This document shows, piece after piece, positions 1-39,212 of a DNA stretch of 39,212 nucleotides; within the stretch, counting starts at the first letter, position 1, and each line of letters opens with the position of its first letter. Origin of the DNA: Deltaproteobacteria bacterium. Lineage in GTDB: Bacteria > Desulfobacterota > Binatia > Binatales > Binataceae. The notes under the pieces were generated by a model. It was not told where the DNA came from, ran no database searches, and worked only from the letters and a program-made list of their open reading frames with translations. The stretch is taken from contig PLDK01000005.1 of the NCBI GenBank assembly GCA_003135135.1, forward strand, positions 30,870-70,081. The letters run 5' to 3'. The translations under genes were made by a program, and so were the position numbers.

Positions 1-310
1 CGAAAATCTGCGCAGCGCATCTTTTCGCGACTACGCGACGGGTCGGGCTGTGGGCACGCGGTTTCTTAATACTGGCCAGCCGTGCCAACGGCCAGGGGTC
101 AGCCTTGCACCCAGTGTCCATCGCGAAATCCCGAGGACGGTCTTTCGCTCTCAGGGTCGAGAGGAAAAGATGCGTCGCGCATATTTTCCGATTCACATTG
201 GCCCGTCGTGCCAGTATTAAAGGACTGCGTGCCCGCGGCACGGGCCGCGCGCGACAACGGAGCGCGGCCTTAACATTGGGTGCAGGGCTCAGCCCTGCCC
301 GCGCGTAGCG
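1..310 (+). repeat. Dispersed intergenic repeat, copy A (cut by window edge)
   Basis: The first 39 bases match 20041-20079 exactly. The segment near 60-105 matches 20099-20150 closely, and 215-300 matches 20217-20296. The block ends in a hairpin of GGCCGCGC and GCGCGGCC arms around about 11 bases, then a near-palindrome of the GCAGGG-CCCTGC type. No convincing gene lies within it. The rest of the stretch before sufT (311-444) shows only a possible -10 box TACAAT at 410-415 without a good -35. Confidence 0.85.
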
Positions 311-444
311 GTCCTCAGCTACGCCGAAGCCTCAAAGCATCTCGCCCGCAGGGACTCTGCTTAGGTGCGCCGCAGCGTCGCGGGTATGGCCCGCATCGGG
401 CGGTCGCGTTACAATGCGAAGTCTGACAAGGAAGGTATATCCCG

Positions 445-984
445 ATGGAACGCGTTGAATTGACCCGCGAGTGCGAAGGCGTCCGGATTCCGGCCGGAAA
501 CAAAATGATGCTGGCAAAGGGGACCGAGGCCTTTATCACGCAATCGCTCGGCGGAACCTTCACCCTGCAGATTGCCGCGTACGGCGGCCTGTTCCGCGTC
601 GCGGGCAAGGACGCCGATGCGGTCGGCAAAAAGCCCGAAGATGCGGGCGCGGTGCCGGCGTCGGCCGGCGGCGATCTTGAAGCGATGGTCTGGGAGCAGC
701 TCAAGACCTGCTTCGACCCCGAGATCCCCGTCAACATCGTTGACCTCGGGCTGGTCTATGGAATGGAAGTGAAGGACGCCGGCGACGGCGCCAAGAAAGT
801 CGAAATCAAGATGACGCTGACGGCGCAGGGATGCGGGATGGGCGCCTCGATCGCGACCGATGCGCGCTTCAAGATCATGAGCATCCCGGGCGTGTCGGAG
901 GCGGACGTGGACCTGGTATGGGATCCGCCGTGGACGCCGCAGATGATTTCTCCCGAAGGGCGCGAGCGCCTCGGTATCGACTGA
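445..984 (+). CDS. sufT: Fe-S cluster assembly protein SufT (MIP18/DUF59 family)
   Basis: This 179-residue protein has the architecture of SufT, an auxiliary factor in iron-sulfur cluster assembly or maturation. The N-terminal 60 residues carry the SufT-specific part (LTRE...IPAG, then FITQSLGG near 32-39). From about residue 80 follows the MIP18/DUF59 domain, with CFDPEIPVNIVDLGLVYG and MTLTAQGCGMG, whose cysteine is typical of the family, and an ending VWDPPW. The ATG is preceded by AAGGAAGG at good distance. No other suf gene is seen, so it stands apart from a SUF operon. Its upstream neighbour is only repeat DNA, so it is probably monocistronic. Family assignment is firm; the exact cellular role is from family knowledge. 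Confidence 0.93.
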   Translation: MERVELTRECEGVRIPAGNKMMLAKGTEAFITQSLGGTFTLQIAAYGGLFRVAGKDADAVGKKPEDAGAVPASAGGDLEAMVWEQLKTCFDPEIPVNIVDLGLVYGMEVKDAGDGAKKVEIKMTLTAQGCGMGASIATDARFKIMSIPGVSEADVDLVWDPPWTPQMISPEGRERLGID

Positions 985-1030
985 GCGACGCGGCGCTTTG
1001 TGAAGCCCCGCCACGCAGCCGCGCTCGTGC

Positions 1031-1060
1031 TTGAAAGCGGATTGTCTGTCGATGTATCAT
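1031..1060 (+). promoter_or_regulatory. Possible sigma70-type promoter
   Basis: TTGAAA at 1031-1036 and TATCAT at 1055-1060 are 18 bases apart, directly before a small open frame that begins near 1071. In that case the transcript would be almost leaderless. Only the box match supports it. Confidence 0.3.
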
Positions 1061-1070
1061 GGTGGGAACC

Positions 1071-1316
1071 ATGGCTTCAAGTCACGTCGGCGGCGCTATC
1101 ATTTTGAAGAGGGCGGCGCTCTCCGTTTTCATCTGGACGCCGGTCTTTTTTTTCGCGCAGAGTCTTCTAATCGCGAAAACCCATCTGACCGTATTGGAAT
1201 GCAGCCTTATCGCAGTCGTAATAACGTCCCCGCCGGTATCTCTCGTGGTCCAATTTTGGCTCGCGCCTTGGTTTGGCTGGAATATACCGACCCGACCGAA
1301 CCACGCCCGCACTTAG
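1071..1316 (+). CDS. Possible small membrane protein, unrecognised
   Basis: An 81-residue open frame (ATG at 1071, alternative ATG at 1059) encodes two hydrophobic stretches, about residues 16-34 (ending FFFAQSLLIA) and 44-68 (LIAVVITSPPVSLVVQFWL), so a two-helix membrane protein is possible. GGTGGGA lies just before the ATG at 1071. I do not recognise the family. The opposite strand and another forward frame are also open across this stretch, so coding is not secure. It sits in the 487-base gap between sufT and rplU, which otherwise holds only the short repeats at 1351-1403 and the rplU promoter. Confidence 0.25.
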   Translation: MASSHVGGAIILKRAALSVFIWTPVFFFAQSLLIAKTHLTVLECSLIAVVITSPPVSLVVQFWLAPWFGWNIPTRPNHART

Positions 1317-1350
1317 CCGCCCTCGTCGGCGTAGTCCGCTCTGGTCCTGC

Positions 1351-1403
1351 GAATTAAGACACTCTTCATTTCAACTTCAGACACTCAGCCCCGAATTAAG
1401 ACA
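1351..1403. repeat. Short direct repeat GAATTAAGACA, two copies
   Basis: GAATTAAGACA occurs at 1351-1361 and 1393-1403, 42 bases apart, and GACACTC also recurs between them. Such motifs resemble ends of IS481/IS3-type elements (TGTCTTAATTC read on the other strand), but no transposase is present. It may be an insertion-sequence scar or chance. Confidence 0.35.
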
Positions 1404-1424
1404 GTACCCGAAGTCGGCGGTGCG

Positions 1425-1451
1425 TTGACAGGCCGGGCTGCGTCCGATAAT
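1425..1451 (+). promoter_or_regulatory. Promoter of rplU-rpmA
   Basis: A perfect TTGACA at 1425-1430 is followed after 15 bases by GATAAT at 1446-1451. The spacing is slightly short, but both boxes are strong. Transcription would start around 1458, giving a leader of only about 14 bases before the rplU ATG. No room exists for a long L21 leader structure. Confidence 0.6.
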
Positions 1452-1471
1452 TGTGTTCGTTCGGCATATCG

Positions 1472-1786
1472 ATGTTTGCAATAGTAAAGACAGGCGGAAA
1501 ACAGTACCGCGTCGGCGTCGGCGACCAGATAACGGTCGAGCGGCTGGCCGGCGAGGTTGGCGCGGCTATTTCACTTGACAATGTGCTGGCGGTCGGCGGC
1601 GATGCGCCCAAGGTCGGCACCCCGGTGGTCGCGGGTGCGTCGGTGACGGCAAAGATCGTCCAGCAGCCGCGCGGCACGAAAGTGATCGTGTTCAAGAAAA
1701 AGCGCCGCAAGAATTATCGCCGCAAACGCGGCCATCGACAGGAACTGACCGTTCTCAAGATCGAGGAAATTTCCGCCGGCGTATAG
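1472..1786 (+). CDS. rplU: 50S ribosomal protein L21
   Basis: The 104-residue product begins [14 protein letters not shown], the L21 hallmark, and has the basic [17 protein letters not shown] segment near residues 72-88 that contacts 23S rRNA. Length fits the family. I chose the ATG at 1472 rather than the in-frame TTG at 1451 because the L21 family begins with this [14 protein letters not shown] motif and the predicted promoter overlaps the TTG. It is followed 65 bases later by rpmA, the usual partner. Identification is secure. Confidence 0.97.
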
Positions 1787-1851
1787 TCGCCCGCGCTAAT
1801 TTTTTAATTGAACCGCGGCTCGGAAGGCCGCTTCATCCAGGGAGACACTGC

Positions 1852-2136
1852 GTGGCGCACAAAAAAGGCCAAGGTTCGACGCGCAATGGCCGCGACAGTC
1901 CGGGCCAGCGCCGTGGTATCAAGATTTACGCGGGCCAAACCGTCAAGGCCGGCAATATCCTCATCCGTCAGCTCGGCACCCGCGTGCATCCGGGCCGCAA
2001 CGTCGGTCTGGGCCGCGACTATACGATTTACGCGCTCATCGACGGTGTGGTTAAGTACGAGCCGAAGGGTGAGAAGCGGCAAGTGAGCGTCGAGCCGCTC
2101 CCCGCCAGCATCGACAGCGCAGGGGCGTCTGCTTAG
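1852..2136 (+). CDS. rpmA: 50S ribosomal protein L27
   Basis: The 94-residue product starts at GTG and reads [22 protein letters not shown], the conserved N-terminus of L27 that reaches the peptidyl-transferase centre, followed by [16 protein letters not shown] and [23 protein letters not shown] Shine-Dalgarno AGGGAG lies a few bases upstream. The C-terminal dozen residues ([11 protein letters not shown]) are an extension of low conservation. Its TAG stop (2134-2136) overlaps the left end of the 159-bp inverted-repeat element at 2135-2293, so the original C-terminus may have been altered there. obgE would normally follow directly but is about 4.9 kb away. Confidence 0.96.
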
Positions 2137-2293
2137 CAGGCTGTTGAAAAAGTAATTTTCAACGCCTGCTCCCTCTCTCTTGTCTCCCCCCAAAGGGGGG
2201 AGATGTTGTAGGTGGGAGGACAGTTTTTACGCAGGGTGTTGAGGCGCTTGAAATCAACTCCGATGATTGGTGCGAGTTTTTCAACACCCTGCT
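2135..2293. mobile_element. MITE-like element with 17-bp terminal inverted repeats
   Basis: The left end AGCAGGCTGTTGAAAAA (2135-2151) and right end TTTTTCAACACCCTGCT (2277-2293) are inverted repeats with one mismatch. If the ends are taken as GCAGG...CCTGC, the flanks show a TA on both sides, as expected of a TA target duplication. Inside is a perfect 9-bp stem with a 3-base loop, TCTCCCCCC-AAA-GGGGGGAGA (2183-2203), and another CAGGGTGTTGA at 2232-2242. At 159 bp it has no coding capacity and would need a transposase in trans. It abuts the rpmA stop codon. Confidence 0.55.
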
Positions 2294-2322
2294 AGTGACC
2301 GTCAGCCCGCAAGATTTGAATC

Positions 2323-2357
2323 GAAGCCCCGCGGCGCGCCGTGGGGCTTCTTTTTTT
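2323..2357 (+). terminator. Rho-independent terminator
   Basis: GAAGCCCC (2323-2330) pairs with GGGGCTTC (2343-2350), extended inward by a G-U pair and CGGC/GCCG, and is followed by seven T residues (2351-2357). It would end the rplU-rpmA transcript and separate it from the oxidoreductase gene that starts at 2414. Confidence 0.88.
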
Positions 2358-2413
2358 AGTATTTGATTCTTGATTTTGCTTTTTTTTCCGCAACTCGCGA
2401 GGGAGGAACTTCG

Positions 2414-3442
2414 ATGCGATTGGGCCTAATTTCCGGGTACTCGGGCGCGCACATGGGCTTGCCGATGGATCTCATCCTCGAAGCGGAACGCGTCGGTTTC
2501 GACTCCGTGTGGACCGCCGAGGCTTACGGCTCCGACGCGGTTACGCCGCTGGCCTGGATCGGCGCGCTGACCAAAAAAATCCGGCTTGGCACGGGAATCA
2601 TGCAGATGCCGGCGCGAACTCCCGCCGCAACCGCCATGACCGCGATGACGCTCGACGCGCTGTCGGGCGGCCGCTTCATCCTCGGCATCGGGCCGTCGGG
2701 TCCGCAGGTGGTAGAGGGCTGGCACGGCGTGCCGTACGGCAAACCGTTGCAGCGCACGCGCGAGTACATCGAGATCGTGCGGAAAATTCTCGCGCGCGAA
2801 GTACCCGTCGAGCATCACGGGGTGGAATTCGATATCCCATACACCGGTCCGGGCGCGTCGGGGCTCGGCAAGCCGCTCAAGAGCATCCTGCACGGGCGCA
2901 AGGATATGCCGATCTACACGGCGTCGATCAGCCCCAAAGGAATCGCGCTCGCGGCGGAAATTGCCGACGGGGTGATTCCGGTCTGGATGAATCCGGAGCG
3001 ATGGGACATCTACGGCGCGCCGCTCAAGGATGGCTTTGCGAAAACCGGCGGCAAAAAGAGCCTCGACAATTTCGACGTCGCGCCGTTCGTCACCTGCATC
3101 ATGGGCTCGGATCTCGAGGGATGCCGGATGCCGGTGAAGGGGATGCTGGCGCTGTACATCGGCGGGATGGGCGCGCGCGGGAAAAATTTCTACAACGACT
3201 ACGCCAAGCGGCTCGGCTACGAAGATGTCGCGGTGAAAATCCAGGACCTGTACCTGGCCGGCAAGAAGGCCGAGGCGATGGCGATGGTGCCGGACAAGTT
3301 GGTCGATGAGGTCGCGCTGGTCGGCAGTCGCGAGCGAATCGCGGACCGGCTCAAGGCCTGGAAGGCGTCGCCGGTCAAGACGATGCTGATTGGCACTGGG
3401 GATATCAACGCGGTGCGCGCACTGGCGGAGATTTGTCTGTAG
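2414..3442 (+). CDS. LLM-class F420-dependent oxidoreductase
   Basis: The 342-residue protein has the luciferase-like monooxygenase TIM-barrel fold: MRLGLIS at strand 1, [20 protein letters not shown] near 22-41, [16 protein letters not shown] near 55-70 and [21 protein letters not shown] near 82-102, all typical of the subgroup that uses reduced coenzyme F420. Substrate cannot be read from sequence. The start at 2414 follows GAGGGAGGAACTT, much better than the in-frame TTG at 2363. It follows a terminator and is followed by 229 bases in which I see no gene or clear signal, so it is probably its own unit. It is the first of the accessory genes that split rpmA from obgE. Confidence 0.88.
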
Positions 3443-3671
3443 CCGGAGCCGACAGGGAGGCGCCGCCGTCGCAGTTGGCGTCGCCGACGAAAGGCAAAAC
3501 TTGAGATCGTCGGGGATGGGGCCACTTTCATGGACCAGGTTCAGGCAAGAGCAAGGAAAAGCCCGGACAGCTTGTGCCCAACGCGGCGTTGGGCTATCGA
3601 CATCCTTATCTATGCTGTCAAAGCGGATAGTCCGGTCTAACGGCTTGATCCAACCAAGGGGAGGACGACCG

Positions 3672-4547
3672 ATGCGCAACTCTGGGGCAACGGTAGGAAT
3701 TGGCGCGGGCGCGATAATTGCCGCGCTGGCGGTATTTTTGCTGGCTGGTGCAGGCACGGCCCGAGCGCAGAGCGCCGCCGGGAGCGTTTTCAGCGCAAGC
3801 GGACAGGTTCAGATCGAGCGCGGAGGCGCCACATTAGCTGCCACACCGGGCACGCCGGTTAACCAGGGCGATAAGATAGTTTCCGGCGCGAATGGGAACG
3901 CCGTCATCACCCTGACTGACGAGAGTGAGCTCACACTGAGGCCTTCGACCACGATCGCGCTCGACCAGTACACCACTGGCGGCGCCACGCCGACGCGAGT
4001 CGGCCTGGATTCCGGCACATTGAGATCGGTTCTGAACGGGAGCCCCGACGCTCCGGACAACTACCAAGTGCATACGCCCAACGCGATCCTGACAGCGCGC
4101 GGCACGGATTTTTACACCGCCTACTCCCAAAGCTCGCCTCAACTCGGCAAGCTCCCCGGAGTCTCCCACTACACGGAGGTGGCCGTGATCGACGGCACTG
4201 TCAACTTGGCGCAGGCTGCGGCGCCCAACCGCGGCGTTGACGTTGCAGCGGGAACTACAGGGACGGTGGCGGGTGATGACCCGCCTCTGTGGCACAGACG
4301 AAAATATCCAACCCCGTGCCCCTGCGACCGAGACTGCGACCGATACCGCGGCCACGACCGCGACCGCGAGCGAGACTGCCACCGAGACTGCGACCGATAC
4401 CGCGACCGCCACCACGGCAACTGCGAACCCAGGCCGACGCCGCCTCACCGTCCAACCCCCAGACCCACGCCGACGCCGCATCACCATCCAACCCCCAGAC
4501 CCACGGGGGGGCGGCATCCGGAGCCGACGGCGGAACCAACCCGGTAA
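3672..4547 (+). CDS. Secreted FecR-domain protein with low-complexity tail
   Basis: The ATG at 3672 opens a signal peptide (hydrophobic IIAALAVFLLAGAGTARA, cleavage near AQS). Residues about 35-200 form a FecR-type domain: GQVQIERGG, GTPVNQGDKIVSGANGNAVITLTDES, SELTLRPSTTIALDQY, a T-P-N-A motif and ARGTDFYT, ending VDVAAGTTGTVAGDDPP. Outside signalling operons such domains are found on exported proteins of unknown role. After about residue 205 this frame becomes an unusual Cys/Asp/Arg-rich then Pro/His-rich tail. The same DNA reads as Thr/Ala-rich and Ala/Ser/Asn-rich linkers in the other two frames, one of which ends at 4657 in an ATGA overlap with the next gene. So the real tail may be shifted. 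No sigma factor or anti-sigma gene is adjacent. Confidence 0.7.
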   Translation: MRNSGATVGIGAGAIIAALAVFLLAGAGTARAQSAAGSVFSASGQVQIERGGATLAATPGTPVNQGDKIVSGANGNAVITLTDESELTLRPSTTIALDQYTTGGATPTRVGLDSGTLRSVLNGSPDAPDNYQVHTPNAILTARGTDFYTAYSQSSPQLGKLPGVSHYTEVAVIDGTVNLAQAAAPNRGVDVAAGTTGTVAGDDPPLWHRRKYPTPCPCDRDCDRYRGHDRDRERDCHRDCDRYRDRHHGNCEPRPTPPHRPTPRPTPTPHHHPTPRPTGGRHPEPTAEPTR

Positions 4548-4653
4548 CGGAGAGATTTGTCTCGGTCTGGTGTCAGCCCACTACCAACCGGCAGCGGGAA
4601 ACTAACGGTGAAGCAACCGAATCCAACATTTGGTCGGCGAGGAATAGTCACCG

Positions 4654-6783
4654 ATGAACTGGCGCACGCGAGGCATCTTTCGGGTTGCCGGAATCGGTAT
4701 ATTTGGATCATTGCTGCTGGCAGGATGTTCGTTGGGCACACACGCGCCGCTCAGAGCCTCGAACGAGCGGCGTGGAGAGCATCCCGCACCGGAAGCATCA
4801 GCTAATTTCGAGAACCTCAGCCGGCGCAAGAGCGCGAATATTTCGGCGGGCGGCCTTGAAGCTCCCGAAACCGGTTGGACCTTAGGGGAAAACCTGCTCG
4901 TCAATGGAGACTTCTCCAAGGGTTTGGAGGGTTGGCGTACTTCGGCGCGCTGTTTCCAGCCAGACTCGTCAACTCGCGCTCCCAACGGAAAACCAAGCCT
5001 GAAGATGGAGAACACCTACTCGTGCGGGCCGTTCGCGACGCTGGCGGTGAACGAGTTCGTGGCTCCGCCCGGCGTCTATTCGATTGGAGGGGAGATCAAA
5101 GCCCCGGATCTGATCGATCCGAAGATGCCGATCGCCGGAGCGCAAATGGATTTGTTCACGGCCTGCGAGACAGAATTGGTGAATGGCAGCAGCAACTGGC
5201 TAGAGTTCGCCGGCAAGCACTGCATCGTTGCGCCTGGCACCAATTCTCCGTTTCGGATCGCAATCAATGGCAAATCATCCGGCTCTGCCTGGTTCGCCAA
5301 CATGTACGTGCGAAAGGAGATCGCGCCTCTCTTCGAGACTTTCATGCTGTATCCGAATCATCGCGGATACCTCTTTGCTGACCAGGCTCAGGAAGTGCGA
5401 GTGGCAGTGACGCTCAATCCCGGCCCTGACTTGCGCCGCGAAGACCTGGTCTTTCAGCTCGAGGCGGTGCGCCCCGATTCAGGAGCAAAAACCGATCACA
5501 CCTACAAGTCGCCCGCCGATGATTTCACGGCAACGCTGGATTTTGGCCCGCTGCCCGCTGGCGCTTACCAGGTGCGCGCAACGCTTTTGGGCAGGAATGG
5601 AAAGGTTCTTTTCGAGCAGCCGCCCTACCGGGTCGTGAAGGTTAATTCAGAGCCCGGCGCCCTTTTGAAGGCGTGGATCGACGATCGCAATCTCGCCCAC
5701 TTCGGTGATGGCGAGCCGCATTTTGTAATTGGAATCTACGACACGTCGGGCTATTCCAACTCTCCAGAATATTACGCCCGCGCGATCAACGAGATTTCCC
5801 AAGCGCCGATCAACATGCTGATAAATTATATGATAACCAATGCGCCGATCAGCGCCATCAATGCGTACACGGATGCATTGCAAGAGCACGGCATCTTCTT
5901 TTTGCCGAGCGTCAATAACTTCTATGAGGACGCCAGGTGGTACCCAAGGGGCTTGGCGGCCAAGCTGGGCGCTTCGACACAAGACGACTTTACAGCGCGA
6001 TATGCCAGCGCTCTCGAGGAGAACCGGGCGATTGTCGGCTACTATGTCCAGGATGAGCCGGCGGTTGACAAGGTGGCGCGCACCTTCCATCAATATCAGA
6101 TCATCAAGGCCAACGATCCGGCCGGATTCAATTTGGTGGTTCTCGACCGTCCGCGCGATGTCCAGTTTTGGAAGGACGCGGTTGACGTCGTCGGAGTTGA
6201 CCCCTATCCGGTGTGGCTACCCGTCGAAAACTACATCGCTGAAGTGGGCGATTGGACCAGGATGGCGGTGCAGGCGGTACATGCTTCCAGACCGGTCTGG
6301 ACGATCATCCAGTTTTACCAGGCGACCGCCATATCGTCCTGGCCGACCGAACAGCAGCTGCATGATATGAGCTGGATGGCGATCGCGGAGGGCGCAAGCG
6401 GAGTTTTCTACTGGTCGCATGGGATGCGTGCGCTGGGGTGGGTGAGGGATCCGGCGGAAAAGGCGGCACTTTTGGCGTCGCTGGTCCGGGTGACCAAAGA
6501 GATCAAGGATCTCGAGCCAGTACTGCTGCGGCCCGATACGCAGGTCCTGATCGCCAAGCCATCCCAGGACATCGTCACACGCGAGAAAACCGGGGCGGAC
6601 GGTGCCCGTTATGTGATTGCGTACAATCATGGCAGCGCTGCCGCGCTGGCCCGGTTCGTCCTGCAATCCCCCGCGCAATCGGTGACGGTCCGCCGCGGAA
6701 TGGTAAAAATTGAAATTAAGGATGGCAAAACTTTCGAGGACGAGCTTGACGGCTACGAAGCGAAAGTTTACGAAATCCGCTAG
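4654..6783 (+). CDS. Lipoprotein with carbohydrate-binding-like and TIM-barrel glycosidase-like domains
   Basis: The 709-residue protein starts with a lipoprotein signal (SLLLAGC, lipidation at Cys25). Residues about 78-225 resemble a jelly-roll carbohydrate-binding module (NLLVNGDFSKGLEGWR). About 240-330 looks like an immunoglobulin-like beta domain. From about 350 on is a barrel of glycoside-hydrolase type: FVIGIYDTSGY, then GYYVQDEP with Glu468 in the position of an acid/base residue, DVVGVDPYPVW near 514-523, and GVFYWSHGMR near 583-592. A C-terminal beta domain closes it. I cannot assign a GH family, and the second catalytic acid is not obvious. It probably acts on polysaccharide at the cell surface. 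It follows the FecR gene closely and may share its transcript. Confidence 0.65.
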   Translation: MNWRTRGIFRVAGIGIFGSLLLAGCSLGTHAPLRASNERRGEHPAPEASANFENLSRRKSANISAGGLEAPETGWTLGENLLVNGDFSKGLEGWRTSARCFQPDSSTRAPNGKPSLKMENTYSCGPFATLAVNEFVAPPGVYSIGGEIKAPDLIDPKMPIAGAQMDLFTACETELVNGSSNWLEFAGKHCIVAPGTNSPFRIAINGKSSGSAWFANMYVRKEIAPLFETFMLYPNHRGYLFADQAQEVRVAVTLNPGPDLRREDLVFQLEAVRPDSGAKTDHTYKSPADDFTATLDFGPLPAGAYQVRATLLGRNGKVLFEQPPYRVVKVNSEPGALLKAWIDDRNLAHFGDGEPHFVIGIYDTSGYSNSPEYYARAINEISQAPINMLINYMITNAPISAINAYTDALQEHGIFFLPSVNNFYEDARWYPRGLAAKLGASTQDDFTARYASALEENRAIVGYYVQDEPAVDKVARTFHQYQIIKANDPAGFNLVVLDRPRDVQFWKDAVDVVGVDPYPVWLPVENYIAEVGDWTRMAVQAVHASRPVWTIIQFYQATAISSWPTEQQLHDMSWMAIAEGASGVFYWSHGMRALGWVRDPAEKAALLASLVRVTKEIKDLEPVLLRPDTQVLIAKPSQDIVTREKTGADGARYVIAYNHGSAAALARFVLQSPAQSVTVRRGMVKIEIKDGKTFEDELDGYEAKVYEIR

Positions 6784-6829
6784 CGTCACGCAGCGGAGAG
6801 CCGCTTGCGCGGCGCTCCCGTGGTCCCGG

Positions 6830-7033
6830 CGAGAAAGGCACGTTTGGGGTTTCGGCGGTGGTGTCCGAAGCATCGCCGCGCCTGTCGAGGAACCGGAGTT
6901 GGCGGGCGATGATTTCCATCTGGTAGCGTTTGCCGCTGCCGTCCTTCGCTTCGCACTCGCGGGTCGTCAGTCGTCTTTTGACATAGACCCTGCGGGCTTT
7001 GCTGACGAGCCAGTTGGCGAGGCGGCGGACCGA
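6830..7033 (-). pseudogene. Remnant of a single-stranded DNA-binding protein gene (ssb)
   Basis: Read on the minus strand from about 7020, one frame gives LANWLVSKARRVYVKRRLTT, then RECEAKDGSGKRYQMEIIAR and QLRFLDRRGD. This matches the second half of the SSB OB-fold (E. coli: LAEVASEYLRKGSQVYIEGQL, then RTRKW, DRYTTEV, MLG). The N-terminal half and the acidic DDDIPF-type tail are missing, there is no start codon at a sensible place, and the fragment ends in unrelated sequence. It is therefore a decayed fragment, probably brought with the inserted genes at the obgE boundary. It lies just upstream of obgE, on the other strand. Confidence 0.7.
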
Positions 7034-7035
7034 GA

Positions 7036-7063
7036 GTGACCGGGCCGGCGCAATGCTGATACT
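7036..7063 (+). promoter_or_regulatory. Possible promoter of obgE-proB
   Basis: GTGACC (7036-7041) and GATACT (7058-7063) are 16 bases apart and end 17 bases before the obgE start. A new promoter is expected here because obgE has been cut off from rplU-rpmA. The match is moderate. Confidence 0.4.
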
Positions 7064-7080
7064 ATGGCCGTTGCGCAGCC

Positions 7081-8094
7081 ATGCGATTCATCGATGAAGC
7101 CAGGGTATTCGTGCACGCCGGGAAGGGCGGCGACGGCGCTATCGCGTTTCTGCGCGAAAAATTCCGGCCGTTCGGCGGACCCGCGGGCGGCAACGGCGGG
7201 CGCGGCGGCAGCGTAATCTTCCAGGTCGATGAAGGCCTCTCGACGCTGCTCGATTTCAAATATCAGCCGCGTTTGATCGCGAAAGACGGCGAAGCCGGCC
7301 GCGGCAAGGAACAATATGGCCACGGCGCCGACGACGTCGTGGTGCGAGTGCCGCCCGGGACAATCGTCTTCGACGAGGAAAGCGGCAAGACGCTCGCGGA
7401 CCTGGTGATGCCGGGTGACACGGCAGTCATCGCGCAGGGCGGCGAGGGCGGCCGCGGCAACATGCATTTCGCGTCCTCGACGCGGCGCTCGCCGCGAATC
7501 GCGACTCCCGGGACCGCGGGCGAGCAGCGATGGATCCGGATGGAGCTGCGGCTGGTCGCCGACGCCGGGCTGGTAGGACTTCCGAACGCGGGCAAGTCGA
7601 CGTTGCTGACCGCGCTCAGCGCGGCGCGGCCCAAGATCGCGGCCTACCCGTTCACGACGCTGGCGCCCAACATCGGCCGCGTGTCGATCTCCGGCGAGGA
7701 AAGTTTCACGCTGGCCGATATCCCCGGGCTGATCGAGGGAGCGCATCGCGGGCTTGGACTCGGGATCCGTTTTTTGCGCCATCTGGCGCGCACGCGGCTC
7801 GTCGTTTACGTGCTCGACGGCGCGGACAATCCCGACGCCGCGTTCAAGACCGTGCGCGGGGAGATCGCGGCGTTCGATCCGATGCTCGCGGAGCGGCCAG
7901 CGGTCGTCGCGCTCAACAAGATCGATCTGATCGGCGCGGACGAAGTGAATAAGATCGCGCGCAAGCTTCGCAAGCTCACCGGCCTCGAAGTCTTTCCGAT
8001 TTCGGCGGACAAGAGCGAAAACCTGGCGCCGCTGGTCGCGGCGATCGCGCGGATGCTTCATGGTATGGATCAACCGGCCGCATGTCCCAGCTGA
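7081..8094 (+). CDS. obgE: Obg-family GTPase (CgtA), ribosome assembly
   Basis: The 337-residue protein has the glycine-rich Obg domain (residues 1-157: MRFIDEARVFVHAGKGGDG, GGPAGGNGGRGGSV, GKEQYGHGADD) and a GTPase domain with the P-loop GLPNAGKST near 166-174, YPFTTLAPNIG in switch I, DIPGLIEGAH near 213, NKIDLI near 279-284 and an ISA motif near 306. It acts in 50S assembly and stress response. Two positions differ from the usual text: GGPAGGNGG for GGPDGGDGG, and IRFLRH for HxFLRH. The third, variable C-terminal domain is absent, as in many short Obg proteins. Its end overlaps the start of proB by 13 bases. Confidence 0.95.
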   Translation: MRFIDEARVFVHAGKGGDGAIAFLREKFRPFGGPAGGNGGRGGSVIFQVDEGLSTLLDFKYQPRLIAKDGEAGRGKEQYGHGADDVVVRVPPGTIVFDEESGKTLADLVMPGDTAVIAQGGEGGRGNMHFASSTRRSPRIATPGTAGEQRWIRMELRLVADAGLVGLPNAGKSTLLTALSAARPKIAAYPFTTLAPNIGRVSISGEESFTLADIPGLIEGAHRGLGLGIRFLRHLARTRLVVYVLDGADNPDAAFKTVRGEIAAFDPMLAERPAVVALNKIDLIGADEVNKIARKLRKLTGLEVFPISADKSENLAPLVAAIARMLHGMDQPAACPS

Positions 8095-9227
8095 ACTACA
8101 AGGAATCGACGGTCGCACGCGCGCGGCGGATCGTGATCAAGGTCGGCAGCGCGGTGTTGTCCGACGTCGAAGGGTTGTGCGTCGATGTGATCGATCAGCT
8201 CGCGGCGCAGATCGAGTCGGCGGTGCGGGCCGGCTATGAAATCGTGATCGTCACGTCGGGCGCGGTGGCGGCGGGACGCGCGCGCTTGTCGAAACTTCAC
8301 GGCGCAACGATCGCGGCGCGGCAAGCGGCGGCCGCCACCGGGCAAATCGAGCTGATGTCGGCGTGGGCGCGCGCATTCGCCGTCCACGATCGGACCGTCG
8401 CGCAGATTTTGCTCACCCATCAGGATTTGGCCGAGCGCCGCAGGCGTCTCAATGCGAATCAGACTATTGCGCAACTGCTTGGCGCGGGCGTGATTCCAAT
8501 CGTCAACGAGAACGACACGGTCGCGGTCGAGGAAATTCGGCTCGGCGACAACGACGTGCTGTCGTCGCTGGTCGCAAGCCTCGTGCAGGCGCAGCTCCTG
8601 ATTATTTTGAGCGACGTCGATGGCGTCCTGACCGCCGACCCTCGCGAGCGTAGCGACGCGCGGCTGATTCCCGTGATCAGCGATCCGGAGGCCGAGATGC
8701 GCGGGCTGGTGGCCGAGCATGCGGGCCCGCTGGGGAGCGGCGGGATGGCGACCAAGTTGAAGGCGGCGCGGCAGGCGGCGCAGGCCGGAATCGCCGTGAT
8801 TATCGCGCGCGGGCGCGAAGCCGGCATCGTGACAATCGCGCTGGATCCGGCGCGCCAGGCGGGCACGCTGATCGTGCCGGCCGGCGTGCGGCTCAAGAGC
8901 CGAAAGCATTGGATAGCGTTCGCGCTGCGGCCGGCGGGCTCAATCGCGGTCGATAAGGGCGCGGCCGACGCGCTGTGCAACCGAGGGCGTTCTCTGCTGC
9001 CCTCGGGCGTGCGCGAGGTGAGCGGAGACTTCGGCGGCGGCGATTGCGTGAGCCTGCTCGATCCCGACGGCGTCGAGTTCGGGCGCGGGTTGGTGAACTA
9101 TCCGGCGTCCGACGTGCTGAAAGTGGCCGGGCGGCGTTCGACTGAAATTTCGGCTCTGCTCGGCTACAAAGTGGCCGACGAGATTATCCATCGCGACAAC
9201 TTCGTGCTGATCAAGGAGCTCGCATAA
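8082..9227 (+). CDS. proB: Glutamate 5-kinase with PUA domain
   Basis: The 381-residue enzyme phosphorylates glutamate in the first step of proline synthesis. The amino-acid-kinase domain shows RIVIKVGSAVL, VIVTSGAVAAGRARL, NENDTVAVEEIRLGDND, LIILSDVDGVLTADP and GSGGMATKLKAA. The C-terminal PUA domain begins near residue 275 (HWIAF, then GSIAVDKGA, LLPSGV, ARGLVNYPASD-like GRGLVNYPASDVLKVAG). The ATG at 8082 lies inside obgE, so the two are translationally linked. Feedback inhibition by proline is known for the family. proA, normally next, is displaced by a convergent catalase gene and a repeat. Confidence 0.95.
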   Translation: MSQLNYKESTVARARRIVIKVGSAVLSDVEGLCVDVIDQLAAQIESAVRAGYEIVIVTSGAVAAGRARLSKLHGATIAARQAAAATGQIELMSAWARAFAVHDRTVAQILLTHQDLAERRRRLNANQTIAQLLGAGVIPIVNENDTVAVEEIRLGDNDVLSSLVASLVQAQLLIILSDVDGVLTADPRERSDARLIPVISDPEAEMRGLVAEHAGPLGSGGMATKLKAARQAAQAGIAVIIARGREAGIVTIALDPARQAGTLIVPAGVRLKSRKHWIAFALRPAGSIAVDKGAADALCNRGRSLLPSGVREVSGDFGGGDCVSLLDPDGVEFGRGLVNYPASDVLKVAGRRSTEISALLGYKVADEIIHRDNFVLIKELA

Positions 9228-9250
9228 CGGGGCAGGGGAAATCACTTTAT

Positions 9251-9376
9251 TGAATGCGGAACCCACCGTGGGTTCCGCACCTCCTTGGGCAGGGGTGACC
9301 CCTGCACCCAGTATTAAGGCCGCGCTCCGTTGTCGCGCGCGGACCCTGCCAACGGCTTGATACTGCGCTGCCGTCG
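9251..9376. repeat. Dispersed intergenic repeat, copy B
   Basis: 9251-9320 matches 19967-20033 in the same orientation with only a few differences (hairpin, then GCAGGGGTGACCCCTGC, then ACCCAGTATTAAG). 9290-9376 is the near-exact reverse complement of 22537-22625. The GGCCGCGC stem is present, with one extra A in the far arm. It fills almost the whole gap between the convergent proB and catalase genes. Confidence 0.85.
9255..9279. terminator. Hairpin after proB, possibly a bidirectional terminator
   Basis: TGCGGAACCCAC and GTGGGTTCCGCA form a perfect 12-bp stem around a single base (an effective loop of 3 or more). There is no T-tract, so intrinsic termination is uncertain. It lies between converging genes and is part of repeat copy B; the same hairpin with two stem changes is at 19971-19995. 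Confidence 0.45.
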
Positions 9377-9386
9377 AAAAATCGGC

Positions 9387-10868
9387 TCAGCCCGCGGCGC
9401 GATTGCCGTCGAGGGCGGCGCGGATTCGCGCGCCCAGAGCAGCATCGACCTTGGTCCAGTATTGGACCGCGCGCTGCTGCATCTCGGGTTTCACTCCGTC
9501 CTTCAAGTGCCCGACGATATTCGTGACCAGGTGGTCGCGATCGGTGGCGGACAATACTTCGCGGTACAGCGTGCCGGGCTGCCCGAAGTCGTCGTCCTGG
9601 GCGTGCTTCACGTATGCGGTTCGCGCGATCTCGCCAGCTTCGATCTGCCAACCGGGGAGTTCCCAGGCCGGGTCTGCCTTGGGGCCGCCAAACGAGTTGG
9701 GCGCATAGACCGGATCGGGCGGATTGCTATGGCGCATCGCGCCGTCGCGGTTGTAGCTATGCACAGGAGCCAGGGGCCGGTTGACCGGCAACTCGAGATA
9801 GTTGGTGCCGATGCGGTGACGATGGGTGTCGGGATAACTGAAGAGCCGTCCCAGGAGCATCTTGTCGGGACTCGGACCGATACCGCGGACCATATTGGCC
9901 GGCTCGAAGGAGGCTTGTTCGATCTCGGCAAAATAATTTTCCGGATTGCGATCGAGCACCATGCGGCCGATCGGAATTTGCGGATAGTCCTTGTGCGGCC
10001 AGACCTTGGTCAGGTCGAAGGGATTGAAGCGATAGTCGGCCGCATCGTTGAAGGGCATGATCTGCATCTCGAGCCGCCACTGGGGCGCGTCGCCCCTGGC
10101 GATCGAGTTGTACAGATCGCGCAGGTGGAAGTCCTTGTCCTCCGCCGCCATCGCCTTGGCGTCGGCGTCGGTGAAATTCTCGATGCCCTGCACGGTTTTG
10201 AAGTGGTACTTGACCCAGAACTTTTCGCCGCCTGCGTTCTCCCACAGAAAGGTGTGGCTGCCGTATCCGTTCATGTGCCGCCAGCTTCGCGGAATGCCGC
10301 GATCGGTCATCAGGAATGTCACTTGGTGCGCGGATTCCGGCGACAAGGTCCAGAAGTCCCACTGCATATTGTTGTCGCGCAGGTGATTATCGGCGCGGCG
10401 CTTTTGCGAATGGATGAAGTCCTGGAATTTCTGCGGATCGCGCATGAAGAAAATCGGGGTGTTGTTGCCGACCAGATCGTAGTTGCCTTCCTGCGTGTAG
10501 AACTTCAGTGCGAAGCCGCGGGGATCGCGGACAGTATCGGCGGAGCCCGCTTCCTGCGCGACGGTGGAAAACCGCGCCAGCATTGGAGTGCGCAGGCCTT
10601 TCTTGCTCAGGAAATTTGCCTTGCACCAGGGTGTGACGTCCTCGGTGACTTCGAAGAAGCCGTGAGCGCCGCCGCCCTTGGCGTGAACCACGCGCTCGGG
10701 GACCCGTTCGCGGTTGAACTGCGCCATCTTCTGGATCAGGTAATGGTCCTGCAGCAGGATGGGACCGTTGGGGCCGGCGGTGAGTGAATTTTCGTCGCTT
10801 GCAGCCGCAATGCCGGCATCGGTGGTCGTTATGGGAGATTCTTTAACAGGAGGTTTTTTGTCGGCCAT
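9387..10868 (-). CDS. Monofunctional heme catalase
   Basis: The 493-residue protein degrades hydrogen peroxide. Active-site residues are present: distal His62 in RVVHAKGGGAHG, Asn135 in DLVGNNTPIFF, and the proximal heme-ligand Tyr345 in RLFSYPDTHRHRIG. Length and the short N-terminus point to a small-subunit catalase, most like clade 3, so NADPH binding is possible. No signal peptide is seen, so it is cytoplasmic. The start follows AAAGGAGATAACG, an excellent ribosome site. It runs against proB and away from proA, splitting a pathway pair that is usually adjacent. I see no OxyR-type regulator nearby. Confidence 0.96.
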   Translation of the reverse strand: MADKKPPVKESPITTTDAGIAAASDENSLTAGPNGPILLQDHYLIQKMAQFNRERVPERVVHAKGGGAHGFFEVTEDVTPWCKANFLSKKGLRTPMLARFSTVAQEAGSADTVRDPRGFALKFYTQEGNYDLVGNNTPIFFMRDPQKFQDFIHSQKRRADNHLRDNNMQWDFWTLSPESAHQVTFLMTDRGIPRSWRHMNGYGSHTFLWENAGGEKFWVKYHFKTVQGIENFTDADAKAMAAEDKDFHLRDLYNSIARGDAPQWRLEMQIMPFNDAADYRFNPFDLTKVWPHKDYPQIPIGRMVLDRNPENYFAEIEQASFEPANMVRGIGPSPDKMLLGRLFSYPDTHRHRIGTNYLELPVNRPLAPVHSYNRDGAMRHSNPPDPVYAPNSFGGPKADPAWELPGWQIEAGEIARTAYVKHAQDDDFGQPGTLYREVLSATDRDHLVTNIVGHLKDGVKPEMQQRAVQYWTKVDAALGARIRAALDGNRAAG

Positions 10869-11047
10869 CGTTATCTCCTTTCATTTAGTCGGTGGCTACA
10901 TTTTGAATCCTGAATCGCGCGGCTAGCAAGTGCGGATAGCGAGCCCGGACGGTAACCTGCGAGACAGTACCGCATAGTTTATTTGAGCGAGTTCGATATA
11001 TATCCTCGATTGGCAGCGGACCCAAGCAGAATGAGAAACGGAATCGA

Positions 11048-12301
11048 ATGACGGTCAAAGCGGAAACGACGGCCGCGCTGGCGCGGGCGCGGGCGGCGGC
11101 GCCAGGGATGGCGCTGGCGACCACGGCGGAGAAAAACGATTTTCTGCGCCGGCTGGCGAGTTCGATTCGCGATTCGCGCGCGGACATTATCCGCGCCAAC
11201 GCAATCGACCTGGAGCGCGCGCGCAAGAGCGGACGCGGCGGAGCGTTCGTCGAGCGGCTGACGCTCGACGACAAGCGAATCGAAGCGATGGCGGCGGGCG
11301 TGCTGCAAGTCGAGGCGCTCGCCGATCCGGTCGGGACCGCGATCGAGAAGTGGACGCGGCCCAACGGGCTGAAGATCGAAAAGCGGCGCGTGCCGATCGG
11401 CGTGATCGCAATGATTTACGAATCTCGCCCCAACGTCACGGTGGATGCGGCCGCGCTGACGCTGAAGGCCGGCAACGCGGTGGTGTTGCGGGGCGGCAGC
11501 GAGGCGCTTAGCACCAACGGATTTCTGGCGGGTCTGATCTCGCAAGCGTTGAGGGATGCCGGGCTGAATCTCGACGCGGCGATCTTTATCCGCGATCCGG
11601 ATCGCGAAGTAATCCAGATAATGAAGCGCAGCCGCGAGCTGATCGACCTGATAATTCCGCGCGGCGGCAAGTCGTTGAAGGACGCGTTGGACGGATCTGC
11701 CGTGCCGCTGCTGCCGCATTTTGACGGCATCTGCCACACCTACGTCGATCGGGCGGCCGATCTGAAGATGGCCGAGGAAATCTGCGTGAACGCGAAATGC
11801 TCGCGGCCGTCGGTCTGCAATTCGATGGAAAATTTATTGGTGCATCGCGAGGTCGCGGAGAAATTCATCCCCGTGCTCGCCGCGCGCATGACGGCGGCCG
11901 GCGTCGAGATTCGCGGCGATGAGCGCACGCGAAAAATCGTCCCGGCGGCGCGCGCGGCGACGGACGAAGATTGGGACACGGAATATCTGGAGCTGATACT
12001 GGCGGTGAAAGTGGTGGATTCGATCGACGAGGCGATCGCGTTTATCGCGCGTCACGGGTCTCATCTTGCGGACGCGATCGTCACCAGCGACGCGGCAGCG
12101 GCGGCGCGCTTTGAACGCGAGGTCGATTCGGCTACGGTTTACGTCAATGCGTCAACGCGTTTCACCGACGGTTTCGAATTTGGATTCGGCGCCGAGACCG
12201 GAATCTCGACCAACCGGCTGCATGCGCGCGGGCCGATGGGACTCAACGAGTTGACCACGTACAAGTACGTCGTTGGCGGGACCGGACAAATTCGCGGGTG
12301 A
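11048..12301 (+). CDS. proA: Gamma-glutamyl phosphate reductase
   Basis: The 417-residue aldehyde-dehydrogenase-fold enzyme reduces glutamyl phosphate with NADPH, the second step of proline synthesis. Motifs include YESRPNVTVDAAALTLKAGN, VVLRGGSEALSTN, IIPRGGKSL, the catalytic Cys in NAKCSRPSVCNS near residues 248-258, and the C-terminal FTDGFEFGFGAETGIS plus ARGPMGLNELTTYKYV. The common text NAKVQRPGVCNA is altered to NAKCSRPSVCNS but keeps the catalytic cysteine. Upstream, TATATAT near 10997 may be part of its own promoter. nadD follows 19 bases downstream. Confidence 0.96.
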   Translation: MTVKAETTAALARARAAAPGMALATTAEKNDFLRRLASSIRDSRADIIRANAIDLERARKSGRGGAFVERLTLDDKRIEAMAAGVLQVEALADPVGTAIEKWTRPNGLKIEKRRVPIGVIAMIYESRPNVTVDAAALTLKAGNAVVLRGGSEALSTNGFLAGLISQALRDAGLNLDAAIFIRDPDREVIQIMKRSRELIDLIIPRGGKSLKDALDGSAVPLLPHFDGICHTYVDRAADLKMAEEICVNAKCSRPSVCNSMENLLVHREVAEKFIPVLAARMTAAGVEIRGDERTRKIVPAARAATDEDWDTEYLELILAVKVVDSIDEAIAFIARHGSHLADAIVTSDAAAAARFEREVDSATVYVNASTRFTDGFEFGFGAETGISTNRLHARGPMGLNELTTYKYVVGGTGQIRG

Positions 12302-12320
12302 GCCGGGAAGCTGAAATCGC

Positions 12321-12959
12321 ATGCGAGTAGGATTGTTCGGCGGCAGTTTCAATCCGATTCATCTCGGGCATCTGCGCGCGGCCGAGGAAGTCCGCGAGGC
12401 AATCCATCTCGACCTGGTATATTTCATTCCGGCCGCGTCGCCGCCGCATAAGGCGAAGAGCGAATTGGCGCCCGCGGAGCATCGGCTCGCGATGGTTCGG
12501 CTGGCGACCAAGGGCAACCGGCATTTCATGGCGTCGGACGTGGAGATTCGGCGGGCCGGGCACTCGTACACGATCGAAACGGTGCGCTACTTCCTGGCGA
12601 CGCTGCGCCAGCCGGCGACGCTGTACGTGCTGATGGGCGCGGATCAGTTTGCCGAGCTGGAATCGTGGAAAGAGCCGGACGAACTGGCGCGGCTGTGCAA
12701 CTTCGCCGTTCATACAAGGTTAATCGAAGGCGAGGCGGGTCCGCCGCGAATTTCAGTTGCCGCGCTCAAACGATTTGGCTACACTCAGGCAGACGATCAC
12801 TACGTGCATTCGAGCGGACAAACGCTATCTTTCGTCGAAACCACGTTCTTCCCCATTTCAGCGACTGAAATTCGCGGCAAACTGCAGCGCGGTGAATCGA
12901 TCAGGTACCTGGTGCCGATCGACGTCGTCGATTACATCCAGTACCACGCGCTCTATTGA
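12321..12959 (+). CDS. nadD: Nicotinate-nucleotide adenylyltransferase
   Basis: The 212-residue enzyme transfers AMP to nicotinate mononucleotide in NAD synthesis. It starts MRVGLFGGSFNPIHLGHLRAA, with the nucleotidyltransferase HxGH motif, and has PPHK near 52-55, GADQFAELESWKEPDEL near 114-130 and ISATEIRGKL near 185-194, the ISSTxIR-type motif. Length is standard. It sits between proA and rsfS, the common order in many Gram-negative lineages, and is likely co-transcribed with proA. Confidence 0.95.
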   Translation: MRVGLFGGSFNPIHLGHLRAAEEVREAIHLDLVYFIPAASPPHKAKSELAPAEHRLAMVRLATKGNRHFMASDVEIRRAGHSYTIETVRYFLATLRQPATLYVLMGADQFAELESWKEPDELARLCNFAVHTRLIEGEAGPPRISVAALKRFGYTQADDHYVHSSGQTLSFVETTFFPISATEIRGKLQRGESIRYLVPIDVVDYIQYHALY

Positions 12960-13044
12960 GGTTCGCTCTGCTTAAACTTTCGCGTTCATTCCAATCGAAC
13001 CAGCCACCAGCGGCCAGTCAGTTGCCGCGTCGCGGACACATTTC

Positions 13045-13434
13045 TTGACGGCGCTGAAGAAGGCATACGCCGCCGCCGAAGCGGCGCTGGAAAAAAAGGC
13101 CTACGACCTGGTGGTGCTCGATGTCGAGCATCTGAAGTCAGTCGCGGATTATTTTATCGTGGCGACCGGGCGCTCCGACGTGCAGGTGCAGGCGATCGCG
13201 CGCGGGATCGAGGACGCGATGGACAAGGCGGGGCAGCGGGCGCTGGCGGTCGAAGGGATGCATCATGCGCACTGGGTGGTGCTCGACTACGACGACGTCG
13301 TTATCCACCTGTTCTACGAACCGGCGCGGGAATTCTACCGGCTCGAGACCAATTGGATCGACGCGCGCGAAGTGAAGTTGCCGGAGCCGATTCGCAAGCA
13401 GGCCGAGGGTCTGCGCATCCGGGCGATCGGGTGA
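13045..13434 (+). CDS. rsfS: Ribosomal silencing factor RsfS (Iojap/YbeB family)
   Basis: The 129-residue protein has the RsfS core: KKAYDLVVLDVEHLKSVADYFIVATGRSDVQVQAIARGIED, then GMHHAHWVVLDYDDVVIHLFYEPAREFYRLETNW. It binds L14 and blocks subunit joining when nutrients are low. TTG at 13045 is the only plausible start near the expected N-terminus. A short C-terminal extension (about 15 residues) follows the family core. It ends the proA-nadD-rsfS unit; rlmH, a frequent next gene, is absent and a gene on the other strand converges. Confidence 0.93.
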   Translation: MTALKKAYAAAEAALEKKAYDLVVLDVEHLKSVADYFIVATGRSDVQVQAIARGIEDAMDKAGQRALAVEGMHHAHWVVLDYDDVVIHLFYEPAREFYRLETNWIDAREVKLPEPIRKQAEGLRIRAIG

Positions 13435-13460
13435 GAGCCGGCGCGCGCGGGGTCTTTTAG

Positions 13461-13700
13461 TCAGACCTCGCGAATCGCGTGCGAGATCCAGACCAGGATG
13501 ACCGCGCCGATGGTCGCGACGACGATCGCACCGATCATGCCGCTGGGTCCCGGAATGCCGAGTGCGCCGAAGATCCATCCGCCGATGAGGCCTCCGAGCA
13601 GACCGAGCACAAGGTCGCCGAGCAATCCGAAGCCTTCGCCGCGGATCAGCTTGCCGGCGAGCCATCCCGCGATTATTCCGACTATGATCGCACCAATCAT
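13461..13700 (-). CDS. GlsB/YeaQ/YmgE family small membrane protein
   Basis: The 79-residue protein is almost wholly hydrophobic and glycine-rich, with three helices: IGAIIVGIIAGWLAGKLIRG, LLGDLVLGLLGGLIGGWIFGALG, and MIGAIVVATIGAVILVWI. This is the pattern of transglycosylase-associated (GlsB/YeaQ) inner-membrane proteins linked to stress response; the biochemical role is not known. TGAGGT precedes the ATG. It is the last gene of the minus-strand group, 54 bases after a desulforedoxin-like gene. Confidence 0.9.
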   Translation of the reverse strand: MIGAIIVGIIAGWLAGKLIRGEGFGLLGDLVLGLLGGLIGGWIFGALGIPGPSGMIGAIVVATIGAVILVWISHAIREV

Positions 13701-13754
13701 TTTGGGGACCTCATTTTCGTTGTCGCGATGAGCTCGAACGATTGAGCGCGCTCG

Positions 13755-13874
13755 CTACTTTTTTTGTTCCATCGGAACACCGCAGCACTTGAGTTGTCCG
13801 GAGCCGCCCTTGGTGACGATAACCTGGGATTTGCAATTGCCGCAGATGTAAACTTTGCCGAGCTGATTTGCCAT
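13755..13874 (-). CDS. Desulforedoxin-like 39-aa iron miniprotein (copy 1)
   Basis: The minus strand encodes 39 residues beginning MANQLGKVYICGNCKSQVIV and ending LKCCGVPMEQKK. Cysteines 11, 14, 30 and 31 have the same spacing as in Desulfovibrio gigas desulforedoxin (CxxC, 15 residues, CC), which binds one iron per chain and dimerises; the same module forms the N-terminus of desulfoferrodoxin. AGGA lies about 9 bases before the ATG. No larger superoxide-reductase domain follows, so this is a free-standing module. A second copy lies at 18679-18822 with the same MANxLGKxYxCxxC start. Electron-carrier function is inferred from the fold; zinc binding is possible. Confidence 0.8.
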   Translation of the reverse strand: MANQLGKVYICGNCKSQVIVTKGGSGQLKCCGVPMEQKK

Positions 13875-13928
13875 TCGTGGATCCTGATCCTTTTGGACGA
13901 TTTTGTCTTAAAACTTTGCGCCGAACAT

Positions 13929-14714
13929 TCACGCGCCCCTGAACAGCGGTCTGCGCTTCTCGAGAAAGGCGCGCACGCCTTCGGCGCGGTCGGCAGTCGT
14001 TTGTAGCAGGGCGTATAGATCCTCCTCAAGCCTTATGCCCTGCTCCAATGTCATGTCGTAACCCTTGAGCACGGCGTCCTTGACCAGCCGCGCGGCCAGC
14101 GGAGCGCGGCTCAGGATCGCCCCGGCGACGCGGCCGCTTAATGCAGCGAGCTCGATCCGGCTGTCGGCGAGATAAGCGATAAGGCCGGTGCGCATCGCCT
14201 CGTCGGCTCCCAGAGCCATCCCAGTGAGCATCAGGCGCAGAGCGACGCCGGCGCCGACGAGCCGCGGGAGTCGCTGGGTCGCGCCGAAGTGGGGCATCGC
14301 GCCGCGTTTCATCTGCGTGATCGCGAATCGAGCCGACGAAATGGCGACCCGAATGTCGGCGGCCATCGCAAGTTCCAATCCTTCATCGAATGCGTCGCCG
14401 TTGATGATCGCCACGGTGGGCTTGGAGAGCACGGCGAGCGATTCGACCAGGCGCGGATCTACGCCGTCGTCGAAACCGGTGCAGAACATGGAGCCGGCGC
14501 CGGTGATCGCGAGCACGCGGGCGTCGTCGTCGTCCTCGACGTGCTCGATCAGCTCGAGCATCCGCACCGCCATCGCGGGCGTGAGCCGGGCGCCCGGACC
14601 GGCGTAGCGAAGCGTCGCGCTGACGCATCCGCTGGCGAAGGCAACGTCGATCGCGCCGGCGCCACGGCGGGGCGCGGCGCGGGTTCGGGATTTTTTGGCG
14701 GGGCGCGGCGTCAG
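13929..14714 (-). CDS. Enoyl-CoA hydratase/isomerase family protein, probable CTG start
   Basis: The crotonase-fold protein shows VLAITGAGSMFCTGFD, the oxyanion-hole region INGDAFDEGLELAMAADIRVA, and the C-terminal RAEGVRAFLEKRRPLFRG typical of the family. The usual second catalytic Glu is not clearly placed, so isomerase or another crotonase chemistry is possible. The frame has no ATG, GTG or TTG near the expected start. CTG at 14714-14712 is in frame, forms a CTGA overlap with the ligase stop and has GGGAGA 5 bases upstream. That gives 261 residues beginning (M)TPRPAKKSRTRAAPRRG, a basic non-conserved leader. Starts inside the ligase gene cannot be excluded. It is part of the acyl-CoA operon. 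Confidence 0.8.
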   Translation of the reverse strand: MTPRPAKKSRTRAAPRRGAGAIDVAFASGCVSATLRYAGPGARLTPAMAVRMLELIEHVEDDDDARVLAITGAGSMFCTGFDDGVDPRLVESLAVLSKPTVAIINGDAFDEGLELAMAADIRVAISSARFAITQMKRGAMPHFGATQRLPRLVGAGVALRLMLTGMALGADEAMRTGLIAYLADSRIELAALSGRVAGAILSRAPLAARLVKDAVLKGYDMTLEQGIRLEEDLYALLQTTADRAEGVRAFLEKRRPLFRGA

Positions 14715-16258
14715 ACGTCTCCCGCGGGCGCGCGCAGGTCTTTGCGCAGGATTTTGCCGAGCGGATTTTTGGGCATCGTGTCGATGAACTCGATGCGCTC
14801 GGGACGCTTGAAGCTGGCCAGGCGTGAGCGGCAGAACTCGGCGAGCTCCTGCTCGGTCGCGGTCTTTCCCTTGCGCACGACGACGAAGGCTTTGACGGTC
14901 TGCCCCCACTCGACGGAGGGCACGCCGATAACGGCGCATTCATCGACGGCCGGATGGCTCATGAGGACGGTTTCGATTTCCGCGGGAGCAATATTTTCGC
15001 CGCCGCGGATGATCATGTCGTCCTTGCGGCCGGCGAAGAAGACGTAGCCGCCGCTGTCGAGCCATCCGAGATCGCCCGTGGCGCGCCATCCGTCGAGCAG
15101 TCGCGCGTTGTCGTCGCGGCCAGCGTAACCCTTCATGATTCGCGGGGTGCGGATAATTATTTCGCCGACCTGGCCGGCGGGGAGCAAGTTGCCGTCCTCG
15201 TCGCGGACGTGAATCTCGACATCGGGGAGCGGCAAGCCCACCGAATTGAGGCGTTTGAGTTTCAGCTCGATCTGCTCGGGCGTGCCCTCGAGTCTATGAT
15301 CGTCGGGGCCGAGCACGGTCAGCGATGAAGTCGTTTCAGTTTGTCCGTACGCGTTCACGAAGCCGACTCGTTTGGGGAAGACTTCAATCGCGCGGCGAAT
15401 CACCTGCACCGGCATCGCCGCGCCGCCGTAGGCGAGGTTGGTCAGGCTGGAGAGATCGGAGTTCGCAAATGAGGGCTCGTCGAGGATCTGCTTCATCATC
15501 GTGGGCACGACGAAGGCATGCGTGACGCGCTCGCGCTGGACGAGATCGAGCCACGTGCGGGCGTCGAATTGCGGCATCACGATCAGCTTGCGGCCGGTCC
15601 AGATGTTGGTCATGTACGAGGTGGTTCCGGCGATGTGATAAAAGGGCACGCACACCAGCGAGGCGCCGCGATCGGTGCCGTCGGCCATCTCGACGTTGGC
15701 GGTCACGTAGGCGGTGAAATCGCGAAAGCGCAACTGCACACCCTTGGGCAGCGAGGTGGTGCCGCTGGTGTACATCAGGATCGAAATATCCTCGTCTTCG
15801 ACTTCAGCTTCGGATTCATCGGGGTCAGCCTTGGCGATCAGATCGGCGAGCCGCGGCAATCCGCGGGCAGCGTCGCCGATCGCGACAATCGTGTTCGCGC
15901 TGAGCCGGGACTGAATCTTGTTTACCAGTTCGAGGTAGCGATCGCCGACGAGCAGCGCCTTCGTCTGTGCGGTGTTGATCATGTATTCGAGCTCGGCATC
16001 CTTGGCGCGATAGTTGAGCGGCAGGAATACAAGCCCGGCCTTGGCGGCAGCGTAGTAGCATTCGATGTAGAGATCGGAGTTGGTGTCGAGCAGGGCAACG
16101 ACGTCGCCATGCGCCAAACCGAATTGTTTGAAGACCGCGCACAGGCGCGCGACCTGGTCGTTCAGATCCGCGTAGGTAAGGCGTCGCGAGCCGAAGACCA
16201 GGATTTCCTGGTCGGGCACGATCGACGATGGGATCGTGACGAAGTTAACCGTGTTCAC
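14711..16258 (-). CDS. AMP-forming acyl-CoA synthetase (ligase)
   Basis: The 515-residue adenylate-forming enzyme activates a carboxylic acid to its CoA thioester. Motifs in order: P-loop YTSGTTSLPKGV near 166-177, YGQTETTS near 300, GDLGWLD near 398, the hinge RKDDMIIRGGENIAPAEIE near 409-427, and the catalytic Lys of PLGKILRKDLR near 500. Chain specificity cannot be read off; the sequence is of the fatty/aryl acyl ligase type. It lies 30 bases after the upstream hydratase gene (ends 16289) and overlaps the next by 4 bases. Upstream hydratase, ligase and downstream hydratase form an acid-degradation unit. Confidence 0.93.
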   Translation of the reverse strand: MNTVNFVTIPSSIVPDQEILVFGSRRLTYADLNDQVARLCAVFKQFGLAHGDVVALLDTNSDLYIECYYAAAKAGLVFLPLNYRAKDAELEYMINTAQTKALLVGDRYLELVNKIQSRLSANTIVAIGDAARGLPRLADLIAKADPDESEAEVEDEDISILMYTSGTTSLPKGVQLRFRDFTAYVTANVEMADGTDRGASLVCVPFYHIAGTTSYMTNIWTGRKLIVMPQFDARTWLDLVQRERVTHAFVVPTMMKQILDEPSFANSDLSSLTNLAYGGAAMPVQVIRRAIEVFPKRVGFVNAYGQTETTSSLTVLGPDDHRLEGTPEQIELKLKRLNSVGLPLPDVEIHVRDEDGNLLPAGQVGEIIIRTPRIMKGYAGRDDNARLLDGWRATGDLGWLDSGGYVFFAGRKDDMIIRGGENIAPAEIETVLMSHPAVDECAVIGVPSVEWGQTVKAFVVVRKGKTATEQELAEFCRSRLASFKRPERIEFIDTMPKNPLGKILRKDLRAPAGDV

Positions 16259-16288
16259 AGCGCGCGATTCCTCCAGGGCATATGCAAA

Positions 16289-17065
16289 TCAAATATCGGC
16301 ATTTTTTCCGCCGCGGATTGGCGCGGGGCTGCGTTCGATTTCGATCAGCGCGAGCCGCTCCCATAGCCGGCGTTCGAGTTCGAGTCCCTGTCGAAGCGGC
16401 AAATCGAGGCCTCCCCAGACCGCCAGCTTTAATATCGCGGACCGCTCGCGGGCGACGCGTCCAAAGGCGCGGGCGATCGTGAGCGCGCGGCGATCCAAAT
16501 CCGCCAAGGGAACTACTTCGGCGACCAAACCTACAAGTAACGCGTTTTGGGCGTCAATCCAACGGCCAGTGAGGCAAAGGTCAAGCGCGCGGCCCAGGCC
16601 GATCCGGCGCGCGGCGGTTTGGGTGCCCGCGACCCCGGGAATCATGCCGGCGCCAGTCTCGGGCAGGCAAAGGCTGGTGTCATCGGCGGCGATGGCGAGG
16701 TCGCACAGCAGCGCCATCTCGAGTCCGCCACCGACCGTGTAGCCGTGGATCGCCGCGATCGTCGGGACAGGCAGCGCGCGGAGCATCCCCCACACGTCGC
16801 GGCGAAAGCGGGCCCATCGTGCGACGATCGGTGAGGGCGCCATCCCGAACTCGGCAAGATCGCCACCGGTCGAGAAGGCCTGACCGGCGCCCCGCAAGAC
16901 CATCGCGCGAACCTCGCGATCGTCGTGGATGGCGGTGAGGACCTGAAACAGATCGTCGCGCATCGCCATGTTGTAAGCGTTGAATTGATCGGGACGATTG
17001 AGCGTGACCCACGCGACGGGCCCGCGCTTGCTGTAGAGAACCGCACTCGAGCCGCTCGATGACAT
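16289..17065 (-). CDS. Enoyl-CoA hydratase/isomerase
   Basis: The 258-residue crotonase-family enzyme starts MSSSGSSAVLYSKRGPVAWVTLNRP. It shows GAGQAFSTGGDLAEFG, the oxyanion loop YTVGGGLEMALLCDLAIA and LPETGAGMIPGVAGTQTAARRIG, with Glu in a catalytic position. It likely hydrates a 2-enoyl-CoA or shifts its double bond. I chose the ATG at 17065 because it overlaps the amidohydrolase stop in a TGATG junction; the frame is open much further upstream, but that part is out-of-frame amidohydrolase sequence. Operon membership with the ligase is well supported by spacing. Confidence 0.92.
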   Translation of the reverse strand: MSSSGSSAVLYSKRGPVAWVTLNRPDQFNAYNMAMRDDLFQVLTAIHDDREVRAMVLRGAGQAFSTGGDLAEFGMAPSPIVARWARFRRDVWGMLRALPVPTIAAIHGYTVGGGLEMALLCDLAIAADDTSLCLPETGAGMIPGVAGTQTAARRIGLGRALDLCLTGRWIDAQNALLVGLVAEVVPLADLDRRALTIARAFGRVARERSAILKLAVWGGLDLPLRQGLELERRLWERLALIEIERSPAPIRGGKNADI

Positions 17066-18636
17066 CAGCCGGAACGCAGGTCGGCGCTGTCGCTGCTGGC
17101 GATGGCGGGACGGCCGCGCTCGTAAACCACGCGGCCGCCGACGATTGTTATATCGACGGCGAGGTTCATCAGATCGGCGGGCTTGAGCGAGAACGGGTCG
17201 TGCGGCAACACGATGAGATCGGCCAGACGGCCGGGCTCGATGGCGCCGGCCTCGAGCCGGGCCAGGCGCGCAGCGTCGATCGTGAAAAGCGCGAAGGCCT
17301 CGTGGACGGGGAGCGCTTCGGCGGGTGCGAGCTCGACGCCGTCGATGGTGGTGCGGGAAACCGCGGCCGCAATCGCGGCGAGCGGCTTGGCGGGTGTGAC
17401 CGGGGCGTCGGTGGCGCCGACCAGATGAACACCAGCGGCCTTGAGACTTCGCGCGCGGTAGAGATGCGCGATGAGGCCGGGCTCCGCGGCGTACTTGGGA
17501 CCGCGGAAGTGGATGAAGCCGGGGTTGGTGACGACCCACACGCCGAGCGCCATGAGCCGGTCTATGTAGTTGGGCGTAATCAGCCCGCCGTGTTCGATGC
17601 GAAACCGCGGGATATCGCGCTCGCCGGGGAAACCGGCCTTGGCGGCTTCGATCGCGGCGACCGCCTCTTCCAATTCTTCGATTTCGGTCACATGAAAGGC
17701 GCAATCGAGTCCCCGGCCGAGCGCATCGAGCACCGGGCGTGCGAGCCCGGCACGGTCGTACTGATAGCCGGGCATGAACTTGACGCCGGACAACCCGATT
17801 CCAGCGGCGCGGGCAAGTTGTTTGCATCGATCGACGGCGTCGAGATGCTGCGCGCCGATCATCACGCTGACGCGTTGGCATATCGCGCCCGAACTCGCCA
17901 GCTTGGCGAACAGTTCGACTTCGACGGGGCCGTTGCGCGTGGTTGCGTCGGTGAATGTGGTCACTCCCGCGGCGGCCAGTTCGCGGCTCATGATGCGCGC
18001 GCGTGATTCCGATTCCGCGGCGGTCACGAGCGGGAGATGATCAGACAGCCACGTTTCCATCCCGACTACGAGGCCGGTGAGCTTGCCGGCGGCGTCGCGA
18101 ATCAGGTTGGCGCCCGGCGGCGGTGTGAAGCCGAGAGCTTCGAGGCCGAGCAACGCGATGGCGCGCGAGTTGAGCCAGGTCGCGTGCAACGTCTGATGGC
18201 GCAAGCGCAACGGATTTTTGGGCAGCGACTGATCGAGCTCGGCGCGCGTGGGTCCGCGCTTTTCGAGCATCAGCGCTTCGTCGCATCCGAACGCGCGCAG
18301 CCAGTTGCCGGGCGGAGTCTTGCCGGCGGCAAGCCGCAGATCGCCCAGCAGATCGCCCACCGTGCGGCATCGCTGAACCGAGACTCCGGTGGCAGCGGCA
18401 GCAGCCTGCAGGAAATGGAGGTGCGAATCGATGAAGCCGGGAGCGACGGCGCGGCCCGCGAGCTTGATCAGATGAGTTCGCGGACCGACCAGCGGCTTCA
18501 GTTCCGCAAACGGACCGTGCGCGGTGATCACCCCGCCAGAGATGGCAACCGAGTCGATCCCGGGGTGGCCGAGGACCAGACCCTCGTGAAGAACCAAGTC
18601 GGCTTTCGCGGGCGCCACTAGCACTTTGGAACGCAT
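17065..18636 (-). CDS. YtcJ-type amidohydrolase (Amidohydro_3 family)
   Basis: The 523-residue protein is a metal-dependent hydrolase. The metal-binding HxH is His72 and His74 in APGFIDSHLHF. Other marks are NSRAIALLGLEALGF, GVTTFTDATTRN, VKFMPGYQYDR with a lysine in a likely metal-bridging position, FHVTEIEE, RFRIEHGGLI, VGATDAPVTPA and the ending LADLIVLPHDPFSL with GGRVVYERG. These belong to the YtcJ/N-substituted formamide deformylase-like group; the substrate could be an amide, carbamate or cyclic imide. It is the first large gene of the operon and is translationally coupled to a hydratase, so it may release the acid that the ligase activates. That order of steps is an inference. Confidence 0.85.
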   Translation of the reverse strand: MRSKVLVAPAKADLVLHEGLVLGHPGIDSVAISGGVITAHGPFAELKPLVGPRTHLIKLAGRAVAPGFIDSHLHFLQAAAAATGVSVQRCRTVGDLLGDLRLAAGKTPPGNWLRAFGCDEALMLEKRGPTRAELDQSLPKNPLRLRHQTLHATWLNSRAIALLGLEALGFTPPPGANLIRDAAGKLTGLVVGMETWLSDHLPLVTAAESESRARIMSRELAAAGVTTFTDATTRNGPVEVELFAKLASSGAICQRVSVMIGAQHLDAVDRCKQLARAAGIGLSGVKFMPGYQYDRAGLARPVLDALGRGLDCAFHVTEIEELEEAVAAIEAAKAGFPGERDIPRFRIEHGGLITPNYIDRLMALGVWVVTNPGFIHFRGPKYAAEPGLIAHLYRARSLKAAGVHLVGATDAPVTPAKPLAAIAAAVSRTTIDGVELAPAEALPVHEAFALFTIDAARLARLEAGAIEPGRLADLIVLPHDPFSLKPADLMNLAVDITIVGGRVVYERGRPAIASSDSADLRSG

Positions 18637-18678
18637 GCCTTCGCCGCCTGCGACCGAGCGCGGCGGCGTACGGACGTT

Positions 18679-18822
18679 CTAGTCGGAACTTGGAAGCGGC
18701 TTGGCTTCCTTGATCTTCATCTCGCCATCGCAACACTCGACGCCGCCGGCGCCAGCCTTGTTGCAGAGCACCTCGGTGCCGCACTTCTCACACACGTAAC
18801 GCTTTCCAAGCACGTTAGCCAT
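18679..18822 (-). CDS. Desulforedoxin-like 47-aa iron miniprotein (copy 2)
   Basis: The minus strand encodes 47 residues starting MANVLGKRYVCEKCGTEVLC, with VECCDGEMKIKE near the end. Cys11, Cys14, Cys30 and Cys31 occupy the same positions as in copy 1 and in desulforedoxin; Cys20 is extra. AAGGAG lies just before the ATG. It stands 42 bases before the amidohydrolase start and could be the first gene of the acyl-CoA operon. The C-terminal tail KEAKPLPSSD is not in copy 1. It is too short for most gene finders. Iron binding and dimer formation are family knowledge; partner and electron source are unknown. Confidence 0.82.
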   Translation of the reverse strand: MANVLGKRYVCEKCGTEVLCNKAGAGGVECCDGEMKIKEAKPLPSSD

Positions 18823-18890
18823 CTCAATCCACTCCTTGAACCGGGGCCGTGCGGGCCCGCAGATTAAACTTAAAGTATCGCTTCAACTAG

Positions 18891-19898
18891 TCAACTCTGC
18901 GCGAACGGCAAATCAGCCACGATCGCGGCGCCGTCCCCGCCAATCTTCAACTCAACCCCAGGCGTCCATGCGCTGCGGTGCAAAATCGCAAGCCCGATCG
19001 CGCCAAATCGCGGCGAGCGCATCGCACTGGTCACACGGCCGACCTCGATCCCGGCCAGACTGACCATCGCGCCGACCGGCGGCACATGCGCATTGCTGAA
19101 CTTAAGTCCGAACATCCGTTTTTTCAAACCGCCGCGCGCGGTCGCCCGCTCGATAGTTTCCTGCCCAAGGTAGCATCCTTTGGAAAACGAGATTGCACGA
19201 TCGAGCCGCGCCTCGAGTGCGATCGTCTTGTCGGTGGTATCAACACCGATGAGTGCGATGCCGTTTTCGACGCGGATAGTTTCGAGCGGGCTCGAATCGA
19301 CGCGGCGCGAATGCGGCGCTTTCGCAAGCAGGTTGGCGATGGTCGAATCAATGGAATCGCGCGAAGCGATTACAGATACCGCGGGTCCGCCGTAACGAGG
19401 CAAGTTGCCGATCAGCGACTTGCCGGCTTCGACGAAACGCCACGGGGCAATCGACGCTGCCACTTCAGCAGAGCAGGCCGCGTCGAGAGCGGCAGGTCCC
19501 TCGACGTCGATCAGGGCAAGCTCGCTTGCGTCTTCGAATTCGACATCATCGGCCACCAGCAGGCGCTCAAGATGCGCCCGCGTGCGCGTCCACGCATCGG
19601 AGTCGATATCCAGCATCAGCGCGTCGCCGGTCACCCATATGAACGCATCGGCGATCACGTGTGCGTGCTCGGTCAGAAACAGCGCGGGCAGGATGGAACC
19701 AGGGCGGGCGCCCTTTACGTCGGCGGTGCACATCCCGTGGAAGAACGAGGCGCGATCGTCGCCGACTACGCGCACGACGATTCGGCCGTCGAGGACATGC
19801 ACGCCCGCCGCATTTACGACCGCATCGTAAGCCGAGTCGAAGGCCGCATCGGCGGTTGCGGGCGCGCCGGTACGATCAGATGTTTCGAGATGTGCCAC
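18891..19898 (-). CDS. ygfZ: Folate-binding YgfZ-like protein (GcvT fold)
   Basis: The 335-residue protein has a GcvT-like fold with the YgfZ signature KGCYLGQE at residues 240-247, preceded by ENGIALIGVDTTDKTIALEARLDRAISF and followed by ATARGGLKKRMFGL. YgfZ/IBA57 proteins bind folate and support iron-sulfur cluster proteins such as MiaB and radical SAM enzymes. The N-terminal DRASFFHGMCTADVKGARPGS is also typical. It stands upstream of the desulforedoxin-like gene on the same strand with a 68-base gap, so it may or may not share its transcript. Together with sufT it adds to the iron-sulfur theme of the window. Confidence 0.87.
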   Translation of the reverse strand: MAHLETSDRTGAPATADAAFDSAYDAVVNAAGVHVLDGRIVVRVVGDDRASFFHGMCTADVKGARPGSILPALFLTEHAHVIADAFIWVTGDALMLDIDSDAWTRTRAHLERLLVADDVEFEDASELALIDVEGPAALDAACSAEVAASIAPWRFVEAGKSLIGNLPRYGGPAVSVIASRDSIDSTIANLLAKAPHSRRVDSSPLETIRVENGIALIGVDTTDKTIALEARLDRAISFSKGCYLGQETIERATARGGLKKRMFGLKFSNAHVPPVGAMVSLAGIEVGRVTSAMRSPRFGAIGLAILHRSAWTPGVELKIGGDGAAIVADLPFAQS

Positions 19899-19966
19899 GA
19901 CAAAACAAAGATAGCAGGGGTGACCCCGTGCGCGTAGAGCAGTAGCGCATGCGGGGGCGAGTTAAT

Positions 19967-20301
19967 TGAATGCGGAACCCGCCATGGGTTCCGCACCTCC
20001 CTGGGCAGGGGTGACCCCTGCACCCGGTATTAAGAAGACGCGAAAATCTGCGCAGCGCATCTTTTCGCGACTACGCGATGGAAGAGCCAACGGGCATGCG
20101 GTTTCTTAATACTGGCCAGCCGTGCCAACGGGCAGGGGTGACGCCTGCACCCGGTAACGAATCGAAAAATCCGCGCGGCGCGTCTTTTTCTCTCGGGCGT
20201 AATACTGGGCAGTATTAAAAGACTGCGCGCCTCCGGCACGGGCCGCGCCCGCCGTCGGCGGGCGGCCTTAACGTTGGGTGCAGGGGTCACCCCTGCTATC
20301 G
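19967..20301. repeat. Dispersed intergenic repeat, copy C (composite)
   Basis: The left part (19967-20033) repeats the hairpin and GCAGGGGTGACCCCTGC block of copy B. The middle (20041-20150) repeats copy A. The right part (20201-20301) repeats the end of A and of D. In C the GC stem reads GCCCGCC-GTC-GGCGGGC instead of GGCCGCGC/GCGCGGCC, so bases changed but pairing stayed. Apart from 19899-19966 and 20302-20348, where I see nothing, it fills the gap between ygfZ and the broken membrane-protein gene. Confidence 0.85.
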
Positions 20302-20348
20302 CGTTGTGGCGCGTGGGGGGCTAGAGAATAGCGCTTGCGGGGGAACGA

Positions 20349-22201
20349 ATGGGGAAACTGGAGGATCTGGCGCGGCTGAAGTTCACGGCCCCGCCTTTGT
20401 CCGAGGCCGAAATAAGGGTCGTACAGGCCGCGCCTAACGGGAGCGTCGCGGATTGCCGCGATCTCGGCGGAGGTGACGACCCGGATAAGGCCAACGGAAC
20501 GGGCGAGGCGCCGGACGAAAAATGGCCGGAAACGCGCAACGTCCGCGCCGATCTGATCCGCTGGCTCTTCGTCGATCGCGAGGCACGTGAGCTGGTTGAT
20601 CCGCGTGGCGTATGGATTGCGGGTGCCCGGATTAAGTGGCGACTCGACCTCAGCTTTACCAACGTGCCCTTTCCTCTTCTCCTGTTGAGCTGCCGTCTGG
20701 AACAGGAGGTTGACCTTAGATATGCGAAGGTGCCCCTGCTCAGCCTGGACGGCAGTTGGACCCGGGCGATAGCTGCCGATGGGCTTAAGTTGGAAGGCAA
20801 CATCTTTCTGAGGAACGGTTTCCATGCCGAGGGCGAGGTGCGGCTGCTCGGCGCGACCGTCGGCGGCGATACGGTAGAGCCTTGAGCGCCCATGGCGCCA
20901 GGATCGGCGGCAACGTCTTTATGAAGCGAGAGTTGAACGCCCAAGGCAAGGTGCAGAACGAGTTCATGGCCGAAGGCGAAGTGGGGCTGGTCGACGCGAC
21001 CATCGGGGGCAATCTGGAGGCGGAAGGCGGAACATTCAAAAATCCAAACGGGAACGCCCTGTACGCCGACCGCATAAAGGTGACGGGCAGCGTTTTCCTG
21101 AGGAACGGCTTCAGCGCCGAGGGCGAGGTGCGGCTGCTGGGTGCGACTATCGGGGGCGATCTAGATGCGAAGGGTGGAACATTCAAAAATCTGAAATCCG
21201 ATAAAAATCCTGATTCGACTGGGGACGCTCTGAGCGCTGACGGCATCAAGGTGAGCGGCAGCGTCTTTATGATGCGAGAGTTGAACGCTGAGGGGGTGGT
21301 GAAGAACAAATTCGTTACCGAGGGCGCGGTGCGGCTGCCCGGCGCAGAAATCAAGGGGCTACTGGAGGTCAATGACGCCTGGCTGGACGCATTAGATCTC
21401 GAGAGCGCCCATATTGCGGGGCCATTCTTCTGGCGAAACATCCACAAGGATCACGGGGATCGGAAGGATCGCCATCCGGACTTTGCAGACAAGGAATGGA
21501 AGCCATCCTTGAACTTGACCAATGCGAAGGTGGGGTCGTTGGCCGATGAGGAAGCTAGCTGGCCCGAGAAGGGACGGTTGCGTCTTGATGGCTTCGTCTA
21601 TGACCGCATAGACGCGGGACAGACCGATGCGACGGCGCGGCTCAAGTGGCTGCGCTTGCAGCCGGACTGGCTCGGGCTTCGTCCGCAGCCATACGAACAG
21701 TTGATCGCCGTCATGCGGCGGATGGGCCATGAGCATCAGGTCGCGAAAGTTGCGATCGCCAAGCAGAAGGACCTGCGCAAGCGCGGCGATCTCGGCTGGT
21801 GGGGTTGGATCCGGAGCTGGTTTCTCTTTCTCGTTGTAGGTTACGGGTACAAACCGTTGCGGGCGTTCGGCTGTCTCGCGCTGTTGGTGTTCATAGGAAC
21901 CTGTGTGTTCTCGCGCGCCCACTCTGCCAACGTGCTCGTTCCCTCCGAGCAGGCAGCTTACACGGATTACGAAAATTCGAAGATGGAAGAACTGACGCCA
22001 GCTTATCCCCGCTTCCACGCGCTCCTTTATTCGCTCGATGTTATTAGTCCCTTCGACCTCGGCCAGAAGTCGCACTGGCGACTGATTGAGAGCATCGGGT
22101 ACTGGAGATATGAAATTTATTCGCTCTTTCAGTTATTCTTCGGATGGGTGTTGCTGCTAGTCGCGGCCGCCGTCCCGGCCAGATTTATCAAGAAGGACTG
22201 A
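20349..22201 (+). pseudogene. Repeat-containing membrane protein, split by a frameshift deletion
   Basis: Two overlapping frames (20349-20885 and 20882-22201) form one protein. The first gives 178 residues up to LLGATVGGD and then TVEP-stop. The second resumes as GRALSAHGARIGGNVFM. Both carry the same module of about 40-60 residues: AL-x-AD-x-I-KV-x-GSVFLRNGF, AEGEVRLLGATIGGDL, then GGTFKN. Aligning the junction at 20870/20871 with the module at 21000-21060 shows a loss corresponding to 21014-21047, that is 34 bases, which shifts the frame. The C-terminal part has a transmembrane helix (FLFLVVGYGY...LALLVFIGTCVF) and a last one (LFFGWVLLLVAAAVPARF). I know such modules only from uncharacterised membrane-anchored proteins. 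The 439-residue second part might still be made from TTG at 20882. Confidence 0.75.
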
Positions 22202-22291
22202 GCAGGGGTGACTCGGCAGGGGTCGGGATGACGGAGTCAGAAGGGCAACTTGGAATTTTGACCCGCACCCGACGCTCGACGACTCGCGTCG

Positions 22292-22435
22292 GCCTCTCCC
22301 TGTCAGGGCGAGGCTATTAACGCGCAAAGCATGGCAAAAAAACGCAAGGCGCGGGCTTTTGTGATGCGCTCGCAGAACCCTCACCTACCGACCGCCGAGC
22401 GGTCGGCCGCCTCTCCCGTAAAGTAACGGGCGAGG
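22292..22435. repeat. Cluster of three REP-like hairpins
   Basis: Three palindromes occur within 144 bases: GCCTCTCCCTG/CAGGGCGAGGC at 22292-22314 with one mismatch, CCGACCGC-CGA-GCGGTCGG at 22388-22406 (perfect), and CCTCTCCCGT/ACGGGCGAGG at 22410-22435 with one mismatch and a 6-base loop. The CCTCTCCC/GGGAGAGG style is common in extragenic palindromes. No gene is visible in the 22202-22507 stretch. Confidence 0.6.
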
Positions 22436-22507
22436 TAAATTCCCGCAGCTCTTTCCCCCATCACCCTTCTAACAGGAAGAAGCCCGCATCTTCTCTTTTC
22501 ACTTTTC

Positions 22508-22626
22508 GTTGGGTGCGGGGGCACCCCTGGCCGTGGCGACGGCAGCGCAGTATTAAGCCGTTGGCAGGGGCCGCGCGCGACAACGGAGCGCGGCCTTGAC
22601 GGTGGGTGCAGGGGTCACCCCTGCTA
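22508..22626. repeat. Dispersed intergenic repeat, copy D
   Basis: 22537-22625 is the near-exact reverse complement of 9290-9376, including the GGCCGCGC stem (22569-22576 with 22588-22595) and the terminal GCAGGGGTCACCCCTGC. Its right end is in the same orientation as the right ends of copies A and C, so C and D bracket the broken repeat-protein gene as direct repeats. Confidence 0.85.
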
Positions 22627-22648
22627 GGTTTCGGGGGGTGGATTTGAA

Positions 22649-22654
22649 TATAAT
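22649..22654 (+). promoter_or_regulatory. Perfect -10 box TATAAT
   Basis: TATAAT stands 26 bases before the ATG of a small membrane protein and just after repeat copy D. No good -35 is seen at 17 bases upstream. It is the only perfect consensus -10 box I noticed in a gap here. Confidence 0.45.
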
Positions 22655-22679
22655 CTGGGGTATCCGGAGGAGCGGAACT

Positions 22680-22817
22680 ATGGGCGCATTTATCCTGGGT
22701 TTGATTGTCGGCGTCGGCGGCGCCCTGGTGCTCTTCATCTACGACGAGGGCGATATATTCCTGAAGCTCTCACGCCAGATAAAGCAAACGGCGGAGCGCT
22801 ACCGGCAATCGCCGTAG
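22680..22817 (+). CDS. Small single-helix membrane protein, unrecognised
   Basis: The ATG at 22680 follows GGAGGAGCGGA and opens 45 residues: a glycine-rich hydrophobic helix (MGAFILGLIVGVGGALVLFIY) followed by a charged amphipathic tail (DEGDIFLKLSRQIKQTAERYR). The strong ribosome site and a TATAAT upstream make translation likely. An in-frame start at 22596 would run through repeat D and is unlikely. The function is unknown; the layout resembles one-helix proteins that sit in the inner membrane. efp follows 110 bases later with its own promoter. Confidence 0.65.
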   Translation: MGAFILGLIVGVGGALVLFIYDEGDIFLKLSRQIKQTAERYRQSP

Positions 22818-22857
22818 CCGCATGGGCCACGCCGCGCGCCCGAAGGATGGCGCGAAC

Positions 22858-22886
22858 TTGCCGCGCGCTGCGGGCTTGCGTAGAAT
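22858..22886 (+). promoter_or_regulatory. Promoter of efp
   Basis: TTGCCG (22858-22863) and TAGAAT (22881-22886) are exactly 17 bases apart, giving a leader of about 35 bases before the efp ATG. Both boxes keep the most conserved positions. Confidence 0.6.
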
Positions 22887-22927
22887 TGCCCTCTTAACCT
22901 TCGTTCTTTATCGAGAGTGTCCACACA

Positions 22928-23491
22928 ATGCTGATTCAAGCGACGCAACTGCGCCCGGGTATGATTGTCGAACACAACAAAGACCTGTACCGGATCATGA
23001 CGATCACGCATATCACGCCGGGCAACTGGCGCGGGATGGTGCAGACCAAGCTGCGCAACGTGAAGAACGGCTCGCAAACCGAGAACCGGTTTCGGTCGGA
23101 AGATCGCGTCGAGCGGGTCATCCTGAACCAGAGCAAGATGCAGTTCCTCTACCAGGACGGCGACGATTTCCATTTCATGAACACCGAGAACTACGAGCAG
23201 ATCACGATTCCCAAGGAGCTGATCGAGGACGTGGTGGGATTTCTGACGCCGAACCTCGAAGTCGAAGTCGAGTTCTACGAAACGACGCCGCTCAACGTGC
23301 GGCTGCCGAAAACGGTGGCGCTCAAGGTGGCCCGGACCGATCCGGGAGTGAAAACGGCGGCGGTGACCAACACGCTCAAGCCGGCGACGCTGGAGACCGG
23401 AAGGACGATCCAGGTGCCGCATTTCGTCGTCGAGGGCGACACGATCACGATCAACACCGAAACCGGCGAGTACCTGTCACGCTCGAAGTAG
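22928..23491 (+). CDS. efp: Translation elongation factor P
   Basis: The 187-residue protein relieves ribosome stalling at polyproline. It has the three-domain EF-P layout: KOW-like domain 1 (MLIQATQLRPGMIVEHNKDLYRI), OB domain (QFLYQDGDDFHFMNTENYEQI) and a C-terminal domain ending GRTIQVPHFVVEGDTITINTETGEYLSR. The domain 1 loop reads ITPGNWRGMVQTKLRN, so aligning with the E. coli PGKGQ loop puts Asn33 where Lys34 is modified. Neither the lysyl nor the rhamnosyl tip residue is present there; Arg35 is two residues on. No epmA, epmB or earP is nearby. Confidence 0.95.
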   Translation: MLIQATQLRPGMIVEHNKDLYRIMTITHITPGNWRGMVQTKLRNVKNGSQTENRFRSEDRVERVILNQSKMQFLYQDGDDFHFMNTENYEQITIPKELIEDVVGFLTPNLEVEVEFYETTPLNVRLPKTVALKVARTDPGVKTAAVTNTLKPATLETGRTIQVPHFVVEGDTITINTETGEYLSRSK

Positions 23492-23509
23492 CGCGCACGC
23501 GAGCCGAAG

Positions 23510-24691
23510 TTGATTAGCGCGCGCCAGACGGAACGACATGCCGGGCGCAATCGCTCGGCTGCGCTGAATCGCAAGGCTGCGCCCGAGCGCGCGCAGCCGC
23601 ATCCGATACGCTTCGGGCCCAACCTCTACATCGCGCATACGCAGCCGGGATTCGAGGGGATCGCGGCTTTGGAAATAGCCGGACGAATTCGGGGCGCGCG
23701 AGAGATCGCGCGGCGAGTGGTGCCGGATCGCGCCGGGATGACGATTTTTTTCGCGCCGGCGGCAGGGAAACTGGGCGTTCTACGGACGGCCGAGGACCTG
23801 TTCGGGCTGGCCGGCTACCGGGCCGGGATTGGGCCGGAGAGCGCGGCGCTGGACAAGATTCGCGCCGCGGCGCGCGAAGCGCCGCTGGTCCAGGCCGCGC
23901 TGGCGGCGCGGGTCAAGGTCTCGCCGGGGACGCGCGCGGGCCGCAGGCTCAAGTTCCGCGTGATCGCCAGGATGGCGGGCGAGCACGAATATCGGCGCGT
24001 CGATTTTCAGCGCGCGGTCGAGCGCGGGATTGTCGAGCGTAGCGATCACACCTGGCGGCTGGAAGAAGAGGACGCGGACGTCGAGTTTTGGGCGACCATG
24101 ATCGACGCGGAGTTTTTTCTGACGGTGAGGCTCAGCGACGACCGCATGCGGCATCGCGAGTACAAGACGGCGCATCGCCCCGCCTCGTTGCGGGCGTCGA
24201 GTGCGGCGGCGCTGGGATGGCTGTCGGAGCCGTGTGAGGACGACGTCGTGCTCGATCCATTTTGCGGCGCGGGAACGATTCTGATCGAGCGGGCGCATCT
24301 GGGGCGCTACGCGATGCTGCTGGGCAGCGATCGCGATCACGCGGCGCTTGCGGCGGCGCGGATCAATGTCGGCGCACGTTACAAGCCAATCCAGCTCGAG
24401 AACTGGGACGCGGGCGCGATCCCGCTCGGCGACGCGAGCGTAAATAAAATCGTCACCAACCTGCCGTGGGGATTGCGCTACGGATCGCACGGCGAGAATC
24501 GAAAACTCTATCCGCTGTGGTTCAAAGAGTTCACGCGCGTGCTCAAGAGCGGTGGCGTGATGGTGATGCTGACGGCGGAGTGGCGGCTGATGCGCGAGCT
24601 CGAGCGCATCCGCAAGATCGCACCGAGCAAGATTTTCCGCGTGTCGGTGCTCGGCCGGCCGGCGGCAATTTACGTGTGCCGCAAGGAATAG
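23510..24691 (+). CDS. THUMP-domain RNA methyltransferase (TrmN/Trm14-like)
   Basis: The 393-residue protein has an N-terminal THUMP-type RNA-binding region (about 50-200: AHTQPGFEGIAALEIAGRIRGAREI, then FRVIARMAGEHEYRRVDFQRAVERGI) and a Rossmann methyltransferase domain with DPFCGAGTILIERA near residues 246-259 (S-adenosylmethionine site), LGSDRDHAAL, and NLPWGLRYG near 317-325 in place of NPPY. This layout and NLPWG fit tRNA m2G6 methyltransferases (TrmN/Trm14/THUMPD3) better than RlmL. A basic leader of about 35 residues precedes THUMP. TTG is the start used. It may be co-transcribed with efp, 18 bases upstream. Confidence 0.82.
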   Translation: MISARQTERHAGRNRSAALNRKAAPERAQPHPIRFGPNLYIAHTQPGFEGIAALEIAGRIRGAREIARRVVPDRAGMTIFFAPAAGKLGVLRTAEDLFGLAGYRAGIGPESAALDKIRAAAREAPLVQAALAARVKVSPGTRAGRRLKFRVIARMAGEHEYRRVDFQRAVERGIVERSDHTWRLEEEDADVEFWATMIDAEFFLTVRLSDDRMRHREYKTAHRPASLRASSAAALGWLSEPCEDDVVLDPFCGAGTILIERAHLGRYAMLLGSDRDHAALAAARINVGARYKPIQLENWDAGAIPLGDASVNKIVTNLPWGLRYGSHGENRKLYPLWFKEFTRVLKSGGVMVMLTAEWRLMRELERIRKIAPSKIFRVSVLGRPAAIYVCRKE

Positions 24692-24696
24692 ACGCG

Positions 24697-26043
24697 CTAC
24701 GGGGCCGGGGAAAAGAAGGCGAGCACCGCGTTTGAGATCGCGCGCGGCTCGCTGCCGTCGATGGGCACAATATACGCCATCGGCGGCGGCGAAATTCCCA
24801 GCGCCTGCCCCGGCGATCCCGCCAATCGCACGCCCGCGTAAATGAATGACGATGAATCGGGCGACCAGATGGTGTGCGATACGGCGAGTTGGTCGAAGTA
24901 GTTGTAGGCGATCGATTCCTCTTGCGTTGCGAGAAAGTTGCCGAGCGCTTTTTCGGCGCCAGTCTTAACGTCGATGACAGACCAGCTGCAGTAGGGTTTG
25001 TCTTCGGGGACGCCGACGTAGGCGAGATGGCGCGAGTCGGGCGCGAAGAAAAATGCGGCGACGTCGTTGTGGGTCAGCCATTTCGAATTCGCGCTGGCGA
25101 CGTCGACCAGCTTGATGCCGTGATAGGTGGGATCGCGCGGCATGAGCGCCGTCGAATAGGCCAGATGCGCCGAGTCGGGCGCCCACACGAAACTGTTTTC
25201 GCCGACCGGCAAACTCACGACGGAGCGCGGATGGCTGGCGTCGGCGTCGGCCACCACGAGGTTCGATTCGGCGTGGTAGTTGGCGATGTAGGCGAGATGC
25301 TTGCCGTCAGGCGACCAGGCGGGAGTCTTGAACGGCGTGCGTCCGCTGGAGAGCACCTTGACGATGCTCTGGCTGGTGGGCGTCACGCTCATCAGCGAAA
25401 CCTGTTCGGTGCGATCCGAGTCGAGGGCGAGCGAATGCAACGCAACCTCGCCGGGCTGCGCGCTCCAATCGAAGTACAGAGGCATCCCGGTGGTGACGAT
25501 TCTGACCGGCGTCGATTCCTTGACCTCGGCCAACACCAGGCTGAGTCCGCGCGGCTCACCGAGCAGGAATGAAAGATGCTGCGCGTCGGGCAGCCAGGCC
25601 AGGTACACGATGCGCTCGGCGCGGCTCTCAAAGATTTGCGTCGGCAGGCTGCGCGCGAGATCGTAAACCCATACCGCGAACGAGTTGTCAGCTTTCTTTT
25701 GAGTCTCGGACGAATATGCCAGGCGCTTGCCGTCGGGCGAGAACGTCGGCAATCCGTACACGGTAGCGCTGGCGTGGCCCGCGTCGGGAACAGAGTCGGC
25801 GACCGGCACGATAGCGTTGTCGCGCCGGACGTTAATCGCGGCTGCCTTGCACGTGATGCATTTCGGCTCGGAACATTTGGTATCGCAGTAGTAGATGTTG
25901 GAATCAGTGCCTACGAAAGCGATCGCACCCGGCGGTGGCGGCGCACCATGGGCAATCGTCGCGAGAGCGAATTGAAACAGGACGGCCGCGGTTGCGGGAT
26001 TTCGCAGGCATGCACGAACGGAGCGCATCACTGATGTCGTCAT
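24697..26043 (-). CDS. Secreted TolB-like beta-propeller protein
   Basis: From the ATG at 26043 the protein has 448 residues with a signal peptide (LRNPATAAVLFQFALATIAHGA, cleavage before PPPPG). Then come repeated propeller blades with the TolB/WD40-like text FSPDGKRLAYSSE, WLPDAQHLSFL, WSPDGKHLAYIANY, WAPDSAHLAYST, FAPDSRHLAYVG and WSPDSSSFIYAG: at least six blades. A Cys-rich patch near residue 45 (CDTKCSEPKCITC) may bind metal or form disulfides. No Pal, TolA or peptidase domain is linked, so it is not the Tol system's TolB proper. The frame is open upstream to 26193, but that part lacks a signal peptide. The role is unknown. Confidence 0.75.
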   Translation of the reverse strand: MTTSVMRSVRACLRNPATAAVLFQFALATIAHGAPPPPGAIAFVGTDSNIYYCDTKCSEPKCITCKAAAINVRRDNAIVPVADSVPDAGHASATVYGLPTFSPDGKRLAYSSETQKKADNSFAVWVYDLARSLPTQIFESRAERIVYLAWLPDAQHLSFLLGEPRGLSLVLAEVKESTPVRIVTTGMPLYFDWSAQPGEVALHSLALDSDRTEQVSLMSVTPTSQSIVKVLSSGRTPFKTPAWSPDGKHLAYIANYHAESNLVVADADASHPRSVVSLPVGENSFVWAPDSAHLAYSTALMPRDPTYHGIKLVDVASANSKWLTHNDVAAFFFAPDSRHLAYVGVPEDKPYCSWSVIDVKTGAEKALGNFLATQEESIAYNYFDQLAVSHTIWSPDSSSFIYAGVRLAGSPGQALGISPPPMAYIVPIDGSEPRAISNAVLAFFSPAP

Positions 26044-26177
26044 CGCGTTTAGAATTGCGCCGGCAGGGGCGCCAAGGCAAGAACGATCCTGCGCGGGAAT
26101 CCACCTGCAGCCGGGTGCGGCGGCCAGTGATCGCGAAGTGTTGACACGACGGCGGCCAATCGCGCAAAGTTGACGAC

Positions 26178-26627
26178 ATGCGTCGAATTGCAATTATTTT
26201 CTGCGCCGCGCTTTGGATCGCGCTGCCCACAATTTCGCACGCGCAATACAACGACACCGATCTACAGAATCCCAAGGAATATCACGACGAGGATTCGCAA
26301 CCGCTCGCGCTCTTCGCCGACGTGCTCTATCCCGTTGGGTTCGCGGTCGAATGGCTGGTGGCGCGTCCGATGCATTACGTGGCCAACGAAAGTCCGGTAG
26401 CGCCGATTTTCCGGCCGGTGGGCGGTGGTGACGGCACACCTCCGGCGCGGATTCCTATTATTCCGGACAACACGATGAAGGAGGAGGCGGCGGCAACAGA
26501 ACCGCAGGAGTGGTCTCCAACCAGGTCGGCGGTCACGACGAATGCAACCGTGATCAAGCAGGCGGCACCGTCATTCGCGGCGCCCTCGAGCGCGGCGCCT
26601 TCAAGCAGTCAGCCGGTGATGCACTGA
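26178..26627 (+). CDS. Secreted small protein, unrecognised
   Basis: The 149-residue protein has a clear signal peptide (MRRIAIIFCAALWIALPTISHA, cleavage before QYND), a middle part with PLALFADVLYPVGFAVEWLVARPMHYVANESPVAPIF that looks like one short amphipathic or membrane-associated segment, and a Ser/Ala/Pro-rich tail that is probably disordered. TTGACA at 26141-26146 could be a -35 box, with a poor -10. I do not recognise a characterised family. It is divergent from the propeller gene (134 bases between starts), so the two may share a control region. Confidence 0.7.
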   Translation: MRRIAIIFCAALWIALPTISHAQYNDTDLQNPKEYHDEDSQPLALFADVLYPVGFAVEWLVARPMHYVANESPVAPIFRPVGGGDGTPPARIPIIPDNTMKEEAAATEPQEWSPTRSAVTTNATVIKQAAPSFAAPSSAAPSSSQPVMH

Positions 26628-26710
26628 ATTTTCGCTAATCGTATCCGTCCTATCCGGCATGGCTGAGTTAACAACAGGCTTGTTACAGGCTGGGAGGTAG
26701 CGTCACTTAG

Positions 26711-27322
26711 ATGGCGGTCGCACTCAAAGAGAAGGCTCCGACCGATCCTGCCGAACTCAAGAAGTGGCGTGAAGACGAGCAGGCGAAAGAACGGGCGAAG
26801 CGGGACAAGGAAAAGTCCGAGCCCGGCACATTGTGGAGTCGGCGCGATTTTCTGGGTGTGCTCGGATGGGCGGGGTTCGGTGCATTCTCGCTGATCGGCC
26901 TGCTCGCGGCGATTCGCTCGGCATTTCCGCGCGTGCTCTTTCTGCCGCCCTCGAAATTCAAGGCCGGCTTGCCGGACGATTACGTGGTTGGCGAAGTGAG
27001 CGAGAAGTTCAAGCAGGATTTCCGTACCTGGATCATCCGCACCAAGGCGGGTTTCTACGCGATCTTCGCCAAATGCACCCATCTGGGATGCACGCCGCGA
27101 TGGTTGAAGACCGAGCAGAAGTTCAAATGTCCGTGCCACGGCTCGGGCTATTACATCAACGGACTCAACTTCGAAGGGCCGGCGCCGCGCCCGATGGATC
27201 GATTCAAGATTTACGTAGGCGACGACGGACAGTTGGTGGTCGATAAGTCGGTCGTGTATACGATGGAACCAGGCGTCGATCCGAACGAGCAGTATCCCGA
27301 GAGCATCTTGAAGCTCGTCTGA
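26711..27322 (+). CDS. Rieske iron-sulfur protein with Tat-type membrane anchor
   Basis: The 203-residue protein has a charged N-terminus, a twin-arginine motif SRRDFLG at 43-49, a transmembrane anchor (about 50-68) and a Rieske domain with CTHLGC (122-127) and CPCHGSGY (140-147). By family rule Cys122, His124, Cys140 and His143 bind the 2Fe-2S cluster, and Cys127 with Cys142 form the disulfide of high-potential bc1/b6f-type Rieske proteins. It would carry electrons on the periplasmic side. No cytochrome b or c1 gene is adjacent, so partners must be elsewhere. A strong terminator follows, so it is a single-gene unit or the end of one. Confidence 0.92.
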   Translation: MAVALKEKAPTDPAELKKWREDEQAKERAKRDKEKSEPGTLWSRRDFLGVLGWAGFGAFSLIGLLAAIRSAFPRVLFLPPSKFKAGLPDDYVVGEVSEKFKQDFRTWIIRTKAGFYAIFAKCTHLGCTPRWLKTEQKFKCPCHGSGYYINGLNFEGPAPRPMDRFKIYVGDDGQLVVDKSVVYTMEPGVDPNEQYPESILKLV

Positions 27323-27343
27323 TAGAGACTTGGAATTGCGCGC

Positions 27344-27382
27344 GGCGGATGCAGCTCGGTAAAGAGCCGCATCCGCCTTTTT
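27344..27382 (+). terminator. Rho-independent terminator after the Rieske gene
   Basis: GGCGGATGC (27344-27352) pairs fully with GCATCCGCC (27369-27377), with an inner GCTC/GAGC stem, and five T residues follow (27378-27382). Confidence 0.9.
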
Positions 27383-27412
27383 GATTTTTCCACGGGGAGT
27401 AAATTTTTCGCG

Positions 27413-28216
27413 ATGCCAATAATCAAAGCCGGTAACATCAACCTCAACTACGAAACGTACGGCGACGGTGAGCCGTTGCTGCTGATCATGGGATTCGGGA
27501 TGTCGGGCGCCGCGTGGATTCCGTCGTTGCCGTTCTTCAGCGGTTTCAAGTGCATCTATTTTGACAATCGCGGAACAGGACTCAGCGACAAGCCCGAGGG
27601 GACCTACACCGTCGAGGGCATGGCCGATGACGCCAGCAATCTGATCCGGGCGCTCGGAATCGCAAAAGCAAAAGTGTTCGGAGTATCGATGGGCGGGATG
27701 ATCGCGCAGGAGCTCACGCTCAGGCATCCCGAGCAGGTCGCCAAGGTCGTGCTTGGATGCACGATGGCGGGCGGGCCAACCACGAAGATGGCGGCGCCGG
27801 AGATCCTCGATAAGCTAATGACGGCGAGCAGGATCATGGCGACCGATCCGGAGAAGGGCTTCGACATCCTGCTGCCGGCAATCATACCGCCGGAATTCGC
27901 CGCCGAGCATCCCGAGATCAAAGCAATGATGGTCGCGGGCGCGAAGATGATGCCCCCCACGCCGGCGGAGACCGCGGACCGCGCGCTGGCGGGAATATTG
28001 CAGTTCAATGCGTACGATCGGCTGCCGCAGATCAAGTGCCCGGTGCTGATCGTGCACGGCGACAAGGACGTGCTCGTGCTGCCGGAGAACGCCAACCTAA
28101 TCAAGAGCAGAATCCCGCAGGCCGAGTTGTACATGATTGCGGGCGCGGGTCACGCATTTCAGCTGGCGGATCCGATCGGGATTCACCAGAAAATCGTCGC
28201 TTGGCTGAAGAACTGA
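27413..28216 (+). CDS. Alpha/beta-fold hydrolase
   Basis: The 267-residue protein has the alpha/beta hydrolase core: PLLLIMGFGMSG, the FDNRGTGLSDKP stretch, the nucleophile elbow GVSMGG with Ser92, an acidic residue in VLIVHGDKDVLV near 218 and the histidine in AGAGHAFQ near 246. The catalytic triad is thus complete. Between about 130 and 190 lies a helical lid rich in Met and Pro. Substrate could be an ester, lactone or C-C bonded diketone; nothing here decides. No signal peptide, so cytoplasmic. It follows a terminator and has GGGGAG at some distance before the ATG. Confidence 0.9.
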   Translation: MPIIKAGNINLNYETYGDGEPLLLIMGFGMSGAAWIPSLPFFSGFKCIYFDNRGTGLSDKPEGTYTVEGMADDASNLIRALGIAKAKVFGVSMGGMIAQELTLRHPEQVAKVVLGCTMAGGPTTKMAAPEILDKLMTASRIMATDPEKGFDILLPAIIPPEFAAEHPEIKAMMVAGAKMMPPTPAETADRALAGILQFNAYDRLPQIKCPVLIVHGDKDVLVLPENANLIKSRIPQAELYMIAGAGHAFQLADPIGIHQKIVAWLKN

Positions 28217-28277
28217 GACGGATCGAGCAGGTCGCCGTCAGTCTCGTTGCCGCCGCAATCGTGCACCACGATCGGAT

Positions 28278-28544
28278 CTAATGGTGGCGCTCATATGCCT
28301 GGTGCTCTTCGGGCGTCTCGTGCGCAACCCAGTCCGGGTGGTGCTGATGAACCCAGTCATGATGGTTGCTGATCCACCAGTATCGATCATGCCAGACGTG
28401 AAATTCGTCGTAGTCGCCTACCAGCACCGGCCCTCCCGGGGGCCCGTAATAACCGGGTCCGGTATAAAAGCAGGCCTGGAACGTGAGCGTCCCGAACAGC
28501 AGCATCGCTAGCAGAATCAGAAGTGACCTACCCTTCATTTTCAT
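28278..28544 (-). CDS. Small His/Trp-rich lipoprotein
   Basis: I chose ATG at 28544 because GAGGAAG stands 9 bases upstream; another ATG at 28562 is in frame. The 88-residue product has a lipoprotein signal (KGRSLLILLAMLLFGTLTFQAC, likely lipidated at the Cys) and a mature part with YTGPGYYGPPGGP followed by an aromatic and His-rich stretch (WHDRYWWISNHHDWVHQHHPDW). It ends in HQAYERHH. About one residue in six of the mature chain is His, so metal binding is plausible. Role unknown. The downstream alpha/beta hydrolase gene converges with it. Confidence 0.72.
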   Translation of the reverse strand: MKMKGRSLLILLAMLLFGTLTFQACFYTGPGYYGPPGGPVLVGDYDEFHVWHDRYWWISNHHDWVHQHHPDWVAHETPEEHQAYERHH

Positions 28545-28571
28545 ATGGGTGGTCTTCCTCATCCGATGCTC

Positions 28572-28913
28572 TTAAACCTGGATCAGTACACCGTTGTGGA
28601 TTAAAAAACTCAGCACATTGGCGCCCATGCGTTGTGACTCCTGGTCCGGGGTGCGTTCGCGAAACTCACGAACCTTTGCGGCATAATGGGCGCGCCATTT
28701 TGTGCTGATTACCCGCTCACCATCTGACTTCCGAACCCGGAAGCAGCGCCCGATAATCGCATCGGGATCCTCGCCCACGAATTCGCAGAATCGTGCGAGT
28801 GCTTGCAGCTTCTCGGGCTCTTCGGCAATCGGGTCGCCGCCCCATTGATCGCTTAGATCGCGCCGCCAAGTCCTGACTGACTCGTACCCTTCGATCGTCT
28901 GTTCGGTCATCAT
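28572..28913 (-). CDS. Small protein resembling a SAM-like integrase N-terminal domain
   Basis: The 113-residue protein is charged and helical. The segment LQALARFCEFVGEDPDAIIG near 38-57 followed by KVREFRERTPDQESQRMGANVLSFLIHNGV resembles the core-binding SAM-like domain of tyrosine recombinases, where helices near the N-terminus clamp DNA. No catalytic domain (R...HxxR...Y) follows, so it is a solitary domain or only a look-alike. The ATG at 28913 or 28910 is preceded by GGAATAGAG. It has the strand of the thiolase gene upstream (98 bases between) and of the lipoprotein gene downstream. Confidence 0.5.
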   Translation of the reverse strand: MMTEQTIEGYESVRTWRRDLSDQWGGDPIAEEPEKLQALARFCEFVGEDPDAIIGRCFRVRKSDGERVISTKWRAHYAAKVREFRERTPDQESQRMGANVLSFLIHNGVLIQV

Positions 28914-29010
28914 CTCTATTCCGAAAGGTTATTCCTGCTCCACGGGCGCTTGGGATCGAAGGATCGACCGCCGTGAACCAATCGACTCCTGGCGCTCCAT
29001 CGCGCTTGCG

Positions 29011-30237
29011 CTACCTCGAGAAAATGTGAACCGACATCGCCGCGGCATCGCGTCCCAGAAAGCCGCCACCGTTTTCGGTGAGCCCTACGCGCGCGCCATT
29101 GACTTGGCGGGCACCGCATCGGCCGCGCAGCTGATCGACGATTTCCACGATCTGCGCGATTCCCGTGGCGCCGATCGGATGGCCCTTCGAGAGCAGTCCG
29201 CCGCTGGGATTGACGACGTGGGCTCCGCCGAGATTCATGGCTCCGCTCGCGAGGAACTTGGGACCCTCGCCCCGCGGGCAGATTCCGAGTTCCTCAACTG
29301 AGATGAGTTCCGCAGGCGCAGCGGCGTCGTGGACCTCGAGCACGTCGATGTCCGACGGCCCGACGCCGGCGACTTCGTAAGCGCGCTTGGCCACCCGCTC
29401 GAGCGCGGTGGGCTCGTCGGCTGCGCGATCGCGCCCTGAAAAGATTACCGACGCGCGCACCTCGACCGGGGTCGCGATACCCATCCGACGCGCATACTTT
29501 TCCGACATGAGCACAGCCGCGGCCGAACCGTCTCCGATCGGCGAACACATCATTACGGTCAACGGCGCCGAGACCTCGCGCGAGGCCAGGACCTGCTCAC
29601 GCGTGACGCGATCGTTGAACTGCGCCTTGGGATTCAGCGCGCCAAAGGCGTGGCTCTTCACAGCGACATCGGCAAAGGTCTCTGCGGTCGCACCGCTTAC
29701 CTTCATGTATTCGCGCGTGGAGGCCGCGTAGATATCCATGAAGAACGATTTCTTCTCGCCGCCACCCTCGATTTCCGGTTTCTTGTCGCCGGCGCTCATC
29801 CGAGCCTTGAGTTCGCGAATTTGATCCAAATCCACGGCGGTGCCGATCGCCCTGAAGGTGACGCTCTTATCGGGATGGGTCATCTTCTCCGCGCCAACGG
29901 CGAGCGTGACGTCGTAGAGTCCCGATTGAATCGCCATCCACGCGAGGTGGAATGCGGACGATGCGGACGCACACGCATTTTCCACGTTGAACAGCGGGAC
30001 ACCAAGGATTCCGGTGTTCCGAAGCGCGACTTGTCCGCGGATCATTTCCTGGCCGGTGATCAATCCGGCAATCGCATTCGAAAAGAAAACCGCCTCGATA
30101 TCCTTCGGCGCGACGCCGGCGTCCTTGAGCGCATCGCTCACCGCTTCTTCGGCCAGCGAGCGGACGCCGCGATCCGAATACTTGCCGAAGCGCGTCATCC
30201 CGACGCCGGCTACTGTCACACGTTCTCGGTTTGGCAT
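29011..30237 (-). CDS. SCP-x-type thiolase (acetyl-CoA acyltransferase family)
   Basis: The 408-residue protein has a thiolase fold of the SCP-x/SCP2 type. Cys89 in NVENACASASSA is the acyl-accepting nucleophile. EVHDAAAPAELISVEELG carries the second-site His, and GHPIGATGIAQIVEI the GHP motif. The usual C-terminal CxG is replaced by LTENGGGFLG, as in this subgroup. It would cleave a 3-ketoacyl-CoA, often from branched or ring-derived chains. AAGGAG stands 10 bases before the ATG. Such thiolases are often paired with a DUF35 OB-fold/zinc-ribbon partner; none is adjacent. The acyl-CoA dehydrogenase gene lies 107 bases upstream on the same strand. Confidence 0.92.
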   Translation of the reverse strand: MPNRERVTVAGVGMTRFGKYSDRGVRSLAEEAVSDALKDAGVAPKDIEAVFFSNAIAGLITGQEMIRGQVALRNTGILGVPLFNVENACASASSAFHLAWMAIQSGLYDVTLAVGAEKMTHPDKSVTFRAIGTAVDLDQIRELKARMSAGDKKPEIEGGGEKKSFFMDIYAASTREYMKVSGATAETFADVAVKSHAFGALNPKAQFNDRVTREQVLASREVSAPLTVMMCSPIGDGSAAAVLMSEKYARRMGIATPVEVRASVIFSGRDRAADEPTALERVAKRAYEVAGVGPSDIDVLEVHDAAAPAELISVEELGICPRGEGPKFLASGAMNLGGAHVVNPSGGLLSKGHPIGATGIAQIVEIVDQLRGRCGARQVNGARVGLTENGGGFLGRDAAAMSVHIFSR

Positions 30238-30344
30238 TTTCGATTCTCCTTGTCAGGCGCGGGCGATGTTGATTCCCGCTTTCTTTCGATCGATCGGTCC
30301 CTGAAGATGCGCCATGTTGATTCTTCCGCGATCCCGACGCGGCG

Positions 30345-31610
30345 CTACTGCGTTATAGCAGCTCCCGTCACGCCGCTGCGACTCAGAATGTGGCGGGCGC
30401 CCGCGAGGCTCAGGACATCGTTGGTGCCGTCCTCAATCAACGAGGCGCGTGCGTCGCGGAAGATTTTTTCGATTCCGTACTCCTTGCTGAGGCCATTGCC
30501 GCCGAATACCTGGAGTGCGTCGCTCGCGACCTCGAACGATGTCTGTGTGCAGAACGTCTTGGCCGCGATCGCGTGCTCCAGCGACGGAGTGGTCGAGGTT
30601 TGGTTGTAGATCATCACGGCCCGTGACAGCGCCCGGCATACCTCAACCTTGGTGAACATCTCGAACAGATGCTTCTGGACGAGTTGATGCTCGCAGATCG
30701 GCCTCCCTCCCTGGACGCGCTGCCTGGAGTAGTCGAGCGCTTCCTCGTAAGCGGCGCGTGCGACGCCGGTGAACGCAGCCGCCATCGCAGAGTTGGCAAA
30801 GGTGAGAGTCCGTTCGACTTCGAGCTCGTAGCCCTCGCTCTTGGTCAGCATCCATTTGCGCGGAATCCTTACATTGTCGAAATAAATTTCACCCTGATTG
30901 AGCGCACGTTGGCCGAGCTTGTTGAGCGGCTTGCCCTTTGTCACGCCCGGCAGGTTGAGCGGGACGAAAGCGATTCCGCCGCCAGCCATGCCGGCCTTGG
31001 GCTCGGTCGTCAGATAGAGCGCCGCGTGGGTTGCGATCGTCCCGTTCGAGACCCACGCCGCCTTCTGCCCGTTGATCACGTATGAGTCGCCATCGGCGCG
31101 CGCGACGACCTGGCCGGTCACGCGGGGATTGTGGAACTCGGGCGTCCCCGGCACCAGTTCATCGGAGCCGTGCTGAGGCTCAGTGATCGCCCAGCATCCG
31201 ATGAGACTGCCGTCGCGATCGGCGATATAGGGCTTAACGAACTTTTCGAAAAGTTCTGGATTGCCGCTCGCGGCGGCGGCAGAAAACGGGAAACCCGTGG
31301 CCAGAAGGCTTATCGCCAGATCACCCGCGCCCCAGGCCAGCTCCTCGATCAGCACATGCATTCCGAGCCCACGCAGTCCCATCCCGCCCAGTTCCGTGGG
31401 AAGGCCGGCGACGTGGTATCCCAACTGGTATGCCTGTTTGAAAACGCTTCTTAGCGGCGAATCGAGCGCGATCACGTCGCGCGGATCGGTCATCCGGTCA
31501 AGCGCCGCCGCAGCCGGGCGAAGCACCTCCTTGGCGAAGCGATGAACACTCTCCTTGATGGGCACGAGGTCTTTAGGGAATTCGACGTTTAGCTCGCGGT
31601 AGATATCCAT
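30345..31610 (-). CDS. Acyl-CoA dehydrogenase
   Basis: The 421-residue flavoprotein oxidises an acyl-CoA to the 2-enoyl-CoA. Marks: GYHVAGLPTELGGMG near 70-84, WAITEPQHGSD, the FAD/substrate strand KAAWVSNGTIATHAALY, the Q-rich helix EHQLVQKHLFEM, DALQVFGGNGLSKEYGIEKIFRDAR and LIEDGTNDV, where the Glu is in the catalytic-base position of many family members. GAGGAGCAAGG precedes the ATG. It is co-oriented with the thiolase and probably works in the same beta-oxidation-like route. A possible TetR-type operator lies 65-78 bases upstream of the start. Confidence 0.93.
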   Translation of the reverse strand: MDIYRELNVEFPKDLVPIKESVHRFAKEVLRPAAAALDRMTDPRDVIALDSPLRSVFKQAYQLGYHVAGLPTELGGMGLRGLGMHVLIEELAWGAGDLAISLLATGFPFSAAAASGNPELFEKFVKPYIADRDGSLIGCWAITEPQHGSDELVPGTPEFHNPRVTGQVVARADGDSYVINGQKAAWVSNGTIATHAALYLTTEPKAGMAGGGIAFVPLNLPGVTKGKPLNKLGQRALNQGEIYFDNVRIPRKWMLTKSEGYELEVERTLTFANSAMAAAFTGVARAAYEEALDYSRQRVQGGRPICEHQLVQKHLFEMFTKVEVCRALSRAVMIYNQTSTTPSLEHAIAAKTFCTQTSFEVASDALQVFGGNGLSKEYGIEKIFRDARASLIEDGTNDVLSLAGARHILSRSGVTGAAITQ

Positions 31611-31911
31611 TCCTTGCTCCTCGACGCTCGTACCGAACGGGATAGGCTAGGCGTAGCATAGGTCGTGCCCGAAATGAACGATCGTTTAGTGAAGAGTTTT
31701 CAGTCGTTGGGATGTATCCAATCGCCGCAATGATTCTTTTCGGGACAACTCGAATGGCCTCGCGTGTCTAGGCGAATACGCATCGCGGGTCTATAAGCTA
31801 AGTAAAAGGAACTCGCACGGTTCTTGTTCGTGTGAAGGCGCAGACCGCGCTTCGAATCGCACGACGATCGACGGCGCGCTTACACCCGGCTCCGCACAGG
31901 GAGATTCACCG
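31611..31911. other. Intergenic region between divergent genes
   Basis: These 301 bases separate the acyl-CoA dehydrogenase from the ThDP-enzyme gene. Apart from the palindrome at 31675-31688 I found no gene. The stretch GCTTCGAATCGC at 31848-31859 looks like a tRNA T-arm, but no acceptor or anticodon stem fits. Two promoters, one each way, must lie here but no pair of boxes stands out. Confidence 0.7.
31675..31688. promoter_or_regulatory. Possible TetR-type operator
   Basis: TGAACGATCGTTTA contains the perfect 10-bp palindrome AACGATCGTT and fits the TNAAC-N4-GTTNA style of operators bound by TetR-family regulators of acyl-CoA degradation. It lies upstream of an acyl-CoA dehydrogenase gene. 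No such regulator gene is in the window. Confidence 0.4.
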
Positions 31912-33670
31912 ATGGCAAAGATTGATGGCGGCGAGATGCTGGTAAGGACGCTCGAGCAAGAGGGCGTACGCGAGATTTTCACGCTCCACGGCGGCCATCT
32001 CGACGCGATTTACGCGGCCTGCGGTGCACACGGCTTGCGCGTGATCGATACTCGTCATGAGCAGGCTGCCGCGCATATGGCTGACGGATGGGCGCGCACG
32101 ACCGGGCGTCCGGGCGTCGCGATCGTGACGGCGGGGCCAGGAGTCACAGACGCGGTCACTGGCGTCGCCAACGCTTTCATGGACTCGATTCCGATGATTT
32201 TGATCGGCGGCCGAAGCCCGCTCATCGAGGATGACAAGCTGCCGCTGCAAGCAGTCGATCAGATGGGCATCCTGCGGCCTATCACCAAGTGGGCGCGCAG
32301 TGTCACGCATACCGAGCGGATTCCGGAATACCTGGCGGCCGCTTTCCGCCATGCGGTTTCGGGCCGCCCCGGGCCGGTGTTCCTCGAGCTGCCGATTGAC
32401 GTGCTCTTCGCGCGCGTTGATGAGGAACGAGTCGAATTTCCCAAAAATTATCGGCCCAAACAGCCCGCGGGTCCCGGCAGAGCCGCGCTCGCGCAGGCGC
32501 TCAACTGGCTTCGCGAGGCCAAGCGCCCTGCGATCCTTGCCGGCGGTGGAGTGTGGTTCGCGCAGGCCGCGGCAGAGCTGACCCGCTTTGCCGAGCTTGC
32601 CAACACCCCGGTGATGACCAACGCCAAAGCGCGCGGCTCGATCTCCGAGGAGCATCCGCTATGCTTCGGCGGCTTCGGCGCGATTCATCCCGCCATCCAT
32701 GCCAACAGTGGCGGTGGCGCCGACCTGGTAATCCTGCTTGGTACGCGGATCGGGATGTTCACCGGCGGGCGCAACTCGGTAATTCCGGGCGACGCACGCG
32801 TAATCCAGGTAGATATCGAGCCCGAGGAGATCGGGCGCAACCGGAATATTGAACTCGGCATCGTTTCCGATTGCGGCGAATTCCTCCGCCAGGCCTGCGA
32901 AGCGGCGAAGGACGAAAAATTCGACCCTCACGCGCAATGGCTCGAGCGGTTGAGCGCGATCCGCAATGCAATCCGCCATCGCTTCGATGACGCGCTCAAA
33001 GATGGCCCCGGCCCGATTCATCCGGCGCGAATGGTGCACGATATCGCCAGGACCTTGAGTCCCGACGCGATCGTGGTTGCCGACGGTGGCGAGACCGCCG
33101 CCTGGATGTCGAAATGCGTGGACGGCACGCCATCCGGGACGATTCCTGACGCATGGTTATCTCGGATGCCTGGGAACCGGCCTCCCGTTCGCGCTCGCAT
33201 GCAAGGCGGCGCACCCCGACAAGCAGGTTTTCTGCATCGTCGGCGACGGATCGGCGGGGCTCAATTTCTCGGAGTTCCATACCGCGGCGAAGAACAACCT
33301 GCCGATCACCGTCGTAATCAACAATGACCAGCAATGGGGGATGTCCAAGCACGGGCAGGAGTTGATGTGGGGGAAAGGCCGCACCATGGCTACCGAACTC
33401 GGCATGGTTCATTACGAACGCGCGGCCGAGGGTCTCGGCGCACAGGGCGAACTCGTCGAGCGCGCGGCGGATATCGCGCCCGCCCTCAAGCGGGCGCTCG
33501 CTTCGGGACGGCCCGCTTGCATCAACATCGTCACGGACCGCGACGTGATCGAGCCGGGCACTCTTGCGATGTACAGCGCCGGCCTTGCTGGACCCGCGAA
33601 GGAAAAACCGAAGCCCGATCCCGGCGGTGAAACTACGCTGCCCTATTACGGTAAGCGCAAGCTGGATTGA
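31912..33670 (+). pseudogene. Thiamine-diphosphate-dependent enzyme, split by a +1 frameshift
   Basis: The frame from 31912 encodes the ThDP pyrimidine-binding domain (Glu50 in TRHEQAAAHMADGWAR), the central domain (PAILAGGGVW...ADLVILLGTRIG) and the start of the pyrophosphate domain (VVADGGETAAWMSKCVDG). The true text then continues one frame over: PGRFLTHGYLGCLGTGLPFALACK, the cofactor motif GDGSAGLNF...INND, and on to the stop at 33670. Removing one C at 33130-33131 gives D-G-T-H-P-G-R-F and an intact protein of 585 residues. The enzyme is of the acetolactate synthase/benzoylformate decarboxylase superfamily; its reaction is not clear. Either a recent mutation or an assembly error explains the shift. 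GGGAG precedes the ATG. Confidence 0.88.
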
Positions 33671-33796
33671 GGAGATCGCGGCGCGTGCCCGTGTTCGAGC
33701 AAGGCGCCCGATTGCAGATAGGACTCGGCCCGCATCGACGAGGCTGACCTATCCGTCAGTCTTAGCCAACGCTCGCGGCGGTGCGATGATGAAATC

Positions 33797-34231
33797 ATGG
33801 TGAGATGGCGCGTGCTCGCCGACGCGGTTGTGATTATCCACACGGCTTATGTCGTGTTTGTCGTGTTCGGCTTGGCCGCAATCCTCATTGGTGTTGTGCT
33901 TGGGTGGGAATGGGTGCGGGGATTGTGTTTTCGCCTCTCGCACCTGGTGGCGATCGCATTGGTTTGTCTCGAAGCGGTTTTGGGCGTGATGTGTCCGTTG
34001 ACCACGCTCGAGGACTCGTTGCGTGCCAGAGCAGGACAGGCGCGCTACCCAGGCGACTTCATCGGTTACTGGGCGCACCGTCTGACCTTCTACACCGCAC
34101 CGCCTTGGATGTTCACCGCGCTTTACGCCGCTTTCACAATCCTGGTGGCGGCGACCTTCTGGCTTGCGCCGCCGAAATGGCCGCGCCGCAGCGCGCACTC
34201 GAGGCGGCGCTTGATCAACCACAATGGTTAA
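33797..34231 (+). CDS. DUF2784 family membrane protein
   Basis: The 144-residue protein has about four membrane helices: VLADAVVIIHTAYVVFVVFGLAAILIGVVLGW covers two segments, then LSHLVAIALVCLEAVLGVMCPLTTLEDSLRARAG, and MFTALYAAFTILVAATFWLA. The conserved CPLTTLEDSLR with a following YPGDFIGYWAHR is the hallmark of DUF2784. Function is unknown. It stands alone between the ThDP-enzyme gene and the exporter operon. The 183-base gap after it shows no gene or clear signal. Confidence 0.87.
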   Translation: MVRWRVLADAVVIIHTAYVVFVVFGLAAILIGVVLGWEWVRGLCFRLSHLVAIALVCLEAVLGVMCPLTTLEDSLRARAGQARYPGDFIGYWAHRLTFYTAPPWMFTALYAAFTILVAATFWLAPPKWPRRSAHSRRRLINHNG

Positions 34232-34414
34232 ACTCGGCCATCGCCGCCTTCGCCCTGGGATCGGGCTCGATTTCTTAATTCCAATCGTGAGCTTTACCGC
34301 TCAAGTTGCGATCGTGGCGGCTTTGTCTGAGAATGGGCGAGTGGACCTCTTGTTAACCTTGCATCCACGACGCCACCTCTCCCGAGCGTACGATCCGGCG
34401 CGAAGGAATCACCG

Positions 34415-35554
34415 ATGAAGCAAATTCTGATCCTGGCCTACAAGCTTTTGGTCAACGACAAAGGCAAATATTTCGCCCTGCTGGTGGGGACCACCTTCTC
34501 GGTATTCCTGATCGTCCAGATGACCTCATCCTTCGCGGGCATCCTGACCAAGGCGTCGGCCACGGTCATTAACATTGGCGCGAACATCTGGGTCATGGAC
34601 CCTGCGGCCACAAATAGCGTTCTGAGCAACGTTCCAATGCCGGATTACGTCCTGGACGCGGTGCGCAGCATCAATGGTGTCAAATACGCGGTTCCTCTCT
34701 ACTCCGGTACGGCGCTGGTGAAACTGCACGACGGCACCTACCAGGCCGTCAGCGTGATCGGGCTTGACGATAGCAGTCTGGTTGGCAGGCCGAAGCTGCT
34801 GGAGGGGGACATCGATGACATCTTTGCGGAGAACGGCTTCATCGTGGTCAAGGACGAGGAGTTTCCCAAGCTTGAAAATCCGAAGATCGGAACAGAATTT
34901 GAACTGAATGACTATCGCGGCGTCATCGTCGGCATCGCCACGGTCCCGACCGGGGGCCTGTACGGTACTCCGACGCTGTACACCACCTACTACAGGGCGA
35001 TTACCTACATTCCGTCGATGCGGTTTACCATCTCATACGTTCTGGTGCAGCCAAAGGCCGACTCCGATATCCCGTATATTAAGCAACAGGTTGCGCGGCT
35101 AGGCTACCTCGCGCTGACAAACCACGAGTACCAGGATGCGATTTCGAGTTACCTTGAATACAAGACTAGCATCGGCACCAATACGCTGCTGATGACAATA
35201 ATCAGCTTCCTCGTAGGACTCTCGATCTGCGGTCAGACCTTCTATACCTTCATCATCGAAAACCTTGAACACTTCGGTGCGCTCAAAGCCATGGGAGCGA
35301 AGGGGCGCGAGCTGGTCTACGTGATCCTTTTCCAGGCGGGGTTTACCGCGCTCGTCGGCTACGGTCTCGGGGTGGGTCTGTCGACACTTCTTATAACTGC
35401 GGCGAAGCTGAGACTCCCGGAATATACCTCCCGTCTAACCTACACCAACCTCAGTCTGGCTTTCCTGATGGTCCTGATAATCGCAAGCATCTCCGGTTAC
35501 GCGGGAGTACGCCGTGTGCTGAAAATCGAACCGTTCGAGATCTTCCGAGGTTGA
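34415..35554 (+). CDS. ABC exporter permease (DevC/MacB-FtsX type)
   Basis: The 379-residue permease has an N-terminal helix (YFALLVGTTFSVFLIVQM), a periplasmic domain of about 200 residues (IGANIWVMDPAATNSV..., a MacB-like core) and three C-terminal helices starting LLMTIISFLVGLSICGQTFY, VILFQAGFTALVGYGLGVGL and LSLAFLMVLIIASISGYA. The cytoplasmic link ENLEHFGALKAMGAKGRELV is the FtsX-type coupling loop that touches the ATPase. Such permeases work by mechanotransmission rather than by a channel of their own. GAAGGAA precedes the ATG. The ATPase gene starts one base after its stop, so assembly in one complex is very likely. Confidence 0.92.
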   Translation: MKQILILAYKLLVNDKGKYFALLVGTTFSVFLIVQMTSSFAGILTKASATVINIGANIWVMDPAATNSVLSNVPMPDYVLDAVRSINGVKYAVPLYSGTALVKLHDGTYQAVSVIGLDDSSLVGRPKLLEGDIDDIFAENGFIVVKDEEFPKLENPKIGTEFELNDYRGVIVGIATVPTGGLYGTPTLYTTYYRAITYIPSMRFTISYVLVQPKADSDIPYIKQQVARLGYLALTNHEYQDAISSYLEYKTSIGTNTLLMTIISFLVGLSICGQTFYTFIIENLEHFGALKAMGAKGRELVYVILFQAGFTALVGYGLGVGLSTLLITAAKLRLPEYTSRLTYTNLSLAFLMVLIIASISGYAGVRRVLKIEPFEIFRG

Positions 35555-35555
35555 A

Positions 35556-36254
35556 ATGCCGAAGGCGGCAATCGTGGCCGACAAGCTCAACAAATGGTTC
35601 GGCGTAGGCGAAGCTAGAACCTACGCGGTAAAGGAAGTGAGCTTCGAGGCGAATTGGGGCGAGATGCTCTACATAGTGGGGCCTTCGGGCAGCGGCAAAA
35701 CCACTCTGCTCAGCATGATCTCCGGAATTCTCCGGCCGAACTCTGGTTCGGTCGCAATCGACGGCCGGGATCTGTGGAGTCAGTCGGACGACGAGATTGC
35801 CGACTTTCGGTTGAACACCATCGGCTTCGTGTTTCAGGACTATCATCTCTTCCCCCGCCTTACGACCGCCGAGAACGTGGCGATTCCCCTCATTCTGCAG
35901 AAACGAAACTGGGGCGACGCGCTTAGCACCGCTGCTCAATGTCTGAAGATCGTCGACCTGGCCGACAAGGCGCAACTTCCGCCGACCAAGCTCAGTGGCG
36001 GCGAACAACAGCGCGTTGCAATCGCGCGCGCCATCGTTCATCAACCCGCGATCCTTGTATTCGACGAGCCCACCGCTTCACTTGATGGCGATACGGGGCG
36101 TAAGATCGTGTCCTTCGTTAAGGCGGAAATCTTGACCTCGAAGCGATGCATTATCTTGGTGACGCACGACAGCAGAATCTTTGAGTACAGCGACCGGATC
36201 ATGGAGATGGAGGACGGACGGATAACCGGCTTCCAGCAGGGGCAGACCGTATGA
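35556..36254 (+). CDS. ABC exporter ATP-binding protein (DevA/MacB type)
   Basis: The 232-residue ATPase has Walker A GPSGSGKTT (42-50), Q-loop at Gln94 in FVFQDYHLFP, signature LSGGEQQR (146-153), Walker B AILVFDEP (165-172) with the catalytic Glu, and the switch His in LVTHDSRIFEY near 206. It belongs to the LolD/MacB/DevA group that pairs with FtsX-type permeases. No transmembrane part is fused to it, so the permease is the separate gene upstream. Its stop overlaps the adaptor gene in ATGA. It powers export by the complex encoded in this operon. Confidence 0.95.
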   Translation: MPKAAIVADKLNKWFGVGEARTYAVKEVSFEANWGEMLYIVGPSGSGKTTLLSMISGILRPNSGSVAIDGRDLWSQSDDEIADFRLNTIGFVFQDYHLFPRLTTAENVAIPLILQKRNWGDALSTAAQCLKIVDLADKAQLPPTKLSGGEQQRVAIARAIVHQPAILVFDEPTASLDGDTGRKIVSFVKAEILTSKRCIILVTHDSRIFEYSDRIMEMEDGRITGFQQGQTV

Positions 36255-37336
36255 GGCCCAGGATAGAGCTACTGCTCGCCTTTCTCGGACTGACGGTCGG
36301 CCTGATCGTAGCTTGGTTCTATGGGATCCATGTCGTGCCACAACCCCCGGCGTTTAGTCCTGCGGCAAACCCATATGCAAAAGGTATCTACGCGGAAGGC
36401 ATCGTCGAGAGTTACCAGAACAACGGCGAAAACATCAACATCTATCCGGAGGTGCCCGGCAGGATCGTGGATATCCCAATCCACGAGGGGCAGTTGGTTC
36501 ATCAAGGCACGATTCTGTTACGGATGGACGATTCAGTTCAGAGGGGGACGGCGGAGCAGCAGAAATCCCAGGCGGAAGCCGCGCAAGCCATGCTCGAGGA
36601 ACTACGGGCCGAACCTCGCAAGGAGACTTTCGAGGTCTCCGAGGCTCAGCTGACCTACGCCCGCGCACAACTGAAGAACACGCAGGACGAACTCCAGAAG
36701 CAGCAGGCGTCTTATCAGCTGAATCCCAAATCTGTGAGTAAGTACACGCTCGACGATGCAACAAACGCGGTGAAGGTCGCCGCCGCAAACCTCAAGGTCG
36801 TGGAAAAGCAGTACGAACTCACCAAGGCCGGGGCGTGGATATACGACATCAGAAATCAGGAAAAAACCTACGAGGCAGACGAAAAAGCATACCTCTCTTC
36901 GAGTGCCCTGCTTGCGAAGTACACAATCACGGCGCCGGCTGACGGTACGATTCTCGCGATTCAGGCGGCGGTCGGAAGCTACGTCACCCCGCAGGGCACT
37001 TACGATACGTACACGCAGGGCTCTGACCCGATGATCGTGATGGGAGCGTCGGAAACGTACGTCAGCGTACGCTGTTATATCGACGAAATACTTATACACA
37101 GGCTGGCCCCAGGACCTCAGATGCAGGCGCGTATGTTCATTCGAGGCACGAACACCAGCGTTCCACTGGAATTTGTAAGAATACAGCCTTACGTCTCTCC
37201 AAAAATCGAATTATCCGACGAGCGACTCGAAAGGGTCGACGTTCGAGTGTTACCGATCATCTTTCGGTTCGCGAAGCCCAAAAATCTCGCAGTCTATCCC
37301 GGTCAGTTAGTAGATGTTTACGTTGCCGAGAATTAG
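36251..37336 (+). CDS. HlyD/DevB-type periplasmic adaptor
   Basis: The 361-residue protein has one N-terminal anchor helix (LLLAFLGLTVGLIVAWFYGI), a first half of a lipoyl domain (INIYPEVPGRIVDIPIHEGQLVHQGTILLRMDD), a long alpha-helical hairpin (about 97-215, rich in Gln, Ala, Glu: coiled coil), the second lipoyl half (ITAPADGTILAIQAAVGSYV) and a beta-barrel. This is the membrane-fusion adaptor that links the ABC pair to the outer-membrane channel. It overlaps the ATPase gene by 4 bases, and its last 23 bases overlap the channel gene, which supports tight co-translation. Confidence 0.93.
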   Translation: MRPRIELLLAFLGLTVGLIVAWFYGIHVVPQPPAFSPAANPYAKGIYAEGIVESYQNNGENINIYPEVPGRIVDIPIHEGQLVHQGTILLRMDDSVQRGTAEQQKSQAEAAQAMLEELRAEPRKETFEVSEAQLTYARAQLKNTQDELQKQQASYQLNPKSVSKYTLDDATNAVKVAAANLKVVEKQYELTKAGAWIYDIRNQEKTYEADEKAYLSSSALLAKYTITAPADGTILAIQAAVGSYVTPQGTYDTYTQGSDPMIVMGASETYVSVRCYIDEILIHRLAPGPQMQARMFIRGTNTSVPLEFVRIQPYVSPKIELSDERLERVDVRVLPIIFRFAKPKNLAVYPGQLVDVYVAEN

Positions 37337-38897
37337 CCGCGCGGGCGCGTGCCGCCCGGCGCGCGATTATTACCAACTGGCGACCCTCTGCGTCCTTCTT
37401 TCGTGTTTTCTCACTGCGTGCGCGGTGGGACCGGATTTTGTACCTCCTACCGCACCGGTGGCTAAGCGCTACACCTACGAGCAAGAGCCTGCGGGAACGA
37501 TTGTTGCCGAGGGCGGCGCCCAGCGTTTCGAAAATGGCGCGAAGATCGCGGCAGATTGGTGGCGCTTATTTAACTGCCCCAAGCTGGACGCTGTGGTCAT
37601 GCAGTCCGTCGCCAACAACCCGACGCTGCAAGTCGCCCAAGCCAGCCTGCGGCAAAGCGAGGACAACCTTCGTGCCGGCTATGGCATCTTCTTCCCTCAA
37701 CTCAGTGCCAGCTTCCAACCGACGCGCCAGCGGTTCTCACCGGCCCGCTTCGGGCAAACTACCGGACCCAGCACCTTTAACCTTTATACCTTCACGACGA
37801 CCGTCAGCTATGTACTCGACGTATTCGGCGGTGAACGACGCACTGTGGAAGGGTTGGGCGCACAAGTCGACGTTCAATACTATAACACTCAGGGGACCTA
37901 TCTCACGTTGTCGGGCAACATTGTCAACGCAATGGTGGCGGAGGCAGCGTACCAAGCCGAAATCGGGGCGACCGAACAGATGATCGGGTTCCTGGAGGAG
38001 CAGACCAGCATCATCGGCGCGCAAGCGACCACGGGCATCGTTCCCTACTCGAATTTACTCAGTATCCAAAGTCAACTGGCCACAACTGAGGCGACGCTGC
38101 CGCCGCTTCGCCAGCAATTAGCTCATACCAGGCACTTGCTTGCGACGTTGGCAGGTCAGGCGCCCGCGGATTGGGCGCCGCCACGAGTCACGTTTTCCGA
38201 ACTCAAGCTGCCTAGCGACCTGCCGGTGAGTCTGCCGTCCGACTTGGTGCGTCAACGTCCCGATGTCCTGGTAGCGGAAGCCCAGCTACATAGCGCCAGC
38301 GCTCAGATCGGGGTAGCAACCGCGGCTATGTTACCGAACTTCAATCTGACCGCCAACTACGGTTTTAACAGCACCACGCTAGCCACTCTATTCGGGAGCA
38401 GCGCTGCTTTCTGGACCATGGGGGCCGCCCTTGCTACCCCGGTGATTCAGGGACCCACGCTGTGGTTCCAACGAAAAGCGGCAATCGACGCGTACCAACA
38501 GGCGTTGGCCGACTATCGCCAGACCGTTCTAGCAGCGCTTGCCCAGGTTGCGGACGCACTGGATGCGTTGCAGCACGACGCCCAAGCTCTCAATGCACAA
38601 TCGCAGGCACTCAAGGCTGCAGCCGAGGCGCTTCACCTTATACAGGCAAACTATCAGGCCGGCACTGTCAACTACCTGCAATTCCTAATCGCTGACTATC
38701 AGTATCAGCAGGCGAACCTTGGCTATGTCCAGGCGATGGGACAACGTCTTCAGGATACCGCCGCGTTTTTCGTCGCTCTGGGTGGAGGATGGTGGAATGC
38801 TCCCCAAAGCGCCATAGGCAACTCATCAGCCGAGAAAGCCGGTAGCAGCCTTATTCCGCAAGCGGGCTCGCAGAAGGTCGGCGGGAATCCGCTATAG
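37314..38897 (+). CDS. NodT-family outer-membrane efflux lipoprotein
   Basis: The 527-residue protein has a lipoprotein signal ending CFLTACAVGPDFVPP, the standard NodT/OprM beginning with the lipidated Cys. Then follow two TolC-like repeats: WWRLFNCPKLDAVVMQSVANNPTLQVAQASLRQSEDNLRAGYG, TFTTTVSYVLDVFGGERR near 160-180, SLPSDLVRQRPDVLVAEAQLHSASAQIGVATAAMLPNFNLTANYG, and YQAGTVNYLQFLIADYQYQQANLGYVQA. Three chains would form the exit duct. The ATG at 37314 is inside the adaptor gene; a TTG three codons on is the other choice. The leader of about 22 residues before the hydrophobic stretch is somewhat long. It is the last gene of the exporter operon. Confidence 0.93.
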   Translation: MFTLPRISRAGACRPARDYYQLATLCVLLSCFLTACAVGPDFVPPTAPVAKRYTYEQEPAGTIVAEGGAQRFENGAKIAADWWRLFNCPKLDAVVMQSVANNPTLQVAQASLRQSEDNLRAGYGIFFPQLSASFQPTRQRFSPARFGQTTGPSTFNLYTFTTTVSYVLDVFGGERRTVEGLGAQVDVQYYNTQGTYLTLSGNIVNAMVAEAAYQAEIGATEQMIGFLEEQTSIIGAQATTGIVPYSNLLSIQSQLATTEATLPPLRQQLAHTRHLLATLAGQAPADWAPPRVTFSELKLPSDLPVSLPSDLVRQRPDVLVAEAQLHSASAQIGVATAAMLPNFNLTANYGFNSTTLATLFGSSAAFWTMGAALATPVIQGPTLWFQRKAAIDAYQQALADYRQTVLAALAQVADALDALQHDAQALNAQSQALKAAAEALHLIQANYQAGTVNYLQFLIADYQYQQANLGYVQAMGQRLQDTAAFFVALGGGWWNAPQSAIGNSSAEKAGSSLIPQAGSQKVGGNPL

Positions 38898-39210
38898 GCC
38901 AACGAACTTCGAACGTAACGATCTGAAAGGGGCGCAGATCCAACTCGACGGTACCGTCGCGGCGCCGCTTGAGCTTGACGCCTTTCAAAGGCCGGCCGGC
39001 GAGATCGATCAATCGAGCTCTCCGGCCGTGGCCGAAGCTGAATCGCGCGATCTCCGGTGACTCGGAAGCGCTGAACGCGCGTACGATGTAGGCATCGACG
39101 CGCTGCGTCGTGCGCGCGGTGGAAAACACAACTCGCGGATTGTCGCAGGCGCAAAGTCGATTCTCAGACACATCTATCGCGGAGCGAGCCTGTGGCCTGC
39201 TCCCCAATTT
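38851..39210 (-). CDS. C-terminus of a probable GH38-like alpha-mannosidase (partial)
   Basis: The frame runs off the window edge, so only about 119 C-terminal residues are seen. QRVDAYIVRAFSASESPEIARF, ARLIDLAGRPLKGVKLKRRRD and GTVELDLRPFQIVTFEVR follow the pattern of the last beta domain in family 38 glycosidases, where a lVDL-E-x-L motif is followed by a dG-x-v-x-l-PFEI-x-T-l strand pair. No catalytic part is visible, so the call rests on this end alone; another beta-sandwich glycosidase is possible. Its stop lies inside the 3' end of the efflux-channel gene (47-base convergent overlap). Confidence 0.5.
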   Translation of the reverse strand, partial: KLGSRPQARSAIDVSENRLCACDNPRVVFSTARTTQRVDAYIVRAFSASESPEIARFSFGHGRRARLIDLAGRPLKGVKLKRRRDGTVELDLRPFQIVTFEVRWPIADSRRPSASPLAE

Positions 39211-39212
39211 CC

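Follow-up and report, generated by a model that had tools for sequence, protein, structure and literature searches.

Why should an acyl-CoA gene block begin and end with two very small proteins that resemble desulforedoxin? The question is raised by a locus in the genome of a member of Ca. Binatia (Binataceae), where, in the stretch of 39,212 nucleotides analysed here (the window), two tiny genes flank an amidohydrolase, a crotonase, a ligase and a second crotonase gene, all on one strand. This arrangement had been noted in a preliminary description of the DNA and was confirmed in our analysis.

The small proteins and the enzymes between them

The two small proteins, MINI1 (13755..13874, minus strand, 39 aa) and MINI2 (18679..18822, minus strand, 47 aa, with the C-terminal tail KEAKPLPSSD), were identified as ORFs and by alignment, MINI1 also through the Pfam model PF06397. 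The desulforedoxin Cys spacing ascribed to them earlier, with the CC pair 16 residues on, is indeed present as C-x2-C-x15-CC in both ORFs. PF06397 (Desulfoferrod_N) matched MINI1 with 28.6 bits, above the Pfam cut-off of 23, and MINI2 with 14.4 bits, below it; the NCBIfam model TIGR00319 gave 23.7 for MINI1 and did not reach its cut-off of 36.05. For both profiles the best solved relative is desulforedoxin 1cfw (E 7e-6 for MINI1 and 0.01 for MINI2). The four cysteines are conserved in 19 of 19 MINI1 rows (alignment A2) and in 17 of 18 MINI2 rows (alignment A1), and across the rows of alignments A1 and A3 MINI2 ends in LPSSD or LPASD. The rows of alignments A5 and A6 were selected with a pattern that itself asked for Cys, and therefore their invariant cysteines are uninformative and are not used as evidence. 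In comparisons with the window sequences, there were more codons with only synonymous changes than codons with an amino-acid replacement in all 10 cases for MINI2 and in 7 of 10 for MINI1. Together with the conservation in relatives, these synonymous changes exclude the possibility that MINI1 and MINI2 are chance ORFs.

The enzyme genes are likewise encoded on the minus strand. AMH (17065..18636) is a YtcJ-like amidohydrolase (Amidohydro_3, 230 bits) whose gene overlaps that of ECHa by 4 bases; no other enzyme of the block is as readily dispensed with, since of the 41 complete blocks in named loci 4 lack it, and no AMH match was obtained at loci L083 and L085. The amide or imide suggested as substrate in the preliminary description is at most a tentative candidate. 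ECHa (16289..17068; ECH_1, 167 bits) is an enoyl-CoA hydratase with both catalytic Glu residues, which are conserved in all 34 loci where a match was obtained. LIG (14711..16258; AMP-binding, 279 bits) is a class I adenylate-forming acyl-CoA ligase in which the AMP-binding and C-terminal domains and the catalytic A10 lysine were found; it scores slightly above the cut-off of NCBIfam NF004837, and its nearest solved structures are fatty-acyl- and feruloyl-CoA synthetases. ECHb (13929..14714; ECH_1, 126 bits) is a crotonase-fold protein with an uncertain start, which could be CTG 14714, overlapping the LIG stop codon, or ATG 14939 or GTG 14909 within the LIG gene. Its first catalytic Glu is present in the window copy and in 32 of the 34 loci with a match; at the second catalytic position the window copy has Gln, and Glu occurs in just 1 of these 34 loci. 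Upstream of MINI2 lies a gene for a YgfZ/GcvT-like protein (18891..19898, minus strand; TIGR03317, 76 bits against a cut-off of 49), which is the usual neighbour of MINI2 on this side in Binatia and had no match in the mini clusters of other classes.

The view that both small genes belong to one operon-like block was borne out by the relatives: of 59 named loci, 41 contain the entire block MINI2-(AMH)-ECHa-LIG-ECHb-MINI1. The remaining 18 mostly run into a contig or locus edge first, which is not the case for at least three of them (L100, L103 and L136). MINI2 or its fused form is present in 32 of 38 genomes (our own and 37 relatives), and the conservation of the small frames in relatives, which the preliminary description had proposed as a check, is confirmed. 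In other classes, MINI1 and MINI2 are found in tandem, adjoining the ligase. Among the clusters of other classes, one adjoins genes of the 2-hydroxyglutaryl-CoA dehydratase type, and three have genes of the type III CoA-transferase or nitronate-monooxygenase type in their vicinity.

Co-occurrence of the small proteins with one ligase type

The constant partner of the small proteins is the ligase. Among 72,556 plasmid records, the ligase type is found in 18, both of the ligase queries used (E up to 1e-90) retrieving the same set, and a sequence search located a mini in 17 of these 18 records and nowhere else among the plasmids. The remaining record, that of Rhodococcus YL-1, was inspected because an association between mini and ligase implied that it should contain one, and a divergent mini with a single Cys indeed adjoins the ligase; with this inspection included, a mini is present in 18 of 18 plasmid records with the ligase type. 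Of the 19 plasmid loci that were reached via the mini, 17 have the ligase as the immediately adjacent gene; once YL-1 is added, this holds for 18 of 20 loci, which are distributed over 18 records. Two pairs of these loci have identical minis, and the counts leave out one further mini site on NZ_CP130956.1. At the two exceptions, L206 and L209, a ligase of the mini-linked type is encoded elsewhere on the same plasmid.

A similar picture was obtained with genome sequences. In the 38 genomes, a ligase with at least 56% identity is present in 30, a mini in 30 of these 30, and neither in 6. In 297 genomes of the phylum, a mini (A1 match of at least 45 bits) was found in 15 of 16 genomes with the ligase (at least 48%) versus 2 of 281 without it, the cut-offs in both sets having been chosen after the lists had been seen. 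The Fisher test applied to these counts overstates the evidence, because the plasmid records and MAGs are related to one another. Two Binatia genomes, G031 and G034, have the ligase operon without local minis. Each encodes a fused mini lacking the full Cys4 site at another genomic position, not beside the ligase but in the vicinity of a sulfotransferase gene and a FecCD-type transporter. In a third genome, G182, the ligase operon is present and no mini was found in the genome; its ligase falls within the mini-linked clade.

This clade is recovered on one side of a branch with support of 100/95 in a first tree and 100/99 in a reduced tree, from which 7 very divergent ligases were omitted and in which the Binatia rows were thinned; in AU tests, however, trees with the fused-type ligases placed elsewhere were not rejected (p 0.178 and 0.111). 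Mini-linked ligases share diagnostic residues, including a one-residue insertion, when set against 11 comparison ligases, which is a small number. NRPS-size paralogues of our own genome were not included in the ligase comparisons. The A10 lysine is present in 57 of 57 aligned mini-linked ligases, that of G182 included.

An association of this kind could reflect a shared pathway without contact between the proteins, and the minis might belong to the crotonases ECHa and ECHb, or to the pathway as a whole, and merely travel with the operon. In Cys-type clusters both crotonases are indeed about as constant as the ligase. The fused-type plasmid loci speak against this idea, as the ligase is the next gene at nearly all of them, whereas the type of crotonase and its distance differ among the loci, and only L202 and L206 list a crotonase directly next to the mini. 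Where plasmid loci are annotated, with gene tables that are incomplete, the ligase is adjacent in 15 of 17, and the next commonest listed neighbour, a CoA-transferase, in 7 of 17, in one case with an unlisted gene in between. We therefore regard it as unlikely that the minis serve the crotonases or the whole pathway. The gene content of the plasmid clusters differs from cluster to cluster.

Fused small proteins and the Cys4 site

In Actinomycetota, sphingomonads and some Binatia, the mini is a single protein of approximately 100 aa, in which the MINI1 part precedes the MINI2 part (N-terminal half against MINI1, 94.8% probability; C-terminal half against MINI2, 99.4%). No known family name was obtained for the fused protein from Pfam (two proteins), NCBIfam (three proteins) or solved structures (profile). 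The full Cys4 site is present in neither half of any fused protein counted. The N-terminal halves contain 0 to 3 Cys residues, and as two or three are kept in 14 of the 20 fused proteins counted, they may bind metal at a reduced or shared site or form a disulfide. Among 78 distinct MINI2-type sequences, collected with a pattern of GK[RK]Y and an (S/A)SD end that did not require Cys, the Cys4 motif is absent in 20. The MINI2 of L183, which ends in KPSSD, was left out of this tally, and a pattern without the required end revealed no other C-terminal end among the MINI2-type sequences examined.

These sequences bear directly on the role that had been proposed in the preliminary description, namely that the minis carry electrons by way of FeCys4 centres, or protect against oxygen or superoxide, in an oxidative step of the route. 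The conservation of all four cysteines in alignments A1 and A2 fits this proposal, as do the YgfZ-like upstream neighbour in Binatia, whose NCBIfam model is named for 4Fe-4S cluster assembly or insertion, the acyl-CoA dehydrogenases and ferredoxins near fused minis on several plasmids, and the two or three cysteines retained by most fused N-terminal halves. However, there is no oxidoreductase gene within the core block MINI2-AMH-ECHa-LIG-ECHb-MINI1, and minis without the Cys4 site, including every fused half counted, still accompany the same ligase type; G031 and G034 keep the ligase operon with nothing other than such a fused mini elsewhere in the genome. As a control, the surroundings of ordinary free-standing desulforedoxins of the phylum were searched on the locus sequences (L186-L195; L196 was omitted, as the match lies inside a 180-aa frame), and neither the ligase type nor other mini-block genes were found at any of the 10 loci. 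Since homologues without a complete Cys4 site keep the association with the ligase, electron carriage is rejected as the main function, and a redox or protective role now seems rather improbable.

Least probable of all, and in our opinion very doubtful, is the idea that MINI2, or a MINI1:MINI2 pair, is a protein-bound substrate carrier, with the ligase loading an acid or amine onto the Ser-Asp tail and the crotonases acting on it there, for although MINI2 is a small metal-ribbon-type protein whose conservation reaches the exact C-terminus with its acidic last residue, and although its genetic partner is an adenylating enzyme, the neighbouring genes encode CoA-ester enzymes, so that ordinary CoA loading would suffice, and we know of no ligase of this kind that acts on the C-terminus of a protein. 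The model for this idea is the amino-group carrier LysW, a metal-ribbon protein of about 50 aa with a conserved acidic C-terminus, which carries aminoadipate on the C-terminal Glu of its tail, EDWGE. LysW nevertheless differs from the minis in its Cys pattern and in its tail, as MINI2 of the window ends in LPSSD, and the match to the LysW profile is noise (E 0.74). If the idea were true, a LysW-like logic would operate in catabolism and would have outlasted the loss of the metal site.

A candidate accessory subunit of the ligase

The minis are near-constant companions of the ligase even without the Cys4 site, and for this reason they look like helper subunits rather than electron carriers. We consider it somewhat more likely than not that MINI1 and MINI2 together make up a heterodimeric accessory subunit, an activator or stabiliser, of one acyl-CoA ligase subfamily; the heterodimer, its physical binding to the ligase and an effect on ligase activity are what we infer from sequence comparisons. 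Desulforedoxin is a homodimer, and MINI1 and MINI2 would be two diverged halves of such a dimer, paired as a heterodimer that docks on the ligase; contacts would be made by the GKRY segment, which is conserved, and by the Ser-Asp tail at the C-terminus. The Cys4 site, where present, would hold a metal (Zn or Fe) mainly for the stability of the fold. LIG would activate a carboxylic acid to its CoA ester, which ECHa would then hydrate; ECHb is a diverged single-Glu crotonase, and AMH, where present, would act upstream.

The minis agree with desulforedoxin and the desulfoferrodoxin N-terminal domain (PF06397, TIGR00319) in size, Cys spacing and profile match, and these two proteins are their best solved relatives. 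Unlike desulforedoxin, they occur as two diverged copies, of which MINI2 has a conserved C-terminal tail, they are tied to an acyl-CoA ligase, and they have homologues without a complete Cys4 site. DUF35 or OB-fold Zn-ribbon proteins pair with thiolases, and several plasmid loci have genes annotated as such next to a thiolase gene. Like the minis, they are small metal-ribbon-type proteins that accompany an enzyme of CoA esters in catabolic gene clusters on these plasmids; however, they belong to another family, and their partner is a thiolase and not a ligase. MbtH-like proteins are also small and are coupled to adenylate-forming enzymes of the LIG superfamily, although their partner is an NRPS module and that of the minis a stand-alone CoA ligase. 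The minis are desulforedoxin-like and unrelated to MbtH, and no match to the MbtH family was found in Pfam for the window minis (E up to 0.1) or for two fused proteins. By analogy, the minis may do for the ligase what MbtH proteins do for the adenylation domains of NRPSs. A table of solved structures in which an A-domain is combined with an MbtH-like protein is given in PMC11253843. No description of the mini-ligase pair was found in the accessible literature, a coverage that leaves outside most subscription journals and all bioRxiv preprints; no paper within this coverage mentions both desulforedoxin and CoA ligase, and in the main text of the Binatota paper PMC8262859 neither 'desulforedoxin' nor 'CoA ligase' occurs.

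Acyl-CoA ligases are among the commonest catabolic enzymes and are usually thought to act alone. If the minis are accessory subunits, one subfamily of these enzymes would have a small partner protein of its own, which on plasmids of Mycobacterium, Rhodococcus, Streptomyces and sphingomonads is annotated as 'hypothetical protein', and a mini-linked ligase expressed alone may show no activity. It would also mean that a redox-type metal fold was recruited for protein interaction and that its full metal site was later lost.

Operon anatomy and its conservation in Binatia

The window (G000:C41:30870-70081, in a genome of 3.73 Mb and 51 contigs) carries on its minus strand, in transcription order, a YgfZ/GcvT-like gene (19898-18891), the desulforedoxin-like miniprotein gene MINI2 (18822-18679), AMH, which encodes a YtcJ-like amidohydrolase (18636-17065), the crotonase gene ECHa (17068-16289), LIG, encoding a class I adenylate-forming acyl-CoA ligase (16258-14711), a second crotonase gene, ECHb (about 14714-13929), and a second miniprotein gene, MINI1 (13874-13755). 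The successive intergenic gaps are about 68, 42, -4, 30, -4 and 54 bases, a spacing that looks as in a single operon. Gene order and short gaps agree with the preliminary description of a one-strand cluster with miniproteins flanking AMH, ECHa, LIG and ECHb, and the Cys pattern it reported, C-x2-C-x15-CC, is present in both small proteins. MINI1 lies above the Pfam cut-off for PF06397, MINI2, with an extra tail KEAKPLPSSD, is a weaker match than MINI1, and profile comparison gives a 99.1% probability that the two are homologous; judged by sequence, both belong to the desulforedoxin-like superfamily.

A search for the small frames in relatives had also been proposed, and MINI2, alone or fused, was recovered in 32 of 38 genomes (own genome counted), the relatives including Ca. 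Binatus soli and other Ca. Binataceae and Binatia MAGs. The block MINI2-(AMH)-ECHa-LIG-ECHb-MINI1 occurs again in the family genomes viewed and in four further Binatia families. It is complete in 41 of 59 named loci; 40 of these complete blocks span 3.3-5.6 kb and the other one 7.6 kb. The remaining 18 have no visible MINI1, and most run into the edge of a contig or locus. This does not apply to at least three of them: L100 and L103, in both of which the block is split (L103 is the G010 locus, with the block in two pieces), and L136, which has MINI2 without the rest of the block. In loci outside the family, tblastn identities are 70-81% for MINI2, 48-62% for LIG, 38-47% for ECHb, 34-38% for AMH and 31-41% for YgfZ. 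Because the tiny proteins are better conserved than the surrounding enzymes, this suggests that the miniproteins may bear a conserved binding surface.

The YgfZ/GcvT-like gene is the usual neighbour upstream of MINI2 in Binatia and has no match in the miniprotein–ligase clusters of other classes. Decayed extra MINI2 copies, each followed by similar further sequence, lie in two genomes of the genus (L089:2000-2300, G000 contig C9; L091:7450-7700, G006 contig C10) and look like a repeated element or a pseudogene with a broken MINI2. A second, solitary MINI1 copy occurs at L075:7557-7673 (G021), with the other operon genes unmatched within 14 kb. Two records titled Klebsiella pneumoniae MAGs (L107 and L133) bear the Binatia-type block and are probably mislabelled bins; the L107 ligase clusters with Binatia genomes in the ligase tree.

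Tandem and fused miniproteins in other lineages

MINI1 and MINI2 stand in tandem and adjoin the ligase in further classes of the phylum, in the order ECHb-ECHa-LIG-MINI1-MINI2 (G084, G118, G213, G220, G242 and G287); the clusters of G170 and G142 are truncated by contig ends. The Binatia genomes G029, G251, G031 and G034 encode both halves in one fused protein of ~100 aa, as do plasmids of Mycobacterium, Rhodococcus, Streptomyces, Sphingomonas and Sphingobium. Profile comparison pairs the C-half with MINI2 (99.4% probability) and the N-half with MINI1 (94.8%), which is the order of the tandem genes, and none of the family models tested covers the fused protein. Neither half of any of the 20 fused proteins counted has the full Cys4 site: 14 N-halves contain two or three Cys, four have one and two have none, and the C-halves contain 0 to 2. 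In the alignment of miniproteins gathered by similarity (A3), GKRY and a terminal L-P-x-S-D are invariant in 18/18 rows. A pattern that required GK[RK]Y and a terminal (S/A)SD, with Cys not demanded, collected 78 distinct MINI2-type sequences, with the Cys4 site in 58 and absent in 20.

In G287, genes for two members of the 2-hydroxyglutaryl-CoA dehydratase D-component family (L179:10319-12926) lie directly upstream of the miniprotein–ligase operon, with two type III CoA-transferases and one nitronate-monooxygenase-type gene on its other side; these neighbours suggest an aryl- or hydroxyacyl-CoA route. In G029 and G251 (L086 and L185), the fused gene is directly followed by a diverged ligase with a crotonase gene nearby, and in G251 luciferase-like and PhyH genes are also close. 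This setting resembles the actinobacterial plasmid clusters and may reflect horizontal transfer.

The ligase as partner

LIG is present at ≥56% identity in 30 of the 38 genomes, all 30 of which hold a miniprotein; six others lack both. In G011 (53% complete) MINI2 lies at the end of a contig, and in G029 the fused protein adjoins a ligase of 42% identity. Among 297 phylum genomes, LIG occurs at ≥48% identity in 16 (next best 41%), 15 of which have a miniprotein, defined as a match of at least 45 bits to the MINI2 alignment A1 (next best genome 40). Two genomes hold a miniprotein without LIG: the G142 contig is cut where the ligase would begin, and G251 has a diverged ligase at a contig end. 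The one true exception is G182, where the operon is present and a search for a miniprotein found none. Fisher tests gave 3e-22 (phylum sample) and 1e-5 (relatives), with kinship ignored and cuts chosen after the lists had been seen. As a control, at ten ordinary free-standing desulforedoxin loci of the phylum (L186-L195, 6-17 kb each), the operon proteins are unmatched at E up to 1e-10.

An adenylate-forming ligase is the next gene in 17 of 19 plasmid loci reached via the miniprotein, among which two pairs (DK17/DK180 and 7B/X5) have identical miniproteins. The exceptions are L206, where the sole AMP-binding gene nearby is unrelated and 3 kb off, and L209, with no AMP-binding gene nearby; ligases of the right type lie on the same plasmids about 15 and 28 kb away, respectively. 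In reverse searches of 72,556 plasmid records, two ligase queries returned an identical set of 18 (E up to 1e-90), 17 of which were those known to hold a miniprotein. The 18th, from Rhodococcus YL-1, was inspected as a test of the pairing, and a 97-aa 'hypothetical protein' adjoining its ligase is a divergent miniprotein with a single cysteine.

A single branch, supported at 100/95 with 74 rows and at 100/99 with a reduced 49, separates all ligases linked to Cys-type or fused miniproteins, plus that of G182, from miniprotein-free ligases whose raw identity is similar (38-41%). Since AU tests leave two trees with the fused type elsewhere unrejected (p 0.178 and 0.111), a single origin is the favoured but not proven reading. 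Fifteen positions, one of which is an insertion of a single residue at P295, are ≥90% fixed in both linked groups and <35% in 11 comparison ligases; these are candidate interface residues, and Y184, R223, W236, N302, S311 and D413 are among the positions fixed in 43/43 and 14/14 ligases.

Loss of the Cys4 site and a proposed role

G031 (100% complete) and G034 (98%) keep YgfZ-AMH-ECHa-LIG-ECHb with no miniproteins at that place, and PF06397 is unmatched in both genomes at E up to 0.001. Each has one fused miniprotein on another contig, not adjoining a ligase; the N-half of this protein is Cys-free and its C-half contains one or two Cys. As the local genes are absent, the fused form elsewhere lacks the site and the ligase is kept, the Cys4 pair has been replaced in these genomes by a site-less form. 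Loss of the pair while the ligase stayed speaks against electron transfer, one of the roles suggested in the preliminary description, and for a structural or regulatory one.

We found no description of a miniprotein–ligase system in the literature searched, which took in only a minority of subscription journals and no bioRxiv preprints. In the route that we propose, LIG would produce a CoA ester and ECHa, which has both catalytic Glu residues, would hydrate it; ECHb has only one of them and probably catalyses another crotonase-type reaction. Most likely, MINI1 and MINI2 would pair as a heterodimer of desulforedoxin-type architecture, which would bind the ligase and render it active or stable. 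The metal would chiefly hold the fold, and the fused version would manage without a full site. Although the miniproteins are not members of the MbtH family, they may thus work similarly to MbtH proteins on NRPS adenylation domains, for which structures with MbtH-like proteins are among those listed in PMC11253843.
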